Below are positions 1 through 64,000 of a stretch of 64,000 nt of DNA, one piece after another. The first letter of the stretch is position 1. Each line of letters begins with the position of its first letter. Under the pieces are notes generated by a model. That model saw only the letters and a list, made by a program, of their open reading frames with translations. It had not been told where the DNA came from and ran no database searches. The DNA is from Gemmatimonadaceae bacterium (GTDB taxonomy: Bacteria; Gemmatimonadota; Gemmatimonadetes; Gemmatimonadales; Gemmatimonadaceae), in NCBI GenBank assembly GCA_020852815.1, contig JADZAN010000009.1, forward strand, positions 1 to 64,000, given 5' to 3'. Made by a program: the position numbers and the translations under genes.

Positions 1-336
1 CCGCCGTCCACTCGCCCCGCCCCTCGCCCGTGTACGCCCCACTCCCACCCCCCGGACCACGTCGCCACTTGACAGGTCGCTTCATATCAGAGTCACCGAG
101 AATTTGGTTCGGTGACTCTGACCCCAAGTTGGACCCGCGGTCCTTAGCTCCGGAGTCGGGACCCGCATAGCGAAACACTGTTTCGCTTACATGACTGGTC
201 CGACGTGCCGGGAAGCTCGCCCTCCTCTAGGCGCCTCGTCCCCGAAGTGCAAAGAGACCAATGACTTCCGTTCGGCGCCTCGCGGTCCTCCAATACAGAT
301 CGGGGCGCAATTCGGGGTCACAAGTCAGACCCGCAA
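1..336. other. Non-coding stretch at the window start
   Basis: No convincing gene is seen here. Long open frames on the plus strand across this region and on to about 1180 are GC-driven shadows of the minus-strand genes. The stretch holds one palindromic element (87-121) and a small perfect hairpin (8-bp arms 169-176 and 180-187, loop ACT). It also has repeated GGGTC/GACCC words that look like eroded pieces of the same palindromic element. The end of a gene lying further left may fall outside the window. Confidence 0.5.
87..121. repeat. Palindromic element, copy 1 (eroded left arm)
   Basis: Arms of 13 bp (87-99 and 109-121) are perfectly complementary around the 9-nt loop GAATTTGGT. The arm core is CAGAGTCACCGA. 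The right side continues into GACCCC, but the matching GGGG on the left is missing, so this copy is shorter than the copies at 337-385 and 42024-42072. Loop and core are identical in all three. Confidence 0.85.
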
Positions 337-385
337 ATCGGGGTCAGAGTCACCGAGAATTTGGTTCGGTGACTCTGACCCCGAT
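337..385. repeat. Palindromic element, copy 2 (20-bp perfect arms)
   Basis: Arms 337-356 and 366-385 are perfectly complementary around the loop GAATTTGGT (357-365). The right arm ends on the first base of the stop codon of the broken nucleotidyltransferase gene (stop 387-385, minus strand), so the element lies directly at the gene's 3' end and would be transcribed as a very stable hairpin. There is no U tract. A REP-like mobile palindrome or a processed 3' hairpin both fit. Confidence 0.9.
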
Positions 386-851
386 CAGTCCTCCCCGAGA
401 GACTCCAAGTCGGCAAGATCCTTGAGCCGGCCGGTCGCGCGCTTGTTGCGGACGAAGGCAGCGCGACCGATGACGGGCACCGTCACACCGGAGAAATCAC
501 TCTCGACCCGTCCCTCCCACGCTTCCTCGAAGGTGACGCCGCTGATGCCGGTCCGGACGTCGATCCGAAAGGGCGGCAGCCCGAGTTGGGCAACCATGTC
601 CGGGCGTGAGAAATCAGCCTCGCGAATCTGCAATGAGTCCAGCGGCGGCCCAAACGCCCGCAGCGCGCCCCAAACGCCCGCAGCGCGCCCCAGACGCGCG
701 CCGCGTTCGCCGCCGACGCCTCGATCCACACATCCAGGTCCACCGTTCCTCGCGGCACCCCGTGCACAGAGAGCGCGTGTGCGCCAACGACGAGAAACCG
801 GGCTTCTGCCCGAACCAACTCCTCGAGGAAGTCGCGAAAGTCGTCGATCAC
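385..851 (-). pseudogene. Nucleotidyltransferase (MNT/DUF6036-like), frameshifted
   Basis: The reading frame from the ATG at 851 encodes a short nucleotidyltransferase-like protein with GAHALSVHGVPRGTVDLDVW, a pattern seen in small toxin/antitoxin-type nucleotidyltransferases. After VWGALRAFG it runs out of frame into nonsense. The proper downstream sequence (PPLDSLQIREADFSR through ATGRLKDLADLESLGED, stop at 387-385) continues in another frame. The break falls exactly on a 20-bp tandem duplication (651-690); removing one copy restores one continuous protein of about 148 residues. It lies 6 bp downstream of the small gene at 858-1058, its probable operon partner. Whether it is dead, phase-variable or an assembly error cannot be told from sequence alone. 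Family assignment is from motif recognition. Confidence 0.75.
651..690. repeat. 20-bp perfect tandem duplication inside a gene
   Basis: The unit CAAACGCCCGCAGCGCGCCC is present at 651-670 and again at 671-690. Twenty bases is not a multiple of three, so the second copy shifts the frame of the minus-strand nucleotidyltransferase gene. Confidence 0.95.
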
Positions 852-857
852 ACCGCG

Positions 858-1058
858 CTACTCGCCGACTCGCGTCGAGCGCAGCGGAACGAGCGCCCCC
901 GGCATCGTCGCGCGCGTGTAGATGGGCAACGGACGCCCAGAGAGCCGCCACTGCATCGCACTCAGCGTCTCCACGAGTGCGAGGCGATCAGCCGCGGTAC
1001 CTCCAACGATCGCGTCGCTCGCCTCGCGACTGTGAATCGAGACGACTCGCATGGTCAT
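858..1058 (-). CDS. Small conserved protein paired with nucleotidyltransferase
   Basis: A 66-residue protein beginning MTMRVVSIHSREASDAI and containing a GGTAADRLALVETLS helix and the tail PIYTRATMPGALVPLR. From memory, similar short proteins sit immediately upstream of MNT-type nucleotidyltransferase genes in many genomes and are suspected antitoxins or partners; the function is not established here. The ATG at 1058 is one base after the trmO stop (TGA-G-ATG), favouring translational coupling. Another ATG two codons later (1052) or one at 1079 inside trmO is possible. The gene ends 6 bp before the broken nucleotidyltransferase. Confidence 0.7.
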   Translation of the reverse strand: MTMRVVSIHSREASDAIVGGTAADRLALVETLSAMQWRLSGRPLPIYTRATMPGALVPLRSTRVGE

Positions 1059-1059
1059 C

Positions 1060-1560
1060 TCACGGCGTGGTATCCCCATTCGTCGAATCTACGGCGCGCG
1101 AAAAACCGGCAGAAGTCCCCATCCGCTCCGCATCCGCCAACCACCCCCGCCGCACCTGCTCGATAGGAATGCTCGACTGATACGGCTTGATGTCGAGGAT
1201 CGGCGACCCGTCGAGCATGTCGATGCCGCGCACCTTGAGCGTCGCCCCCTCGCGCCCCAGCAGCTCGACGACGGTCAGCCCGATGGGATTGGGGCGCGCC
1301 GGCATGCGCGTGGCGAAGACACCGTGCGGCTTCCCATCCGCCCGCGCCCGCGTCATCAGCGCATAGTCTCCGATACGGTCGAAGACCCAGATGACATACA
1401 GGTGCGAGAACCCCTCGATGTCGGTCAGCCCCTCCTCCAGCTCGGCGCGGAGCACGAGTTCACCCTCGGTCACATGCTTCGCGCCAAGCCCCTTCGGGAC
1501 CGCCTCCATGGTCGCGTAGGGCGAGCGGACAACGCCAATGGGTTCGAAAACGACCGGCAT
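1060..1560 (-). CDS. trmO: tRNA (N6-threonylcarbamoyladenosine37-N6)-methyltransferase TrmO
   Basis: A 166-residue protein with the TrmO/TsaA (UPF0066) fold. It starts [16 protein letters not shown] and carries the diagnostic HGVFATRMPARPNPIGLTVV segment in mid-protein, then a short C-terminal part ending near a DIKPY motif. The family uses SAM to methylate t6A37 in tRNA-Thr in the cytoplasm. The start at 1560 is preferred over one 11 codons upstream because it overlaps the upstream stop by one base (TGATG) and has a purine-rich GAGGAG just before it. It is co-transcribed behind an oxidoreductase subunit, an unusual neighbour for a tRNA modification enzyme, and is followed one base later by the small gene at 858-1058. 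Confidence 0.92.
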   Translation of the reverse strand: MPVVFEPIGVVRSPYATMEAVPKGLGAKHVTEGELVLRAELEEGLTDIEGFSHLYVIWVFDRIGDYALMTRARADGKPHGVFATRMPARPNPIGLTVVELLGREGATLKVRGIDMLDGSPILDIKPYQSSIPIEQVRRGWLADAERMGTSAGFSRAVDSTNGDTTP

Positions 1561-3953
1561 CACTCCTCCTCGGTGGCCGCACGCGACGGCCACCCCGCCA
1601 GCTGCTTCGCCACCGGCAGGTCGCGCACGCGCACCCCGGTCGCGGCGAAGATGGCATTGGCAATCGCCCCACCCGCCGGCGGCACCCCCGGCTCACCAAT
1701 GCCGCCGGGCAACCCCTCGCTCTCCACGATGGTCACGTCCACCACACGCGGCGCCGCGCGCATGCGCGTGACCTGATAGTCGCGGAAGTTGGACTGCACC
1801 ACCTTCCCCTGCGCGAACGAGACCTCGCTGTACAGCGTGTTGCTCATCGCCATGATGAGCGCCCCCTCCATCTGCGCCCGCGCCCGGTCCGGGTTGGCCA
1901 CGAAGCCGGCATCGACGGCCACGGTCGCCCTGGGAACGAGCACCGTCCCATCGGGGAGCACCTCGACCTCGACGACCATCGCCACGTACGACAGGAACGA
2001 GCGATGGATGGCGATTCCTCGCCCCCTCCCGCGTGGGAGCTTCGCCCCCTTCCACCCACTCTTGTCCATCACGATCTGCACGACACGCTTGGCCCGTGCC
2101 GTGTCGAGGGGATGGTCGCCCCACGTAGCCCCGTAGTTGCTGGCCGGCGCCACGAGCCCCGCCTTGGAGAGGTCGACCTGCCGGTCGCTCCCCATCAGCT
2201 GCAACAGGAAGTCGCCCGTGTCCTGCCGCGCGGCACGCGCCAGCTCGTCGACAAACGATCCGATGGCGAACCCGTGGTGGATGGCGTTGACGCTGCGAAA
2301 CCAGCCGATGCGCGCCATGGCCACGGCGGGACACGCCTCGACGCTGATGTTGGGGATGTCGAACGGGATGTCGCTCGCCCCGTTGGTCAGCTCGTCGGGT
2401 TCGGGGCCCGGCACGTTAGGCGCAAACGTGGCGCTGATGGCGGGGTACGCCGAGCGATGCAGCCACGCCGTGACCTTCCCTGACGCGTCGAGCGCCGCCT
2501 CGAGGCGATGCGCCGCCACGCTGTGGTAGTACGAATGGCGCAGGTCATCCTCGCGCGTCCACTGCACGCGCACCGGTGCGCCGACCTCGCGCGCCAGCCA
2601 CGCGGCCTCGCACACGTAGTCCGGCTTGGACTTCCGCCCGAAGCCGCCGCCCAGCAGCGTCACATGCACGGTCACGTTGGCCACGTCGACCTTGAGGAAC
2701 TCGGCCAGCGTCTTGCGCGTGTCCATGGGCGACTGCGTGCACCCCCACGCATCCACCTTCCCGCCGTCCACCCGGGCAATGGCCGCCACCGGCTCCATCT
2801 GCGCGTGCGAGAGGTGCGGCACATAGTACTCGGCGCTCACCTTGCGGCTGGCGGATGCGAGCGCGGCCGCGGCATCGCCATTGGTGCGCCCGGCCCTCCC
2901 CGGCGTGCGCACCGATTCCAGCAGCGCCGCCTTGTACGACACCGAGTCGTAGCCCTTGTTGGGGCCATCGTCCCACGTGACCACGAGCGCGTCGCGCCCC
3001 TTGATGGCGGCCCAGGTGTTCGTCGCCACCACGGCCACGCCGCCTAACGGGAGAAACGCCCCCGGCATCGGCCCGTCGGGGAGGCGGATGACCTTCTCCA
3101 CCCCCGGCACCTTGAGCGCCGCGCTGTCGTCGACGCTCACGACCTTCCCGCCCCACACCGCCGGGCGCGCGATGGCCGCGACCTTCATCCCGGGGAGGAC
3201 GACATCGGCGGCATACATCGCCGTCCCGGTCGTCATCGGCTTGAGGTCGATGGAGGTGATCCCCTTCCCCTCCCAGCGCCGCTCCGCCTTGGTCTTGATG
3301 CGCACGCGCTCCCTGGCCGGCATCGGGAGCGCGCGCGCCGTCGCCACCAGTGCCCCAAACGACTTGCTGCGCCCACTCGCCAGGTGCACCACCTCGCCGT
3401 TCTTTGCCTTCACCTCGCTCGCGCTCACCCCCCACTCCTTCGCCGCCGCGTCCTCCAGCAGGGCGCGCACGGTGGACCCGGCCTCGCGGTACTTCGACAG
3501 GAAGTCGCGGATGGACGTCGAGCCATCGGTGTTCTGGCTCCCGTACCTGGGCTCATCACCCACCGCTTGCACCACTCGGCAGTTTGTCCAGTCGGCCTCC
3601 ATCTCGTCGGCCAGGATCATCGGCATCGTGGTGCGGATCCCCTGCCCCATCTCCGAGCGATGGCACACGAGCGTGACGATCCCGTCCTCGCCCAGGGTGA
3701 TGTAGGCGTGCGCCTCCCACGGCTCGGCGGCCGCTGCGCCCGATACCAGACGCTCTGCCGCCTCCAACCGGCGAATGCCGAACGGGCCGGTCACGAAGAG
3801 CAGCCCGCCGGCGCCGAGCAGCTTGACCAGGTCGCGGCGCCCGGTGTCGATGGGGCCATCGCACGCTTCATCGCTGGCCGCATCACGCGGGACGGTTGCC
3901 TTGGCATCGCTCGCCGCGAACGACACCCACGGCAGGGAACGGCGCGCGCTCAT
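1560..3953 (-). CDS. iorB: Isoquinoline 1-oxidoreductase-like molybdopterin subunit, Tat-exported
   Basis: A 797-residue large subunit of a xanthine-dehydrogenase-family enzyme of the IorB/aldehyde dehydrogenase type. Features in order: an N-terminal region with a twin-arginine stretch [14 protein letters not shown] followed by a hydrophobic run, the cofactor-domain segment [21 protein letters not shown], the LLGGGFGRK motif, and the [15 protein letters not shown] segment containing the family's catalytic Glu near the C-terminus. The Tat signal predicts folding with molybdopterin in the cytoplasm followed by export, with the small 2Fe-2S subunit hitchhiking. The start (3953) overlaps the stop of that subunit gene as ATGA. 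Its stop overlaps trmO. The substrate is unknown; these enzymes hydroxylate N-heterocycles or aldehydes. The gene symbol is by similarity only. Confidence 0.85.
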
Positions 3954-4441
3954 GACCGCTTCTCCGCCGCTGCCTTGATCGCCGAGCGGATGCGCGGATA
4001 GGTCCCGCACCGGCAGATGTGCCCGTTCATCGCCGCATCGATGTCGGCGTCGGTGGGGCGCGGCGTGTTCCGGAGCAGGTGCACCGCCTGCATGATCTGC
4101 CCGCTCTGGCAAAAGCCGCATTGCGGCACGTCGAGCTCGCGCCACGCCACCTGCACCGGGTGCGATCCCGTCACGTGCAACCCCTCGATGGTGACCACGC
4201 TGGCGCCCTGCAACGTCTGCATGCGCCGCGTGCAGGCGCGCGCCGGCGTGCCGTCCACGTGCACCGTGCAGGCGCCGCATTGGGCGATCCCGCACCCGTA
4301 TTTTGTGCCGGTCAGCTGCAACTCGTCGCGCAGGAACCAGAGGAGCGGCATGCTGGGGTCGCCGTCGAACGTGCGCGTGACGCCGTTGACGAGGAGGGTG
4401 ATGGCGGTGGCGGTGGCCGGCGTGTCAGGGACGGCGCTCAT
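3950..4441 (-). CDS. iorA: 2Fe-2S subunit of isoquinoline 1-oxidoreductase-like enzyme
   Basis: A 163-residue small subunit of the molybdenum hydroxylase family. It has a plant-type 2Fe-2S domain ([14 protein letters not shown] about residues 48-61 with a further Cys downstream) and a second helical 2Fe-2S domain ([10 protein letters not shown], then [11 protein letters not shown]). It passes electrons from the molybdopterin site in the partner subunit to an acceptor. It lacks a signal peptide, as expected if carried across the membrane with the Tat-tagged partner. The ATG at 4441 has GGGAG five bases upstream. It is the first gene of the leftward operon, divergent from hsdR. Confidence 0.9.
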
Positions 4442-4657
4442 GGAGTCTCCCGTAGGTCGGACCAGCGGTCGCTGGGCCCCTGAGTTTGGGGGCGGGACGG
4501 ACGAGACGCCAGCGCCGCGACCCGATAGCGCGCTGGCGGCTCAGACGTGCGCATCGCCATCTTCCGTCCCGAAGACCTGACCAACGCTCGAGGTTGTTCG
4601 TCGTACCGACGACGTGCGCCAGCAGCGACCAAATGGGACGAGGATGACGGGTAGGCG

Positions 4658-7054
4658 ATGCGACCTGGGGTAATCACCGAGGCGGACACGTGCCGAGAGT
4701 ACGTGACCCCGCGCCTGATTCAGGCCGGCTGGGGAGATCCGCCGCACCACATCGGCGAACAGCGGAGCTTCACCAACGGGCGCATCATGGTGCTTGGCGG
4801 CAAGGTGCGCCGCGGCCCGCAGAGGCGCGCCGACTATCTCCTGTTCTATCGCCGCGACTTCCCCTTGGCGGTGGTCGAGGCCAAGGAGGCGGGCCTCCCC
4901 GCAGAGAACGGCGTTCAGCAAGCGAGGGTTTACGCCGATCTCCTCGGATTGACGTTCGCCTATGCGACCAACGGGCATCGCATCATCGAGATCGACCTCG
5001 CCGCCGGTACAGAGCGCGAGGTCGATCGATATGCCACCCCCGATGAGCTGTTCGCGCGGCGAATCGCAGCGAGTCACCTCTCGAGCGACGCCACCGCTCA
5101 CCTGATCGAGCCGTTCAACCTCGTGTCCGGCAAGGTCCCTCGATACTACCAGCAGATCGCAATCGATCGGGTCATAGAGGCGGTCCTCGGGGGAAGGACT
5201 CGCATCCTGGCCACCTTGGCGACGGGGACGGGAAAAACCGACGTCGCGTTTCAGCTCTGCTGGAAGCTCTGGAACAGTCGATGGAACCGGACCGGCGAGT
5301 ATCGACGACCGAAGATTCTCTTCCTCGCGGACCGCAACATTCTCGTCGATGACCCGATGGCCCGGATGTTCGCCCCCTTCGGCGACGCCCGGCACAAGAT
5401 CTCAAGCGCCGACGCGAGCCAGGGGCGCGACATGTACTTCGGCATCTACCAGGCGCTGACGACCGCCACCGACGACGTCTTCCGTTCGTATCGCCCCGAC
5501 TTCTTCGATCTCATCATCATCGACGAATGTCACCGTGGCTCGAGCCGCGACGAGAGCGCGTGGCGCGCGGTGCTCGACTACTTCCACCCGGCGGTGCAGT
5601 TCGGGATGACCGCAACACCGTTGCGTGAGGAATCGCGCGATAGCTACGAGTACTTCGGCGATCCGGTCTATTCCTACAGCCTGAAGCAGGGCATCGACGA
5701 CGGCTTCCTGGCGCCGTATCGCGTGCATCGTGTGATCACCACCGTCGACGCGGCAGGGTGGCGCCCCAGCAGGGAGGAGGTGGATCGCTTCGGGCGCCCT
5801 ATCCCCGACGAAGAGTACCAGACGAAAGACTTCGAGCGTGTCGTTGCGCTCCGCGCCCGGACCGGCGCCATGGCGCAGCATCTGACGCACTTTCTCAAGG
5901 GGACCGATCGATTCGCCAAGACGATCGTCTTCTGCGTCGACCAGGAGCACGCCGCCGAGATGCGACAGGAGCTCGTGAACCTCAATAGCGATCTCGTCGC
6001 GCGGTATCCGGACTATGTCTGTCGCGTCACGGCCGACGAAGGGCCCGACGGGCTGACGCACCTCGCGCATTTTCAGGACGTGGACAAACCCACGCCGGTC
6101 ATCCTCACCACGTCGCAGCTACTCACGACCGGTGTCGACGCCGAGATGGTGAAGAACGTGGTGCTGGCACGCGTGGTCGGCTCGCGCGCCGAGTTCAAGC
6201 AGATCATCGGGCGCGGAACGCGGCTCAAGGTCGATTACGGCAAGGAGTACTTCAACATCATCGACTTCACGGGGACGGCGACGCGCCACTTCGCGGACCG
6301 GGACTTCGACGGCGATCCGGCCCGACTCGAGACGGTGATGATCGACGAGTCGGGTGACGTGGTCGAGACGACGGTGGACGAGCTCGCGCACGTGTCCGGA
6401 CCGGAGGGCGAGTACGTTGTTGATGCGCCGGACGGCGCGGACGGGCGCGGAACGCTCCTTGGCGAGGCATCCGGTGAACCTCGCAAGTACTACGTCGACG
6501 GTGGAGAGGTCGAGATCATCGGCCACTTGGTGTACGACCTCGATGGCGACGGCACGAAGCTGCAGGTGGTCAAGTACACCGACTATGCCGGCCGCGCCGT
6601 GCGCACCCTGTACCCCACGCGTGACGCACTGCGCTCGGCGTGGGCCAGCGCCGACACACGAAGCGAGGTGCTCCGCGAACTGTCGGAGCGCGGCATCAGC
6701 TTCGAGGAGCTCGCGTCTGCCAGCGAGCAGCCGGACGCCGACCCGTTTGACCTGCTCTGCCACCTGGCGTGGAATGCCCCACTCCTCACGCGACGCCAGC
6801 GCGCCGAGCAGGCGCAACGCCTGTCACCCGATCCCTTTGCGCAGTACGGGGCGACCGCCCGGGAGATCCTTGGGCTCCTGCTCGACCGCTACGTAGACCA
6901 TGGCATCTTCCAGTTCGCGGCGCTCTCCGACCTCATGAAGGTGCGCCCGTTCGACCGCTACGGCACACCATCCGAGATCGCCACGCGCCACTTCGGCGGC
7001 GTGCATGAGATGAAGTCGGCGGTGTTGCAGCTGCAGCACGCACTCTACCAGTAA
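4658..7054 (+). CDS. hsdR: Type I restriction endonuclease HsdR
   Basis: A 798-residue motor/nuclease subunit of the EcoEI-type R family. The N-terminal nuclease domain has RADYLLFYR and AVVEAKEAG (PD-(D/E)xK pattern, about residues 57-76). The superfamily 2 motor follows: Walker A LATGTGKT near residue 188, DECH near 288, TATPL near 313, and QIIGRGTRL before residue 530. A C-terminal domain, as in EcoEI R, follows. It cleaves unmodified foreign DNA after ATP-driven translocation, in complex with HsdM and HsdS. It leads a rightward operon with hsdM 15 bp downstream. The ribosome-binding site is weak (GAGG about 14 bases upstream of the ATG). The 216-bp gap to the divergent iorA should hold the promoters of both operons. 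Confidence 0.95.
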   Translation: MRPGVITEADTCREYVTPRLIQAGWGDPPHHIGEQRSFTNGRIMVLGGKVRRGPQRRADYLLFYRRDFPLAVVEAKEAGLPAENGVQQARVYADLLGLTFAYATNGHRIIEIDLAAGTEREVDRYATPDELFARRIAASHLSSDATAHLIEPFNLVSGKVPRYYQQIAIDRVIEAVLGGRTRILATLATGTGKTDVAFQLCWKLWNSRWNRTGEYRRPKILFLADRNILVDDPMARMFAPFGDARHKISSADASQGRDMYFGIYQALTTATDDVFRSYRPDFFDLIIIDECHRGSSRDESAWRAVLDYFHPAVQFGMTATPLREESRDSYEYFGDPVYSYSLKQGIDDGFLAPYRVHRVITTVDAAGWRPSREEVDRFGRPIPDEEYQTKDFERVVALRARTGAMAQHLTHFLKGTDRFAKTIVFCVDQEHAAEMRQELVNLNSDLVARYPDYVCRVTADEGPDGLTHLAHFQDVDKPTPVILTTSQLLTTGVDAEMVKNVVLARVVGSRAEFKQIIGRGTRLKVDYGKEYFNIIDFTGTATRHFADRDFDGDPARLETVMIDESGDVVETTVDELAHVSGPEGEYVVDAPDGADGRGTLLGEASGEPRKYYVDGGEVEIIGHLVYDLDGDGTKLQVVKYTDYAGRAVRTLYPTRDALRSAWASADTRSEVLRELSERGISFEELASASEQPDADPFDLLCHLAWNAPLLTRRQRAEQAQRLSPDPFAQYGATAREILGLLLDRYVDHGIFQFAALSDLMKVRPFDRYGTPSEIATRHFGGVHEMKSAVLQLQHALYQ

Positions 7055-7069
7055 CGCTCATCGGACGAC

Positions 7070-8677
7070 ATGGCGAAGGCTGCCGGCAAGAAGGGCAACA
7101 CCGCGTCGCGCGCCCCGCGTGCGCCCAAGGCACCGCTGACGACGCGCGAGAATCTCTCAGCGCTCATCGGGACCGCCCGCAAGATCCTGCGCAAGGACAA
7201 GGGGCTCAACGGCGATGTGGATCGCCTCCCCCTGCTCACGTGGGTCATGTTCCTCAAGTTCCTCGATGACCTCGAGCGCGTGCACGAGCAGGAAGCCGAG
7301 CTCGATGGGCGGCGCTATCACCCCATCATCGAGTCGCCGTATCGCTGGCGCGACTGGGCGGCGCGCGAGGACGGTATCACCGGCGACGAGCTGCTGTCCT
7401 TCATTGGTCAGGACACGGCAGTGCGCCCCGATGGCACGAGTGGCAAGGGGTTGTTCGCCTACCTGCGTTCGCTCGGCGGCGTGGGGGAGAAGGGGAGCCA
7501 GCGCGAGGTCATCGCCAACGTCTTCAAGGGGGTGCAGAACCGCATGGTGAGCGGCTACCTCCTGCGCGACATCCTCAACAAGATCAACGGCATCCACTTC
7601 TCGTCCAGCGACGAGATCCACACGCTTTCCCACCTGTACGAGTCGATGCTGCGCGAAATGCGCGATGCAGCGGGCGACTCGGGGGAGTTCTACACGCCGC
7701 GTCCCGTGGTGCGCTTCATGGTGCGCGTCTCCGATCCGCGTCTCGGCGAGACCGTCCTCGACCCGGCGTGCGGGACCGGCGGATTCCTGGTGGAGTCGTA
7801 CGATCATCTCGCGCCGCAGGTCGCCACGCCGGAGCAGCGTCGCCAGTTGCAACGGCAGACGCTGTTCGGACAGGAGGCCAAGCCGCTACCGTACATGCTG
7901 GCGCAGATGAACCTCCTGCTGCACGGGCTGGAGGCGCCCCAGATCGCCTACGGCAATACGCTGGACCGGCGCATCAACGAGATCGGTCACGGCGAGCGAG
8001 TCGACGTGATCCTCACTAATCCGCCGTTCGGCGGTGAAGAAGAGGCGGGGATCAAGGCGAACTTCCCGCCTAACATGCAGACGTCGGAGACGGCGCTCCT
8101 CTTCCTGCAGTACATCATGCGCAAGCTGCGCGTCGCGGGCGCTCCAGTGCTTGGCGGCAAGAGCGCCGAGCGCGGAGGGCGCGCGGCCGTCGTCGTGCCT
8201 AACGGTACGCTGTTCGGCGATGGCGTGTGTGCCGTGATCAAGGAAGAGCTGCTCAGGGAGTTCCGGCTGCACACCATCGTGCGGCTGCCGCAGGGGGTGT
8301 TCGCTCCGTACACCGACATCCCGGCCAATCCGCTCTTCTTTGAACGCGGCGGTCCGACCGACACCATCTGGTACTATGAACTCCCGCTCCCCGAGGGGCG
8401 CAAGAGGTACAGCAAGACCGCGCCGCTGCAGTTCGAGGAGTTTGCGCCGGCGCTTGCGTGGTGGCATAACCGGCAGGAGGGGGCGCAGGCCTGGAAGGTG
8501 AGCGCCGCCGAGGTCGCGGCGCGCGGCTACAACCTGGATCTCAAGAATCCCAACGCGAAGGCGGGGTTGGAACACGCCGACCCGAAGGAGCTCATTGCCT
8601 CCATGCGCAGTCATGAGGGCGAGGTGATGCGGTTGCTGGGCGAGATCGAGGCGTTGGTGACGGGGATGCCTGCGTGA
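7070..8677 (+). CDS. hsdM: Type I restriction-modification DNA methyltransferase HsdM
   Basis: A 535-residue N6-adenine methyltransferase. An N-terminal HsdM helical domain is followed by the SAM-binding motif LDPACGTGGFL (near residue 231) and the catalytic NPPFGG (near residue 316). GEFYTPRPVVRFM, typical of type I M subunits, lies just before the SAM motif. Two M subunits and one HsdS form the modification enzyme that marks host DNA. A lysine-rich N-terminal tail (AKAAGKKG) is present. The stop overlaps the start of the next gene (TGATG), so the nuclease gene behind it is probably translated by coupling. Confidence 0.95.
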   Translation: MAKAAGKKGNTASRAPRAPKAPLTTRENLSALIGTARKILRKDKGLNGDVDRLPLLTWVMFLKFLDDLERVHEQEAELDGRRYHPIIESPYRWRDWAAREDGITGDELLSFIGQDTAVRPDGTSGKGLFAYLRSLGGVGEKGSQREVIANVFKGVQNRMVSGYLLRDILNKINGIHFSSSDEIHTLSHLYESMLREMRDAAGDSGEFYTPRPVVRFMVRVSDPRLGETVLDPACGTGGFLVESYDHLAPQVATPEQRRQLQRQTLFGQEAKPLPYMLAQMNLLLHGLEAPQIAYGNTLDRRINEIGHGERVDVILTNPPFGGEEEAGIKANFPPNMQTSETALLFLQYIMRKLRVAGAPVLGGKSAERGGRAAVVVPNGTLFGDGVCAVIKEELLREFRLHTIVRLPQGVFAPYTDIPANPLFFERGGPTDTIWYYELPLPEGRKRYSKTAPLQFEEFAPALAWWHNRQEGAQAWKVSAAEVAARGYNLDLKNPNAKAGLEHADPKELIASMRSHEGEVMRLLGEIEALVTGMPA

Positions 8678-9924
8678 TGAGGAAGAAGCGCGCGGCGACG
8701 AAGGGGCGGCCCGCTCGAAAGGTGGCAACGATCAAGCGCACGACGAGTGCCGCGCGCACCACATCGATGGTCGGCTACGACGACGTTCGCGCCGACATCG
8801 TCGCTCTGCTGGAACGGGCGCGCCATGCTGCGGCGCGCAGCGTCAATGCGGTGATGACGGCGACGTATTGGGAGATCGGCCGGCGCATCGTCGAGTTCGA
8901 GCAGGGGGGGCGTAAGCGGGCCAGCTATGGTGAGGCGCTGGTCGAGCAGTTGTCGGGGGATCTGCGGGCGCGCTTCGGATCGGGATTCAGCCCGCAGAAC
9001 CTGTGGCAGATGCGCGCCTTCCATCTGGCCTGGTCCATCGACCGCATTTCGCAGACGGTGTCTGCGAAACTGGGGACGTCGCCAATTCTCCAGACACCGT
9101 CTGGAGAATCTCGAGGCGGGACGATTCTCCAGACAGTGTCTGGCGAATTGCCCGATCTCTCTGTGCTCGCCGGGGCATTCCTGCTCCCCTGGTCGGCATA
9201 CGTGCGCCTCTTGTCGGTGAGGAATCCACAGGCCCGCGCCTTCTACGAGACCGAAGCACTGCGCAGCGGATGGTCGGTGCGGCAGCTCGCTCGGCAGATC
9301 GAAAGCCAGTTCTACGAGCGCACCGCGCGGTCACGCAACAAGGCGGCGATGCTGGCCACGGGTGCGCTCGCCGACGCCGGCGATGCGCTCACCCCCGAGG
9401 AGGCCGTCCGCGATCCGTTCGTCCTGGAGTTCCTCGGGCTCCGGGATGAGTACTCGGAGAGCGAGCTGGAAGACGCGCTCATCCAGCATCTGGCCGACTT
9501 CCTCCTCGAGCTCGGCGACGACTTCGCCTTCGTCGGCCGGCAGCGACGCCTGCGGCTCGACGACCGCTGGTTTCGCGTCGACCTGATCTTCTTCCACCGG
9601 CGGCTCAAGTGCCTGCTGGTGATCGACCTCAAGGTGGGGAGGTTCAGTCATGCCGACGCGGGGCAGATGCACATGTACCTGAACTACGCGCGCGAACACT
9701 GGGTGAAGCCCGGGGAGAACCCGCCGGTGGGGTTGATCCTCTGCGCGGAGAAGGGGGCGGCGGAGGCGCACTACGCGCTGGAAGGGTTGCCTAACAAGGT
9801 GCTGGCGGCGGAGTACCGGGTGGTGTTGCCGGGGGAGGAGCTGCTGGTGGAGGAGATTGAGAGGACGCGGCGGGAGTTGGAGGGGCGACGGGTGAGGCTC
9901 GTGGGAGCGGGGGCTGAACGATGA
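8677..9924 (+). CDS. YhcG-like PD-(D/E)xK nuclease (DUF1016) with repeat insertion
   Basis: A 415-residue protein of the DUF1016/YhcG family. The N-terminal helical DUF1016_N part contains TATYWEIGRRIVEFEQGG. The C-terminal nuclease half contains RSRNKAAML, then RVDLIFFHRRLKCLLVIDLK, where D and D-x-K are the likely catalytic residues (about 300-318), and QMHMYLNYAREHW. Between them lies an insertion of three 13-residue repeats (around 9041-9157) made of palindromic DNA. It is placed between hsdM and hsdS with overlapping start and stop codons on both sides, so it belongs to the restriction operon. Its role there is unknown; the family is common next to type I systems. A GTG at 8674 is an alternative start. 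Confidence 0.9.
   Translation: MRKKRAATKGRPARKVATIKRTTSAARTTSMVGYDDVRADIVALLERARHAAARSVNAVMTATYWEIGRRIVEFEQGGRKRASYGEALVEQLSGDLRARFGSGFSPQNLWQMRAFHLAWSIDRISQTVSAKLGTSPILQTPSGESRGGTILQTVSGELPDLSVLAGAFLLPWSAYVRLLSVRNPQARAFYETEALRSGWSVRQLARQIESQFYERTARSRNKAAMLATGALADAGDALTPEEAVRDPFVLEFLGLRDEYSESELEDALIQHLADFLLELGDDFAFVGRQRRLRLDDRWFRVDLIFFHRRLKCLLVIDLKVGRFSHADAGQMHMYLNYAREHWVKPGENPPVGLILCAEKGAAEAHYALEGLPNKVLAAEYRVVLPGEELLVEEIERTRRELEGRRVRLVGAGAER
9047..9148 (+). repeat. Three in-frame palindromic repeats (39-bp period) inside the nuclease gene
   Basis: Three hairpins share the core CAGAC-NNN-GTCTG: arms 9047-9056/9060-9069 (10 bp perfect, loop GGT), 9085-9095/9099-9109 (11 bp perfect, loop ACC) and 9124-9134/9138-9148 (11 bp, one mismatch, loop AGT). 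Spacing of 38-39 bases keeps the frame, giving ISQTVSAKLGTSP, ILQTPSGESRGGT and ILQTVSGELPDLS. The complementary strand also encodes QTLSGE, QTVSGE and QTPSAK in one open frame. Confidence 0.93.
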
Positions 9925-11066
9925 GGGCATGGCCGAAAGTGCCACTCCGCGACCTGTCCACCATCGCGCAACGTCTCACGACCCCGATGCCTGGACAAGC
10001 CTACCGTCAGCTCGGGGTACGTCTCTGGGGCCTAGGTGCGTACGAGCGCGAGGAAATAGATGGCGGTGCCACCAAGTATCCGAGCTTTAATCGCATCGAG
10101 CCCAATGATCTGGTGGTGAACAAGATTTGGGCACGCAGCGGAGCAGTTGCGGTAGCCGAGGAGAAGCACGCGAGAACATTCGTAAGCACAGAGTTTCCGA
10201 CATTTGCATTGGACCTCACCCGTCTTGATCCACGGTGGATGAGGGCTGTGACAAAGTGGCGCGGCTTCTGGCTCGCGTGTGATCAGATGGCTCGAGGTAC
10301 AAGCGGGAAGAACAGAATCAAGCCGGCGCAATTCCTCGAAATAGTCATCCCACTTCCTCCTCTCGCCGAGCAACAGGCGCACGTCGCCCGCCTCGACGCA
10401 CTGGCCGCGAAGACGCGGGAGGTGGAGGAGCATCTGGCGGCGGTGGAGCGCATCTCCTCGGCAGTCCTTCTTTCCCTTCACCACAGACTCTCCCGAGGCC
10501 GAATGGCTCGACTGGGAGATGTCCTTGAACTTTCAGAACTGAGCCAGCCCGTCACCCCCTTCGACAGCTACCCTCAAGTAGGGGTGCGTGGCTTTGGCGG
10601 AGGACTTTTTCCCAAGGCAGCGATTCGCGGCGGTGAAACGTCCTATAGGACATTCAACCGGCTCTTTACTGGGGCGCTTGTACTCAGCCAAGTGAAGGGT
10701 TGGGAAGGGGCCATCGCACGCTGCCCGGCTGAACTCGATGGATGGTTCGTTTCTCCAGAATACCGGACGTTCCGATGCATCCCCGAACTCGCGAACGACG
10801 AGTACCTAGGTGAACTCGTTCGAACGGAGTGGTTCTGGAGTCTCCTGCAGGATGCCACCCGTGGCGTCGGCGCGCGTCGAGAGCGAACACGGCCCGAGCA
10901 GTTCCTTCAGATCGAACTACCGCTCCCAGAGCTGGAGGATCAGTTGCGGATTGTCCAGATCGTGCGCCGGCAGACAGAGGCCAAGGCCAACCTCGCGACG
11001 ATCCGCCAAGCCAACGCCGCCCTCCTCCCCGCCACCCTCGAACGCCTCTTCGCCGAGCGTGCGTAG
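9921..11066 (+). CDS. hsdS: Type I restriction specificity subunit HsdS
   Basis: A 381-residue specificity subunit with two target-recognition halves. The first ends in IKPAQFLEIVIPLPPLAEQQAHV followed by a helical spacer. The second ends in RPEQFLQIELPLPELEDQLRIV followed by the C-terminal helix with ATLERLFAERA. The FLxIxIPLPxLxxQ signature before each helix is typical of the family. It defines the DNA sequence recognised by the HsdM/HsdR complex. The start overlaps the nuclease gene as ATGA. Base composition drops visibly in the first recognition domain (for example 10060-10260), as expected for exchangeable specificity domains. It is the last intact gene of the operon. Confidence 0.92.
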   Translation: MRAWPKVPLRDLSTIAQRLTTPMPGQAYRQLGVRLWGLGAYEREEIDGGATKYPSFNRIEPNDLVVNKIWARSGAVAVAEEKHARTFVSTEFPTFALDLTRLDPRWMRAVTKWRGFWLACDQMARGTSGKNRIKPAQFLEIVIPLPPLAEQQAHVARLDALAAKTREVEEHLAAVERISSAVLLSLHHRLSRGRMARLGDVLELSELSQPVTPFDSYPQVGVRGFGGGLFPKAAIRGGETSYRTFNRLFTGALVLSQVKGWEGAIARCPAELDGWFVSPEYRTFRCIPELANDEYLGELVRTEWFWSLLQDATRGVGARRERTRPEQFLQIELPLPELEDQLRIVQIVRRQTEAKANLATIRQANAALLPATLERLFAERA

Positions 11067-11147
11067 ATGCAGTTCGTCGCCAACGGCCCCGACATCCCCG
11101 ACGCCCTCCTCCAAGCGCATGAGGAGGGTCGCGTGGTGTTCTTCTGA
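11067..11147 (+). pseudogene. N-terminal stub resembling a SIR2-family defence protein
   Basis: Directly after the hsdS stop, an ATG opens a 26-codon frame: MQFVANGPDIPDALLQAHEE, then GRVVFF and TGA. The stub resembles the start of SIR2-like proteins, whose next residues are Cys-Gly-Ala-Gly (NAD site). Here TGA stands where TGC (Cys) would be, and the following codons (GCA ACT GGC ATT) still resemble the rest. Sequence similarity ends within about 20 bases and the helicase gene follows at once. I read it as a nonsense-mutated, deleted remnant. The resemblance is from memory and the fragment is short. Confidence 0.55.
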
Positions 11148-11176
11148 GCAACTGGCATTACCGCCCTCCCCTCGCC

Positions 11177-14100
11177 TCAGCTCAACAACAACTCCAGCTC
11201 CTCCCGCCCCAGACTCGCCACCACCGAGTTGTCGGCCCGGATGATCGCCTCCGCCAGGTCGCGCTTGGTCTCCTGCAGCGCCAGCACCTTCTCCTCCACC
11301 GTGTCGCGCGCAATGAGGCGCTGCGCAAAGACGCGGCGCGTCTGCCCGATGCGGTGCGCACGGTCGATCGCCTGCGCCTCCACCGCCGGGTTCCACCACG
11401 GGTCGAGGAGATACACGTACTCGGCCGCGGTGAGGTTGAGCCCCACACCGCCGGCCTTGAGCGACACCAGGAAGACCTTGCAGTCGGGATCCTCCTGGAA
11501 CTCGGCGACCGCATGCTGCCGGTCCTTTGTCTCGCCATCGAGGTACGCATAGCGCACCCCTTGCAGGTCCATCTGCGACCGCACGATGGAGAGCAGCGAC
11601 GTGAACTGCGAGAAGACGAGGACCTTGTGATCCTCGGCCGTCGCCTCGGTCACGCGCGTGAGGAGCATGTCGATCTTGCTGCTGGAGTCGGCGCGGCGCG
11701 CCGGATCGACGAGGCCGGGATGGCACGCCGCCTGGCGCAGGCGCAGCAGCGCCTCCAGCACGTGCATCTTGCTGCGCCCCAGCCCCTGCTGTTCGATACG
11801 CCCCAACAGCGAGTTGCGGTAGTGGTCGCGCAACTCGTTGTACAACGCGCGCTCCTTGGGCGAGAGATCGACGACGAGCGTCTGCTCCAGGCGCTCTGGA
11901 AGTTCGGGGGCCACCTGCGCCTTGGTGCGGCGCAGGATGTACGGACGCACCGCGCGCGCCAGGAGCGTGCGCGCCTCTTCCCGCTCCTCGGCGTTGCCCG
12001 GGGAGTCGAGCCGCCTGACGAGCGACCCGAAGACCGACGCCTTTCCCAGCATGCCGGGGTTGAGGAACTCCAGCAGCGACCACAGCTCGGCCAGGCGGTT
12101 CTCGATCGGGGTACCGGTCATCGCCAGCCGGTGTCGCGCACGGATGAGGCGCGCCGCCTTGGCCCCCTCGGTCCCGGCGTTCTTGATGGCCTGCGCCTCG
12201 TCGAGGATGGCGTAGTCGAACTCGATCTCGCGCAGCATCGCCACGTCGCGGCGCAGCGTCCCGTACGTGGTAATGACGACGTCATAGTCCGCCAGGTGCA
12301 CGGCGGAACGCTTGCGATCGGGCCCCCCATGCACCAGGAGGCGCAACCTGGGAGTAAAGCGCGCCGCCTCCTGCTCCCAGTTGAAGACGAGCGAGCGCGG
12401 CACCACCACCAGCGACGGCCCCGACTTCTCTTCGCGTCGTTTGTCGAGCAGCGCCAGCACCTGCACCGTCTTCCCCAGCCCCATGTCGTCGGCCAGGCAG
12501 CCGCCAAAGCCGAAGTCGCGCAGGAAGTAGAGCCACCCCAACCCATCCTTCTGGTACGGGCGCAGCGTCCCCACGAAGCCCGGCGGCGCCTCGGCGGGGT
12601 GCACCCCCTCGAAGCGCATGAGCTGCTGGCGCGCGTGCTCGAAGGCAGCGTCGGTATCGGCCGGTGGCAGGGCGCTCAACAGGACGTCGAGGACGCCGAG
12701 CTGCCTGGCCGAGAAGCGCAGGTTGCCGCCGACCATCGTCCCGGCAGCCGCAAGGAAGCCCGACCGCTCCAGCCACTCACCGTCGAGCATGCCGAGCGAG
12801 TCGTCGCTCAGCTTCACCGTGCGGTCGCCGCGGCGCAGCGCGGCGAGCAGCTCGGGGAGCGTGGCGCTCACGCCGCCGCCAAAGTCGAGCGAGGCGCCGA
12901 GGTCGAACCAGTCGATCCCCGAGGTGACGGAGACCGAGAGGTCGCCCGCCGGGCGCAACAGCCGCCCGTCGAACTCGACCAACCACCCTTCGAGCGAGAG
13001 TTCGAAGGCGACGTCCTCGCCGCGCGACTCGTTGAGGCGGCGCACGTAGCGCGCCTGGGCGTAGTCGTACTCCCAGCGGAAGCCGGCCTGCTCCAGGCGG
13101 CGGGCCAGCGTTTCCTCGGCGCCGCGGTTGCGCCTGACGATGCGGCGTTCGTCGCCCTGGAAGAGCGCGGCGGAGGCGGCGTCTTCGGCCACCACGTCGC
13201 CATCGTAGTCGAAGGAGAGCTGCCCCTCGAACTTGGCGGGGCTCCACGGGGTGCGCGGCACGGGGCGCAACGCCAGGCGCGGCAGCGGCGCCCCTTCGTG
13301 CGTCGACAGCTGCAACTCGGTGGGGAGTTCCAGCGGCGGCAGGTGCGGGAGCGCGTGCAGCTCGGCCACCAGCTCCTCCGCCTCGCGCGCGGCCACTTCG
13401 ACGCGCGTCTCGCTGCGCAGCGCGGGGACCAGGTCAAAGGCGCCGTGATCGATCCAGCGCGCCGCCTTTCCGCGCGCAATGAGGAGCGACTCGCGCATGA
13501 AGAGGATCGGCTCGCCGAGGCGCATGACCTCCTCGCCGCGGGCCAGATGCCCCTCGAGGCGGTAGCCGCGCGTCCAGCCGCCGTTCACGTGCTCGTCGCT
13601 GCCGTCGCCTAACGCATTGGGCTCGCCTGACTCGCCTGACTTGCCCCGTTGGCCGCGCTCGCCCGGCTGGCGCTCGACCGGGACCACCGCCAGTCGCAAC
13701 TCCCACGGGTCGCCGTCGTCCCAACCCAGCACTTCGAGTTCCTCGGCCCTGGGCGTGGAGCGCACGAAAGCGCGCCCCGAGTCGCACATGCGCCGGAGCG
13801 TCGTCTCGAACGCGGCGGCGGCCAGGATGAATCGTCGCGTGCTGCTGCCGGGGGCGTAGTGGCCGAACTCGGGCTGCGCCCCCAGCAGGAGCTGCGCGAC
13901 CTCGCGGTCGACCAGCTCGGGCGCCGAGAGCCATTGGGCGCGCGTGAGGCGGAACTGGCGCGGCGCTCCCCACTCGCCGTTCTTCTGCAGCGACTGCATC
14001 GCCAGCTCGACGAGGAGCCCTTCCTGCCGCTCGAAGGTGAGGGGGATGTCGACGATGTAGGCAATGCGCTTCCCCTCGGGGAAGGCGCCGCTCTCGCGCC

Positions 14101-14632
14101 GTTGCGCATCGGCGGCCGGCGCCATGAGCGGGGCCAGGGCGCGCAACTGTTGCACCCACGGACGCGGATCGGCCGGGCGTGGCGTGCGAACGGCCGCGTG
14201 CTCCGTTTCCTGCTGTCGCGCGGCGAGGTCGCGCTGGCGCGCCTCCTCTGCCTCGCGCGCGGCCTGGCGTTCGGCCTCGCGGCGACGTTCGAGCTCGCGT
14301 TCCTCCGCTTCGCGCGCGGCGCGTGCCGCGGCGTGATACGACTCATCGGGGGTATGCGGGAGCTGGCCGGCGCGGTCGCAGGTGACGAGCGCCGCCCACA
14401 TGTGCTCGCAGTTGCCGTACTCCTCCGCGTACGAGCAGCTGCAATGCAGCTCGAGCCGGTCGCCGGGGATGGCGCGAATCGACAGGTGCAACGGCTCGAC
14501 GCCGGGGACCGTGGCGCGCACCAGCGCCGCATCGACGTGGTCGATCCGGACCTTGTTGCCGCGCACGAGGGCGTCGCCCTTGGCGCGCAGCGGCGGGGAG
14601 AAGGTGACGGCGACTTTTCTGGGGATCGGCAC
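11177..14632 (-). CDS. SNF2-family helicase with N-terminal SWIM zinc finger
   Basis: A 1151-residue protein. An N-terminal SWIM finger (C64, C66, C75, H77 in CSCSYAEEYGNCEH) is followed by an alanine/arginine/glutamate-rich helical stretch, then a long middle region of unknown fold. The SNF2 motor occupies the last 450 residues: DDMGLGKTVQ (near 714), DEAQAIKN (near 811), TGTPIENRL, then the C-lobe with YLDGETKDR, SLKAGGVGLNLT and DRAHRIGQ. Such RapA/HepA-like enzymes move along DNA or remodel protein-DNA complexes; no specific role can be assigned. The start is a GTG at 14632. It lies beside a restriction operon but is convergent with it and has ordinary composition, so it may be housekeeping rather than defence. 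Confidence 0.9.
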   Translation of the reverse strand: MPIPRKVAVTFSPPLRAKGDALVRGNKVRIDHVDAALVRATVPGVEPLHLSIRAIPGDRLELHCSCSYAEEYGNCEHMWAALVTCDRAGQLPHTPDESYHAAARAAREAEERELERRREAERQAAREAEEARQRDLAARQQETEHAAVRTPRPADPRPWVQQLRALAPLMAPAADAQRRESGAFPEGKRIAYIVDIPLTFERQEGLLVELAMQSLQKNGEWGAPRQFRLTRAQWLSAPELVDREVAQLLLGAQPEFGHYAPGSSTRRFILAAAAFETTLRRMCDSGRAFVRSTPRAEELEVLGWDDGDPWELRLAVVPVERQPGERGQRGKSGESGEPNALGDGSDEHVNGGWTRGYRLEGHLARGEEVMRLGEPILFMRESLLIARGKAARWIDHGAFDLVPALRSETRVEVAAREAEELVAELHALPHLPPLELPTELQLSTHEGAPLPRLALRPVPRTPWSPAKFEGQLSFDYDGDVVAEDAASAALFQGDERRIVRRNRGAEETLARRLEQAGFRWEYDYAQARYVRRLNESRGEDVAFELSLEGWLVEFDGRLLRPAGDLSVSVTSGIDWFDLGASLDFGGGVSATLPELLAALRRGDRTVKLSDDSLGMLDGEWLERSGFLAAAGTMVGGNLRFSARQLGVLDVLLSALPPADTDAAFEHARQQLMRFEGVHPAEAPPGFVGTLRPYQKDGLGWLYFLRDFGFGGCLADDMGLGKTVQVLALLDKRREEKSGPSLVVVPRSLVFNWEQEAARFTPRLRLLVHGGPDRKRSAVHLADYDVVITTYGTLRRDVAMLREIEFDYAILDEAQAIKNAGTEGAKAARLIRARHRLAMTGTPIENRLAELWSLLEFLNPGMLGKASVFGSLVRRLDSPGNAEEREEARTLLARAVRPYILRRTKAQVAPELPERLEQTLVVDLSPKERALYNELRDHYRNSLLGRIEQQGLGRSKMHVLEALLRLRQAACHPGLVDPARRADSSSKIDMLLTRVTEATAEDHKVLVFSQFTSLLSIVRSQMDLQGVRYAYLDGETKDRQHAVAEFQEDPDCKVFLVSLKAGGVGLNLTAAEYVYLLDPWWNPAVEAQAIDRAHRIGQTRRVFAQRLIARDTVEEKVLALQETKRDLAEAIIRADNSVVASLGREELELLLS

Positions 14633-14826
14633 GAGGAGGCGCGAAGGGAGCCGGGAAAGCTATCGAGGTTGAGGGCGAAACGGGACGGGCCACCGGGCAC
14701 GTTCTCATTGCTTGGGCGTTGGTCCCCCGCGGGGCACGCCTTGTCCCCGGATACTGGCACTTCCGACAGTGTGACGCCGTAGGTTGATGGCACTGAACGT
14801 CCGACTCGATACCCGATTTCTCGCTC

Positions 14827-16452
14827 ATGACCTCACGACGTGACTTCCTGAAGACCGGCGGCGTCGCAGCCGGCGCGCTCGCCCTGTCGGGGGCGCTGCG
14901 GAGCGCCGACGCCGCCATTCCGCGCGTGCGCCACGTGGCCACGGCGCCGGAGATGGACGCGGTGGTGAAGGAACTTCTCATGGAGGCGCTCAACGCCGCC
15001 AAGCTCGCCGGCGCTGGCTACGCCGACGCTCGCATCGGGCGTTACCTGCAGAACTTCGTGGTGACACGCGAGCAGCAGATCATCAACGTCGTCGACACCG
15101 ATTCGATCGGGATCGGGGTGCGCGCGCTGGTGGACGGCACGTGGGGCTTTGCCGCCTCGCGCGACCTCACCAAGGCGGGGGTCGCAGCGGCGGCGAAGGA
15201 AGCGGTGGCCATCGCCAAGGCCAACCGCGTGGCGCGCGACCGGATGATCACGCTGGCCCCCGCGCCGACGGTCCCCAACGCGAGCTGGAAGAACGCCTAC
15301 GAGATCGATCCCTGGACGATTCCCGTGGAGGAGAAGGCCGACCTCCTCATCAAGGCCAACGCCGCCGGGATGAAGGCGCCTAACGTGAAGTACGTCTTCA
15401 GCGCCTTCTTCTTCCGCAAGCAGGAACGCAACTACGCCAACACCGACGGCTCGGTGATCGCGCAAACCATCGTGCAGAGCGCGATCCAGCAGCAGTTCAC
15501 CGCCGTGAGCCCGGACTTCAGCGACTTCCAGAACCGCGGCAACACCATGCCCCCGGTGGGGCGTGGCTGGGAATGGGTGCTGCAGCAGAACCTGGTGCAG
15601 AACGGGAGCAAATGGGGGGAGGAGGCGAGCCAGAAGCTCAAGGCGAAGCCGGTGGAGGTGGGGCGCTACGACCTGGTGTTGCACCCGTCGCACTTGTGGC
15701 TGACGATCCACGAGTCGATCGCGCACCCCACGGAGCTGGATCGCGCCATGGGCTACGAGGCCAACTACGCCGGGACGTCGTTCGTGTCGCCGCCCAACGA
15801 CATGCTGGGCAAGTTCAAGTACGGCCCCGAGTTCATGAACATCCAGGGCGATCGCTCGCACCCCGGCGCCCTCGCCACCGTGGGGTACGACGACGAAGGC
15901 GTTGCACCTGACGAGTTCCTCATCATCAAGAACGGGAAGGTCAACGACTACCAGACCACGCGCGAGCAGGCGGCGTGGCTCGATTGGTGGTACAAGGCCC
16001 AGGGGAGGGAGGCGCGCTCGCACGGCTGCTCCTACGCCGACAACTGGAGCAGCGTGCAGTTCCAGCGCATGCCCAACGTCTCCCTGCTCCCGGGAGAGAA
16101 GGAGCAATCGTTCGAGGACCTCATCGCCGCCACCGACAAGGGGATCGCGATCGTGGGCGACGGGTCGTTCTCGATCGACCAGCAGCGCTACAACGCGCAG
16201 TTTGGCGGGCAGCTCGCCTACGAGATCAAGGGCGGCAAGATCGTCGGGCTCCTCAAGGACGTCGCCTACCAGATCCGCACGCCGGACTTCTGGAACGCGA
16301 TGGACATGATCGGCGGCAGGAAGTCGTACGAGGTCTGGGGATCGTTCTTCGACGGGAAGGGGCAACCGGGACAGGTGAACGCCGTGAGCCACGGCTCCGT
16401 CCCCGCGCGCTTCCGCAACGTCAACGTGATCAACACCGGTCGCAAGGCCTGA
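14827..16452 (+). CDS. TldD-like metalloprotease with Tat signal
   Basis: A 541-residue TldD/PmbA-family protein. The N-terminus TSRRDFLKTGGVAAGALALSG is a twin-arginine signal, and the mature part begins near residue 30. The metal-binding HExxxH motif is intact (HESIAHPTELD, from about residue 295), so this should be the catalytic subunit. In the family, TldD pairs with PmbA (TldE) to make a metallopeptidase that trims unfolded peptides; the Tat signal suggests this version works outside the cytoplasm. A PmbA-like gene follows 19 bp downstream. It is divergent from the SNF2 gene across 194 bp. Confidence 0.9.
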   Translation: MTSRRDFLKTGGVAAGALALSGALRSADAAIPRVRHVATAPEMDAVVKELLMEALNAAKLAGAGYADARIGRYLQNFVVTREQQIINVVDTDSIGIGVRALVDGTWGFAASRDLTKAGVAAAAKEAVAIAKANRVARDRMITLAPAPTVPNASWKNAYEIDPWTIPVEEKADLLIKANAAGMKAPNVKYVFSAFFFRKQERNYANTDGSVIAQTIVQSAIQQQFTAVSPDFSDFQNRGNTMPPVGRGWEWVLQQNLVQNGSKWGEEASQKLKAKPVEVGRYDLVLHPSHLWLTIHESIAHPTELDRAMGYEANYAGTSFVSPPNDMLGKFKYGPEFMNIQGDRSHPGALATVGYDDEGVAPDEFLIIKNGKVNDYQTTREQAAWLDWWYKAQGREARSHGCSYADNWSSVQFQRMPNVSLLPGEKEQSFEDLIAATDKGIAIVGDGSFSIDQQRYNAQFGGQLAYEIKGGKIVGLLKDVAYQIRTPDFWNAMDMIGGRKSYEVWGSFFDGKGQPGQVNAVSHGSVPARFRNVNVINTGRKA

Positions 16453-16471
16453 CCCCCTACCTGACGACAAC

Positions 16472-17908
16472 ATGCGACGCAACTACTTCAGCGAAGTGGT
16501 CACCGCGCCGGCGCGCCTCCTCGACCGCGACGGAACCATGGCCCCCAACGACGCGCTCATGTCGCGCGACGACGCGCTCATGTCGCGCGACGACGCACAG
16601 GCCCTCATCGAACGCATCCGGAAGTTCTCCCGGGCCGAGGCGGTGGAGGTGCAGATCTTTGGCGGCAACACGACCAACGTGCGCTTTGCCGACAACCAGA
16701 TGTCGACCGCCGGCAGCGTGAGCGACTTCCAGGTGGGGGTGCAGAGCTACTTCGGCGCCAAGCACGCCGTGGTCACCACCAACGAGGTGTCCGACGACGC
16801 GCTCAAGGCGGCGGTGGAGAAGAGCGAGAAGCTGGCCCGCCTTGCGCCTGACGACCCCGAATCCATGCCGCAGCTCCCGCCGCAGCAGTACCAGCCGGTG
16901 GAAGCCTACTTCCCCTCGGTGGCCAGCATGTCGGCGGACGAACGGGCGAAGATCGCCCTCACCGCACTCGCCCCGTGCCGCGCGGCCAACGACCTCACCG
17001 CCGCCGGCTACCTGGAGAATCGCGCCTACTTCTCCGCCTTCGGCACCAGCGCCGGCCTCTTTGCCTACCATCGCGCCACCAGCAGCAACTACACGCTCAC
17101 GGTGCGCACCAAGGACGGGACAGGATCGGGTTGGGCCGGCGCCGAGCATAACGATGCGCGACAGGTGGACTACGAAGGGGTGAGCAGGCGCGCCATCGAG
17201 AAGGCGCGCGCCTCGCGCAATCCCGTCGCCATCGAGCCGGGGCGCTACACGGTGATCATGGAGCCGCAGGCGGTGGGCGACCTGTGCCAGCTCATCGCCT
17301 TCTACGCCGACGCGCGCTCCACCGACGAAGGGCGCTCACCCTTCGTGAAGCAGGGGGGCGGGACCAAGCTGGGCGAGAAGATCCTCGACGCGCGCATCAA
17401 CATCTACGCCGACCCCTTCGACCCGATGGTGCGCGCGCAGCCGTACGACGGCGACGGGCTCCCACTCGGCAGGCAGGAGTTCATCAAGGACGGCGTCCTC
17501 AAGACGCTGTACTACTCGCGCTTCTGGGCAAGGAAGAAGGGGGTGCAACCCACGGGCGCGCCGACGTCGTTCATCATGAGCGGCACCAACGCGTCCATCG
17601 ACGACCTCATCGCCTCGACCACGCGCGGGATCCTGGTCACGCGCCTCTGGTACCTGCGCGAGGTGGACCCGCGCACCATCCTCTACACCGGGCTCACGCG
17701 CGACGGGACCTTCCTCATCGAGAACGGGAAGATTGCGCGGGCGGTGAAGAACTTCCGCTTCAACGACTCGCCGCTCTTCATGCTCAACAACGTGGAAGCA
17801 CTGGGGCGCCCCGAGCGGCTGGCGGGGACCGAGGCGGGAGGGGCGGTCGTGGTGCCGGCGGTCAAGGCGCGCGACTTCAACTTCACGTCGCTGTCGGACG
17901 CGGTGTAG
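16472..17908 (+). CDS. PmbA/TldE-like partner of the TldD-like protease
   Basis: A 478-residue TldD/PmbA-family protein without the HExxxH motif and without a signal peptide. Typical segments are TTNVRFADNQMSTAG near the N-terminus, ARSTDEGRSPFVKQGGGTKLGEKI mid-protein (partial quote of the loop), and a C-terminal half with FNDSPLFMLNNVEALG. It probably forms the inactive partner of the preceding TldD-like protease and may be carried through the Tat pore with it. The start is uncertain: ATGs at 16472, 16538, 16559 and 16580 are in frame. The family usually begins near MSRDDAQALIERI, which suggests 16559 or 16580, inside a 21-bp tandem repeat. Confidence 0.85.
   Translation: MRRNYFSEVVTAPARLLDRDGTMAPNDALMSRDDALMSRDDAQALIERIRKFSRAEAVEVQIFGGNTTNVRFADNQMSTAGSVSDFQVGVQSYFGAKHAVVTTNEVSDDALKAAVEKSEKLARLAPDDPESMPQLPPQQYQPVEAYFPSVASMSADERAKIALTALAPCRAANDLTAAGYLENRAYFSAFGTSAGLFAYHRATSSNYTLTVRTKDGTGSGWAGAEHNDARQVDYEGVSRRAIEKARASRNPVAIEPGRYTVIMEPQAVGDLCQLIAFYADARSTDEGRSPFVKQGGGTKLGEKILDARINIYADPFDPMVRAQPYDGDGLPLGRQEFIKDGVLKTLYYSRFWARKKGVQPTGAPTSFIMSGTNASIDDLIASTTRGILVTRLWYLREVDPRTILYTGLTRDGTFLIENGKIARAVKNFRFNDSPLFMLNNVEALGRPERLAGTEAGGAVVVPAVKARDFNFTSLSDAV
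16550..16591 (+). repeat. 21-bp tandem repeat at a gene start
   Basis: Two perfect copies (16550-16570 and 16571-16591) encode DALMSRD twice and start a third. Each copy brings its own ATG, so the duplication also duplicated a plausible start codon of the PmbA-like gene. Confidence 0.9.
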
Positions 17909-17936
17909 GGGCGGACGGGGGACGGGGGAAAGCTCG

Positions 17937-17954
17937 CCCCAGCGAAGGCTGGGG
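17937..17954 (+). terminator. GC-rich hairpin after the TldD/PmbA pair
   Basis: CCCCAGC-GAAG-GCTGGGG forms a perfect 7-bp stem with a GAAG tetraloop 29 bases after the stop at 17908. No U run follows, so it is a plausible but not canonical intrinsic terminator. A related hairpin with longer arms follows the S9 peptidase gene (40838-40871). Confidence 0.5.
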
Positions 17955-18051
17955 GGGGGACGGGAGTGCGAGCGCAAGGGTTGCGGATTGGTGTGCGTGA
18001 TACCAGAGATTCCGTCATGCGACCAATCTCACAGCTCTTGCCGCTGCTGCC

Positions 18052-19266
18052 ATGACGGCGTTCCTCGACTCGCCCGAAGCGGTCTACGGACTGTTGGTCA
18101 TTGGGCTCTTCATCGTCCCGCGCGTGCTCCAGCGCTATCGATTGCCAGCTGCAATCGTCGCGCTGGGGCTGGGCGCACTGGCCGGGATGCAGTTCGGCCT
18201 CTTCCAGCACGACGCCACGGTGCAGCTGTTCTCCACGCTGGGGATCGTGGCGCTCTTCCTCTTTGCGGGGCTCGAAGTCGAGGTGCACGAGCTGCGCAGC
18301 GAGATCCGGGTGCTGGCGCAGCACGTCGTGATCCAGGCGGTGCTGCTCATCCTCGGCGGTTTTGCATGCGCGGCCACGCTGGACCTCGAGCCGAGGGCGG
18401 CGATGCTGTACGCCCTGGCGCTGCTCACCCCATCCACCGGCTTCATCCTCGATTCGCTGCCGAGCTTTGGACTCGACCGCTCGGGGCAGTTCTGGGTCAA
18501 GTCCAAGGCGATTGCCACCGAGATCGTGGCGCTCGGCGTCCTGCTCGTCGTGGTGCAATCGTCGAGCGTGCAACGACTCGGCGTCTCGATCCTCGCGCTC
18601 GGGGCGATGATCGTGGTGCTGCCGGGAGTCTTCCGCGTCTTCGCGCGCGTGATTGCCCCATACGCCCCGGGGACGGAGTTCACCTTCCTCATCCTGGTCG
18701 CGCTCGTCTGCGCCTTCATCACGCGCACGCTTGGCGTGTACTACCTGGTGGGCGCATTCGTGGTGGGGGTGAGCGCCGTGCGCATGCGCCAGGAGCTCCC
18801 GGCACTCAGTTCGGAGAAGCTCCTGGCCGGCGTGCAGCTCTTTGCCTCGTTCTTCATCCCGTTCTACTTCTTCAAGGCTGGCGCATCGTTGCAACGCGAT
18901 TCGTTCACCTGGCAGGCCATTGGGCTGGGGATTGCCTTCACGCTCATGCTCGTCCCGCTCAAGGTGGGCGTGGTGTCGCTGCATCGCCGCCTCTCGCTCG
19001 GCGACGAGTGGGGCCGCGGGGCGCGCGTGGGGTTGGCGCTGGTCCCGACGCTCGTCTTTACCCTGGTGATCGGCAGCATCCTGCGCGAGCGCTTTGCGCT
19101 GTCGAACGCGCTGTACGGTGCGCTGGTGGTCTTCACCATCATCAACACGATGATCCCCGGGTTCATGTTGCACGCCCCGCCCCCGGAGTTCGAGTCGCCC
19201 ACGATTCCCACCGCGCCGCCGCACCCCGCCTTTGTGCCCGGCGGGCACGCGGAGTCCGCCTCGTAG
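18052..19266 (+). CDS. CPA2-type monovalent cation/proton antiporter
   Basis: A 404-residue polytopic inner-membrane protein of the Na+/H+ (Kef/NapA-like) exchanger domain family. About a dozen hydrophobic segments are visible, among them LVIGLFIVPRVL, IVALFLFAGLEVEVHEL (typical second-helix family signature), ALALLTPSTGFIL in the position of the ion-binding helix, and ILVALVCAFITRTLGVYYLVGAFVVG. It lacks the C-terminal RCK/TrkA domain found in KefB/C and ends in a short proline-rich tail, so regulation by NAD or glutathione is unlikely. It probably exchanges Na+ or K+ for H+. It stands alone, 143 bp after the PmbA-like gene. Confidence 0.87.
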   Translation: MTAFLDSPEAVYGLLVIGLFIVPRVLQRYRLPAAIVALGLGALAGMQFGLFQHDATVQLFSTLGIVALFLFAGLEVEVHELRSEIRVLAQHVVIQAVLLILGGFACAATLDLEPRAAMLYALALLTPSTGFILDSLPSFGLDRSGQFWVKSKAIATEIVALGVLLVVVQSSSVQRLGVSILALGAMIVVLPGVFRVFARVIAPYAPGTEFTFLILVALVCAFITRTLGVYYLVGAFVVGVSAVRMRQELPALSSEKLLAGVQLFASFFIPFYFFKAGASLQRDSFTWQAIGLGIAFTLMLVPLKVGVVSLHRRLSLGDEWGRGARVGLALVPTLVFTLVIGSILRERFALSNALYGALVVFTIINTMIPGFMLHAPPPEFESPTIPTAPPHPAFVPGGHAESAS

Positions 19267-19332
19267 GACGACGATCTGTTGGATATGCAAGGGGTTACGC
19301 GCTGGCGGCCCGTGGCATAAGTTGAGGAGGTG

Positions 19333-20850
19333 ATGCGCATCGACGTGGACGCGACGGCCGACCGCTTTCCCCGAGGCTTCCTGTGGGGGGTGGCGACCTC
19401 GGCCTACCAGATCGAAGGGGCGCTCGAGGCCGGCGGACGGGGGCGATCGATCTGGGACACGTTTGCCGAGCGCCCGGGCGCCATCGAGCGCGGCGAGACG
19501 GCGAGCGTGGCCTGCGATCACTACCACCGCCTCGACGAGGATCTCGAGCTGCTGCAACGGCTCGGCGTGGGGAGCTACCGCTTCTCCATTGCCTGGCCGC
19601 GCATCCAGCCCAGCGGGCGCGGTGCAGTGAACCGTGCCGGGCTCGACTTCTACGATCGCCTCGTGGACGGGCTGCTGGCGCGCAACATCCGCCCCTTTCC
19701 CACCCTCTATCACTGGGACCTGCCGCAGGCGCTCGAGGACGCTGGCGGCTGGGCCTCGCGCGCCACCGCCGATCGCTTCTGCGACTACGCCGCCCTGGTC
19801 ACCCGCGCGCTGGGTGATCGCGTACGCGACTGGTCGCTCTTCAACGAACCCTTCATCTTCGCCTCGCGCGGCTACCTGCTGGGGCGCTATGCCCCCGGGC
19901 GGCAGAGCCTGCGCGACTTCCTGCGCGCGGTGCACGTGATCACCATGGCGCACGCCGACGGCTTTCGCGCCGTGAAGGGCGAGCGGCGCGACCTGCGTGT
20001 GGGCTCGGTCTTTGCCTTTGCGCCGTGCGAGGCGGCGACCGACTCGCCTAACGATCGCGAGGCGACGCGATACGCCGAGGCCGTCTTCAATCACCTGTTC
20101 CTGGGGCCGTTGATGACGGGGCGCTATCCGCAGCCGTTCCTCGACAGCATCCCGCGCGCGGCGCTGGACATGCAGCCCGACGACGAGTCGCGCATGCGCG
20201 TCCCGCTGGACTTCGTTGGGGTCAACACCTACTACCGGCTGGTGGTCAGTAGTGGCGGCGACAATCGCCCCGACCTGCCGTACTTCCTGTTCGATGTCCT
20301 TTCTGACGAGCGCACCACGGGGGCACATGCCGACTTCTCCGCGCCAGCAACACGCGTCATTCGCATCGAGAGTGCCTTTGGGCACAGCGAGGGGCGTCGT
20401 ACCGCCATGGGGTGGGAGATCTGGCCGCGCGCCTTGCACGACGTGCTCGTGAACGTGACGAATACCTACGGCCCCATTCCGCTGGAGGTCTGCGAGAGCG
20501 GGTGCGCCTTTGACGAGCAGCCCGCCAGCGACGGCATCGTGCACGACGAGGGGCGCGTGCACTATCACCAGCAGCACGTGCACGCCGTGGCCGACGCCAT
20601 TGCCCACGGCGCCGACGTGCGCAGCTATCACGCGTGGAGCCTGTACGACAACTTCGAGTGGGCCTCCGGCTATCGCCCGCGTTTTGGCCTCGTGCATGTG
20701 GATTTCGCGACGCAGCGCCGCACGCTCAAGCGCTCCGGCGAGTGGTTTCGCGACATCTGCCACGCCGCGCGCGCGAAGCACGAGGCCGGCATGCACCCGA
20801 CGGCCCACGCACCGGGCAACCTGGAACCGTTGCGCGGGTATGGTGCGTGA
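19333..20850 (+). CDS. Family 1 glycoside hydrolase (beta-glucosidase-like)
   Basis: A 505-residue GH1 enzyme without signal peptide, so cytoplasmic. It begins FPRGFLWGVATSAYQIEGA, the family's hallmark, followed by IWDTF. The acid/base Glu is in LFNEPF (E172) and the nucleophile is in VCESGCAFDE (E388). The usual ENG around the nucleophile is ESG here, an uncommon substitution next to an intact Glu. SLYDNFEWASGYRPRFGLVHVD is the family's C-terminal signature (about residues 435-456). It hydrolyses beta-glucosides or related glycosides. The upstream AGGAGGTGA is an almost perfect ribosome-binding site, very close to the ATG at 19333; GTG at 19330 or 19345 are alternatives. It overlaps the HAD gene (TGATG). 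Confidence 0.92.
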   Translation: MRIDVDATADRFPRGFLWGVATSAYQIEGALEAGGRGRSIWDTFAERPGAIERGETASVACDHYHRLDEDLELLQRLGVGSYRFSIAWPRIQPSGRGAVNRAGLDFYDRLVDGLLARNIRPFPTLYHWDLPQALEDAGGWASRATADRFCDYAALVTRALGDRVRDWSLFNEPFIFASRGYLLGRYAPGRQSLRDFLRAVHVITMAHADGFRAVKGERRDLRVGSVFAFAPCEAATDSPNDREATRYAEAVFNHLFLGPLMTGRYPQPFLDSIPRAALDMQPDDESRMRVPLDFVGVNTYYRLVVSSGGDNRPDLPYFLFDVLSDERTTGAHADFSAPATRVIRIESAFGHSEGRRTAMGWEIWPRALHDVLVNVTNTYGPIPLEVCESGCAFDEQPASDGIVHDEGRVHYHQQHVHAVADAIAHGADVRSYHAWSLYDNFEWASGYRPRFGLVHVDFATQRRTLKRSGEWFRDICHAARAKHEAGMHPTAHAPGNLEPLRGYGA

Positions 20851-21632
20851 TGGCCCCCATCCTCCTCTTTTCCGATGTCGATGGGACGCTTCTCGATGGA
20901 CGGGGGTGCTACGCGGTGTCCTACCGCGCGCTCGAGGACTTCGCCAACCGCATCCTCGTCGTGCTGGCATCGAGCCGCACGGTGCTCGAACTCTCGCGCA
21001 ACCAGCGCGACCTCGGGATCACGGGGCCCGTGGTGGCGGAGAACGGTGCCGTGGTGGCATTCCCGTGGGATGATCGATTGCAGGGCGTTGGACCGCGCGA
21101 GGTCATCGACGATCGGGCGTGGTGCGTCATCGCGCTCGGCGTTGCCGCCGATCTCGTGCGAAGCGCCGTGCAGCAGGCCGCCGAGACGCTCGGCGTTCGC
21201 TACGTGGACCAGCGCGACGTGGAAGCCACGCTCGGGCGGCGGCGCTCCATCCTCATGCGCCCCGTTGCCGGCGCGTCGTGGGATTCGCTCGATGCCCTGG
21301 CCGTGCGGCTGCGTGGCGAAGGGTTCGTGGTGTCGTCGGGCGGTTCGTGGCTCGCCGTAACCGGTGGCGTGGAGAAGGGAGATGGAGCGCGCGTGGTGCG
21401 GACCCAACTGGACCGCCTGGGCGTACGTTACGCAGGAGTGGCTGCCGTGGGAGACGCCGAGAACGATGTGTCGCTGCTGCTGGCGGCTGAACGCCGATTC
21501 ACCATGCGGCGCGACGACGGCAGCTGGCACGCCGCGCTGCGCGACCTCCCGAGTTCCGAGCGCGTTCTCACCGCCGGCGTGGCCGGCTGGCGCGACGTGC
21601 TGCACCGATTGACCGCCCTGCAGGAGGCCTGA
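20850..21632 (+). CDS. HAD-IIB phosphatase, mannosyl-3-phosphoglycerate-phosphatase-like
   Basis: A 260-residue haloacid-dehalogenase hydrolase. Motif I is FSDVDGTLLDG (D9 nucleophile, D11 acid/base), motif II VLASSRTVLEL, and motif IV GDAENDVSLL. The segment LGITGPVVAENGAVV between motif II and the cap matches the HAD-IIB subgroup that includes mannosyl-3-phosphoglycerate phosphatase; that substrate is a guess from the subgroup. Start and stop overlap both neighbours by one base (TGATG), so it is made together with the GH1 enzyme and the glycosyltransferase-like protein. This suggests a shared glycoside-phosphate pathway. Confidence 0.8.
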   Translation: MAPILLFSDVDGTLLDGRGCYAVSYRALEDFANRILVVLASSRTVLELSRNQRDLGITGPVVAENGAVVAFPWDDRLQGVGPREVIDDRAWCVIALGVAADLVRSAVQQAAETLGVRYVDQRDVEATLGRRRSILMRPVAGASWDSLDALAVRLRGEGFVVSSGGSWLAVTGGVEKGDGARVVRTQLDRLGVRYAGVAAVGDAENDVSLLLAAERRFTMRRDDGSWHAALRDLPSSERVLTAGVAGWRDVLHRLTALQEA

Positions 21633-22702
21633 TGCTCCCACTCGTCCGGACGCCCCCACGCTGGACGCTCAGCATACTCACCATCCCCAGCCGCGAGGCG
21701 TACCTCACGCGATTGCTTGCATCGTTAGGTGAGGCTGGCCTTCCGCGCGGGACGGTGATCGATGTCGTCTACAACTGGGACACGCGCGAGCGGCCGCACG
21801 ACGTGGTGCGACGCCTGCGCAAGGTGCGGCGCGGGTTGGACGTCAACGTGCACTTCAACACGCAACGCCCATCCATCGGGAGCGGACGCATCCAGCAGCT
21901 CAACCACTGCAAGACGCCGCTCCTGGCCTTCATCGACGACGACCTCACGATACACGGCGACTTGCTGGGCGTGCTGGAGGAGCAGTTGCGCCGTCTCCCG
22001 GTGGGGATCGTTGGCGTGCAATCGCTGGTGGAGGATACGGACCGCCGCTTCAAGCCGCGGCGCGCCACGCCACGCATCGACCTGCACGGTTTCCGCTTCA
22101 TGCCGGTGCAAGGGATGCTCGTCGCGGGCTACCGCCGCCTCTTCCTCGACATCGGCGGCTTCAACCCGCGGCGCGAGTTCTGGGGAGAGTGGACCGAATT
22201 CAACCTGCGCATGTGGCGGAGCGGCTTTCCCACCGGCTATGCGATGAACGGCGCCTACCTGCGCCACTGGGAAAAGGCCCCGGAGTCGCCCACGCGCAAC
22301 ATGCGCGGGCGCGAGGATCACGTGATGTGGGGACTGCTGTGCACGGCACTGGAGTACGACGCCGTCGACGAGCGCGAGGACACGCAGGCTTTCTGGAACC
22401 TCGTGGAGTCGCGCTACCTGGCGTATGCCTTTGGCGAGTCGGCGCCCAAGCGCGACCTGATGCGCTCCGCACTCCGCCTCGCACCGCGACTGAGCGCCGA
22501 GTTTCCCGCAATCGCGACGTTTCGCGATCGCGTGCGCGAGCATCCGTTTCCGTTCATGCCGTTCCACCAGTTCTCCACCGACGACGTGGCACGCGTACTG
22601 GACCACGCGTCGTCGCACATCGCGGAGTATCGGGATGATGTCTGGGACACGCGGCGCACGCGCGCCGCGCGGTGGGTTCGCCAGCGACTCGCGGCCGGGT
22701 AG
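21632..22702 (+). CDS. Glycosyltransferase, GT-A fold, family 2-like
   Basis: A 356-residue soluble protein beginning with a Rossmann-like strand TLSILTIPSREAYLTRLLASL. An Asp cluster FIDDDLTIHGD (about residue 100), in the position of the metal- and sugar-nucleotide-binding DxD, and a GEWTEFNLRMWRSGF segment (about residues 188-202) resemble the acceptor/ED motif region of family 2 transferases. There is no membrane helix. Donor and acceptor are unknown. It overlaps the phosphatase gene upstream, giving a GH1-phosphatase-transferase trio. The GT2 label is from fold motifs only. Confidence 0.68.
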   Translation: MLPLVRTPPRWTLSILTIPSREAYLTRLLASLGEAGLPRGTVIDVVYNWDTRERPHDVVRRLRKVRRGLDVNVHFNTQRPSIGSGRIQQLNHCKTPLLAFIDDDLTIHGDLLGVLEEQLRRLPVGIVGVQSLVEDTDRRFKPRRATPRIDLHGFRFMPVQGMLVAGYRRLFLDIGGFNPRREFWGEWTEFNLRMWRSGFPTGYAMNGAYLRHWEKAPESPTRNMRGREDHVMWGLLCTALEYDAVDEREDTQAFWNLVESRYLAYAFGESAPKRDLMRSALRLAPRLSAEFPAIATFRDRVREHPFPFMPFHQFSTDDVARVLDHASSHIAEYRDDVWDTRRTRAARWVRQRLAAG

Positions 22703-22707
22703 CTTCG

Positions 22708-23550
22708 ATGCCTAGCGTTCGGCAGCGCATCACCTGGTGCATCGCGTCGCTTGTCTTGCTCGTGGCGGGCGCTCGTCAGGCACTCGCGCAAGCCGCGCCT
22801 CGGGCAACCGCACCCACGACGACGGGCTCGGCCGCGCCCCTGCCCCATGTCACGCTGCCCTTCGATTCACTGCGCGCGTCGATAGACCGCGCGCTCATCG
22901 ACAGCAAGCCGGCCGCCTACGCACGCGCGCTGACCCTGCTCGACAGCGCGCTCGCCGTGCGCCCCGACGACGCGGTGCTCCTGCACTATCGTGGCTTCCT
23001 GCTCTACCGCGAGGGGAGCATGCTCGCCGCGAGCAAGCGCGACGCGGCGCGCGCCAAGTCGCGCCTGGAGGAAGCCGAGCGCGCGCTGGCACGATCGGCC
23101 GAATCGCTCCCCTGGCCCGAAACGCTGGCGTTGCAGTCGGCGGTGGTAGGACAGCAGATCGGGCTGGGCGGGGCGATGGCCGCGATGCGCCTGGGGGCGA
23201 AGTCGTCGCGCCTGCTCGACGCGGCGCTTGCAGCTGGTCCCCGGAATCCGCGCGTCTGGATGCTCAAGGGCGTCTCCGACCTCCATCGCCCCCGGCTCTT
23301 CGGGGGGAGCCCAGAGAAGGCGGAGGCGAGCCTCAAGAAGGCGATCGCACTCTTCGCCGCCGACTCCCCCACGCCCCCGGCCCCGTGGTGGGGGCATGCC
23401 GAAGCCTACGGATGGCTGGGCCAGGTCTACCAGAAGCAAGGGCGACTGGAGGAGGCAGAGGAAGCATTCGCCAAGGCACTCACCCTGCAGCCCGGCAACG
23501 CCTGGGTGCTCGAGCTCCTCCTCCCCCAGCTCCGCGACAAGACCCGTTAG
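22708..23550 (+). CDS. Exported tetratricopeptide-repeat protein
   Basis: A 280-residue protein with a Sec-type signal peptide (RQRITWCIASLVLLVAGARQ, then ALAQA). Helical repeats in the mature part include ALTLLDSALAVRPDDAVLLH and YGWLGQVYQKQGRLEEAEEAF, the latter a clear TPR unit near the C-terminus. It is likely a periplasmic or outer-membrane-associated scaffold. The ATG at 22708 is chosen because it directly precedes the signal peptide; an in-frame ATG at 22672 inside the previous gene is unlikely. It begins 5 bp after the glycosyltransferase stop. Its TAG stop lies in a copy of the CGTTAGGC word. Confidence 0.8.
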   Translation: MPSVRQRITWCIASLVLLVAGARQALAQAAPRATAPTTTGSAAPLPHVTLPFDSLRASIDRALIDSKPAAYARALTLLDSALAVRPDDAVLLHYRGFLLYREGSMLAASKRDAARAKSRLEEAERALARSAESLPWPETLALQSAVVGQQIGLGGAMAAMRLGAKSSRLLDAALAAGPRNPRVWMLKGVSDLHRPRLFGGSPEKAEASLKKAIALFAADSPTPPAPWWGHAEAYGWLGQVYQKQGRLEEAEEAFAKALTLQPGNAWVLELLLPQLRDKTR

Positions 23551-23554
23551 GCAC

Positions 23555-23590
23555 CTCGTCCTCTCGTCCTCTCGTCCTCTCGTCCTCTCG
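23555..23590. repeat. 8-bp tandem array between convergent genes
   Basis: The unit CTCGTCCT is repeated four times plus half a unit. It fills almost the whole 44-bp gap between the TPR gene stop and the methyltransferase stop. Confidence 0.9.
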
Positions 23591-23594
23591 TGGC

Positions 23595-24212
23595 TCAGTC
23601 GCGCGCCCGCTCCAGCGCTGCCGCCACCCCCTTGATCGTCGTGGGGAGATAGAGGTGCATTCCCAGCGCCGTCCATCCATTCTGCCTGAAGAGCCGGCGC
23701 CAGAAGGCGGGGGCGCGTGCCTCGGCTCGCGTGAAGTCGCCGGTGGCATCGTCGGCGCTGGAGAAGACCTCGAAGTACGCCGCGCCTGGACAAAGGTCGG
23801 CGAGCGCCCTGAGCCCGGTGGCCAGCTCCTTCGGTGAGATGTAGTTCATCACGCCGCAGCACAGCACGAGATCGAAGTCGTCGGGGAGCCCGACGTTGCC
23901 CACCGTGCCGAAGGTGCCTAACCGGATGTTGCGTTTCTTGCCGTAGCGCGCCACCGCATACTGGCTCGCATCGACGCCGTAGTAGCGCGCCCCGGGGCGG
24001 ATCTTTCGCAGCGGGACCGACCAGTTCCCTTCGCCCGCGCCGACATCGAGGACCTTCCGCACCGGGCGTTCGAAGAGGTACTCCGTGGCTCCCACGATGA
24101 AGCGCAGCTGGCGCTCGATGTCGGTGGGGGACTTCACCCGGTGTTTCGGATGGCGGTACCACTTGTTGAAATACGCCTCGTCGTAGTGCGAAGCGGGGCG
24201 GACGATGGACAT
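23595..24212 (-). CDS. Class I SAM-dependent methyltransferase
   Basis: A 205-residue protein with a Rossmann methyltransferase core. Motif I is VLDVGAGEGNW (about residues 54-64), followed by YYGVDASQYAVARYG for the acidic ribose-binding loop, and DFDLVLCCGVMNYI as motif IV. The N-terminus includes SHYDEAYFNKWYRHPKHRVKS, so the chain is complete from the ATG at 24212. In-frame codons further up, to 24422, read through intergenic sequence. The substrate is unknown. The gene faces galM divergently and converges on the TPR gene. Confidence 0.82.
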   Translation of the reverse strand: MSIVRPASHYDEAYFNKWYRHPKHRVKSPTDIERQLRFIVGATEYLFERPVRKVLDVGAGEGNWSVPLRKIRPGARYYGVDASQYAVARYGKKRNIRLGTFGTVGNVGLPDDFDLVLCCGVMNYISPKELATGLRALADLCPGAAYFEVFSSADDATGDFTRAEARAPAFWRRLFRQNGWTALGMHLYLPTTIKGVAAALERARD

Positions 24213-24420
24213 GGCTCGTGAGCGGGAGAAAGGCGTGCGCCGGGGAAGGCGGGGACGAGGAGGCTCGCCCAACGAACGCTGTGGGCGAGACGATCGGGGG
24301 AAGATGGGGCGCACGGCGCGCGGACGCACCGGGGGCGACATGCCACACGTCGCACTTGTCGCGCGGGGGCGCCTTGCCCAGACTCCGTGCGAGGTACTGC
24401 AACGCCTATTCACCGTACAC

Positions 24421-25533
24421 ATGACGGCTCCGGTTCAACGACCCAACGCCTCGAGCGGCCACGGCAGCGCGCGCGTCAAGCGCCGCGCCTGGGGCCGCAT
24501 GCCGTCGGGGGCGCTGGTACACGCATACGAGCTGACGAACGCGCGCGGGACGGCGGTCACCGTGCTCACGTTAGGCGCGATCATCACGTCGATTCGCTTG
24601 GCGGGGCGCGGCGGGACGCTGGACGACGTCGTGCTGGGGATGACGGACGTGGAGGGCTACCTCACGCGTTCGCCGTACTTCGGCGCGGTCACCGGGCGGT
24701 TCGGCAATCGCATTGCCCGCGGGCGCTTCACCCTCGACGGCGTCGCCTTTCAACTGGCGACCAACAACCCGCCCAATCACCTGCATGGTGGCGTGGTGGG
24801 TTTCGACAAGCACGTGTACACGGCGCGCGCGGTGCGGGGGGCGGAGGGCGCCGGCGTGCGCCTGACGCTGACCAGTCCCGACGGCGACGAGGGGTATCCC
24901 GGCGAGGTACACTTCGCCGTGCGCTACCTGCTGGGCGACGACGACCGGCTCACCATCGACTACGAGGCGACGACGACGCGCGCCACGCCGATCAACCCGT
25001 CGCAGCACACCTACTGGAACCTGGCCGGGGCGCAGCGCGACGACATCCTCGACCACAGGTTGCAGCTGAACGCCACACGCTACACGCCGGTCGACGCCAC
25101 GTTGATTCCCACGGGTGAGCTGGCCGCGGTGGAGGGGACGCCATTCGACTTCCGGACCCCGATGCGACTCGGCGCGCGCATCGGCGAGGCGCACCAGCAG
25201 CTGCAATTCGGACACGGCTACGACCACAACTTCGTCGTCGAGGCGCCGTCTCGCCGCGGCCGCGCGGTACACGCCGCCACGCTGCACGACCCGCTGAGCG
25301 GGCGCACGCTCGACGTCTACACCACGGAACCGGGGGTGCAGCTCTACACGGGGAACTGGCTGGACGGCACGGCGGTCGGAAAGGGAGGGCGACGCTACGC
25401 GGCGCACGCCGGCGTGTGCCTGGAGACGCAGCACTTTCCCGACGCCCCCAACCAGCCGCACTTCCCGAGCACGATCGTGCGCCCGGGGCGCGCCTTTCGC
25501 TCGCGGACGGTGTTCGCGTTCAGCGTGCGGTGA
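24421..25533 (+). CDS. galM: Aldose 1-epimerase (galactose mutarotase)
   Basis: A 370-residue protein of the GalM family. Typical sites are FGNRIARGRF, NPPNHLHGG (substrate His), NPSQHTYWNLAG (catalytic His), GYDHNFVVE (Asp), and TEPGVQLYTGNW followed by a C-terminal HAGVCLETQHFPDAPN segment carrying the catalytic Glu. It interconverts alpha and beta anomers of aldoses. There is no clear signal peptide when started at 24421; the first 25 residues are basic and unstructured. The in-frame extension upstream to 24205 overlaps the divergent methyltransferase and is not favoured. It may serve sugars released by the nearby GH1 enzyme. Confidence 0.9.
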   Translation: MTAPVQRPNASSGHGSARVKRRAWGRMPSGALVHAYELTNARGTAVTVLTLGAIITSIRLAGRGGTLDDVVLGMTDVEGYLTRSPYFGAVTGRFGNRIARGRFTLDGVAFQLATNNPPNHLHGGVVGFDKHVYTARAVRGAEGAGVRLTLTSPDGDEGYPGEVHFAVRYLLGDDDRLTIDYEATTTRATPINPSQHTYWNLAGAQRDDILDHRLQLNATRYTPVDATLIPTGELAAVEGTPFDFRTPMRLGARIGEAHQQLQFGHGYDHNFVVEAPSRRGRAVHAATLHDPLSGRTLDVYTTEPGVQLYTGNWLDGTAVGKGGRRYAAHAGVCLETQHFPDAPNQPHFPSTIVRPGRAFRSRTVFAFSVR

Positions 25534-25579
25534 GGGCCGCGGTCATCGAGGCCACCGCACCGCGCGCGCCGCACCACGT

Positions 25580-28500
25580 TCACCGCAACACCACCACCGC
25601 CTCCGTCAGCGACCGCCGGTCGCCCGTGAGGCGCTGGCTCACGCGCACGCCCACCCACGCGCTCGTGCGCAGCCCCAGCGGCGACACCTCCACCGTCATC
25701 TCGCCCCCAACCGAACGATAGTCCACCGCGTGCCCCCCATCGCGGTCGCTCCCGCGCCCCACGTCACCGAACACATTCCCTTGCACCCGGCGGAAGTACA
25801 GCCAGTTGCCAAGCGCCAGGTCGGGGTAGAGGAGCGGCAGGTGGTACGTGGCACCGGCGCGCGTCAGCGTCTCGTGGAAGCGCGACGCGTAGCCGCGCGG
25901 GAAGCGCACCAGTGACGAGAAGCGATAATTCGCGGGACGTTGATCCTCACGGGCCACATCGAGCACCAGCGCGTGGTGCCGCCACGCTCCCGGCAGGTAC
26001 AACGAGGCGCTCGCCGTTGCCTGGTGCGACCTGTACTCCGACGGCGACGGCGCATGCCGATAGGCGAGGAACGCCGCCCCCCCTACGGGGAACAGGTCGC
26101 GATACGCCGCGCTCCGCACCTGCGAGGCCGACAACGCGTACGTCGCGCTGGTGAAGTCGCCGTTGTTGTTGGTGTTGCGGAAGACGATCGGCTGGTCGCC
26201 GATGGAGGTGCGCCCCAGCGTCGCGCTCGCCACCATCGACTGGCGCACCTGTCCATCGAGCCGTGTGAGCGGCAAGCGCAGCGACGCCGCGAACGACCGC
26301 TCGCGCCAGGTATACGGCCGCACTGCGCCGGCGCTGTCGGTGAAGGTCGACGCGCGCGACCCCACGCGCCCCGCCACGTCCACCAGCACGGGAAGGGCGC
26401 CGTAGCTCGCCCCCGCCTCCAACGACAGCGTGCGCTCGTTCACGTTGAAGCTCGGCCCCACCGTCACCGCGACGGTATTGAGCAAGTTGCGCGACTCGGC
26501 GAACAGCGCGGTATTGATTCCGTCGCTCATGGAGACGAGCGAGCGTGAATGAAAGTCGAAGACGCGCGCCCATCCCGTGAAGGGGCGCGTGGGCCAGGTG
26601 ACGGCTGGAAGCGAGTCGAGGATGCTTCCCCCTTGCTCCTGGCGGACGAGGACGTCGACCACGGGAGACGCGTGCGGTTCCCCCCACGCCACCGGGGCAA
26701 AGCGCGCCGGATCCAGCGGCATCTCCGCCACATCGTATCCGCCGAGCGAATAGTCGCTGAAGGCCAGACGGTGGCCGTCAGGCGCAACCGCGGGCCAGGA
26801 AGCACCGAGTGGGCGCGACGTGACCTGTGAGATGCTGCGCGTTGCCAGGTCGAGCACGAAGATGTTGTCCAGGCCGGATCGTGGCGACCCGAAGTAGACG
26901 CGCCCTCCCTGTGCCACGGGACGCGAGATCGCCACGTGCGTGAAGGCGATCAGCGTGTCGGCCACCGCACGGGCGCCCGCCGACGCTCCGTCATCCAGCG
27001 GGACGCGCACCAGGGCGTTGCCGCGCGAGGGATCGACCGCCACGACCAGCAAGGACTTTCCGTCCTCGCTCCACGTCGGGGTGACCAGGAAGTGCCCTGC
27101 GTCGTTGGGGAGTCGTTGCAGCTCGCGCCCACTCGCGGCGTCGAGGATCACCAGCGTCGCGCGACGCGAGCGCGAGAAGTCGACGGCCACCAGGCGCGAC
27201 TCGTCGCTCGACAGCGCCGGGGCGTAGTAGCGCGAGCGATGAGTGAGCCGGCGAACCTGCTTCGTGTCCAGGTCGAGCGCCTTGATGACGAGGAAACTCT
27301 CCTCCCCCCAGCGCGGCGACACTTCATACTCGCTCCACACCACCGTCTTCCCCCGCACGTGGAACTGCAGGTCGCCGAAGAGCCCAACGGTTCGGTGCAG
27401 CACCTCGAGCGTGCCGTCGCGAACGCGCACCAGGCGCCGCGGCGCGTCGAGGTCACCGGCGAGCGCAATGAGGCTCCCATCGCCGGCGTACTGTGGGAGG
27501 GTGAACTCGTGGTAGTCGGCGCGTGAAAGGGGGTGCACGGTAGCCGGAGTAATGGCGAGCGAGTCGCGCGCCGCGCGCCACGTGGAGTCGAATGCCGCGA
27601 TCGCATCGCGATGCAGCTGCACCAGCGAACGCCCCGTCTCCTTCCTGAGCGCCATCCCCAGCGCCATCGGCGCCACGGGGTTGCGCGCCGCACGCCGGAT
27701 GATGCGCCGCCACGCAGAGTCGCCGTACACGCGTCGCACGTGCGTCGTGAGCAGGTAGCCGTGCTCGTACCAGTCGGGATAGTAGGTGCGGTACGTCCCC
27801 ATCCACGCCGGGTAGTACTCGTAGCGTGCCCCCGCCTGCGCCAGGGCGCGGACGCGCGCCCCAAACCTCGGCTGCCGCCCGCGTCCGTCGTTCGTCAGCG
27901 CCGTCTCGCTCCCCACCGCGTCGCCCTCCCAGAACCAGGAGGGGAAGTAGAGCTGGCCCCCCAGGAACGCCGTCGTGTTGTCGCCGAACAGCCGAGCCAG
28001 GATCCCGACGATTCCCGTGCGCACCGAGCGCTCCTGCACGATGTGTCGCCCCTCGTGCACCGCCAGCAGCGAGTACCACTCGATGGGCCCCATGTCGTCG
28101 ATCGTCGTCGACGGGAAGGCGTACCACTTGGTGCGCCGCGGCCCCCACGCCACAAAGGCATTCGACGTCATCGACGTGTTGTTGAGCACCACCGGGATGC
28201 GCTCCGGCCGGCTGGCGAGCGTCCTGGTCAGCGGATCGTACGAGCGCTCCAGGAGGTTGGCCGCACGCTGCGCCTCATGCGCCAGCGAGTCAGGAAAGAC
28301 GATCGTGAAGTGCGGCGTGTCGAGGCGCTCCCAGTGCAGCCCGCGCGGGTTCTGCAGCGGGGGAAGCATGCTGTAGAGCGGAACCTGGGCGCCGGCGGGC
28401 GCCGGTGCCTGTGCCAGCACCAACGCCAGCACCAGCGCCGCCGCCAGCCGCAACACCGCTCCCGACGCCAGGCGCGGTGCCAGCCGCAACGCCAGCCCCG

Positions 28501-28591
28501 ACGCCAGCCCCGACGCCAGCCTCGACGCCAGCCCCGGCGCCAGCCCCGGCGCCAGCGCACCTAACGACCTGCGGCGCACGCGGCCCGTCAC
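25580..28591 (-). CDS. Exported metallopeptidase / TolB-like propeller / outer-membrane barrel protein
   Basis: A 1003-residue protein of three parts. After an unusually long n-region of tetrapeptide repeats and a signal peptide (LRLAAALVLALVLAQAPAP, then AGAQ), residues up to about 400 look like a gluzincin-type peptidase (peptidase MA): VHEGRHIVQ gives HExxH, and WFWEGDA supplies the third ligand. Next comes a WD40/TolB-like propeller with DGSLIAL-, SEDGKSLL- and DGHRLAFS-type repeats. The C-terminal 300 residues are alternating beta strands ending YRSVGGEMTVEVSPLGLRTS, as in outer-membrane barrels. The GTG at 28591 overlaps the amidohydrolase stop (GTGA), suggesting coupling. No closer ATG exists before the signal peptide. 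Confidence 0.72.
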   Translation of the reverse strand: MTGRVRRRSLGALAPGLAPGLASRLASGLASGLALRLAPRLASGAVLRLAAALVLALVLAQAPAPAGAQVPLYSMLPPLQNPRGLHWERLDTPHFTIVFPDSLAHEAQRAANLLERSYDPLTRTLASRPERIPVVLNNTSMTSNAFVAWGPRRTKWYAFPSTTIDDMGPIEWYSLLAVHEGRHIVQERSVRTGIVGILARLFGDNTTAFLGGQLYFPSWFWEGDAVGSETALTNDGRGRQPRFGARVRALAQAGARYEYYPAWMGTYRTYYPDWYEHGYLLTTHVRRVYGDSAWRRIIRRAARNPVAPMALGMALRKETGRSLVQLHRDAIAAFDSTWRAARDSLAITPATVHPLSRADYHEFTLPQYAGDGSLIALAGDLDAPRRLVRVRDGTLEVLHRTVGLFGDLQFHVRGKTVVWSEYEVSPRWGEESFLVIKALDLDTKQVRRLTHRSRYYAPALSSDESRLVAVDFSRSRRATLVILDAASGRELQRLPNDAGHFLVTPTWSEDGKSLLVVAVDPSRGNALVRVPLDDGASAGARAVADTLIAFTHVAISRPVAQGGRVYFGSPRSGLDNIFVLDLATRSISQVTSRPLGASWPAVAPDGHRLAFSDYSLGGYDVAEMPLDPARFAPVAWGEPHASPVVDVLVRQEQGGSILDSLPAVTWPTRPFTGWARVFDFHSRSLVSMSDGINTALFAESRNLLNTVAVTVGPSFNVNERTLSLEAGASYGALPVLVDVAGRVGSRASTFTDSAGAVRPYTWRERSFAASLRLPLTRLDGQVRQSMVASATLGRTSIGDQPIVFRNTNNNGDFTSATYALSASQVRSAAYRDLFPVGGAAFLAYRHAPSPSEYRSHQATASASLYLPGAWRHHALVLDVAREDQRPANYRFSSLVRFPRGYASRFHETLTRAGATYHLPLLYPDLALGNWLYFRRVQGNVFGDVGRGSDRDGGHAVDYRSVGGEMTVEVSPLGLRTSAWVGVRVSQRLTGDRRSLTEAVVVLR
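28489..28560. repeat. 12-bp tandem array encoding a signal-peptide n-region
   Basis: Six units of 12 bp, close to ACGCCAGCCCCG, run head to tail. Read on the minus strand they encode repeated Gly/Arg-Leu-Ala-Pro/Ser tetrapeptides directly ahead of the signal-peptide core of the 25580-28591 gene. Confidence 0.9.
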
Positions 28592-30201
28592 TTCGCGACG
28601 CGCCGCACCCCCTTCCCGGCGAGCGCTCCCGTCAACTTCCCCTCGCGCACGGCGAGCGTCCCGTTCACCACCACATACTGCATCCCCTCCGCCAGCCGCT
28701 CGGGATGCTCGTACGTGGCCCGCTCGGCCACGCGCGCCGTGTCCATCACGATCACGTCGCCCTTCCAGCCGGGCTGCAGCGCCCCGCGCTTCCCCATGCC
28801 TAACGCGTTGGCCACGTCGTACGACGACCGCTGGACCATCTGCTCGAGCGTGATCACGTGCTTCTGCAGCACGTAGTCGTGCAGCTTGCGCGGGTACGTC
28901 CCGTACTTGCGCGGGTGTCCGTCCGAGCCGTCGGAACCGGTGAAGACCCACGGCTCGCGCATGAAGCGCGCGATGTCATCCTCGTTCATGTTGAACGACG
29001 CGACCCCGGCATCGCCATTCATGATGATCTCGATGGCCGTGAGGATGGGATCGGCGTTGCGCTCCCGGGCGATCTGGTCGAGCGTCTTCCCCACGAGCGA
29101 GCGGTCGCGCCCCCCGGTGATGAGGAGCGACGCCGCCCCGCCGCGCCGGCGCATGTTGTCGGTCATGGCCGCCACCAGGCGATCGCGCTGCTCCGGGTTG
29201 CGGACGCGCGCGCGCAGCGAGTCGCGCCCGCCAGCCTCCGCCCAGCGCGGGAGGAGCGATGCTCCGACCGCCGTCCCGCTCGCGGTATACGGATACTGGT
29301 CGGCGGTCACCACCTGCCCGGCGCCCTGCGCGCGCTTTACCAGCGCGATCACGCTGTCGCTCTGCCCCCAGACGTCGACGCCGAGGGCCTTGATATGGGC
29401 GATGTGCACGGGAAGTCCCGCCTCCTTCCCGATCTGCAGGATCTCCTGCACCGCCCCCATCAACCCCACCGTGTACGAGCTCTCGTCGCGCAGGTGCGAA
29501 TCGTAGATGCCGCCGCGGCGTGCCGCTTCGCGCGCCAGCTCGATGACCTCGTCGGTCCTGGCGTAGCTCTGCGGGGCGTAGTACAGCCCGGTGCTGAGCC
29601 CCAGCGCCCCTTCGTCGACCCCCTTGCCCACCATCGCCCGCATGCGCGAGAGCTGTTCGGCGTTAGGCGCCCCCGACCCGGCCCCCATCACATTGCCGCG
29701 CACCGTGCCGAAGCCCACGTACAGCGCCGCGTTGGTCCCGATGCCCTGCTGTTCCCATTTGGTGAACGTGTCGGCGACGTTCACCGGACCGCCGCCGTCG
29801 TTTCCGGTAACGACCGTCGTCACCCCCTGCATGAGATACGCGGCATTGCCGCGGCGCTCGGCGCTGGCGCTCTGCAGGTCGCCAAAGGTGTGCGTGTGCG
29901 GATCGATGAAGCCGGGGGCGACGATGAGTCCTTTCGCGTCGATCTCGCTCGCTGCGCGGATGCCGGCGCGTTGGGCATCGCCCACGAAGACGATGGAATC
30001 CCCCTGGATGGCGACGTCGGCGACGCGTGCCGCACTCCCTGTCCCGTCGATGACCGTCCCGCCGCGGATGAGGAGGTCGGCGCGCGTGGCGCGGGGAGCC
30101 TGTCGGGCGCGCTGGGCCGCCGCCGGCGACGACAGCATGATGGACGCGCCGGCAGCTGCAACCGCGGCGATCGAGGCGAGGCGAGACATGAAGCGCGACA
30201 T
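28588..30201 (-). CDS. N-acyl-D-amino-acid deacylase-like amidohydrolase, exported
   Basis: A 537-residue metal-dependent amidohydrolase. A signal peptide (MSRFMSRLASIAAVAAAGAS, then SPAAAQ) is followed by DLLIRGGTVIDGTG and APGFIDPHTHTFGD with the metal-binding HxH pattern. DSHLRDES, VHIAHIKALG and TGSDG carry further family metal and substrate residues, and the C-terminal WKGDVIVMDT closes the small beta domain. The D-aminoacylase family hydrolyses N-acyl-D-amino acids; an exported enzyme could act on peptidoglycan or other D-amino-acid debris. The ATG at 30201 is used because the upstream frame is low-complexity repeat (30208-30250). It is followed by the coupled metallopeptidase gene. Confidence 0.87.
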   Translation of the reverse strand: MSRFMSRLASIAAVAAAGASIMLSSPAAAQRARQAPRATRADLLIRGGTVIDGTGSAARVADVAIQGDSIVFVGDAQRAGIRAASEIDAKGLIVAPGFIDPHTHTFGDLQSASAERRGNAAYLMQGVTTVVTGNDGGGPVNVADTFTKWEQQGIGTNAALYVGFGTVRGNVMGAGSGAPNAEQLSRMRAMVGKGVDEGALGLSTGLYYAPQSYARTDEVIELAREAARRGGIYDSHLRDESSYTVGLMGAVQEILQIGKEAGLPVHIAHIKALGVDVWGQSDSVIALVKRAQGAGQVVTADQYPYTASGTAVGASLLPRWAEAGGRDSLRARVRNPEQRDRLVAAMTDNMRRRGGAASLLITGGRDRSLVGKTLDQIARERNADPILTAIEIIMNGDAGVASFNMNEDDIARFMREPWVFTGSDGSDGHPRKYGTYPRKLHDYVLQKHVITLEQMVQRSSYDVANALGMGKRGALQPGWKGDVIVMDTARVAERATYEHPERLAEGMQYVVVNGTLAVREGKLTGALAGKGVRRVAK

Positions 30202-30207
30202 GGTCTG

Positions 30208-30250
30208 GCGCGTGAGAAGGCGCGTGAGAAGGCGCGTGAGAAGGCGCGTG
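30208..30250. repeat. 12-bp tandem array in a gene leader
   Basis: GCGCGTGAGAAG is repeated three times perfectly (30208-30219, 30220-30231, 30232-30243) with a partial fourth copy. It starts only 7 bases upstream of the ATG at 30201 (minus strand), where a ribosome-binding site would be expected. Confidence 0.92.
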
Positions 30251-30429
30251 GTTGGGCGCGTGTTAGGCGGGTCGGAAAAGCGCGTGCTGGGCGCTTGGTG
30301 GGGCGCGTGGCGCCGCTCAAAGGTGCGCGACCGTCGATGGGCGGAACCGACCGCAACGTACCGGCGCGGCGGTCGCATCACCACCCGGCGGCGCAGCGAT
30401 TCTCGCCCTCCCGGTGGGGCATACGTAAC

Positions 30430-30459
30430 ACGGGGCCGGACAATGATCCGGCCCCGTGG
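30430..30459. terminator. Strong hairpin between divergent genes
   Basis: Arms 30430-30441 and 30448-30459 (core CACGGGGCCGGA) form a perfect 12-bp stem with loop CAATGA. It lies about 395 bp upstream of susC and 229 bp upstream of the amidohydrolase. With no gene ending here it could be an attenuator, a leftover terminator or a regulatory RNA fold; there is no U tract. Confidence 0.45.
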
Positions 30460-30596
30460 CGCGGGCGTTCACGACCTGACGGTCGAGTCAGAAAGGGGAA
30501 GAGAAGAGCTCGGCCGGCAGCGCGCGAAGCGCCCGTCGCAACCTTCCGTACCCGCGTGGAGCGTCTGGCGTTCCAGCGGCAGGGCCACCGCCGCGC

Positions 30597-30695
30597 GGCA
30601 GCGCCGCGGATGTCCAGCGGCAGCGCCGCGGATGTCCAGCGGCGGCGCCGCGGATGTGCAGCGGTGGCGCCGCGGATGTGCAGCGGTGGCGCAGC
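30597..30695. repeat. 22-bp tandem array upstream of susC
   Basis: About four and a half units of 22 bp start at 30597, 30619, 30641, 30663 and 30685. Each contains the small palindrome GCGCCGCGG and GGATGT. Units drift from the left (GTCCAGC) to the right (GTGCAGC). The array ends about 160 bp before the susC start. A degenerate copy lies further left. Confidence 0.9.
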
Positions 30696-30853
30696 TCTTT
30701 GCACCGTTTCTCATCCTTTCGGTGCGACATACAGCGTCCTAACTTCGCGCGACTCTCCCCACCCGATCGGGCGGTTCGGTGCGAGCGTCCACGCGGTGAT
30801 GAGAGGGGCCTGTCGGCCGTCTCCCTTCTCTCTTCTCGCACTGGAGATCCACC

Positions 30854-33800
30854 ATGGGTGTCCTCGGTCAGGTGCGAGCGTCGGTGCGCGCTCTCCTCGC
30901 CGCATCGGCGCTCGTCACCCTCGTGAGCGGACGCGCCCTGGCACAGGGCGCGACCATCACCGGCAGGGTGGCGGCGCAAGGTTCCGGCGAGGTCTTGCCA
31001 GAGTCCCGCGTGATCGTCGTCGGGACGCAGCTCTTCACGTCGACGGGCGCTGACGGGCGCTACACGCTGCGCAACGTTCCCGCCGGCACGTACGACCTGC
31101 GCGTGCTCCGCGTGGGCTATACCGAACAGAAGAAGCCGATCACCGTCACCGCCGGGCAGTCGCTCACGGTCGACTTCGACATGGCCGCCGCCATCATCCG
31201 CCTTGCCGAGGTGGTCACCACGGCCACGGGCGAGCAGCGGCGCGTGGAGCTGGGCAACTCGGTGACGTCGGTGAATGTGACCGAGCGGACCGCCACCGCC
31301 CCGGTCACCGACGTGGCCTCGCTGCTGGTGGCGCAGTCGCCGGGGGTGCAGGTCATGCCCAGCAACGCCACCGGCGTCGGGGCGCGCGTCCGCATCCGCG
31401 GCGTGAACTCCATCTCGCTGGTGAACGACCCGATCTACGTGATCGACGGGGTGCGCATGCGCTCCGACAACGGCTCCATCTCCGGCAACATCTTCACCGG
31501 CGGCGCCGCCCAGAGCCGCGCCAACGACATCAACCCGAGCGAGATCGAGAGCATCGAGATCGTGAAGGGTCCGTCGGCTGCAACGCTGTACGGCACGGAC
31601 GCCTCCAACGGCGTCATCGTCATTACCACCAAGCGCGGGCGCGCCGGCCAGACACGCTACAACGTCTTCGCCGAGCAGGGGCTCATCCAGGACCGCAACA
31701 CCTGGCCCACCGCCTACACGCTGTGGGGGCACGCCCCCGCCGGCCAAACGCGCAACTGCACCAACACCTCGCTCACGCAGGTCTCCTCGGGGCTCTGCGT
31801 GGCCGACTCGCTATCCAAGTTCAACCTCTTCGACAACGCCAGGACGACACCGCTGGGCACGGGCAACCGCCAGGTGGGCGGGCTGCAGGTCTCCGGCGGT
31901 CTCCAGCAGCTACGCTTCTTCGTCGCCGGACAGTATGAGAACGAGGAAGGGATCCTCAAGATCCCGGACTTCGACCGGCAGCGCCTCGATACGCTCAACA
32001 TCAGGATCCGCGACGAATGGGCCACGCCTAACGCGCTCAAGCGCGGGACGTTCCGCGCCAACCTCGACGCCGCACTGAGCCCCAAGCTCGACGCGCAGTT
32101 CTCGTCCGGCTACATCACGCTCGCCAACCGCCTCCCGCAGAACGACAACAACGCCTACGGCCTCCTCTCCAACGCCTTCGGCGGTCCCGGCTACGAGCGC
32201 GGTCGCATCAGCACCATTGGCTACGACCTGCACGGCTATCGCGCCAGCACGCCGGCCGAGTCGTTCCAGATGGAGGTGAACCAGTACATCAACCGCTACA
32301 TGGGGGCGTCGAACATCAACTATCGCCCCATGAGCTGGCTCGCGGTGCGCGCCGACGCCGGCGTGGACTTCATTGGCCGCATCGATCAGGAACTCTGCCG
32401 CCGCGGCACCTGCGCCGACGTGGGCACGGTGCGCCAGGGCTTCGTGCAGGACGACCGCACCAACTTCCGCACCATTACCGCCAACGGCATCGCCACGGCG
32501 AGCTTCACCCCGTTCCCCTCCGTCCAGTCGCGCACCTCGGTGGGAACGCAGTGGGTCAACAACACCTTCGACCGCAACGGCGCCGGCGCGTCCAACCTCA
32601 CGCCGGGCGCCACCACGCTCAACGGCGGCGCGACCAAGTCGGCCGATGCGTCCTACGAGCGCAACAAGACGTTCGGCGTCTTCATCGAGGAGCAGCTCTC
32701 GCTGCGCGATCGCCTCTTTCTCACCGCCGCCGTGCGCTCCGACCAGAACAGCGCCTTCGGCACCAACTTCCAGCGCGTCTACTACCCGAAGTTCAGCGCC
32801 TCGTACGTGCTCTCGGATGAGGCGTGGTTCCCCAAGTCGTCGCTGCTCACGCAGTTCCGCCTGCGCTCGGCGTACGGCGCGTCCGGCGTGCAGCCGGGGG
32901 CCAACGATGCGTTGCGCTACTACTCCCCCACCACGTCCAGCGTTGCCGCGCTCGACCAACCGGGCGTCACCTTCACCTCGCTCGGCAACGACGTCCTCAA
33001 GCCCGAGCGCGCCACCGAGTTCGAGGGTGGTTTCGACTCGCGTTGGCTCTCGGACCGCGTCTCGCTCGAGCTGACGTACTATCGCAAGCTCACCAAGGAC
33101 GCCCTCATCGGCGCCGTGGTCCCGCCGTCGCTGGGCACCGGCAACTCGTCGCAGCGCGCCAACCTCGGCTCCGTGCGCAACAGCGGCCTCGAGGTCCTGC
33201 TCAACGCCCTCGTCGTCGACAACCGGCACGTGACGTGGAACGCGTCGATCAACGGCTCCACCAACGACAACGAGCTCGTCACGTTAGGCAAGGACGCGCA
33301 AGGGCGCCCGCTCGCCCCGCAGGTCGGCACCACCACGCGCAACCAGCCGGGCTACCCGCTGTTCGGCTACTGGCAGCGCAAGATCCGCAGCTATGCCGAC
33401 GCCAACAAGGACGGCATCCTGACGCTCAGCGAAATCTCCGTCGACGACTCGTCGACCTTCGTCGGCTACTCGGTCCCGCGCTACGAGGCGGTTCTCTCCA
33501 ACAGCCTCGAGTTCTTCAAGAAGCAGCTGCGCGTCACCGCCTTGTTCGACTACAAGGGCGGCCACACCCTCCTCAACGGGACCGAGCGCATTCGTTGCGG
33601 CAGCCGCAACAACTGCTTCGGCGCGTACGACAAGACGGCCCCGCTGTGGCAGCAGGCGCGCGCCGTCGCCGTGCGCGAGCACGCGTCGCGCACCCAGGCC
33701 GGCTACATGGAGAAGGCCGACTTCGTCCGCTTCCGCGAGCTCTCCGCCAACTGGCTCATCCCCAAGGCGTGGACGCAGCGCGCATGGGGGGCGAAGGACG

Positions 33801-33964
33801 TGTCGCTCAACTTCGCCGCGCGCAACCTGAAGCTCTGGACCGACTACAGCGGGCTCGACCCGGAGAGCAACTCCGACGTCGGCTCCACCGCGACGCTCCC
33901 AAGCGACTTCCAGGCCATGCCGGTTCCGTCCTACTTCATCCTCCGACTCAACGTCGCGTTCTGA
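30854..33964 (+). CDS. SusC/RagA-family TonB-dependent outer-membrane transporter
   Basis: A 1036-residue outer-membrane receptor. After a signal peptide ending ALAQG comes a carboxypeptidase-like regulatory domain (TITGRVAAQGSGEVLPESRV ... DGRYTLRNVPAGTYDLRVLRVGY). The plug domain contains VIDGVRM and PSEIESIEIVKGPSAATLYG with TDASNGVIVITTKRG, the SusC hallmark. A 22-strand barrel ends in aromatic YFILRLNVAF. It imports oligomers bound by the SusD partner, powered by TonB; the substrate is unknown. The ATG at 30854 has GGAG seven bases upstream. The SusD gene follows after 22 bp. SusCD pairs occur in Bacteroidota and Gemmatimonadota; the high GC favours the latter. Confidence 0.95.
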   Translation: MGVLGQVRASVRALLAASALVTLVSGRALAQGATITGRVAAQGSGEVLPESRVIVVGTQLFTSTGADGRYTLRNVPAGTYDLRVLRVGYTEQKKPITVTAGQSLTVDFDMAAAIIRLAEVVTTATGEQRRVELGNSVTSVNVTERTATAPVTDVASLLVAQSPGVQVMPSNATGVGARVRIRGVNSISLVNDPIYVIDGVRMRSDNGSISGNIFTGGAAQSRANDINPSEIESIEIVKGPSAATLYGTDASNGVIVITTKRGRAGQTRYNVFAEQGLIQDRNTWPTAYTLWGHAPAGQTRNCTNTSLTQVSSGLCVADSLSKFNLFDNARTTPLGTGNRQVGGLQVSGGLQQLRFFVAGQYENEEGILKIPDFDRQRLDTLNIRIRDEWATPNALKRGTFRANLDAALSPKLDAQFSSGYITLANRLPQNDNNAYGLLSNAFGGPGYERGRISTIGYDLHGYRASTPAESFQMEVNQYINRYMGASNINYRPMSWLAVRADAGVDFIGRIDQELCRRGTCADVGTVRQGFVQDDRTNFRTITANGIATASFTPFPSVQSRTSVGTQWVNNTFDRNGAGASNLTPGATTLNGGATKSADASYERNKTFGVFIEEQLSLRDRLFLTAAVRSDQNSAFGTNFQRVYYPKFSASYVLSDEAWFPKSSLLTQFRLRSAYGASGVQPGANDALRYYSPTTSSVAALDQPGVTFTSLGNDVLKPERATEFEGGFDSRWLSDRVSLELTYYRKLTKDALIGAVVPPSLGTGNSSQRANLGSVRNSGLEVLLNALVVDNRHVTWNASINGSTNDNELVTLGKDAQGRPLAPQVGTTTRNQPGYPLFGYWQRKIRSYADANKDGILTLSEISVDDSSTFVGYSVPRYEAVLSNSLEFFKKQLRVTALFDYKGGHTLLNGTERIRCGSRNNCFGAYDKTAPLWQQARAVAVREHASRTQAGYMEKADFVRFRELSANWLIPKAWTQRAWGAKDVSLNFAARNLKLWTDYSGLDPESNSDVGSTATLPSDFQAMPVPSYFILRLNVAF

Positions 33965-33986
33965 CGCGCGTCAGGTGACTACTCAC

Positions 33987-35372
33987 ATGATCCGATACAC
34001 CACTCGCTATCGGGCAGTCGCCGGGGCCCTGGCCCTTGCCGCATCGGTCGTGGCGACCGGCGCGTGCTCGCGCGACCGCCTGCTCGGCGTCACCGATCCC
34101 GACATCATCTCCCCGGGAGACCTCAACTCCGCCGACGGCGCCGAAGGGCTCCGCGTGGGGACCGTCAAGGTCTTCAAGTACATGACGGCGCTCGACGAAA
34201 GCTCGTGGTTCTACGGCGGGCTCCTCGTCGATGAATGGAAGTCGGCCGACACCTTCACCCAGCGCGACGAGACCGACCAGCGCAATGTGACCGAGGAGAA
34301 CTCGCTCGTCACCGTCGCCTATCGGCAGATCCATCGCACGCGCATCCAGGCGTTCAACGCCGCGAAGGCGCTGCAGACGTTCCAGCCGAACTCGAAGGGG
34401 AAGATCGGCGAGATGTTCTTCCTCAAGGGGTACGCCGAGCTGCAGTCGGCGCTCGACTTCTGCAACGGGCAGCCGTACGCCGACCTCTCGAGCGGAAGTC
34501 CGGACATCAACGCGGCAATCGACGGGCCGGCGGCGTTCGCTGTCGCACTCGCCTCGTTCGACTCGGCGCTCGCCTCGGTCGGCAGCGCCACCGACACACT
34601 CTCGCTGCGCGTGAAGTACTCGGCGCAGGTGGGACGCGCGCGCGCACTCCTGGCGACCGGCAAGTTCGCCGAAGCCGGGCAAGCGGTAGCCGGCATTCCG
34701 AAGGCGTTCTCGTTCAACCTCACCTGGTCCAGCCAGCAGGGAACCGAGGATAACCTGATCTGGGGGCTGGCCACGTCGGCGCGGCGCTACACCGTGCAGG
34801 ACTCGGCCGACTCGCAGGGCGGGAGAATCGTGAACGCGATGCCGTTCGTTTCGGCGAAGGACCCGCGCGTCCCGACCACCAAGCCGGCGGCGTTCCGCTT
34901 CGGCTTCGACGGCGTGACGCCGTACGACCGGCAGGATGTCTTCCCGGCGTTCAACTCGCCCGTGCCTGTGGCCAACTACGTCGACGCGCAGTTGGCGCTG
35001 GCGGAGTCGCAGCTCGTGGCCGGCGGCTCGGCGTGGCTGACGACGCTCAACGACCTGCGCACGGGTCCGACAGCTCTTGGCGCGTTGTCCATCTCGGGAA
35101 TGGCGCCGCTCACCGATCCGGGGACGCAGGCGGCGCGGTTGCAGCTGCTGTTCCGGGAGCGGGCGTTCTGGACGTTTGGGCGCGGACAGCGCCTGGGGGA
35201 TCTCCGCCGCATGATTCGCCAGCACGGCTTCACCGCCGCGCAGGTCTTTCCTGGCGAGGGCGGTCTCAACCCGCGCAAGAACGCGGCGTACGGTCCCGAC
35301 GTGAACCTCCCGGTGCCGCAGGCCGAGCGGAACAACCAGAAGTACACCGGCTGCATCGACCGGAAGGCCTAA
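33987..35372 (+). CDS. SusD/RagB-family nutrient-binding lipoprotein
   Basis: A 461-residue lipoprotein. The signal peptide ends in a lipobox (VVATGACS, Cys about residue 23). The helical SusD fold has TPR-like segments such as GEMFFLKGYAELQSALDFC and QVGRARALLATGKFAEAGQAV, and the C-terminal RERAFWTFGRGQRLGDLRRM typical of the family. It sits on the cell surface as the lid of the SusC channel. The ATG at 33987 is preferred because AGGTGA lies about nine bases upstream; a GTG at 33975 is an alternative. The TAA stop lies in a GCCTAACG word. Confidence 0.93.
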   Translation: MIRYTTRYRAVAGALALAASVVATGACSRDRLLGVTDPDIISPGDLNSADGAEGLRVGTVKVFKYMTALDESSWFYGGLLVDEWKSADTFTQRDETDQRNVTEENSLVTVAYRQIHRTRIQAFNAAKALQTFQPNSKGKIGEMFFLKGYAELQSALDFCNGQPYADLSSGSPDINAAIDGPAAFAVALASFDSALASVGSATDTLSLRVKYSAQVGRARALLATGKFAEAGQAVAGIPKAFSFNLTWSSQQGTEDNLIWGLATSARRYTVQDSADSQGGRIVNAMPFVSAKDPRVPTTKPAAFRFGFDGVTPYDRQDVFPAFNSPVPVANYVDAQLALAESQLVAGGSAWLTTLNDLRTGPTALGALSISGMAPLTDPGTQAARLQLLFRERAFWTFGRGQRLGDLRRMIRQHGFTAAQVFPGEGGLNPRKNAAYGPDVNLPVPQAERNNQKYTGCIDRKA

Positions 35373-35567
35373 CGAGCGTCGGTCGGCCGGTAACATCGGT
35401 CGGCGACAGTGACAGCGAAAGGAAGGACTCCGCGGGGATCTGTATCGCGCTGGCGATGCGGGTCCCCGCGGTGTTTCGTGGGCCGCGCGCGGGTGATGGG
35501 AGGGCGTGTTTGACGCGCGTGTTCGGCGCGCATGCTCGGCGCGAATGTTCGGCGCGCGATGGCGCGA

Positions 35568-36113
35568 TCAGGGGGTTGCGCCGTTGTTGCTGGCGAGCGG
35601 GAAGATGATCGTGCTCAGCAGGTGTGCGCGTCGCCCGGGGGCAGGCGGGCGCTTGGCGAGTTCGACCAGAAGGGTCTGCAACTCCGAAACGGCGCGCGCC
35701 TTCTCGTCATCATCCATCCAGAGCGTGAAGTGGCGATACCCCACCGCATCGTGCACCGGAGCCGCACCGGGTACATCGAGATACGCGTTGAACTCGGCGA
35801 GGATGGCCGCCATCGCGGCACTGAACGAGCGCCGATGATCGTCCGGCGACATGCGAGCCGACTCTTCGACCGTCACCAACGCACGGTCGTGTCGCAGTCG
35901 ATAGGTACGCTCGACGGTGCCGCGCACCCGTCGCTCGCCCACCACCTCGAGCACCCCATGCTCCGCGAGCACGGCGATGTGGCGATACAGCGTGGCCTTG
36001 GGGACCTGCGGAGCGCGCGCGTGGATCTGTGCGCTGGTGAGCGCACGCGCACCGGCGAGGGCGTAGACGATCCGAATGCGGGCCGGGTGGATCAGGAGGT
36101 CGACGGCGTCCAT
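35568..36113 (-). CDS. Winged-helix transcriptional regulator, ArsR-like
   Basis: A 181-residue protein whose first 85 residues form a winged helix: LIHPARIRIVYALAGARALTSAQIHARA, then PQVPKATLYRHIAVLAEHGVL as recognition helix, then a basic wing. The C-terminal half (about residues 85-165) resembles the ligand or dimer domain found in YdfH-like members. There are no metal-binding cysteines. It is divergent from an alpha/beta hydrolase across a 118-bp AT-rich gap that contains an inverted repeat (36150-36163), so it probably controls that gene and itself. Confidence 0.78.
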   Translation of the reverse strand: MDAVDLLIHPARIRIVYALAGARALTSAQIHARAPQVPKATLYRHIAVLAEHGVLEVVGERRVRGTVERTYRLRHDRALVTVEESARMSPDDHRRSFSAAMAAILAEFNAYLDVPGAAPVHDAVGYRHFTLWMDDDEKARAVSELQTLLVELAKRPPAPGRRAHLLSTIIFPLASNNGATP

Positions 36114-36149
36114 CGACAGAAGATCTCACCGATGCTAACATTCTCAAAA

Positions 36150-36163
36150 TTGATACCAATCAA
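36150..36163. promoter_or_regulatory. Dyad in the regulator/hydrolase intergenic region
   Basis: TTGAT-ACCA-ATCAA is an inverted repeat in the most AT-rich stretch of the region, 37 bp upstream of the regulator start. Its place between divergent regulator and target makes it a candidate operator. Short dyads also occur by chance. Confidence 0.35.
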
Positions 36164-36231
36164 GAAGTAGGACTCTTTCGTATGTCGCGCCGCTCGCTTG
36201 CCGCTCAGTGCCAGAATCGCCAAGTCGAGGT

Positions 36232-37164
36232 ATGACTGCGCTTTGCCAGCCTCCGGTCGGGGAGTACGTGACCGTTGGCGACCGGCGTTTGCTGGTGCAT
36301 CGGCGGGGTACTGAGGGGCCGACGATCGTCTTCCTTCCCGGCGCGGGGACCGTGGGGATCGACTACTGGTCGGCGTTTGAGGGGGCCAGCGCGCTGTCGA
36401 CTTGCATCCTCTATGACCGGGCCGGCACCGGGTGGAGTGACGACGCCCCACTCCCGCGCACCGCCGACCAGGTCACCGACGAGCTTTACGCGCTGCTCAA
36501 CGCGCTCGACGGTGAGTCAGGGGGAGCGTCTCCGGTGCTGCTGGTCGGCCACTCGTTGGGGGGTGGCTACGCGCAGCACTTCGCGCGGCGTTTTCCCGGA
36601 AGAGTCTGCGCCCTTCTCCTCCTCGATCCGGCGCACCAGGACTATCCCAGCTACGAACCGCCCGCGATCGCGGCCGCGGCGGCGGCCGCGGCGGCCGAGT
36701 CGGCATCGGCGACCGGCGACGCTGTGGCGGAATGGGTCCCGCCTGCCGAGTTGCTGCAGGGGTTCGCGGCGCTCTTCGCGGAGAAGTTCGCCGCGTATCC
36801 GCCGGCGATTCGCGACGCCGCCATCGACTATCACACCAAGCGGTGGCGCACGGGGCTGCTGGAGTCGTCCAACGCGCACGCGCTGTATGCGCAGTTTGCA
36901 GAGGCGCCGCCTCTTCCCGACGTGCCGCTCGTGGTGTTGACCGCGCTCGCCCTCGACGCCGGTGCGCGCTTCTTCATGAGCGATGCGCTGCAGCAGGAGG
37001 TGATCGATGGCAAGGCGCGCCTCAACGCCTTCATTGCCGCGTCGGTCCCGCGGGGGGCGGAGCGCGTACTCCCCGACGCCTCGCACAGCTTCATGGCCGC
37101 CGAGCGTGCGGACGCGGTGGCTGCGGCGATTGGCGACCTGCTCGCGCACGTGACGCGCGCGTAG
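36232..37164 (+). CDS. Alpha/beta-fold hydrolase
   Basis: A 310-residue hydrolase. It begins near GEYVTVGDRRLLVHRRG and has IVFLPGAGTVGIDYW (oxyanion region), YDRAGTGWSD, and VGHSLGGGYAQHFAR with the nucleophile Ser in GHSLGG. LLLLDPAHQDYP is followed by an alanine-rich lid, and LPDASHSFMAAE holds the catalytic His. The reaction is unknown (esterase, epoxide hydrolase or haloalkane-type). An alternative GTG at 36208 adds eight residues; neither start has a good ribosome-binding site. It is likely controlled by the divergent winged-helix regulator. Confidence 0.82.
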   Translation: MTALCQPPVGEYVTVGDRRLLVHRRGTEGPTIVFLPGAGTVGIDYWSAFEGASALSTCILYDRAGTGWSDDAPLPRTADQVTDELYALLNALDGESGGASPVLLVGHSLGGGYAQHFARRFPGRVCALLLLDPAHQDYPSYEPPAIAAAAAAAAAESASATGDAVAEWVPPAELLQGFAALFAEKFAAYPPAIRDAAIDYHTKRWRTGLLESSNAHALYAQFAEAPPLPDVPLVVLTALALDAGARFFMSDALQQEVIDGKARLNAFIAASVPRGAERVLPDASHSFMAAERADAVAAAIGDLLAHVTRA

Positions 37165-37445
37165 GTGTGTGCGACGTGCGGAACAGCCGGCAGCTGGCGG
37201 GGTTCCATTCTGCAAGCGCGCGCCCCGTCGTGACGGGGAGCGCTGGCGCTGTGTGCACATGGGGGATGCCCGCCGGGTATCCCCTTCGTCGTTAGGTCAT
37301 GCGTGGACGCGCGCGCACCTGACGACTGGCGTTGCGGCCGGCGGCGTCAGGGGGCCATGCGCCTTCCCGTGTCGAAGCGATGCAGAGGCCGACGCGCTCG
37401 CCAGCGTTCGCTGGCATCGCGACGGCCACCAGACCGGGAGGACTC

Positions 37446-38015
37446 GTGGAACGCCGTACCAGACTGGCCATGGCGACGCTGGCCATGCTCGTGGGCAGCC
37501 TGTCGCCACATGCACCACTCCGCGCGCAGATCACCGAGCTCGCGCGCACGCCGATTGCCGACGCGGCGCAAATCACCTTCGGCTATCTCTGCGACGACCG
37601 CTTCGTGATCCGCAACGACGGCACCAGGCCGATCGACCTGGAGTACGGGCTGGAGAAGGGAACCGAGCACACCAAGCTCGCACTCGGCGCGCGCGAATCC
37701 GTCGAGCTGCAGTCCAAGGCCAAGTCGGCAATGGAACTGTGGATGGACGGCAAGCTGATCGCCAGGGCCGTGAAGGAGAAGCGATCGTGCAAGGACGTGC
37801 AGGGGAACGCGTCGGTGACGGTCAAGGCGCTGGACGTTGCCACCAACAAGACGCAGCGGGGTTACGCGTATGGTATGCCGTATCCCTTCTATGACCCGTG
37901 GGGCTTCTCGTACTACGGCTACGCGGGGTGGGGGTGGCGGCCGTACTACTACACGCCGGCGGTGAGCTATCCGATCATCATCGGTGGTCGCGGGCGCGGG
38001 GGGCACCGGCGTTAG
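37446..38015 (+). CDS. Exported protein of unknown function with YG-rich tail
   Basis: A 189-residue protein with a signal peptide (TRLAMATLAMLVGSLSPHAP, then LRAQI), a small domain ITFGYLCDDRFVIRNDGTRPIDLEYGLEKG that resembles an immunoglobulin-like strand pattern with two cysteines, and a Tyr/Gly/Trp-rich tail ending IIIGGRGRGGHRR. No family is recognised. The GTG at 37446 is chosen as start because GGGAGG lies four bases upstream and it directly precedes the signal peptide. The TAG stop is inside a CGTTAGGC word that is also the first base set of a 55-bp repeat. Confidence 0.65.
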   Translation: MERRTRLAMATLAMLVGSLSPHAPLRAQITELARTPIADAAQITFGYLCDDRFVIRNDGTRPIDLEYGLEKGTEHTKLALGARESVELQSKAKSAMELWMDGKLIARAVKEKRSCKDVQGNASVTVKALDVATNKTQRGYAYGMPYPFYDPWGFSYYGYAGWGWRPYYYTPAVSYPIIIGGRGRGGHRR

Positions 38016-38109
38016 GCGCGCCGCGGGCGCGCGGCGAGCGTGAAGCGGGCGCTGGGGGCGCCGGCGTTAGGCGCGCCGCGGGCGCGCGGCGAGCGTGGAG
38101 CGGGCGCTG
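38006..38109. repeat. 49-bp direct repeat (55-bp period) after a stop codon
   Basis: A 49-bp sequence at 38006-38054 recurs at 38061-38109 with one difference. It begins CCGGCGTTAGGCGCGCCGCG and overlaps the stop codon of the 37446-38015 gene, so the array grew from the gene end. Confidence 0.9.
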
Positions 38110-38577
38110 CGCCGGGCGTTGGGCGGTGCTGCCGGCGAGGTTCGGCTCACGCGAAGGTGCGACGGTGCGACGGTGCGAGGCGTTGGGGACGAAGGGGTCT
38201 CCGGCGCCTCGTGCGTTGGGGGGGGGCACGGGTGTGGCGGCGTGAGCGTGGGGGTGCGAACGTGAACGCGCGCGCGTAGCGCACGGAGGGAAGGACGGCG
38301 CAGCGGCGAGGCGTCCGCGCGAGGAGAGCAGCCGCCAGCGTCGCCTGTGGAGGATGGACGGGGGTCTGCCGCGAGGGGCGACCCATACTCCGTCGCGCCA
38401 CACGGCACCGGAGCACCGGCGCCTCCCAGCACCCCCCCCAGAGCCCCCCCGCGCGCGCCCTCCGGGCGCGCGCACTCCCGTCTCCCGTCTCCCGTCCCCC
38501 GTCCCCCTCCAGCACCCTCCCCTTCCGCGCCGTAGAATAGAACGTCCATCGCCCCACCTTCGTCCGGAGCACCTCCG
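38110..38577. other. Repeat-rich intergenic region before the S9 peptidase
   Basis: About 470 bp without a convincing gene. It contains short direct repeats (GTGCGACG near 38155; GTCTCCC near 38480) and a perfect 10-bp stem hairpin 38451-38460/38464-38473 (core GCGCGCGCCC, loop TCC). Open frames across it are low-complexity arginine, alanine and proline and look non-coding. Confidence 0.55.
38451..38473. terminator. Perfect GC hairpin in the intergenic region
   Basis: GCGCGCGCCC-TCC-GGGCGCGCGC, a 10-bp perfect stem with a 3-nt loop, about 105 bp upstream of the S9 peptidase start. It is not followed by U residues; structure only, function unknown. Confidence 0.4.
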
Positions 38578-40824
38578 ATGCCGACCGTCCGTTCGTCCGT
38601 TCTCGTCCTCGCGGCGTTAGGCGCGCCGCTGGCGCCGCTCGCGTCCCAGCCGCTGCGCCCCATGACCTTCATGGACCAGCAGCTCATGCGGCAGGTGGGT
38701 GCGCCCACCCTCTCGAACGACGGGAGCCGTCTCCTCTACACCCTCTCCGTCCCCAACTGGAAGGAGGCCAAGCGCTACACCGACATCTTCGTCGTCAACG
38801 TGCGCGACGGCCTTCCCAGCACGCGCCAGCTGACCTTCACCAAGGACAAGAACGAAAACACGCCGCGCTGGTCGACCGACGGCTCGTTCTTCGTCTTCAG
38901 CAGCAACCGCGACGCCGCCAACGGGGCGCCGACGCAGCAGCTCTACTACATGCATCCCGACGGCGGCGAGGCGCAGCGCATCACCGACGCCAAGGACGGC
39001 GTCGGCGCCTACGCCTTTTCCAAGGACGGCAAGTGGCTCGCCTTCAGCGCCGGCAAGAGCGACGAGCAGCAGCTCTGGCTCCTCCCCACCGCCGGGATCG
39101 ACACCGCCAAGGCCCGCCCGCTCACCAGGCACGCGACCCCCATCCTGTCGTGGCGCTTCTCCGAGGACGGCAGGCGCATCTACTTCACGTCGCCCGACTC
39201 CGTCGACAAGGCCAACAAGGAGCGGATGGAGAAGAAGTTCGACGTCCGCATCCGCAACCAGGACATCCCGCTCAACCACCTCTGGGTGGTCGACGTCGCC
39301 TCGGGGAGCGAGAAGCGCCTGACGAGTGGCGACACCTTCTCCGTCGAGGGCTACTCGCTCTCCGACGACGGCAAGTGGGCCGGCGTGCGGGCAACGCCTA
39401 ACGACCGGTACGCACGCACCACCATGGAAGGCGGCAACCACAGCGATCTCTACTTGCTGAACCTCGACACCGGGGGGCTGGAACGGCTCACGAACAACAA
39501 GGGGATCTCGGAGTCGAGCCTCTCCTTTGCGCCTGACGGCAAGACGATCGCCTTCTCGGCATCCGACGACTTCGTCTACTTCCGCGCCAACAAGGTCTAC
39601 GTGCGCGATATCGCCGCGACCAACGGCCCGTGGAAGAAGCTGGGCGCCAGCTACGACGGCGACGTGACGATCGGCTGGTGGTCCGACGACTCGCGGACCA
39701 TCTACTTCAACGACGGCGTGAAGGCGACCAATCAGGTCCTCGCCCTCGACGTCGCCGGCAACACCGTCCGGCAGCTCACGACCTATCGCGCCGTCGTCGG
39801 CGCCCAGAAGGATGACGCGAGCGGCAAGATCGTGGTCCAGTACACCGACCCCAGGACGCCGGCCATCCACTTCATCGTCGACAAGGTCGACGACCTCGCC
39901 ACCAAGGCCTCATGGAAGCAGGTCACCAACGCCAACCCGCAGGTTGCGAACTTCGCGTTAGGCGAGGAAGAGGAAATCTGCTGGAAGTCGGTCGACAAGA
40001 AGGAGACGTGCGGAATCCTCGTGAAGCCCGTCGGCTACACCCCGGGCAAGCGCTACCCGCTCATCGTCGCCATCCACGGCGGGCCGCAGTCGGCCGACGT
40101 CCTGGGCTTCAACGGCGGCTACGGCGCGCAAGCCTACGCCGGCGACGGCTACATGGTCCTCAAGCCCAACTACCGCGGCTCCACCAACTACGGCGAGGCG
40201 CACAAGTGGGGGATCGTCAACGACTACTTCAAGAAGGGCTATGAAGACATCATCACCGGCGTCGACAAGTTGATCGCCGATGGCTTGGTGGACGGCGACA
40301 AGATGGGCGTGCTCGGCTGGAGCGCCGGCGGCCACTGGACCAACTGGACCATCACCCACACCACGCGCTTCAAGGCCGCCTCGTCAGGCGCCGGCACCGC
40401 CAACTGGATCTCGATGTACGCGCAGAGCGACATGCAGGACGTGCGCATGCACTACCTCGGCAACAAGCTGCCGTACGAGGACTTCGAGCCGTACTGGAAG
40501 CAGTCGCCCATTCGCTACATCAAGTCCGCCAGGACACCGACCATGATCCACGTCGTCGACGGCGACCCGCGCGTCCCGCGCCCGCAGAGCGAGGAGCTGC
40601 ACATGGCGCTCCGCCAACTCGGCGTCCCCACGGAACTCTTCGTCTACCCAGGCTCCACGCACGGCATCCCCGACCCCCGCAACCAGCTCCTCAAGTCGGT
40701 GGCCGAGAAGGCGTGGATGGACCACTGGATCCTTGGGAAGGGGAGCTTCAAGTGGCAGGACGTGCTGAAGACGCTCGAGGACTCGGCGCCGGCGCCCAAG
40801 GCGGCGACCACGTCGAGCAACTAG
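38578..40824 (+). CDS. S9-family serine peptidase (DPP-IV/acylaminoacyl-peptidase-like), exported
   Basis: A 748-residue protein. The signal peptide (VLVLAALGAPLAPLASQ) is followed by a beta-propeller of TolB/DPP-IV type (RWSTDGSFFVFSSNRD, FSKDGKWLAFSAG, FSEDGRRIYFTS) and an alpha/beta-hydrolase peptidase domain from about residue 480: PLIVAIHGGPQS, NYRGSTNYGEAH, GWSAGG with S582, VVDGDPRVP with D663, and GSTHGIPDP with H695. The full catalytic triad is present. It removes dipeptides or blocked residues from oligopeptides in the periplasm. It is monocistronic and followed by a strong hairpin at 40838. Confidence 0.93.
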   Translation: MPTVRSSVLVLAALGAPLAPLASQPLRPMTFMDQQLMRQVGAPTLSNDGSRLLYTLSVPNWKEAKRYTDIFVVNVRDGLPSTRQLTFTKDKNENTPRWSTDGSFFVFSSNRDAANGAPTQQLYYMHPDGGEAQRITDAKDGVGAYAFSKDGKWLAFSAGKSDEQQLWLLPTAGIDTAKARPLTRHATPILSWRFSEDGRRIYFTSPDSVDKANKERMEKKFDVRIRNQDIPLNHLWVVDVASGSEKRLTSGDTFSVEGYSLSDDGKWAGVRATPNDRYARTTMEGGNHSDLYLLNLDTGGLERLTNNKGISESSLSFAPDGKTIAFSASDDFVYFRANKVYVRDIAATNGPWKKLGASYDGDVTIGWWSDDSRTIYFNDGVKATNQVLALDVAGNTVRQLTTYRAVVGAQKDDASGKIVVQYTDPRTPAIHFIVDKVDDLATKASWKQVTNANPQVANFALGEEEEICWKSVDKKETCGILVKPVGYTPGKRYPLIVAIHGGPQSADVLGFNGGYGAQAYAGDGYMVLKPNYRGSTNYGEAHKWGIVNDYFKKGYEDIITGVDKLIADGLVDGDKMGVLGWSAGGHWTNWTITHTTRFKAASSGAGTANWISMYAQSDMQDVRMHYLGNKLPYEDFEPYWKQSPIRYIKSARTPTMIHVVDGDPRVPRPQSEELHMALRQLGVPTELFVYPGSTHGIPDPRNQLLKSVAEKAWMDHWILGKGSFKWQDVLKTLEDSAPAPKAATTSSN

Positions 40825-40837
40825 GAGTCTGTCCCGG

Positions 40838-40871
40838 CTCTCGCTGGGGGGAGTGAAGCCCCCAGCGAGAG
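40838..40871 (+). terminator. Hairpin terminator after the S9 peptidase
   Basis: Arms 40838-40850 and 40859-40871 (CTCTCGCTGGGGG) form a perfect 13-bp stem with loop GAGTGAAG, 13 bases after the stop codon. There is no U tract. The CGCTGGGGG/CCCCCAGCG core recalls the hairpin at 17937-17954, so this may be a family of 3'-end hairpins. Confidence 0.65.
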
Positions 40872-41018
40872 TTGGGGGCGAGGGGGTCTGCGTGCAGCCG
40901 AAGCCGTTGGCGAGCGGCGTCCCGTGGGAGGGTGAGGGACATGCCGGGGGAGCGGGTGCGGCAGCGGACGTGGTAGCTTTCTCACCCTCCGAAGTCTTCC
41001 GAGTCCCGTTCCACCGCC

Positions 41019-41546
41019 ATGACCCATTCCGACCGCGCCAAGGGCGTTGACGACACTGGCGTGAACGCAGCGACCGCCGGCGAGACCACCGGCCCGACCG
41101 CCGGCGCCCTCACCATTCGCCAGGTGATGGCGGTCGCCGCCCTGCTCAATGCGGGGGTCGCGCTCTACCTCCACCTGTGGAAGCTGGGCTTCATGGGGGC
41201 GCTGGCGTGCGGGGCCGGCCACGGATGCGAGATGGTGCAGCTCTCGTCGTGGGGGTGGTTCCTTGGCGTGGACGTCGCCTTGATTGGCGCCGTGGGCTAC
41301 ACCCTCATCCTGGTCGTGGCCATCCTCGGCACGCAGGAGCGATTCGCCAGCGACCGGTGGCCGTCGCTCGTCCTCATGGCGCTCGTCTATCCGGCGTTTG
41401 TCTTCACGCTCCGCCTCAAGTACGCGGAGTTCATCATCATGAAGACGTTCTGCCCGTGGTGCGCCATATCGGCCGTGACCATGACGGCGTTCACCGTGCT
41501 GGTCTGGCTGGACTGGAAGCGCGTGCGAGAGGCCGCCGCATCGTGA
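41019..41546 (+). CDS. Vitamin K epoxide reductase (VKOR) family protein
   Basis: A 175-residue inner-membrane protein of the VKOR family with four or five helices. Conserved cysteines: the loop pair C64 and C70 (CGAGHGC) and the active-site C145-P-W-C148 in the last helix. These relay electrons from a DsbA/thioredoxin-like partner to quinone, supporting disulfide formation in the periplasm. No thioredoxin domain is fused, so the partner must be encoded elsewhere. The first 30 residues are polar and variable. A small membrane protein gene follows 73 bp downstream on the same strand. Confidence 0.9.
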   Translation: MTHSDRAKGVDDTGVNAATAGETTGPTAGALTIRQVMAVAALLNAGVALYLHLWKLGFMGALACGAGHGCEMVQLSSWGWFLGVDVALIGAVGYTLILVVAILGTQERFASDRWPSLVLMALVYPAFVFTLRLKYAEFIIMKTFCPWCAISAVTMTAFTVLVWLDWKRVREAAAS

Positions 41547-41619
41547 GGGAGGGGCGGCGGCGCGGGGGCGGGCACGAAAGCCGGCGCCGGCGCGGAACGA
41601 CATCACCGGAGGCGTAGCC

Positions 41620-41970
41620 GTGTTCGAGCATCGATCAGAGCCGCTCATTCCGCGTCGCGAGTTCTACCAGCGCCTGGCCTACTCCACCGCAGTGGGGAGC
41701 GCCATAGTCGCCATATCACTCGGCGTGGGGATGGCGGGCTATCACGGTTTCGAGGGAATGCCGTGGCTCGACGCCTTCCTCAACGCCTCGATGCTACTGG
41801 GCGGAATGGGGCCGGTGACGGAACTGCACACGTCGGGGGGGAAGCTCTTCGCCGGGGTGTTCGCGCTTTACTGCGGCCTCGCCGTGATCCTCGTTGCCGG
41901 CATCACGCTGTCGCCCGTGGTGCACCGGTTCTTCCACAAGCTGCACGCCGACGTCGAGGACCGGGACTAG
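41620..41970 (+). CDS. Small conserved membrane protein
   Basis: A 116-residue protein with three hydrophobic segments (VGSAIVAISLGVGMAGYHGF, WLDAFLNASMLLGGMGPV, GVFALYCGLAVILVAGITL). The motif LLGGMGPVTELHTSGGKLFAG between helices two and three is reminiscent of small two-helix ion-channel-like proteins annotated as hypothetical in many bacteria. Function unknown. The GTG start at 41620 is supported by GGAGG seven bases upstream. It may be co-transcribed with the VKOR gene. Confidence 0.75.
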   Translation: MFEHRSEPLIPRREFYQRLAYSTAVGSAIVAISLGVGMAGYHGFEGMPWLDAFLNASMLLGGMGPVTELHTSGGKLFAGVFALYCGLAVILVAGITLSPVVHRFFHKLHADVEDRD

Positions 41971-42023
41971 GGTCGTGATCGCAGAATTGACATAGCAGAC
42001 TAGCGGTCAGCCTTGCGGTCAGC

Positions 42024-42072
42024 TTTGGGGTCAGAGTCACCGAGAATTTGGTTCGGTGACTCTGACCCCAAA
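42024..42072. repeat. Palindromic element, copy 3 (20-bp perfect arms)
   Basis: Arms 42024-42043 and 42053-42072 are perfect complements around the same 9-nt loop GAATTTGGT as copies 1 and 2. It lies in the 149-bp gap between the small membrane protein and the ilvE stop (convergent genes). A 12-13-bp tandem repeat CGGTCAGC(C/T)TTG sits just to its left. Confidence 0.9.
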
Positions 42073-42119
42073 TGGCGCAAGTGGGCAATCTGCCACGACT
42101 TACGTTTTCGCGCCCGCTT

Positions 42120-43037
42120 TCAGCGATACACCGGCGCCAGCCAGCTTTTGTACATCGCGACCTTTCCTGTCACAACATCGAAGAAGAGCGAGCGGAGCTT
42201 GCTCGTCACTGCCCCCATCACCCCATCGCCCACGTTACGGTGCTCGATCCTGGTGATGGCGCAGATCTGGACGCCGGTCCCGCACATGAAGGCTTCATCG
42301 GCGATGTAGACCTCGCTGCGATCGATGTTGCGCTCGACGACGGGAACACCGAGTTCGTCGCGCAGGAGCTGGATGACCGACCGGCGGACAATTCCCTCCA
42401 GCACGTTGCTCTGCACGCTCGGCGTGATAGCCACGCCATCGCGGACGATGAAGAAGTTCGCAACGCTCATCTCCGACACGTGGCCGTCCTCGTTGAGCAC
42501 GAGCGCCTCGTCGTAGCCCGCCAGCCGCACGTCGGTGCTGCTGAGCGCGGAGTTCACGTAGGCGCCGGCAATCTTGCCGCGCGCGGGAATGGCGTTGTCC
42601 TCCACGCGCCGCCACGCCGAGAAGGCCACGTGCGTCCCGGTTTCATTCGACGTGTAGGCCCCAAACGGGAGGGAGAAGATGGTGACGGCGTCGTCGAGTG
42701 CGTTGAGGCGCACGGCGATGGTCTCGCTCGCCTTGTACGCCAGCGGGCGAATGTAGCAGTTCTCCCGCCACCCCTCGGTGCGCAGCAACTCGGTGACGAT
42801 CTCCGTGAGCGACTGCGGCGTGTAGTCGAGCTGCATGCGCAGCAACGACGCCGAGTGGAGGAAGCGCTTGAAGTGATCGCGCGGGCGAAAGACGTACAAC
42901 TGCTCCTCGTCCGCGTTCCAGTAGCCGCGCAGGCCGCCAAACACGCCGGTGCCGTAGTTGAAGGCGTGCGTCATCACGCTGACCTTGGCGTCGGCAATCG
43001 GGACGATCTGCTTGCCGAAATAGGCGAAACGGGTCAT
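42120..43037 (-). CDS. ilvE: Branched-chain-amino-acid aminotransferase
   Basis: A 305-residue class IV aminotransferase. It begins FAYFGKQIVPIADAKVSVMTHAFNYGTGVFGGLRGYW, the family's N-terminal signature (quoted in part by position 2-40). The PLP lysine is K155 in GKIAGAYVNSAL, followed by EALVLNEDGHVSEMSVANFF and TPSVQSNVLEGIVRRSV. It makes or degrades Leu, Ile and Val in the cytoplasm. The ATG at 43037 is used; the open frame further upstream (to 43184) is made of a 15-bp tandem repeat encoding AGDSV and is not part of the family. Confidence 0.93.
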   Translation of the reverse strand: MTRFAYFGKQIVPIADAKVSVMTHAFNYGTGVFGGLRGYWNADEEQLYVFRPRDHFKRFLHSASLLRMQLDYTPQSLTEIVTELLRTEGWRENCYIRPLAYKASETIAVRLNALDDAVTIFSLPFGAYTSNETGTHVAFSAWRRVEDNAIPARGKIAGAYVNSALSSTDVRLAGYDEALVLNEDGHVSEMSVANFFIVRDGVAITPSVQSNVLEGIVRRSVIQLLRDELGVPVVERNIDRSEVYIADEAFMCGTGVQICAITRIEHRNVGDGVMGAVTSKLRSLFFDVVTGKVAMYKSWLAPVYR

Positions 43038-43134
43038 GGGCGGGCGAGTGCAGGTGAGTACTGGTGATCCTGGTGAGTACGTCCGAGAGCCAGGCGCAAG
43101 CGCCGCGGCGACACGACGCAAGTTAGCAGCGCCC

Positions 43135-43194
43135 GCCACCGAATCCCCCGCCACCGAATCCCCCGCCACCGAATCGCCCGCCACCGCATCGCCC
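43135..43194. repeat. 15-bp tandem array between two aminotransferase genes
   Basis: Four units of GCCACCGAATCCCCC (43135-43149, 43150-43164, 43165-43179, 43180-43194), the last two diverged. It lies between the ilvE start and the stop of the class V aminotransferase gene, about 100 bp from the ilvE ATG. Confidence 0.92.
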
Positions 43195-43212
43195 TCCGCA
43201 TCACCCGTCTCG

Positions 43213-44502
43213 CTACGCGGCCAGCTCGCCCAGCGCCTTCACGAAGGCATCCAGCTCGGCGGTGTTCGTGAACAGGTGCGGCGTCACGCGCACGCCGTGC
43301 ACCCCGGCACCGTCGATGGCCACGGTCCAGATGCGGTACTTCTTCATCAGGATGTCCATCAGGTCGCCCGGCGCGATCCCCTTCACCCCCACGTTGGCAA
43401 TGGCGCACGAACGACGGGGATCGGTAGGGGTGTTGAGGATGATGCCGCGCATTCCGCGGACCTTCGACACCCAGTAGTTCTGCAGGTAGCGCAGCCGCGC
43501 CTCCTTGCGCGCGGCGCCGATGGCGAGGTGGTAGTCGATGGCGTTGTTGATCGCCAGGTCGGTGTGCACCGGGTGCGTTCCGGTGTGGTTGAGCTTGCGG
43601 ATGTCGTCGTCGGCGGGCCCGGCATCGCCATAGATGGGCCACAGCCCCGCGATCTTGTCGCGCCGTACGTAGAGGACGCCCGCGCCTAACGGCGTCGCCA
43701 GCCACTTGTGCAGCGACGCCCCATAGTACTCGACCCCCAGGTCGGGGATGCGGAAGTCGAGATGAGCAAAGGCGTGCGCCCCATCGACCATCACGTCGAC
43801 GCCCTTCGCATGCGCCATCTCGGCGATCTTGCGCACCGGAAGGACGTGCCCGGTGATGTTCACCATGTGGCACACCATCAGCAATCGCGTGCGCGGGGTG
43901 ATGGCGTTGGCATACACCTGCACCACCTCGTCGTCCGACGCCGGATCCATCGGGATCGAGACGACCCGGTTCACGATCCCGTAGCGCCTCGCCTGGAGCT
44001 TGAACTGGTCGAGCATTGCACCGTAGTCCTGCTCAGCCATCACCGCCTCGTCACCTGCTTTCCAGTTGTAGCCTGCCACGACGGTGTCGAGCGACTCGGT
44101 CGTGTTGCGGGTGATGATGAGCTCCTGCGGAGAGCATCCGGCCAGCGAGGCCAGTCGCGTGCGCACGGCGAGCTTGTCGTCGCCCTGGCGCGTGCGCATG
44201 TAGTGCGACGCCTCGAGGTTGATGTCGCGCACGTGCGCGATGAACGCTTCGAGCACCTCTTGCGGCTGCAGGCAGAAGAAGCCGTTCTCGAGGTTGATGT
44301 ACGCATCGGTGAGCCGGAAGCCGGCACGGATCCTGGCCCAGAATGCCTCGTCCTCGGCGAGTGCAGTTGCCGGGAGCGCTGCATAACGAGCCAGCTGCTC
44401 GTCGCTGAACCAGGCGCCAAGCACGGACCGCCCGACTGAGGCGCCCACCATGGAGCCGCCGAGGGTGCCGCCGAGCGTGCGAAGGAAGTCGCGCTTGTTC
44501 AT
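43213..44502 (-). CDS. Class V aminotransferase (isopenicillin-N-epimerase-like), Tat-like leader
   Basis: A 429-residue PLP enzyme. N-terminal NKRDFLRTLGGTLGGSMVGAS is a Lys-Arg variant of a Tat signal. The PLP fold includes TRNTTESLDTVVAG, HMVNITGHVLPV, VDVMVDGAHAFAHLD (Asp and His of the cofactor pocket), and YYGASLHKWLATPLG with the PLP lysine K266. It belongs to the cysteine desulfurase/isopenicillin-N-epimerase-like group of unknown substrate. Export of a PLP enzyme would be unusual but is known for this group. The ATG at 44502 lacks a clear ribosome-binding site. Confidence 0.87.
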   Translation of the reverse strand: MNKRDFLRTLGGTLGGSMVGASVGRSVLGAWFSDEQLARYAALPATALAEDEAFWARIRAGFRLTDAYINLENGFFCLQPQEVLEAFIAHVRDINLEASHYMRTRQGDDKLAVRTRLASLAGCSPQELIITRNTTESLDTVVAGYNWKAGDEAVMAEQDYGAMLDQFKLQARRYGIVNRVVSIPMDPASDDEVVQVYANAITPRTRLLMVCHMVNITGHVLPVRKIAEMAHAKGVDVMVDGAHAFAHLDFRIPDLGVEYYGASLHKWLATPLGAGVLYVRRDKIAGLWPIYGDAGPADDDIRKLNHTGTHPVHTDLAINNAIDYHLAIGAARKEARLRYLQNYWVSKVRGMRGIILNTPTDPRRSCAIANVGVKGIAPGDLMDILMKKYRIWTVAIDGAGVHGVRVTPHLFTNTAELDAFVKALGELAA

Positions 44503-44865
44503 GGAGTGTCGTGGCAAGGGTGCATCCCCCAAAACAACAGGAAACAGCGGGCGATGGCGAGAGGGGGTCGATCCACCCATTCGCGCCGCTCGCGGAACGG
44601 TCATCATCCGTCCGCAATCGAATGGCACGCGATTCCTCCCCCACTCTTCAGGTGATGGTCCCATGCGACTACCCCGCCTCGTACTCCATCGCCTGGAACA
44701 GCGCCCCCAGGGAGTACCGCATCGCCATCGATGGACTGGTGATGAAGCAGGCGGCGCAGTGAGCGCGACGGCACGCTTGCGCGTGTGGGTGCGCGTTCGT
44801 TGCTTAGGATGTGATGCGACGCGGCACCCGCGCCGTGTGCACCTTCCCGAAGTGACCGAGCGTCC
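44503..44865. other. Divergent intergenic region, 363 bp
   Basis: It lies between the divergent class V aminotransferase and DUF1080 genes and should hold both promoters. A 46-codon plus-strand frame from ATG 44622 to TGA 44762 (MARDSSPTLQVMVPCDYPAS start, IDGLVMKQAAQ end) is not low-complexity and could be a small gene, but I recognise no family. No hairpin or repeat stands out. Confidence 0.4.
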
Positions 44866-45948
44866 ATGCGTCGTCGAACCCGAGTTTCTGTTGCAGCTGC
44901 AGCGTGCCTGATGGCCACGGCTACTGCCCTTCCCCAGCTGGCGCGCGCTCAGGATGCGTCGCGCGGATGGAAGATCCACGACCTCGACCGCCCGCGCCCG
45001 CGCGTCGTGACGCCGGGGTCGAGCGCTGGCGCACCACCCAGCGACGCCATCGTCCTGTTCGACGGACGGTCGCTGGGTGAGTGGAGGGCCGACGACGGCT
45101 CGGCCGCCAAGTGGCTCGTCAAGGACGGCGTCATGCAGACCGTCCCACACGCCGGCTCGGTCACCAGTGCGCGCGCCTTTGGCGACATGCAGCTGCACAT
45201 CGAGTGGGCCACCCCGACGCCCCCCGTTGGCTCGGGGCAGGATCGCGGCAACAGCGGGGTGATCATCATGGGGAAGTACGAAGTGCAGGTGCTCGACTCG
45301 CACGGCAACACGACGTACGCCGACGGCCAGGCCGGGGCGATCTATGGCCAGCACCCGCCACTCGTGAACGCCTCACGCCCCGCCGGTGAGTGGCAGGTCT
45401 ACGACATCGTCTTCCGGCGCCCACGCTTCTCCGCGTCGGGCGCACTCGTCTCTCCCGCACGGATGACGGTGCTGCACAACGGTGTGCTGGTGCAGGACGC
45501 CGCCGAACTGTGGGGGGGGACGGGCTGGCTGCACTTCGAGCCATACGCGAAGCACGCCGACGAACTGCCGATCACGCTGCAGGACCACGACCATCCGGTG
45601 CGCTATCGCAACATCTGGGTGCGCCCGCTCCCCAACCTGCCATCGGATGAACGTGGCCCCAGGGTCGCGAGGAGCAACGTCTCGATCCCGGTGCGGGTCC
45701 TCGACTCCTACGTGGGAACGTACGCGAGCGGCAGCGCTCCGGTGGCCAAGGTCACGCGCCGGGGGAATCGTCTCTTCGTCAACCCATTCGGGCACAAGGT
45801 CGCCTTCGAGCTCGTCCCGCAGAGCGCAACGCGCTTCGAGCTGCTGGAGACGGCGGGGACGGTGGAGTTCGCATCGCCCGCTGGTCAACCCATCACCGCC
45901 CACGTGATCCTCGCCGGGCTCGATCGTACCGGGGGAAAGCAGCCATGA
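44866..45948 (+). CDS. Exported DUF1080 (3-keto-disaccharide hydrolase fold) protein
   Basis: A 360-residue protein. The signal peptide (RVSVAAAACLMATATALPQL, then ARAQ) is followed by a DUF1080/LamG-like jelly roll: IVLFDGRSLGEW, VKDGVMQTVPHAGSVTSARAFGDMQLHIEW (partial), GNSGVIIMGKYEVQVLDSH, and HDHPVRYRNIWVRPL near residue 250, all typical. The last 90 residues form a further small beta domain. Members bind or cleave sugars; some are 3-keto-glycoside hydrolases. The gene overlaps the DinB-like gene (ATGA). Confidence 0.85.
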   Translation: MRRRTRVSVAAAACLMATATALPQLARAQDASRGWKIHDLDRPRPRVVTPGSSAGAPPSDAIVLFDGRSLGEWRADDGSAAKWLVKDGVMQTVPHAGSVTSARAFGDMQLHIEWATPTPPVGSGQDRGNSGVIIMGKYEVQVLDSHGNTTYADGQAGAIYGQHPPLVNASRPAGEWQVYDIVFRRPRFSASGALVSPARMTVLHNGVLVQDAAELWGGTGWLHFEPYAKHADELPITLQDHDHPVRYRNIWVRPLPNLPSDERGPRVARSNVSIPVRVLDSYVGTYASGSAPVAKVTRRGNRLFVNPFGHKVAFELVPQSATRFELLETAGTVEFASPAGQPITAHVILAGLDRTGGKQP

Positions 45949-46439
45949 GCGCCACCCTGTTGCACGACCTCTCCCTCGTCTTCGCGCGCGACCTCAACGC
46001 GCTGCGCGCCGAGGTGCTCGCCTATCCGGACGATGCGTCGGTGTGGGCCGCGCCATCGGGCGTGCCTAACGCCGGCGGAACGCTCGTGTTGCACCTGTGC
46101 GGCAACATGCGGCACTTCGTCGGCGCGGGACTCGGCAACTCGGGATACGTGCGCGACCGCGAGGCGGAGTTCTCCACGCGGGGAACGTCACGCGCGGAGC
46201 TGGCGGCGCTGATCCACATCACCATCGCCGAGGTGACGCTCGCCCTCCAATCGTGCCCCGCGGCGAGGCTTGGCGAGTCGATGCAGCTTGGCCCGGCGTC
46301 GATCCCGATCCATCGTGCCCTGTTGCATCTGGCAACGCACCTGGCCTATCACCTGGGGCAGCTCGACTACCACCGACGCATCGTCACCGGCGATGGGCAG
46401 GGCGTGGGGGCGATGGCGCTCCCGCCCATCGTCGGGTAG
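45945..46439 (+). CDS. DinB-like four-helix protein (DUF1572-type)
   Basis: A 164-residue putative metal-binding four-helix bundle. LVLHLCGNMRHFVG and ALLHLATHLAYHLGQLDYHRR supply the three histidines expected for the DinB/YfiT metal site (one in the middle, two in the last helix). The biochemical role is uncertain; relatives include thiol transferases using bacillithiol or mycothiol. The start overlaps the stop of the DUF1080 gene by ATGA. Confidence 0.82.
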   Translation: MSATLLHDLSLVFARDLNALRAEVLAYPDDASVWAAPSGVPNAGGTLVLHLCGNMRHFVGAGLGNSGYVRDREAEFSTRGTSRAELAALIHITIAEVTLALQSCPAARLGESMQLGPASIPIHRALLHLATHLAYHLGQLDYHRRIVTGDGQGVGAMALPPIVG

Positions 46440-46450
46440 CGGGGCGCGTT

Positions 46451-46819
46451 TCAGCTCACTTCGTCGAGCTCGGCCGGCGCGGCCGCCGGGGGGGCCGCTG
46501 CCGCCGGCTTGGCCGTGTTTCCCTGGCCGCGCCCGCGCCAGCGCGGTTCGGCCGGCGCCGAACGGCGCACGAGGAGGTCCTCGTAATAGGCAACGACGCG
46601 AGGGCGCACCGAAGCCTCGGTATCGCCAGGCTCTGCCCGGAACGGTGCGTACCGGTGACGATCATCGCTCGAGACCGAGAACCACCACCACGGATCGTCG
46701 TGGGCACCACGGAGCCCCTCTCGCACACAGGTGTACGTGCGCTCGTTCTCGATGAACGTGAAGGCGGTCGGCTGCACGACGGCGGTGGCGGCCGAGGCCG
46801 CGGCTTTGGTCTTGGGCAT
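46451..46819 (-). CDS. Hypothetical protein with WWWF motif and Pro/Ala tail
   Basis: A 122-residue protein. The core AFTFIENERTYTCVREGL, then AHDDPWWWFSVSSDDRHRYAPF and RVVAYYEDLLVRR is compact and looks conserved. The C-terminal 35 residues are alanine- and proline-rich. There is no signal peptide or membrane helix. Convergent with the DinB-like gene (11-bp gap). I do not recognise a family. Confidence 0.6.
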   Translation of the reverse strand: MPKTKAAASAATAVVQPTAFTFIENERTYTCVREGLRGAHDDPWWWFSVSSDDRHRYAPFRAEPGDTEASVRPRVVAYYEDLLVRRSAPAEPRWRGRGQGNTAKPAAAAPPAAAPAELDEVS

Positions 46820-46890
46820 ACCGGAAGTTAGTCGGTCCCCGCCCTCCGTGCGGGGGATTTGCCCGCGAAATGCCCGTGGCCACGGCTTTT

Positions 46891-46912
46891 CTTGAATGAA
46901 CGCTCATTCAAG
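46891..46912. promoter_or_regulatory. TetR-type operator-like palindrome
   Basis: CTTGAATGA-ACGC-TCATTCAAG: perfect 9-bp arms in an otherwise GC-rich region. The TGAATGA-N4-TCATTCA form resembles operators of TetR-family regulators such as those for fatty acid genes. No TetR gene is in the window. It lies about 240 bp upstream of the sigma factor and about 70 bp upstream of the minus-strand hypothetical. Confidence 0.5.
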
Positions 46913-47087
46913 GATGCGCTCGCCATGGTCGAGTCCGCCCCCCGCGAGGTGCGTCGCCCCCGCGTTCGCGGGGTGGACCGAGGCGATGCTGGCGACGTTG
47001 CGCCGCTACCTGGCCGACGCCGGGCCCTCTTCGCCCGATGTCGACGACGATGCCGATCGCGTCATTGCCCAATGGTCACGCCCATGA
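46911..47087 (+). CDS. Possible small protein upstream of the sigma factor
   Basis: An open frame from ATG 46911 (MRSPWSSPPPAR) to the TGA ending at 47087 contains FAGWTEAMLATLRRYLADAG and DDDADRVIAQWSRP, which look like an amphipathic helix plus acidic tail rather than random GC-rich sequence. No family is recognised and the start is unclear. It could be a real leader-type gene of the sigma operon or chance. Confidence 0.3.
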   Translation, partial: RMRSPWSSPPPARCVAPAFAGWTEAMLATLRRYLADAGPSSPDVDDDADRVIAQWSRP

Positions 47088-47153
47088 GCCGGGGCGTGCG
47101 CCATGCCCGGGGCGCGGCTGGCGGAGGGGGGCTGCGCTCGGTACGGTTGGGCG

Positions 47154-47714
47154 ATGCCATCACCCGTCACGCCTGACGGCCCTCGCGACGCCACGCCGCT
47201 GCTCGATGCGCTGCTGGAGCGCCTGGGGCAGATGGTGCGCGCGATTGGGGGACGCCACGCGCTGGAGTCTGACGAGATCGACGCCCTGCTGCAGGAGGTG
47301 CGCATCCGCATCTGGCGTGCGCACCCCGAACGTGAGGAGATCGCGCGCCTCCCGACGTCATACGTATACCGGACTGCCATGGCGGCGGCGGTTGACCTGC
47401 TGCGGCAGCGGCGCCGGGCCACGCGCGCCCTCCCGCTCGAGGACGCAGCGGCCACCGCGGCCCCCGCGGCGACTGCCGCTGACGCACGCACCATGGTCGA
47501 CGACCTTGGCGCGGCGATCGCCCGCGCCCTGTCGGGGATGGTCGAGTCGCGACGCGCGGTGGTGCGGTTGCACCTGACGGGATACCCGCGCGACGAGATC
47601 GGTCGCTTGCTGGGATGGGATGACGCTCGCGTGCGCAACCTGCTGTACCGCGGGATGGACGACCTGCGTGAACGACTCACGCAGATGGGATATCGCTGGC
47701 CGGAGGGCGAATGA
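47154..47714 (+). CDS. ECF-type RNA polymerase sigma factor
   Basis: A 186-residue sigma-70-family factor. The sigma2 region contains EIDALLQEVRIRIWRAHP (region 2.2-like) and ARLPTSYVYRTAMAAAVDLLRQRRR (2.3-2.4). After an alanine-rich linker, the sigma4 region has LHLTGYPRDEIGRLLGWDDARVRNLLYRGMDDLRERL (quoted in part), a helix-turn-helix. It directs RNA polymerase to a stress- or envelope-related regulon. The start at 47154 is preferred over 47103; neither has a strong ribosome-binding site. It overlaps the anti-sigma gene (ATGA), the usual arrangement for co-regulated pairs. Confidence 0.87.
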   Translation: MPSPVTPDGPRDATPLLDALLERLGQMVRAIGGRHALESDEIDALLQEVRIRIWRAHPEREEIARLPTSYVYRTAMAAAVDLLRQRRRATRALPLEDAAATAAPAATAADARTMVDDLGAAIARALSGMVESRRAVVRLHLTGYPRDEIGRLLGWDDARVRNLLYRGMDDLRERLTQMGYRWPEGE

Positions 47715-48499
47715 GCGACGACGCGCTGCGCCGCGCCTATCAGGCGCACCTGAAGTCAGCAGGGGGCGATGCACATTCCGCGGCGCAACGCCCCGCGGCG
47801 CGTGCCAGCTGCCCGTTGCCCGAGGTGCTGGCGCAACTGGCAGAGGGCGACGTCGCGACCCAGCTTGGCACGCTCGATCACGTGCTGCAATGCCAGTTTT
47901 GCCTTGCCGAGTTCGAGCTCATGCGCACGCTGGCTCGCGCCGGGCACGATGCGCGGCTCGCGGAAGTGACGGACGTCGGGGTGACGCAGGCGTTGGCGGC
48001 GCGTGACGCGCCACGGCTGCCCGCGCACCGTTCAGCTCGGCCTTCCTCGCGAGCGTGGGGCGGCACCGGCTGGGCGATCGCTGCCACCGTCCTCGTCGCC
48101 GTTGCACTTGGCGGAACGTGGTGGCAACAGCACCTCGGGAATGGCGAGGAGGGTGGGGCGGTGGTGCGTGGGGGCGACGGCGGAACTGTCATCGTGGCGC
48201 CAAGCGGCGCGACGGCCGATGGAACGCTCGTCTTTACCTGGCGGAGCGTGACCGGCGCCGCAGTGGGCGGCATCGAGGCGCGGTATGTCGTCGAGGCGTT
48301 CGACAGCCTCGGCGCGCTGGTGCTGTCGCAGACGGTGCGTGACACGGTGTACGTCCCGACCGCGGCGGAGCGCGAGGCGCTGCGCCGCGCGCAGACGTTC
48401 GACTGGATGGTGCGCGCCGACCGGGGCGACGGCAACGAGCGGCGCTCGCCCCTGGTGCGCGTCCGACTCGGCGCGCCTAACGGGTCGCCGGTTCGGTGA
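47711..48499 (+). CDS. Membrane-anchored zinc-finger anti-sigma factor
   Basis: A 262-residue protein. The cytoplasmic N-terminus has an HxxxCxxC zinc site (H57, C61, C64) as in ZAS anti-sigma domains, one transmembrane helix (about residues 120-138, AIAATVLVAVALGGTWW), and a C-terminal extracytoplasmic domain of about 120 residues (TFTWRSVTGAAVGG-like and YVVEAFDSLGALVLSQTV strands) resembling a fibronectin/Ig fold. It should hold the coupled ECF sigma factor inactive until a signal outside the membrane triggers release. Its stop region overlaps the convergent CHAT gene by 23 bp. Confidence 0.8.
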   Translation: MSDDALRRAYQAHLKSAGGDAHSAAQRPAARASCPLPEVLAQLAEGDVATQLGTLDHVLQCQFCLAEFELMRTLARAGHDARLAEVTDVGVTQALAARDAPRLPAHRSARPSSRAWGGTGWAIAATVLVAVALGGTWWQQHLGNGEEGGAVVRGGDGGTVIVAPSGATADGTLVFTWRSVTGAAVGGIEARYVVEAFDSLGALVLSQTVRDTVYVPTAAEREALRRAQTFDWMVRADRGDGNERRSPLVRVRLGAPNGSPVR

Positions 48500-51400
48500 G
48501 GGTGCCGGTGGGATCGCCGACGAGGGCGAATGCGGCCCACGTGGCCGGCGTCGCGCCGCGCGCCCTGGCGTCGAGGCGCGCCAGCCGCAAGGCGGCGCCA
48601 TATGACACACCGCGCGCCAGCGCGTCGTAGAAGTCGCCCAGCAACGGCGCCAGTTCGCGGTCGCGCACCAGCCACGCCGTGGCGATCACGCGCGGGACCC
48701 CCGCCTCCAGGAATGCGCCAGTGAGGCCGCGCACTCCCTCGCCCGCCAGCACCTCGCCCCCGACGGTGCGACACGCCGAGAGGACGACCAGCGCGGCGCG
48801 CAGGCGCATGGCGCTGATCTCGCCGGCCTCGAGCCATCCATCCTCGCCGCCCGCGGTGGGCGACAGCTGCAACGCGGCCGTGGCGCCCGACCATTCGTCG
48901 ACGACGGCATGCGTGGCGAAATGGAGCACATCAAAGCGCTCCACGTTGGACCGTACGAAGTTTTCGCTCGCCGCCGGGCCGAGCCGAAGCTCCGCCGCGG
49001 GAAAGGCGCGTTGCAGCCGGCGGGCTTCCTCCCGGGCCCCGTGGAGGCGCGGGAGCCCGCCTCGACCCCCGGCGACGGCCGACGCGGCGAACGGATGGTC
49101 CTCGCCGGTCCGCACCCGTGCCTCCAACGGATCGGCGAGCACGAGGACGGCCGGCGCCGCTGCGCTCCCCTCCGCGCGCGCCCCCCTCGCGTGCGCTGCG
49201 CGCTCGCGCAGCGTCGCGAGCACTCCCACCGCGGGGAGCACCGCCGTCTCGAACTGCGCCAGAAAGGGGCGTCCGTCGGGCAAGGCGAGCACGTCGAGCG
49301 GCAGGCGGTGGAGCACACCTTCGGGGACGAAGATCACCCGCGTCGTTCCCGTCAGTTGCAACAGCGGCAACAGCGGGGTCAGGAGGAGGTCGCCAAGCCG
49401 TCGTGAGGCGCCACCGTCGGGGCGCCCGCCCTCCAGTTGCGCGACGAGGCGCCGCACCTGCGGCGCGACGACTTCCCGTGGCGGCAACGCAAAGGCCGCC
49501 AGCGTGTCGCGCGTGAGGACGAAGGCGAGCCCCGGCGCCGTCCCCGCGCCGAGGGTGAGGGTCACGACCGCCGTGCGCGCGTCGGGGACGGCGCGCTGCA
49601 GCGCCTCGACGGTGGGCGGGGCGGACGTCGCCAGCTGCACGTGCGGGCGCGACGTCGCGGGGCGCCCATCGCCGCCCCCGTCGCCGTGCCACGCCGCGGC
49701 CAGCAGGAGCCGCTCTTGCAGCTCGCGGGCCCGGCGCCGCTCGGAGAGGAGGAAGGCGGTTTCCATCTCGCCGAGGGCCACCAGGCGCGCCTCCAGCATC
49801 GCCTGATACCAGCGGTCCCCCTCCACCGCCTGCACGGTGAGCAGCCGCAACGCGCTGTCGGCAAGCGAGGCCCGCCAACTGTCAAACGACTCGGCCGCCG
49901 CCCTCGCCACGCGCGCCGCCGCGCGACCATCGCCCTCCAGCGCGTACGTCAGCGCCAGCTGCCCCTCGATCACGTGGCGAAAGTGATGCTGGCTGGGGTG
50001 CAACTGCTCGGCCGCGCGCTGCAGGAGTGGGCGGGCGGCCACCACGTCGCCCTGTCGGAGCGCCAGTTCGCCGCGTGTGGCGGCCAGCGACAGGCGCCAC
50101 CCATCCAGGGCGTACCTGTCGATGAGGGCCGCCTCGTCGCGGAGGAGCTTGCCCGCTTCGCCCGGCGCGCCGGCGCGCATGGCGCTGGCGCGCTGCGAGG
50201 CAACCACCGCCAGCTGCAACTGCGGGTCGCCGAGTCGCCCGGCGAGGGAGTGGGCCATCGCCAGCGCGGCGCGACTGGCGCTCGTGTCGCCGCGCGCGAG
50301 GGCGTGACGCGCCTGCAGCCGGGCCACCTCCACGCGCCCCGCCGGATCGTCGAGGCGGCGCATCAGCGAGTCGGCGCGCGGGAGCCAGGTCGCCGTGGCG
50401 GTTGCGTCGCGGAAGGCGAGGGCCACCGCCGCCCGATTGAGCGCCGTCCAGGCAGCGGCATCGGCCACCTGGGCGCGTATGGCCAGCTCCCACGCCTCGC
50501 GCTGGTAGCGTTGCGCCATGGTGAAGTGGCCCAGCGATGCGCTGTAGAAGCCCGCCCACTGGCTCGACGCGGCGAGGCCGGCCAGGTCGAGCGTGGCGCG
50601 TTGTGCCGCCATCGCGGGAATGAGGTGCGCGGCGACCGAGTCGCTCAAGCCGCTGCGAGCGAACTCGGTGGCCAGCGTGAAGCGGCACGATGCCGCCAGG
50701 CGCAACAAGCCGGCATTGGCCGCGCGCGCCATCCCCTCGCGCGCCGCACGACGGGCCTCCTCGCGTGCCCCCCGCCGGGAATGGACGGCCGCCCACCGGC
50801 AGCGTGCCGCCACCTGCAACGTGGGATCGTCCCCCCAACGCAGCGCGTCGCCGCGTTCGAGGATCGGCGTGGCGGCGAGGGGACCCTGGCGACGGAGGAT
50901 GGCCCCCGCGCGCAGGAGCATGGCGTCGAGTGCGGTGAGTGTGTCGTTCTCGGCGAGCGCAGTGCGCTCCAGCATGACGAGGGATTCGATCGCCTCGTCG
51001 TGCCGGCCGCGCTGCGCGGCCAGCGCCGCCGTCCAGTATTGCGCCTGACGGGTGACGTCGTCGGCGGCAGGGGGGAGTGCCGGCGCCACGCGCGTACCCG
51101 CCGCGCGCGCCGGTTGCCCTAAGCGGGCGAAGCCGGCGGTGGCCGCCGCGACGGCATACGACAGGCGGTCGTGGGTGGCCACCGCATAGCGAGCGCGCCG
51201 GTCGGCGGCGTCGCGCGCCAGGCGCTTGCGCCACGGCGCCCCCCATTCGGCGAGGCGGCCGCGCTCGGCAGCGCCCTGTGCCGCCGCGGCGATGCCGCGC
51301 GCGGACGAGTCGCCGCGCACTGCTTGCGGGAGCTGCGCCACGGCGGCGTGCGGCGCATGCGCGGCGCCTTGGGCCGCCGCGAGCAGCAGTGCGCCTGACG

Positions 51401-51524
51401 ACGCGGCCAGGCGCATGATCGCCAACGCGGCTTTCCGCCAACGCTGGACAGCGAACAGCGCAGGCGGCGCTCCTTGGAGGGCGGCTACGCGGCGCGAGGG
51501 CGTGGAACGCTCAGCCGACGGCAT
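48477..51524 (-). CDS. TPR-CHAT protein, caspase-like protease, probably exported
   Basis: A 1015-residue protein. A signal-like hydrophobic stretch (LAASSGALLLAAAQGAAHA) lies near the N-terminus. A long alpha-solenoid of TPR-like helices (about residues 90-620, for example QYWTAALAAQRGRHDEAIESL) follows, then a CHAT domain in the last 330 residues. Catalytic residues are intact: His in VLHFATHAVVDEW (H872) and Cys in VVLSACRTVGGEV (C918). Family CHAT proteins are separase/caspase-like cysteine peptidases. It is convergent with the sigma/anti-sigma pair, and its TAG stop lies in the word GCCTAACG shared with the anti-sigma gene end. Start may instead be ATG 51416, just before the signal core. 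Confidence 0.85.
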   Translation of the reverse strand: MPSAERSTPSRRVAALQGAPPALFAVQRWRKAALAIMRLAASSGALLLAAAQGAAHAPHAAVAQLPQAVRGDSSARGIAAAAQGAAERGRLAEWGAPWRKRLARDAADRRARYAVATHDRLSYAVAAATAGFARLGQPARAAGTRVAPALPPAADDVTRQAQYWTAALAAQRGRHDEAIESLVMLERTALAENDTLTALDAMLLRAGAILRRQGPLAATPILERGDALRWGDDPTLQVAARCRWAAVHSRRGAREEARRAAREGMARAANAGLLRLAASCRFTLATEFARSGLSDSVAAHLIPAMAAQRATLDLAGLAASSQWAGFYSASLGHFTMAQRYQREAWELAIRAQVADAAAWTALNRAAVALAFRDATATATWLPRADSLMRRLDDPAGRVEVARLQARHALARGDTSASRAALAMAHSLAGRLGDPQLQLAVVASQRASAMRAGAPGEAGKLLRDEAALIDRYALDGWRLSLAATRGELALRQGDVVAARPLLQRAAEQLHPSQHHFRHVIEGQLALTYALEGDGRAAARVARAAAESFDSWRASLADSALRLLTVQAVEGDRWYQAMLEARLVALGEMETAFLLSERRRARELQERLLLAAAWHGDGGGDGRPATSRPHVQLATSAPPTVEALQRAVPDARTAVVTLTLGAGTAPGLAFVLTRDTLAAFALPPREVVAPQVRRLVAQLEGGRPDGGASRRLGDLLLTPLLPLLQLTGTTRVIFVPEGVLHRLPLDVLALPDGRPFLAQFETAVLPAVGVLATLRERAAHARGARAEGSAAAPAVLVLADPLEARVRTGEDHPFAASAVAGGRGGLPRLHGAREEARRLQRAFPAAELRLGPAASENFVRSNVERFDVLHFATHAVVDEWSGATAALQLSPTAGGEDGWLEAGEISAMRLRAALVVLSACRTVGGEVLAGEGVRGLTGAFLEAGVPRVIATAWLVRDRELAPLLGDFYDALARGVSYGAALRLARLDARARGATPATWAAFALVGDPTGTLTEPATR

Positions 51525-51689
51525 GGCGCCAAGGTACCGGTTGCCGGCGTCAACAGGCCAGAGCGACCCAGGCGCCCGTGGCTTCATCGGAGACGGTGCA
51601 CGCCACCGTGATACGATCGGCGCCATGCGAGCGTGCAACGACGTGGGGCGACCATCGCCCGATTCGTATCCGCTACCCGGAGCCAACTC

Positions 51690-53648
51690 ATGCGGTGGAC
51701 CGTTCGCCTCGTGCGCGTCGCGGTGCTCGCGATCATGGTCGCGAACCTGTCGTCCTGCTTCCTCTTCTGCGCCCTGTCGCCAACCGCGTGCAAGGCACCG
51801 CCGTCGAGTCAGCAGATCGTGGCGCCGGTGGTCTCGGTAAGCGCGTCGCCGGCGCGGCTGGACGTCGTGGCCGGCTCGACGACGACCTCGTCGCTGTCCA
51901 TCTCACTCGCGGGCGGGCCCTCGGGTGCCGCGCTCTCCCTGGGCGGCTCCCTTCCCGGTGGCGTCACTGCCTCGTTTGTCCCAGCGACGGTGAGCGGGAA
52001 CGGGACGTCCATGTTGACGCTGTCGGCGGCCGCCAACGCCGCCCCTGGACTCTTCCAGTTCGATGTGGTGGCGACGAGCACCGGGAGCGCCACGGCCACT
52101 GTGGGAACCACCCCCATCACGGGCGAAGTGCTCCGACCGTTCCGCCTGTCCGGCGTGAACGCGCAGACCATGACCGTGGGGACGTCACGCGACATCGCCG
52201 TCGCGGTGGCGCGCGCCACCGGCTTCACGGCGCCCGTCACGTTTTCCGTCGATCCCGCCACCCTTCCGGCGGGGAGCACTGTCACCTTCGCCCCGTCGTC
52301 CACGACCTCGAACACGTCCACGCTATCGCTCGCTGTCCCCCAGGGAGCATCCACCGGGCAGTACCTCGTGCGGCTCTACGCCACGTCTGGCGGCTCGGCC
52401 GACACCGCGCGCTTCCTCCTCGACGTGCAAGCCGCTCCAGTGCCACCCGACTTCAGCATCGTCGCCACGCCGGCGCAGGTGGACGTTGCACCTGGCGGCT
52501 CAGGGCTCGTGACGCTGTCCATCACGGTCTCGCAGGTCGGGCTGGGGCCGGTGGTCCTGTCGGCGGGCGCACTCCCGCCGGGCACGACGGCGTCGTTCGC
52601 CCCGCCGAGCCTAACGAGTGGGAACGCGCAGCTCACGATCGCCACGTCGGCCGCCACCCCGGACGGTCTCTATCCGATCGTCGTGACGGGGACGGCGGGG
52701 AGCCTCGTCAGGCAGGTCACCGTCACGCTGGGCGTCACGACGCCGGCTGACTTCCAGCTCGCCGTCACCCCGGCATCGGTGACCGTCCCGGCCGGCGGGA
52801 ACGCGCAGGCGGCGGTGGCCATCCAGCGCACGGGAAATCCGGGCGCCGTCACCCTCGACGTGACCGGGCTCCCCGCCGGCGTCACCGCCACGGCGAATCC
52901 CGCCAGCGTTACCGGGAGCACCAGCACCCTCACCGTTGCGGTGGGGGCGAGCGTTGCAGCCGGGAGCTATCCGCTCGTGGTGCGTGGGGTGGCAGGGTCC
53001 ATCACCCGTACCGTGCCGCTGACGCTCGTGGTCCCCGCGGCTCCGGCGCCGCTGGTCACGATCCAGCTGCTGACGCCTAACGTCTCCATCGCCCCGGGGG
53101 GGACGGCGCTCGTCCCCGTGCGGCTCACGCGCACGGGATCGGCCATCGGGCGGTTCCTCGAGCTGCGCGTCGCCGGCCTCCCCGCAGGCGGCAACGCGTG
53201 GGTCACGCCGAGCTTCACGTACGGCGACACCGCCACGCTGCACGTGATCGGTGGAGTTCCGGGGAACTATCCCGTCGCCGTCACCGTGGTCCTTGGCGCG
53301 GTGCTCCCGACGGCGACCGCCTCGGTCACCGTGACGTCGTCCAGCACGCCCGACTTCTCCCTCATCCCATCGCCGACGACGCTCACCATCACGCGGGGTA
53401 TGTTCACGCCGATCTCGCTCTCCATCATCCGCAGCAACGGCTTTGCCGGCGCGGTGACGCTCGCCGGGATCCCCGACGACGTGAGCAACTACGCCGTGAA
53501 CTTCACGCCGGCGCAAACCACCGGCAACAGCGCGGCGATTGCCGTGTACGCCAGCCCCCTCGTCACGGCGGGGGTCCACATTCTCCGGCTGCGGGGGACG
53601 AGCGGATCGATCACGCGCACGGTCTCGGTGACACTGCTGGTGCAGTAG
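51690..53648 (+). CDS. Surface lipoprotein of tandem Ig-like repeats
   Basis: A 652-residue lipoprotein: signal peptide RWTVRLVRVAVLAIMVANL with lipobox LSSC, then about six repeats of roughly 95 residues. Each repeat has the pattern PDFSxxxTPxxVxVxxGGS, LxxGxTASFAP, TLTIxxSAxxGxYPLVVxGxxGSxTRxVxVTLxV. Such putative Ig/cadherin-like modules serve adhesion or act as stalks. No catalytic domain is seen. The ATG at 51690 is chosen for the signal peptide; an in-frame ATG at 51633 is less likely. It is divergent from the CHAT gene (166 bp apart) and could share its regulation. Confidence 0.78.
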   Translation: MRWTVRLVRVAVLAIMVANLSSCFLFCALSPTACKAPPSSQQIVAPVVSVSASPARLDVVAGSTTTSSLSISLAGGPSGAALSLGGSLPGGVTASFVPATVSGNGTSMLTLSAAANAAPGLFQFDVVATSTGSATATVGTTPITGEVLRPFRLSGVNAQTMTVGTSRDIAVAVARATGFTAPVTFSVDPATLPAGSTVTFAPSSTTSNTSTLSLAVPQGASTGQYLVRLYATSGGSADTARFLLDVQAAPVPPDFSIVATPAQVDVAPGGSGLVTLSITVSQVGLGPVVLSAGALPPGTTASFAPPSLTSGNAQLTIATSAATPDGLYPIVVTGTAGSLVRQVTVTLGVTTPADFQLAVTPASVTVPAGGNAQAAVAIQRTGNPGAVTLDVTGLPAGVTATANPASVTGSTSTLTVAVGASVAAGSYPLVVRGVAGSITRTVPLTLVVPAAPAPLVTIQLLTPNVSIAPGGTALVPVRLTRTGSAIGRFLELRVAGLPAGGNAWVTPSFTYGDTATLHVIGGVPGNYPVAVTVVLGAVLPTATASVTVTSSSTPDFSLIPSPTTLTITRGMFTPISLSIIRSNGFAGAVTLAGIPDDVSNYAVNFTPAQTTGNSAAIAVYASPLVTAGVHILRLRGTSGSITRTVSVTLLVQ

Positions 53649-53829
53649 ACGCCGGCGCGCGGGAGCTTTCCGGGGTGACGGCACCGCGGCGCGGGGACAT
53701 ACTGGGGCGGCTCGCGGCGCGCCGCAGACCGGGAGTGGGCGTTGCGCCATCCCGGCTGCGCAGCGCGCCACGCCGCTCCCCCGTACAAGAGGCACACCGC
53801 GCCTCCGTCGCCTCATCCCCCTCCCCGCC

Positions 53830-55143
53830 ATGCGCCACGTCCCCCCTCGTCAGGCCACCCTCCGCCGCCCGACGCGCGTCGTCGCATCGTACGCCGCGTC
53901 ATCTGTCGCAACGTGCGTCGCATTGCTCATCGCCTCGTTGGCGTTCGCCGCGCCGGTGCCCGCGCAGGCCACCGCTCAAGCAAACGCGCGAGCCACCGCG
54001 CAGGCCGCCGCTCCCGACTCTGCCGACCCGGTCGCCTTTCTCGTGAGCCAGCTCGACCTCGAGCGCTACAAGGCAACCATCAAGGGGCTCACCGCGTTCG
54101 GCGACCGTCGCCAGGGGACGGCGCGCAACCGGGCCGCGCTCGATTGGATCGAGGCGCAGCTCAGGAGCTACGGCTGCACGCCAGAGCGCCTGACCTACGA
54201 CTTCACCCCGCCGCCGCCCGTGCAGCGCCCCGCCGGTGCCGGTCCCGGGCAGCGACCGGCGACGCCGCCACGCGCTGGACAGGGCGGCTCGCGCTTGCGC
54301 GGCAACCGCGCCCGCACCGGCGTCAACAACGACTCGCTCGCCCAGCCTGACGCGCGACTGCGCGAGCTCAACGCCGAGGCGAGCGTGCCCGGGCAGAGAC
54401 AAAACGTGTATTGCACCAAGGTGGGAACGGTGCATCCCGACGAGATGTACATCGTCGGCGCGCACATGGACGGCATTGGCTGGGGCGAGGCCGCCAACGA
54501 TGACGGCTCCGGGACGGCGCTGGTGATGGAACTGGCGCGCGTCTTTTCCATGCCCGGCGTCACGACGGAGCGCACGATCCGCTTTGCGCTGTGGAACAAC
54601 GAGGAGACGGGACTCAACGGCGCGCGCGCCTACATCGCGCAGCGGCAGGCGCTGCAGGGGAAGGAAGAGCCGGCCGGGTCGGGGAAGTACCCGGAGCCCA
54701 GGTGGCTCGGCATGATCCAGCACGACATGATGCTGTGGGACCACGGCATGCCGCGCGCGGACGGGACGCTCAACCCCGAGCAACGCCCCGAAGCCGACGT
54801 GAACGTCGAGTTCCAGTCCAACTCCAAAATGGCGGAGCAGTCGGCCAGGCTCGCCTGGTTCTTCCACGCGGCCAACGAGAAGTACGCCACCGATTACCCC
54901 GCCACGGTGGGTCCGCACATGACGAACACCGACTCCGGACCATTCCAGGACCTCATTGCGTCCATCTCGCTGCGCGAGAACGAGCGCGGCGCGCACACCG
55001 GCGCGGGATGGAACCCGCACTGGCACCAGCCTACCGATCGCTACGCGACGTTCAGCGACAAGGACTTTCGGCTCGGGCTGAACGCCGCGCAGACGACGTT
55101 GGGCGCGCTGGGGCTGCTGGCGGGGGCACGGGTCGCGCGTTAG
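53830..55143 (+). CDS. M28-family zinc aminopeptidase, exported
   Basis: A 437-residue peptidase. The signal peptide (VATCVALLIASLAFAAPVPAQ) is followed by an alanine-rich linker and the M28 core. Zinc ligands and catalytic residues appear in YIVGAHMDGIG (His, Asp), EAANDDGSG (bridging Asp), LWNNEETGLNG (Glu pair), MIQHDMMLWD and HWHQPTDRY (C-terminal His). A proline/arginine-rich insertion (about residues 130-165) interrupts the N-terminal part. It cleaves N-terminal residues from peptides in the periplasm. The stop lies in a CGTTAGGC word. A bidirectional hairpin separates it from the convergent patatin gene. Confidence 0.88.
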   Translation: MRHVPPRQATLRRPTRVVASYAASSVATCVALLIASLAFAAPVPAQATAQANARATAQAAAPDSADPVAFLVSQLDLERYKATIKGLTAFGDRRQGTARNRAALDWIEAQLRSYGCTPERLTYDFTPPPPVQRPAGAGPGQRPATPPRAGQGGSRLRGNRARTGVNNDSLAQPDARLRELNAEASVPGQRQNVYCTKVGTVHPDEMYIVGAHMDGIGWGEAANDDGSGTALVMELARVFSMPGVTTERTIRFALWNNEETGLNGARAYIAQRQALQGKEEPAGSGKYPEPRWLGMIQHDMMLWDHGMPRADGTLNPEQRPEADVNVEFQSNSKMAEQSARLAWFFHAANEKYATDYPATVGPHMTNTDSGPFQDLIASISLRENERGAHTGAGWNPHWHQPTDRYATFSDKDFRLGLNAAQTTLGALGLLAGARVAR

Positions 55144-55171
55144 GCAGAGACTGCGGACGGGGGACGGGAGT

Positions 55172-55199
55172 GCGAACGGCGCCTGACGGCGCCGTTCGC
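55172..55199. terminator. Bidirectional hairpin between convergent genes
   Basis: Arms 55172-55183 and 55188-55199 (GCGAACGGCGCC) form a perfect 12-bp stem with loop TGAC, followed on the plus side by a short TTT. It fills the 59-bp gap between the M28 peptidase and patatin stops. Confidence 0.75.
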
Positions 55200-55202
55200 G
55201 TT

Positions 55203-56264
55203 TCACCAGGGTTGGAGTCGGGCGGCGACCTCTCCCGTCCTCAGCAGGTCGGCCAGCTCGTCGCCCAGGCGCTCGCTTTCGTCGACCACGCGCTGCCAGG
55301 TGACCTGGCGCGTCGCATCGTCCATTGCGTAGAAGTCCCGCCGGTCGGGGATCTTTCCGCGGGGGAGCGCGCGCACGAAGTCGTCACTCGGCGCAAGGAG
55401 CAGGGCGCGTCGGAAGTTGGCGCCGCCGGAGCGGCGCCAGCGCAGCGACTTGTCGAACCACCCGGGGACCACGTGGCTGTAGAAGTGCGGATAGAGCACC
55501 AAGCCGTCGCCGGGGCCAAAGTCCAGGTCGAGGTGATAGTCGAGCACACCGCCGTCCCAATGCACACCACGCGGCGTCCCGGGGATCTTCACCGCCTCCA
55601 TGAGCAGCGGGATCGATCCCGACGCCGTGAGTGCCGGGAGGAGGTTCTCGCGCGTGAGGGTGACGTGCTCGGTGGGGAGGTCGGCGAGCGACCGAAAGGG
55701 CGAGCGGTCGCCCGCCGAGTGGAAGATGAAGCGCGTGAGCTGCAGGGCGAGCGACTTGCGGCTGACGAGGTTGCCGGCGGCGGCCAGCGCGATCCCGGCC
55801 GTCAGGAGCAACCGGCGCTCGCTCGCCGCCAGCCCGCGCCCGTGCGTGGTGATGATGTGCTGGCGCGCCCACGGGTGCGACAGGATCTCGTCGGTCCCGG
55901 TGTCGCCAAGGATGAGCGTGAGGCAGCGCGTGAGGACGGCGGTGACTTCGCGCGTGGACGGCTGCTTCGAGTACCGCTGCTCGTAGATGTAGGCGTGATG
56001 GCCGCGCGCCAGCGCCGCCACCGGGTCGCGCTGCCCCAGGCAGGCCATCCGCCAGCTGCCGATCGACGACCCGATGAGGTGCAGCGTGCGTGCGCGCGGC
56101 TCGGCGAGGAAGCTCCCGAACAGGAAGCGATCGAGCCCGGCGATCGCCAGCCACTTGGCCCCGCCCGATGCCCCCGGGATGATGTCGATGTCGGCCGCGC
56201 GAAGCCCCCGTTCGCGAATGAGGCGCATGGCCTCGGGGCCGGCTCGAAGGGTCAGGGCACGCAC
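55203..56264 (-). CDS. Patatin-like phospholipase
   Basis: A 353-residue protein. IIPGASGGAKWLAIAGLDRF gives the glycine-rich oxyanion segment near residue 30, LIGSSIGSW the GxSxG nucleophile elbow (Ser near 66), and WDGGVLDYH the DGG dyad motif. It cleaves acyl chains from lipids. No signal peptide is seen. I take the GTG at 56264 (VRALTLRAGPEAMRLIRE) as start because the open frame further upstream runs through unstructured sequence and into a tRNA gene (56372-56443). Convergent with the M28 peptidase. Confidence 0.82.
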   Translation of the reverse strand: MRALTLRAGPEAMRLIRERGLRAADIDIIPGASGGAKWLAIAGLDRFLFGSFLAEPRARTLHLIGSSIGSWRMACLGQRDPVAALARGHHAYIYEQRYSKQPSTREVTAVLTRCLTLILGDTGTDEILSHPWARQHIITTHGRGLAASERRLLLTAGIALAAAGNLVSRKSLALQLTRFIFHSAGDRSPFRSLADLPTEHVTLTRENLLPALTASGSIPLLMEAVKIPGTPRGVHWDGGVLDYHLDLDFGPGDGLVLYPHFYSHVVPGWFDKSLRWRRSGGANFRRALLLAPSDDFVRALPRGKIPDRRDFYAMDDATRQVTWQRVVDESERLGDELADLLRTGEVAARLQPW

Positions 56265-56371
56265 GGAACGCGCTTCGTGTTGGAGGGGCCGGGGCAATCG
56301 GAGCGAACCCAAACGGCACGCGCGCCTCGCGGCGCTTGGCCACGAGACGCGCTGATTGGGTACCGATCGAG

Positions 56372-56443
56372 AGGTGCCGGCCGGAATCGAACCGGCGAAT
56401 AGCGGTTTTGCAGACCGCTGCCTTACCACTTGGCTACGGCACC
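56372..56443 (-). tRNA. tRNA-Cys (anticodon GCA)
   Basis: Read on the minus strand from 56443: a 7-bp acceptor stem GGTGCCG/CGGCACC, a D arm beginning GCCAAGTGG, an anticodon arm GCGGT-CTGCAAA-ACCGC with anticodon GCA, a five-base variable loop, a T arm GCCGG-TTCGATT-CCGGC, and discriminator T. The U73 discriminator is typical of bacterial tRNA-Cys. CCA is not encoded. The gene stands alone between the patatin and dehydratase genes. Confidence 0.95.
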
Positions 56444-56533
56444 GTGGGATGGGGGAAGGTAGGGGGGCGTCCCGGAGTCCTCAAGGTGACGGGCGACGGG
56501 CGAACCCGCGTCGCCCACGGCGCCACTCGCATC

Positions 56534-56602
56534 GCGACGCGCCTTCTGGTGCGCGACGCGCCTTCTGGCGCGCGACGCGCCTTCTGGCGCGCGACGCGCT
56601 GG
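56534..56602. repeat. 19-bp tandem array directly upstream of a start codon
   Basis: Units GCGACGCGCCTTCTGG(T/C)GC at 56534-56552, 56553-56571 and 56572-56590, plus a 12-bp partial copy ending 13 bases before the ATG of the dehydratase gene. Confidence 0.92.
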
Positions 56603-56615
56603 ATAGATTCGCCGC

Positions 56616-57599
56616 ATGACGACCTCCGCAGCCGAGTCGGCACCGGCGCCTTCCCCGCTCGTCTCCATCGACGTCATTCGTGACGCGCACACGGCCATCG
56701 CCCCGTACGTGCATCGCACCCCCGTCGCGGGGTCGGCGTACATCGGCGAGAGAGCCGGCGCCCGCGTCGTGCTCAAGCTCGAACTCTTCCAGAAGACAGG
56801 CTCGTTCAAGGTCCGTGGCGTCATCAACACACTGCGCCAGCTGACAGATGACGAGCGCGCGCGCGGCGTGATCTCACTCTCGGCCGGGAACCATGCGCAG
56901 GCGCTGGCCTGGGGGGCGCGACAGTTTGGCATCACCGCTACCATCGTGATGCCGGCGACCGCGGTCCCGTCCAAGGTTGCGGCAACAAAGGGTTACGGCG
57001 GGAACGTGGTGCAGACCTCGGATGACCTCCTCGCGACCGCGCTCGAGCTGCAACGCGAGCGCGGCCTTACGCTGGTGCATCCCTTCGACGACGCACGCGT
57101 GATCGCGGGGCAGGGGACAGTCGGGTTGGAGATTCTCGCGCAGGTCCCCGACGTCAGTTGCGTCATCATCGCCTGCGGCGGCGGCGGGTTGATCTCCGGC
57201 GTGGCGGCCGCCATCAAGCAGTCCAGGCCATCGGTGCGTGTGGTGGGAGTCGAACCGTCGGGTGCCGACGTAATGACACGGTCGCTTGCCGCCGGGGCGC
57301 CGCAGCGCATGGCGAAGCTCGACACCATTGCCGACGGGTTGGCCGCTCCCTTTGCCGGCGTCCGCAACTTTGCGCACTGCCAGGCCTGGGTGGACGAGTG
57401 GTTCGTGGTGCCTGACGAGGAGATCGTCGACGCCATGAAGGTGCTGATGGAGCGCACCAAGCTCTTCCCCGAGGCGGCGGGGGCGGCGGCGGTGGTCCCG
57501 CTCCTCACGGGACGCCTCGCCTTGCCGTCAGATGCAACGGTCGTCCCCATCATCTGCGGCGGCAACGTCGACCTCGCTCGGCTCAAGGCGCTGCTCTGA
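56616..57599 (+). CDS. Threonine/serine dehydratase-like PLP enzyme
   Basis: A 327-residue fold type II PLP enzyme. The PLP lysine is K65 in KTGSFKVRGV, followed by SAGNHAQALAWGA, the phosphate-binding loop CGGGGLISG, and a C-terminal ICGGNVDL. This matches catabolic threonine dehydratase/serine racemase-like enzymes without the C-terminal ACT regulatory domain, so no feedback by isoleucine is expected. It makes 2-oxobutyrate or pyruvate plus ammonia, or racemises serine. A 19-bp repeat occupies its leader. Confidence 0.9.
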   Translation: MTTSAAESAPAPSPLVSIDVIRDAHTAIAPYVHRTPVAGSAYIGERAGARVVLKLELFQKTGSFKVRGVINTLRQLTDDERARGVISLSAGNHAQALAWGARQFGITATIVMPATAVPSKVAATKGYGGNVVQTSDDLLATALELQRERGLTLVHPFDDARVIAGQGTVGLEILAQVPDVSCVIIACGGGGLISGVAAAIKQSRPSVRVVGVEPSGADVMTRSLAAGAPQRMAKLDTIADGLAAPFAGVRNFAHCQAWVDEWFVVPDEEIVDAMKVLMERTKLFPEAAGAAAVVPLLTGRLALPSDATVVPIICGGNVDLARLKALL

Positions 57600-57637
57600 C
57601 CGGCAGGTGCGCGTTAGGGCATGTTTCCGCGAACGCC

Positions 57638-57680
57638 CCGCGCACGCTCCGCGCACGCTCCGCGCACGCTCCGCGCACGC
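57638..57680. repeat. 11-bp tandem array between convergent genes
   Basis: CCGCGCACGCT repeated four times (57638, 57649, 57660, 57671), in the 95-bp gap between the dehydratase stop and the lutC stop. Confidence 0.92.
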
Positions 57681-57694
57681 GCGACGGTCGCTCG

Positions 57695-58342
57695 TCAGCC
57701 GTCGATGAGGGCGACGGTGAGCCCCTTGGCACCGTGCGCCCCGATGACCAGTGACTGTTCGATGTCAGCGGTCTTGGACGGCCCCGCCAGGAAGAGCCCG
57801 AACGACTCGCGTCCCACATCGACCGCGGCATAGGCGGCGTGCAGGTCGGCAACGATGGCCGCCGACTCGAGCACCACGATGACCTCGGTGGCGAGCAGCA
57901 GCGCCGCGCGCTGCCCGAGGCGCGAGGTGGGAAGCCAGATCGCCGAGCTTTCCGCCACGCCGATCTCCCCCTCGCACACGAAGAGGTCGAGCGTCGCCAG
58001 TTCATGCGGGTCATCGGGAACCGCCATGTTGCCGTGCACCGCGTCGACCATCGAGAGAACCACTGGGTCGCGCGCACCGTCGCCGTCCACGCGGAGCGAG
58101 TCGGCGACCGACGCCGCCAGCTGCGCCACCCCGGCGCGTGTGGTGCGCACCACGCGCGCTGCCGCCCCCTGTGCCGATACCATGAAGCGATCGACGAGCG
58201 CCGAGCGCGTTGCCTGCGCGCCGTCCGCTCCGCCGGGCCATTCTCCAACTGTGGGCAGCGACGGTAACGCGGGAGCGGCGTTGCCAAACGTCGCCACTCG
58301 TGCGGCGCGTACCGCGCGCAGGATCTCCTCGCGCGCGCTCAC
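57695..58342 (-). CDS. lutC: Lactate utilization protein LutC (LUD domain)
   Basis: A 215-residue LUD-domain protein: N-terminal helix SAREEILRAVRAARV, DAVHGNMAVPDDPHELATLD, AESSAIWLPTS, AALLLATEVIVVLESAAIVADL, and a C-terminal GPSKTADIEQSLVIGAHGAKG signature typical of LutC/YkgG. It forms part of the LutABC L-lactate oxidation complex. The GTG start at 58342 overlaps the lutB stop as GTGA. It is the last gene of the leftward lutABC operon. Confidence 0.92.
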   Translation of the reverse strand: MSAREEILRAVRAARVATFGNAAPALPSLPTVGEWPGGADGAQATRSALVDRFMVSAQGAAARVVRTTRAGVAQLAASVADSLRVDGDGARDPVVLSMVDAVHGNMAVPDDPHELATLDLFVCEGEIGVAESSAIWLPTSRLGQRAALLLATEVIVVLESAAIVADLHAAYAAVDVGRESFGLFLAGPSKTADIEQSLVIGAHGAKGLTVALIDG

Positions 58343-59766
58343 GATCGGCCCGGCCGGTTGGCGCGCACCCAGTCGCGGAAGCTCCCGCGCGGGGGCTCCG
58401 GAAGGGCACGTCCCGTTCCCCATCCCCCCGCCAGGCGCCGCGCCAGGCGTGGCGGGAGCACGCGCAGCATGCCGCGCGCGACGCGTCCCGCCAGTTGCAA
58501 CAACGCCGGGTCGGCCAGCACGCCGCCCATGGCACGCAGCCACCATCGCTTGAGCGGCGGCGCGCCACCCGCCGCCATCACCAGCTGGCGCCAGCGATAC
58601 AGCTGCTGGTCCAGGTCGACCTTGACCGGGCAGACGGCGCTGCACGAACCGCACAGCGTGCTGGCGAAGGGGAGCGCCGCGTACTTCCGCACGTCGAGTC
58701 CCGGTGTGAGGACCGAGCCGATGGGCCCGGGGATCGTCGAGCCGTAGCTGTAGCCTCCCGAGCGACGATACACGGGACAGGTGTTGAGGCAGGCGGCGCA
58801 CCGGATGCACTTGAGTGACCCCCAGAAGTCGCCGCGCCCTAACTGCGTACTGCGCCCATTGTCGACCAGAACGACGTGCATCGCCTGACCGGGGCGCGGT
58901 CCGTGCACGTGCGAGGCGTACACGCTGCTCGCCTGCCCGGTCGCGCTCCGGGCGAGCAGGCGCAAGAAGACGCCCAGGTCGGCGGCACGCGGGATGAGCT
59001 TCTCGATCCCCATCGACGCGATGTACACCGGCGCGAGCGCCGTCCCCAGGTCGGCATTCCCCTCGTTGGTGATGACGACCACGCCGCCGGTCTCGGCGAT
59101 CGCGAAGTTCACCCCGGTCATCGCCGCGTCGGCGCCGAGGAATCGCTCGCGCAGGTGGCGCCGCGCCGCAGCGGTGAGTGCATCGGGATCGGCGAGCCCC
59201 GCCGGCGTGCCGAGCTTCTCGTGGAAGGTTGCGCCGATCTCCTCCTTCTTCAGGTGGATGGCCGGCATCACGATGTGCGACGGCGGCTCGTTTCGCAGCT
59301 GCACGATGCGTTCGCCCAGGTCGGTGTCGACGACCTCGATCCCGTGTCGCTCGAGGTGCGCATTGAGCCCGCACTCCTCGGTCAGCATCGACTTGGACTT
59401 CACCAGGCGCCGCGCCCCACGCGCGGCGAGAATGCCGAGCACGATCTCGTTATGCTCGGCGCCGTCGCGCGCCCAGTGCACCTGGATCCCGCGCGCCGTG
59501 GCCCGCCGTTCGAACCGCTCCAGGTACTCGTCGAGCCGGGAGAGGGTGTGCGACTTGATTGCGGACGCGAGGTCGCGCAGTCGCTCCCACTCCGGAACGC
59601 TGGCTGCGCCGCGGTCTCGCTTCTCGCGCACGAACCAGAGCGCACCGTCGTGCCACGTGGTGCGGTCCACGTCGGCCGTGAATCGCTCGGCGCCGGCGGC
59701 ATGATCCACCGCGCCATGGGCGTCGAGGATGGGGAGTGTGCGGCTGGCGGTGGACGATGCGGTCAC
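58339..59766 (-). CDS. lutB: Lactate utilization iron-sulfur protein LutB
   Basis: A 475-residue protein combining a LUD domain (about residues 60-300, with SKSMLTEECGLNAHL and IAETGGVVVITNEGN) and a ferredoxin-like 4Fe-4S segment: CIRCAACLNTCP and CGSCSAVCPVKVDL. These carry electrons from lactate to the chain. The GTG start at 59766 lies one base after the lutA stop (TGA-C-GTG). An ATG-started frame further up (60189) overlaps lutA in another frame and is not used. The C-terminus is basic and proline-rich. Confidence 0.93.
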   Translation of the reverse strand: MTASSTASRTLPILDAHGAVDHAAGAERFTADVDRTTWHDGALWFVREKRDRGAASVPEWERLRDLASAIKSHTLSRLDEYLERFERRATARGIQVHWARDGAEHNEIVLGILAARGARRLVKSKSMLTEECGLNAHLERHGIEVVDTDLGERIVQLRNEPPSHIVMPAIHLKKEEIGATFHEKLGTPAGLADPDALTAAARRHLRERFLGADAAMTGVNFAIAETGGVVVITNEGNADLGTALAPVYIASMGIEKLIPRAADLGVFLRLLARSATGQASSVYASHVHGPRPGQAMHVVLVDNGRSTQLGRGDFWGSLKCIRCAACLNTCPVYRRSGGYSYGSTIPGPIGSVLTPGLDVRKYAALPFASTLCGSCSAVCPVKVDLDQQLYRWRQLVMAAGGAPPLKRWWLRAMGGVLADPALLQLAGRVARGMLRVLPPRLARRLAGGWGTGRALPEPPRGSFRDWVRANRPGRS

Positions 59767-59767
59767 G

Positions 59768-60523
59768 TCACGCTCCCCCGATCCCCGACGCGGTGGCCAG
59801 CAGCTGCGCCACGTGCAGCATGGGAAGCGTCCGCCCCGCGGCGCGCCCGATAGCCGACAGATGCAACATGCACGACACGTCGGTCGAGACCACCGCGTCG
59901 GCCCCGCTGGCGCCGATGTCGTCCAGGCGGTCGCGCCCCATGCGTGCCGACACCGCGGGCTCGCCAACGCTGAAGCTCCCGCCAAAGCCGCAGCACTCGT
60001 CGGGGCGCTGTAGCGGCGCGAAGGAGAGGCCGCGCACCGTCCCCAGGACGGCCCGCACCTTGTCCATGGCGGGGAGCATCCGCTCGCTCGGTGTCGCCAG
60101 CTGCAAACCGCGCAACGCATGGCAGCCGATATGCACGGCAACGCACCGCGTGTCCGACGCCGCCAGCGCGCGCAGGCGGTCGAGGCCAATCACGTCGTGC
60201 AGGAACTCGCAGAACTCGTACGTCCGCTGCGCAACGGGGCCCCCCAGGCGCGCCACCTGCGCCGCATGCTGGCGCACGTGCGTGGTGCAGCTCCCCGACA
60301 GGACGATCGTGTGCGTGAACGGCGCGAACGTCTCGACCAGGAGGCGCAACGCGGCATCGCCCGAGCGGGCGTCGCCGGCGTTGGCTGGCGGCTGTCCGCA
60401 ACACGCCGCCCCGCCGGGGAGCGCCACCTCGACGCCCAGTCGTTCCAGCAGCTGCACGGCGGCAATCGCCACGCCGGGCGCCAGTTGGTCCACGAAGCAG
60501 GGGGCGAAGAGGGCCGCGCGCAT
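59768..60523 (-). CDS. lutA: Lactate utilization protein LutA (CCG domain)
   Basis: A 251-residue protein with two CCG cysteine-rich domains: AACCGQPPANAGD with upstream APCFVDQ, and HIGCHALRG with DECCGFGGSFSV. These bind an iron-sulfur cluster as in heterodisulfide reductase and GlpC. It is the first gene of the lutABC operon (lutA-lutB-lutC read leftwards), starting 18 bp after the stop of an upstream amidohydrolase gene, so all four may share a transcript. Function by family: oxidation of L-lactate to pyruvate. Confidence 0.93.
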   Translation of the reverse strand: MRAALFAPCFVDQLAPGVAIAAVQLLERLGVEVALPGGAACCGQPPANAGDARSGDAALRLLVETFAPFTHTIVLSGSCTTHVRQHAAQVARLGGPVAQRTYEFCEFLHDVIGLDRLRALAASDTRCVAVHIGCHALRGLQLATPSERMLPAMDKVRAVLGTVRGLSFAPLQRPDECCGFGGSFSVGEPAVSARMGRDRLDDIGASGADAVVSTDVSCMLHLSAIGRAAGRTLPMLHVAQLLATASGIGGA

Positions 60524-60541
60524 CGCGAGGGCGAGCCGGAC

Positions 60542-61885
60542 TCAGCGCCCCGATGCGCGCGCGGCGCGCCGCGCCCCGTCGACCAGCGCACCGCGCGCCG
60601 CGGCATCATACGCTCGGCCATTGGCCACTACCGTGTGGATGCGCGTCAGGTTGCCGATGTCGGTGAGCGGATTGGCGTCGAGGATGACGAGGTCGGCGAG
60701 GCGCCCCGCCGCCACCGCGCCGATGGAGTCGGTGGCGAAGTATCGCGCCGGCTCGGTGGTCACCGTGCGCAGCGCCGCGCGCGGCGACAGCCCCGCCTTC
60801 ACCAGCAGCTGCAGCTCCCCCATCAACCCCTTCCCCGGCCCCCCGGCGGCCAGCGGCGTATCCGTCCCGCCGAGGAGCGGGACGCCCGCCAGATGCAACG
60901 CGCGCACCAGCGCCAGCCGCTTCTCGAACAGCTTCCCACCCGCCGCCACCGTCGCCGGTGGCGGTTCGCTCGGGAGTTCCATTTCCAGCGCGATGCGGCG
61001 CATGAGCGTGTCGTTGTAGAACTGCGCCGTGCTGTCGCCGGCCACGATCGTGGGACGCATCGTCGCCAGCGCTTCCTGCACGATGAGCGTCGGCGTGACC
61101 CACCGGCGCGCCCTGGCCAATTGCGCATACACGCTCGCCTGCGACGACGAGGTGCAACCGCCCATGAGGAAGCGCTGCAGCGGGGCGCCTCCGGCAATGA
61201 CCGCCGAGTCGGACGCCGAGCACTGATTCACGAAGGCGTAGAGGTGCTCCTGTGAGCGCTGCCCCTCCCGCGCCGCCTGCACCGGCGTGCGCGGCAGCGC
61301 CACGTGCCCGGCGTACACGACGTTGCGCCGCCTGGCCTCCGCGGCAATCACGCGCGCCGCCGGTGCCGGGATCCAGTTGTGGACCTTGATGAAGTCCACG
61401 CCTAACGCGACCAGCGTGTCGACCCCGCGCACGGCACTCGCCGAGTCGGTGACGACGAAGTGCTCCATTCCGAACGCCGGCGGGAGGGGGCGCCCCACGA
61501 GGTACGGCCCCGACACCACCATGCGCGGCCCCACCAGCGTCCCCGCCGCAATGTCGCGCTGGAAGGCTCGCAGCGTCGCCAACCGTCCGTTCATGTCGCG
61601 CACCCCGGTCACCCCGTGCGCGATGTACAGCGGCAGCAGCGCCCGCCCGCCCGAGAAGTCGTTATGCACGTGCATGTCCCACATGCCCGGGATCACGAAC
61701 TTCCCCGTGGCATCGATCACCTGCGCCCCTGCCGGCAGCTGCACGGTCGCACTCGGCGCCACGCGCACCACGCGCGTCGCCCGTACGAGGATGGTCATGT
61801 CGCGACGCGGCGCGGCCGCGTCAGGGTCGATGACCGTGGCGTGCGTGATGGCGAGAAGCTGCAGCGCGAGGGCGAGGGCAGGCAT
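60542..61885 (-). CDS. Exported amidohydrolase family protein
   Basis: A 447-residue metal-dependent hydrolase of the imidazolonepropionase/prolidase-like group. Hallmarks: FVIPGMWDMHVHNDF with the HxH metal site, VDFIKVHNWIP (metal-bridging Lys position), VYAGHVALP and LLGGTDTPLA (Asp), and GRLADLVILDANPLTDIGN at the end. A short hydrophobic N-terminus (MPALALALQLLAITHA) may be a signal peptide. The open frame before ATG 61885 is not supported. The substrate is unknown, probably a cyclic amide or dipeptide. It lies 18 bp ahead of lutA on the same strand. Confidence 0.85.
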   Translation of the reverse strand: MPALALALQLLAITHATVIDPDAAAPRRDMTILVRATRVVRVAPSATVQLPAGAQVIDATGKFVIPGMWDMHVHNDFSGGRALLPLYIAHGVTGVRDMNGRLATLRAFQRDIAAGTLVGPRMVVSGPYLVGRPLPPAFGMEHFVVTDSASAVRGVDTLVALGVDFIKVHNWIPAPAARVIAAEARRRNVVYAGHVALPRTPVQAAREGQRSQEHLYAFVNQCSASDSAVIAGGAPLQRFLMGGCTSSSQASVYAQLARARRWVTPTLIVQEALATMRPTIVAGDSTAQFYNDTLMRRIALEMELPSEPPPATVAAGGKLFEKRLALVRALHLAGVPLLGGTDTPLAAGGPGKGLMGELQLLVKAGLSPRAALRTVTTEPARYFATDSIGAVAAGRLADLVILDANPLTDIGNLTRIHTVVANGRAYDAAARGALVDGARRAARASGR

Positions 61886-61983
61886 GGTCGTGTGGGCGGG
61901 CCGGATCACTCCGCGTGATGCGCGAGTCGCCTTCATCCTACTCGGCGGCGTCGCAGACGCCATGGCTGCCGACGCCTACGGTA

Positions 61984-63120
61984 TCACGAGCGCCGCTTCC
62001 ACCACCCGCTCTCCCAACGCGCGCTCGTCCCGCGCACGTCGATGTGGGCAAATGGCCCGCTTGGCCCCGTGGCCTGGTACGTCCCCAACCCTCCCACCAG
62101 GTCGGGGTGCGCCTTTTCCACGCGCGCGATGGCCGCGATGATCGCCGCCGTGTCGCGCAGGTCGATCACGCCGTCGCGATTGAGGTCGTCCATCCGCCCA
62201 TTGCCGTCGTCGTCGATGATCAGGTCGGCCGCATCGCCAAACTGGTGGCGCGAGGCGCGCGCCATTCCCTCGCCCACGCCACGATCGTTGTAGTACGGCG
62301 CGCGAAAGCCGGACAGGACCACCACGTGCCCCGTGGGAATCCCGTGCGCGGCGAGATCGGCAAGCACCAGCTCGAGCTTGTCGATCAACTTCTCCTCCAG
62401 CACGACGTACTTGGGCCACGTGTCCCGCTGGTCGTGCGTGAGGAAGTCGCCCAGCGTGAAGTGCTCCGACAGCCGCAACGCGACGTTGTCCGGCGTCACC
62501 TCCACGAAGCCGTCGGGATTGAAGTAGTTGCGCGCCATGATCCAGCGCTCGGCGGGCCAGCGTCCCAGCCGGTAGCCGTTGAGCACGTCGCCGCGCTTGC
62601 TCCCGAACGGACGCAGGACGATGAGGGCGAACGGGAGCGAGTCGGCGCCACGCGACGTGAGGTGCACCCCCGGTTGCTTGAGCGCTCGCTCGCCGTAGCG
62701 CTGCACGAAGCCCGGAATCGCCAGCGCCTCGGCCGCGGTGAGTGCCCGGAAGTGGAGCGCTCCGCTATGCCCGGCGAACGAGTCGGGGAGCGACACACTC
62801 GCCGAGGCGGGAAGATCGGGGATCGGCGGCAACTCGCCGGGACCGATGGAGAGCGTTCCCCCGTCGCCGCCGCGCACCAGGTCGCGCACCACGCTCACCG
62901 ACTTGGCCACCGCGACGATCCCCGCCAGGGCGACGACACCAATCAGGATCTTTCGTCCCCACGACGCGAGCGTCCCTGACCCGGTGGGCCGGGCGCCACG
63001 GCGCGCATCGCGCGCATCACGCGTCGCAGTGCTCGGAGCGTCGGGCGAGGACCCCGGCTCGGCGCCGGGTGATGCGTCGGGCGACATGTCTGGAAGGTAA
63101 TGGGTGCCGGGAGGCGGCAT
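61984..63120 (-). CDS. Membrane-anchored M15/DUF882-like peptidase with EF-hand-like insert
   Basis: A 378-residue protein. A disordered proline/aspartate-rich N-terminus and one transmembrane helix (ILIGVVALAGIVAVAK, about residues 58-73) place the rest outside the membrane. The C-terminal domain has SGFRAPYYN, SRHQFGDAADLII and FAHIDVRG, supplying the His, Asp and His-x-Asp zinc/active residues of M15-type D-Ala-D-Ala carboxypeptidases. Between the last two motifs sits DDDGNGRMDDLNRDGVID, an EF-hand-like calcium loop. It likely trims peptidoglycan. The start may instead be ATG 63087. Confidence 0.8.
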   Translation of the reverse strand: MPPPGTHYLPDMSPDASPGAEPGSSPDAPSTATRDARDARRGARPTGSGTLASWGRKILIGVVALAGIVAVAKSVSVVRDLVRGGDGGTLSIGPGELPPIPDLPASASVSLPDSFAGHSGALHFRALTAAEALAIPGFVQRYGERALKQPGVHLTSRGADSLPFALIVLRPFGSKRGDVLNGYRLGRWPAERWIMARNYFNPDGFVEVTPDNVALRLSEHFTLGDFLTHDQRDTWPKYVVLEEKLIDKLELVLADLAAHGIPTGHVVVLSGFRAPYYNDRGVGEGMARASRHQFGDAADLIIDDDGNGRMDDLNRDGVIDLRDTAAIIAAIARVEKAHPDLVGGLGTYQATGPSGPFAHIDVRGTSARWESGWWKRRS

Positions 63121-63247
63121 TCATGTGATGATCGGGTCCTAACGAGACGGGGCCGACTGTAGGGCGCATCGCACGGCGCAACGGTGACCCGCGAACACCG
63201 CAACCCATTCGTGTTGCCTGACTCACCCGCTGCGCGTTTCCCCATCG

Positions 63248-64000
63248 ATGGTCCCTTCTCCATATCCCGCCGATCCCGCCTTTCGCGCGATCGCCGACGC
63301 GCTGGACGACGCCGTCTTCATTGTCGATGAGTGGTGGCGCGTGCAGTGGCACAACGCCGCCGCCGGCCGGCTCATGGAATCGAGCGGTATTCAGCGCGAT
63401 GGCGGTGAGTTCCTCGCGCTGTTCGGCAGCACCACGCGCGAGCGCATCGTCCTCGATGGCGCCGTGGGTGCCGGCGAACGGTGGTGCGCCGAGGGCGAGA
63501 TCGAGGGATCGGGCGTACACGCGGTCGCCATCACCATTGCCGCGATGGATGGCGCGGCACCTCCGGGATGGCGCTCCGCACAACTGCGCGACCTGGGAGA
63601 GGTGCGCGCGCTGGAGTCGTCGCTGCGCGAGGCGCGCACGCTGGAACGTGTGGGGCGCCTGGCGCTTGCCCTCTCGCACGAGTTTTCCGAGTTGCTCACG
63701 GCGATCTCGGGTTCGGCCGACCTGATTGCCAGCGAACTGGCACCGCGCGACCGGGTGCGTGGCGACGTGGAGACGATACGCGAGTCGGCAGAGCGCGCCG
63801 CGGTGCTGATGCGCGAACTGTCGCGCGCCGCACAGACGCGCACCACCGCGCCGCAGCGCATCGACATCGCGCGCGCGATTGCCGCGCTCGAGACCACGGT
63901 GCATCGCATCGCCGGCGATCGCGTGCAGCTGGTGCTCGACCTTGCCCCCAACGCCGGACAGGGGGTCATCGACCTTTCGCAGCTGGAGGCGTCGATCCTG
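63248..64000 (+). CDS. Sensor histidine kinase, 5' part (cut by window end)
   Basis: An open frame from ATG 63248 runs to the window edge (251 codons seen). Residues 10-110 look like a PAS sensor (DALDDAVFIVDEWWRVQWHN). A coiled segment then leads to a HisKA-type dimerisation helix RVGRLALALSHEFSELLTAI, in which His144 is the likely phosphorylated residue. The catalytic ATPase domain would lie beyond the window. No signal peptide or membrane helix, so it is cytoplasmic. Divergent from the M15 peptidase. Confidence 0.82.
   Translation, partial: MVPSPYPADPAFRAIADALDDAVFIVDEWWRVQWHNAAAGRLMESSGIQRDGGEFLALFGSTTRERIVLDGAVGAGERWCAEGEIEGSGVHAVAITIAAMDGAAPPGWRSAQLRDLGEVRALESSLREARTLERVGRLALALSHEFSELLTAISGSADLIASELAPRDRVRGDVETIRESAERAAVLMRELSRAAQTRTTAPQRIDIARAIAALETTVHRIAGDRVQLVLDLAPNAGQGVIDLSQLEASIL

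Follow-up and report, generated by a model that had tools for sequence, protein, structure and literature searches.

An ECF sigma factor, a membrane anti-sigma factor and a probably exported TPR-CHAT protein that together resemble a split DdvA-type signalling module

In the window, a 64,000-nucleotide stretch of a Gemmatimonadaceae contig, we examined three adjacent genes that encode an ECF sigma factor, a membrane anti-sigma factor and a TPR-CHAT protein that is probably exported. The sigma gene (P0001, 186 amino acids; 47154..47714, plus strand) runs into that of the anti-sigma factor (P0002, 262 amino acids; 47711..48499, plus strand), whose start lies 4 bp inside the sigma stop, so that the two genes overlap by 4 bp. 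The CHAT gene (P0003, 1015 amino acids; 48477..51524, minus strand) converges on this pair and is not co-transcribed with it. Its 3' end overlaps that of the anti-sigma gene by 23 bp (48477..48499), and overlapping anti-sigma and CHAT 3' ends recur in 6 of 12 convergent loci. Coordinates, Pfam matches and motifs confirm the arrangement described in an earlier note on this DNA, namely overlapping sigma and anti-sigma genes with a convergent TPR-CHAT gene whose His872 and Cys918 are intact.

The sigma factor consists of regions 2 and 4 only, as ECF sigma factors do, with Sigma70_r2 and r4_2 above the Pfam cut-offs and TIGR02937 (sigma70-ECF) above its own. Six nucleotides upstream of its start codon lies a -10-like box of the leaderless-promoter type, TACGGT (47142..47147, plus strand), and a second such box, TACCTT (51531..51536, minus strand), stands at the same distance from the CHAT start codon. 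Across these genomes TANNNT boxes peak 5-7 nt 5' of start codons, with a gap of 6 in 23 of 940 genes compared to a background of about 4; the enrichment of exactly this spacing supports the starts at 47154 and 51524. Both genes appear to have leaderless promoters of the housekeeping type, and the TANNNT spacing suggests that leaderless transcripts are numerous in this phylum. An ECF promoter dyad common to the upstream regions of sigma and CHAT was sought, and no candidate rose above shuffled sequences.

P0002 has no Pfam family match, and its architecture was read from a structure model, in which a helical zinc domain is followed by one transmembrane helix (residues 119-141; 48065..48133, plus strand) and a confidently predicted beta domain (residues 170-252, mostly with pLDDT above 90). 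The zinc motif reads HVLQCQFC (residues 57-64; 47879..47902, plus strand). The beta domain matches fibronectin-III domains, and the predicted Fn3-like outer domain as a whole spans about residues 165-252 (48203..48466, plus strand). The zinc-finger anti-sigma factor of the earlier note stands, with its supposed Ig-like domain now recognized as fibronectin-III-like. The type of outer domain varies among the anti-sigma factors of related loci, being Fn3 or, in L049 and L056, TPR-like. In three convergent-clade anti-sigma factors (L041, L044 and L045) the zinc ligands (HxxxCxxC) are lost and the transmembrane helix and Fn3-like domain are kept.

The CHAT domain of P0003 occupies residues 707-1004 (48513..49406, minus strand; PF12770, 181 bits) within a protein whose structure model has a pLDDT of 85.6 and a pTM of 0.83. 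It carries the His-Cys dyad that characterizes clan CD CHAT peptidases, with the predicted catalytic His872 in HFATHA (48909..48911, minus strand) and Cys918 in LSACRT (48771..48773, minus strand). The pair is retained in 88 of 111 aligned CHATs and in every trio-linked convergent member. Over the 19 sequences of the window's clade, which are 26-38% identical to P0003, both residues are invariant columns.

A sister clade of sigma-linked CHATs (f2, including L052, L060, L063, L066, L075, L078, L081, L087, L095 and others) has Tyr in place of the His (HLATYGVL), with the Cys kept, and its basal members have Phe, Ala or Ser at the His position. We regard it as a candidate pseudo-protease clade. 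The order of sigma, anti-sigma and CHAT genes is unchanged in this clade, which suggests that the usual dyad is not always needed; in this clade at least, the protein would have to act without it.

P0003 begins with a predicted export signal or signal anchor (about residues 31-65; 51330..51434, minus strand), in which a hydrophobic segment (residues 33-51, mean KD 1.75) follows a long basic N-region and is only moderate in strength; the structure model has a helix at residues 23-52. Most convergent-clade CHATs have an N-terminal signal peptide, several have a C-terminal transmembrane helix followed by a basic tail, and the Myxococcus copies show the same features. Given these features of the homologues, we consider it very probable that the CHAT family is extracytoplasmic and lies outside the inner membrane. 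For the window's own CHAT, export is probable, and less clear-cut than in its relatives. The export claimed in the earlier note is therefore clear for many relatives and only probable for P0003, whereas the cytoplasmic location that it had set against its own proposal is refuted for the family by the sequence evidence and is unlikely for the window protein.

To ask how general the association is, flanks of about 110 Gemmatimonadota CHAT genes were annotated with home-made profiles; a single-protein scan of the genome contigs with P0003 had returned no relatives. Within the phylum, 79 of 249 good genomes and 52 of 106 genera carry CHAT genes. Among the 104 CHAT genes of at least 700 amino acids, 46 have an ECF sigma gene within 2 kb, where a density of 6.2 sigma genes per Mb, taken from ten genomes, predicts about 2.7. 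This 17-fold excess has a nominal P of about 1e-44, which overstates the significance since the loci are related, but an excess of this size spread over many genera cannot be put down to chance. For about half of the CHAT genes in the phylum, no sigma gene was detected nearby. The window's genome has a second CHAT gene (L003:3908-7057, on G000:C17), with no sigma gene detected within four genes.

Every one of the 15 linked members of the window's clade in the CHAT tree (support 0.944) has the convergent arrangement, whereas the other clades mostly have sigma, anti-sigma and CHAT in that order as operons, so the linkage has outlasted a rearrangement of the genes. Searches in 40 relatives recovered convergent anti-sigma/CHAT pairs in two genomes (G018 and G023). 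Beyond the phylum, the trio is found in Myxococcota (Myxococcus, Corallococcus), Acidobacteriota and Aminicenantes, in both layouts and including convergent overlapping copies. Over 30 trios, protein distances correlate between sigma and CHAT (Spearman 0.75), sigma and anti-sigma (0.70) and anti-sigma and CHAT (0.68), with none of 2000 permutations as high, although shared species history inflates these values. Within 12 convergent trios the correlation is weaker (0.48-0.53; 0 to 7 of 2000 permutations). The earlier note had made its proposal depend on sigma, anti-sigma and CHAT genes lying together in relatives; their co-localization is strong, conserved and crosses phyla, and the possibility that CHAT is not linked to sigma genes is refuted. 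Taken together, these patterns make us highly confident that ECF sigma factor, membrane anti-sigma factor and extracytoplasmic TPR-CHAT protein constitute one conserved unit.

In the window, the trio is part of a variable cassette of 7.2 kb (46772..54014) that consists of sigma, anti-sigma, CHAT and an exported repeat protein. In a genome of the same genus (L328, G002:C3:214000-224500), the syntenic site lacks the cassette, and the flanking genes stand in the same order with 0.67 kb between them. Presence of the trio across phyla and its absence from a species of the same genus indicate that the module is widespread but patchy. The exported repeat protein, which has Ig-like sequence, is encoded divergently from CHAT (51690..53648, plus strand) and was not seen beside the other convergent-clade CHAT genes that we looked at. 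No conserved cargo or neighbour gene beyond the trio was found in the convergent clade, where the scanned neighbours differ from locus to locus.

The closest known counterpart of the trio appears to be the DdvS-DdvA pair of Myxococcus xanthus. DdvS is an ECF sigma factor that becomes active once the anti-sigma factor DdvA is inactivated, and the signal was unknown as of 2015 (PMC4374960). The top Foldseek match of the P0003 model is DdvA (8rw5/8rot; E 1.5e-13), ahead of separase and of Csx29, the protease of the type III-E CRISPR system Craspase. On VIA re-alignment Csx29 scores above DdvA (Z 21.1 over 567 residues for DdvA), so the fold ranking alone is not decisive and the sequence profiles must decide. 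P0003 as a single sequence found no solved relative, and the profiles did. The CHAT profile matches 8rot residues 824-984 first (E 5e-11), with Csx29 next at about 1e-4. The anti-sigma profile also matches 8rot first, at residues 7-91 (E 5e-5), and then 3hug, which we take to be RslA-like, an Fn3-like protein, 8rlz ('Antisigma factor DdvA') and ChrR. Judged by these profiles, P0002 and P0003 match the N- and C-terminal ends of one known anti-sigma factor, which is in effect a natural fusion test of function.

Like DdvS-DdvA, the window encodes an ECF sigma factor under a transmembrane anti-sigma factor, with a homologous zinc domain and transmembrane helix and a homologous TPR-CHAT part. Unlike DdvA, which is one chain, the window has two genes in opposite orientation, and its anti-sigma factor has an Fn3-like outer domain of its own. 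The features of a DdvA-type system that recur here are thus the zinc domain with a transmembrane helix, the outer TPR-CHAT part and the cognate ECF sigma factor, whereas a single polypeptide is seen only in a natural fusion, L060. From these comparisons, the window trio is best called a split, two-gene DdvA-type ECF signalling module.

In the fusion (L060:6220-10215, minus strand, genome G027), a single frame of 1331 amino acids has zinc motifs, a transmembrane helix (residues 128-146), an Fn3-like domain and TPR-CHAT. Its relatives at 63-67% identity have separate genes, and their CHAT has a signal peptide. The fused protein has, in place of that signal peptide, a polar, proline-rich linker behind the transmembrane helix and Fn3 domain of the anti-sigma part. 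This replacement argues against a sequencing error, and it places CHAT outside the membrane in both the fused and the split arrangement. L060 is the only clear fusion that was seen; a second one, in G258, has an in-frame TAG.

What might such a module do? We consider the best explanation, at a probability of roughly 55%, to be a split DdvA-type module in which CHAT controls the anti-sigma factor from outside. The zinc domain would hold the sigma factor at the membrane, the TPR solenoid of CHAT would read an envelope or outside signal, and CHAT would then act on the outer part of the anti-sigma factor such that sigma is released. In this view CHAT is the external, signal-sensing half of an inhibitor made of two proteins. 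That CHAT regulates sigma via the anti-sigma factor, by whatever means, we think fairly likely, and the trio probably lets gene expression respond to events outside the cell. How CHAT would act may differ among clades. In the window's clade, with its intact His and Cys, the likeliest action of CHAT would be that of a site-1 protease that cuts the outer region of the anti-sigma factor, after which ordinary intramembrane and cytoplasmic proteolysis would follow; we rate this route somewhat short of even odds. In the His-to-Tyr clade, CHAT would act by binding only.

Alternatively, CHAT may be a non-proteolytic sensor or co-inhibitor, that is, the detached outer domain of a DdvA-like anti-sigma factor. 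Docked on the Fn3 domain, it would keep the holding state or alter the anti-sigma factor on binding a ligand, and any cut would be made by general site-1 and site-2 proteases. Arguing for this, one-chain forms exist in DdvA and in the L060 fusion, and the His-to-Tyr sister clade keeps the whole gene order. The variation in outer domain type, from Fn3 to TPR-like, is likewise expected of an assembly or sensing surface. Counter to this, the invariance of His872 and Cys918 over the window's clade is hard to explain without catalysis, and we consider a purely non-proteolytic role unlikely, at perhaps one chance in a few.

Apart from the pure sensor role, the chief rival left is one in which CHAT is not the regulator but the output: sigma would induce CHAT as an exported protease for the processing of surface proteins. 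ECF sigma factors often have co-regulated neighbours. Operons of the sister family run on into Big_5 and RCC1/PD40 surface-type proteins, with Big_5 in 7 of 7 scanned loci (at the fusion locus a gene for a beta-helix protein comes first and the next one encodes Big_5), and the window's cassette includes the exported repeat protein. Against this, DdvA and the fusion place CHAT inside the inhibitor, the CHAT start is preceded by a housekeeping-type TANNNT box with no ECF motif in common with the sigma upstream region, and the convergent clade yielded no conserved surface-protein partner. We regard an output role as improbable, more so than a sensor role.

The earlier note had drawn a parallel with Craspase, and one could suppose that the trio is a stand-alone relative of that circuit in phage defence. 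In Craspase, gRAMP and target RNA activate Csx29, which then cleaves the inhibitor Csx30; the sigma factor is CASP-sigma (PMC10028731). The same protein classes do occur in both systems, namely a TPR-CHAT protease, a sigma inhibitor and an ECF sigma factor (PMC10028731), and Csx29 chains are among the structural matches of P0003. In contrast to Craspase, the window has no gRAMP, its inhibitor is a membrane protein, and its CHAT appears to lie outside the membrane instead of in the cytoplasm with gRAMP. P0003 has no match to the Csx29 model NF041237 at E<=0.01, PADLOC returned nothing for the window proteins, no CRISPR family is present among the scanned neighbour genes at the locus, and DdvA is closer by sequence profile. 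The parallel therefore holds as an analogy only, and kinship with Craspase in phage defence is very improbable. Of the stand-alone, protease-controlled sigma switch that the earlier note envisaged as possible, a dedicated sigma/anti-sigma/CHAT module is well supported, and protease action on the anti-sigma factor is plausible.

The statement that CRISPR genes are lacking is correct for the scanned neighbours and has to be restricted to them. Elsewhere in the genome, on a different contig (G000:C28:56501-61085), type III CRISPR-like RAMP genes are present that are unrelated to the trio locus. RAMP matches are confined to contig C28, in three separate frames and with no fused gRAMP/Cas7-11, whereas the CHAT genes are on C9 and C17.

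That the three genes are mere neighbours without a common function, joined by chance or horizontal transfer, would suit the patchy 7.2-kb block that is absent from the same-genus genome, but it is effectively refuted by a 17-fold linkage that persists through changes of orientation and across phyla, by the correlated trees and by the gene fusion.

Other systems have parts of the DdvA-type arrangement that we favour. The site-1 proteases of RseA- and RsiW-type systems are PDZ serine proteases or others, and not a genetically linked caspase-like protein. The membrane anti-sigma factor with an outer domain, and the stepwise cleavage in the proposed model, nevertheless resemble RseA/DegS/RseP and RsiW-type proteolysis (PMC10028731). 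In the ECF54 group of Actinobacteria, CHAT, carboxypeptidase and subtilase proteins belong to the conserved gene neighbourhood of an ECF sigma factor and proteolytic control has been proposed (PMC8999054, section 3.3); CHAT in a sigma context is shared with our trio, but ECF54 is described without an anti-sigma factor (PMC8999054). In EACC2-caspase systems, a caspase-superfamily protein is encoded near an ECF sigma factor, and transcription triggered by the peptidase was proposed (PMC8195603). By their description these systems have an EACC2 domain, variable C-termini and a DUF1822 TPR protein, compared to the zinc/transmembrane/Fn3 anti-sigma factor of the window, and DUF1822 is absent from the window neighbours scanned with Pfam. 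A literature search outside the ECF classification papers found no description of a split membrane anti-sigma factor with an exported CHAT.

Few substrates are known for CHAT proteins, a widespread group of caspase relatives. Their link to a membrane anti-sigma factor, together with the solved one-chain DdvA, provides a concrete candidate substrate and a readout, sigma activity, makes transcription control by caspase-like proteases outside CRISPR testable, and gives the Craspase circuit a possible evolutionary background outside CRISPR. As a tentative generalization, ECF anti-sigma factors in several phyla may have exported CHATs, genetically linked and dedicated to them, as site-1 proteases or outer control subunits, in split and fused form, with one clade a pseudo-enzyme. 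If this is true, caspase-family proteolysis would be a widespread outside-to-inside transcription switch that is independent of CRISPR.

If CHAT does cut the anti-sigma factor, Arg153 of P0002, in the juxtamembrane outer linker (48167..48169, plus strand), is a speculative candidate site. Clan CD proteases often cut after Arg, and this residue is invariant in 25 of 25 aligned anti-sigma factors. We rejected it as a P1 site, given that Arg followed by a small residue is also present in 9 of 13 control anti-sigma factors, which makes the controls non-discriminating, and that a secreted lipoprotein at L044 also has an Arg ahead of its copy of the Fn3-like domain; the residue may instead be structural. 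That probable lipoprotein (L044:3022-3444, minus strand) is a stand-alone protein with the Fn3-like domain of the anti-sigma factor, encoded beside a CHAT gene. In four loci of Myxococcus, Corallococcus and Myxococcaceae (L181, L183, L187 and L188), a small, probably exported protein of ~165 amino acids is encoded between anti-sigma and CHAT.

Close relatives of P0001 (E<=1e-28) number only five genes in 40 related genomes, with the next match at 1e-9. A convergent CHAT gene accompanies four of them, and the fifth (L043, in G018) has the anti-sigma gene with no CHAT nearby. The same genome holds, far from L043, an orphan CHAT of the window's clade without a sigma gene (L042), and the L042 CHAT and the L043 sigma/anti-sigma pair are perhaps separated partners.
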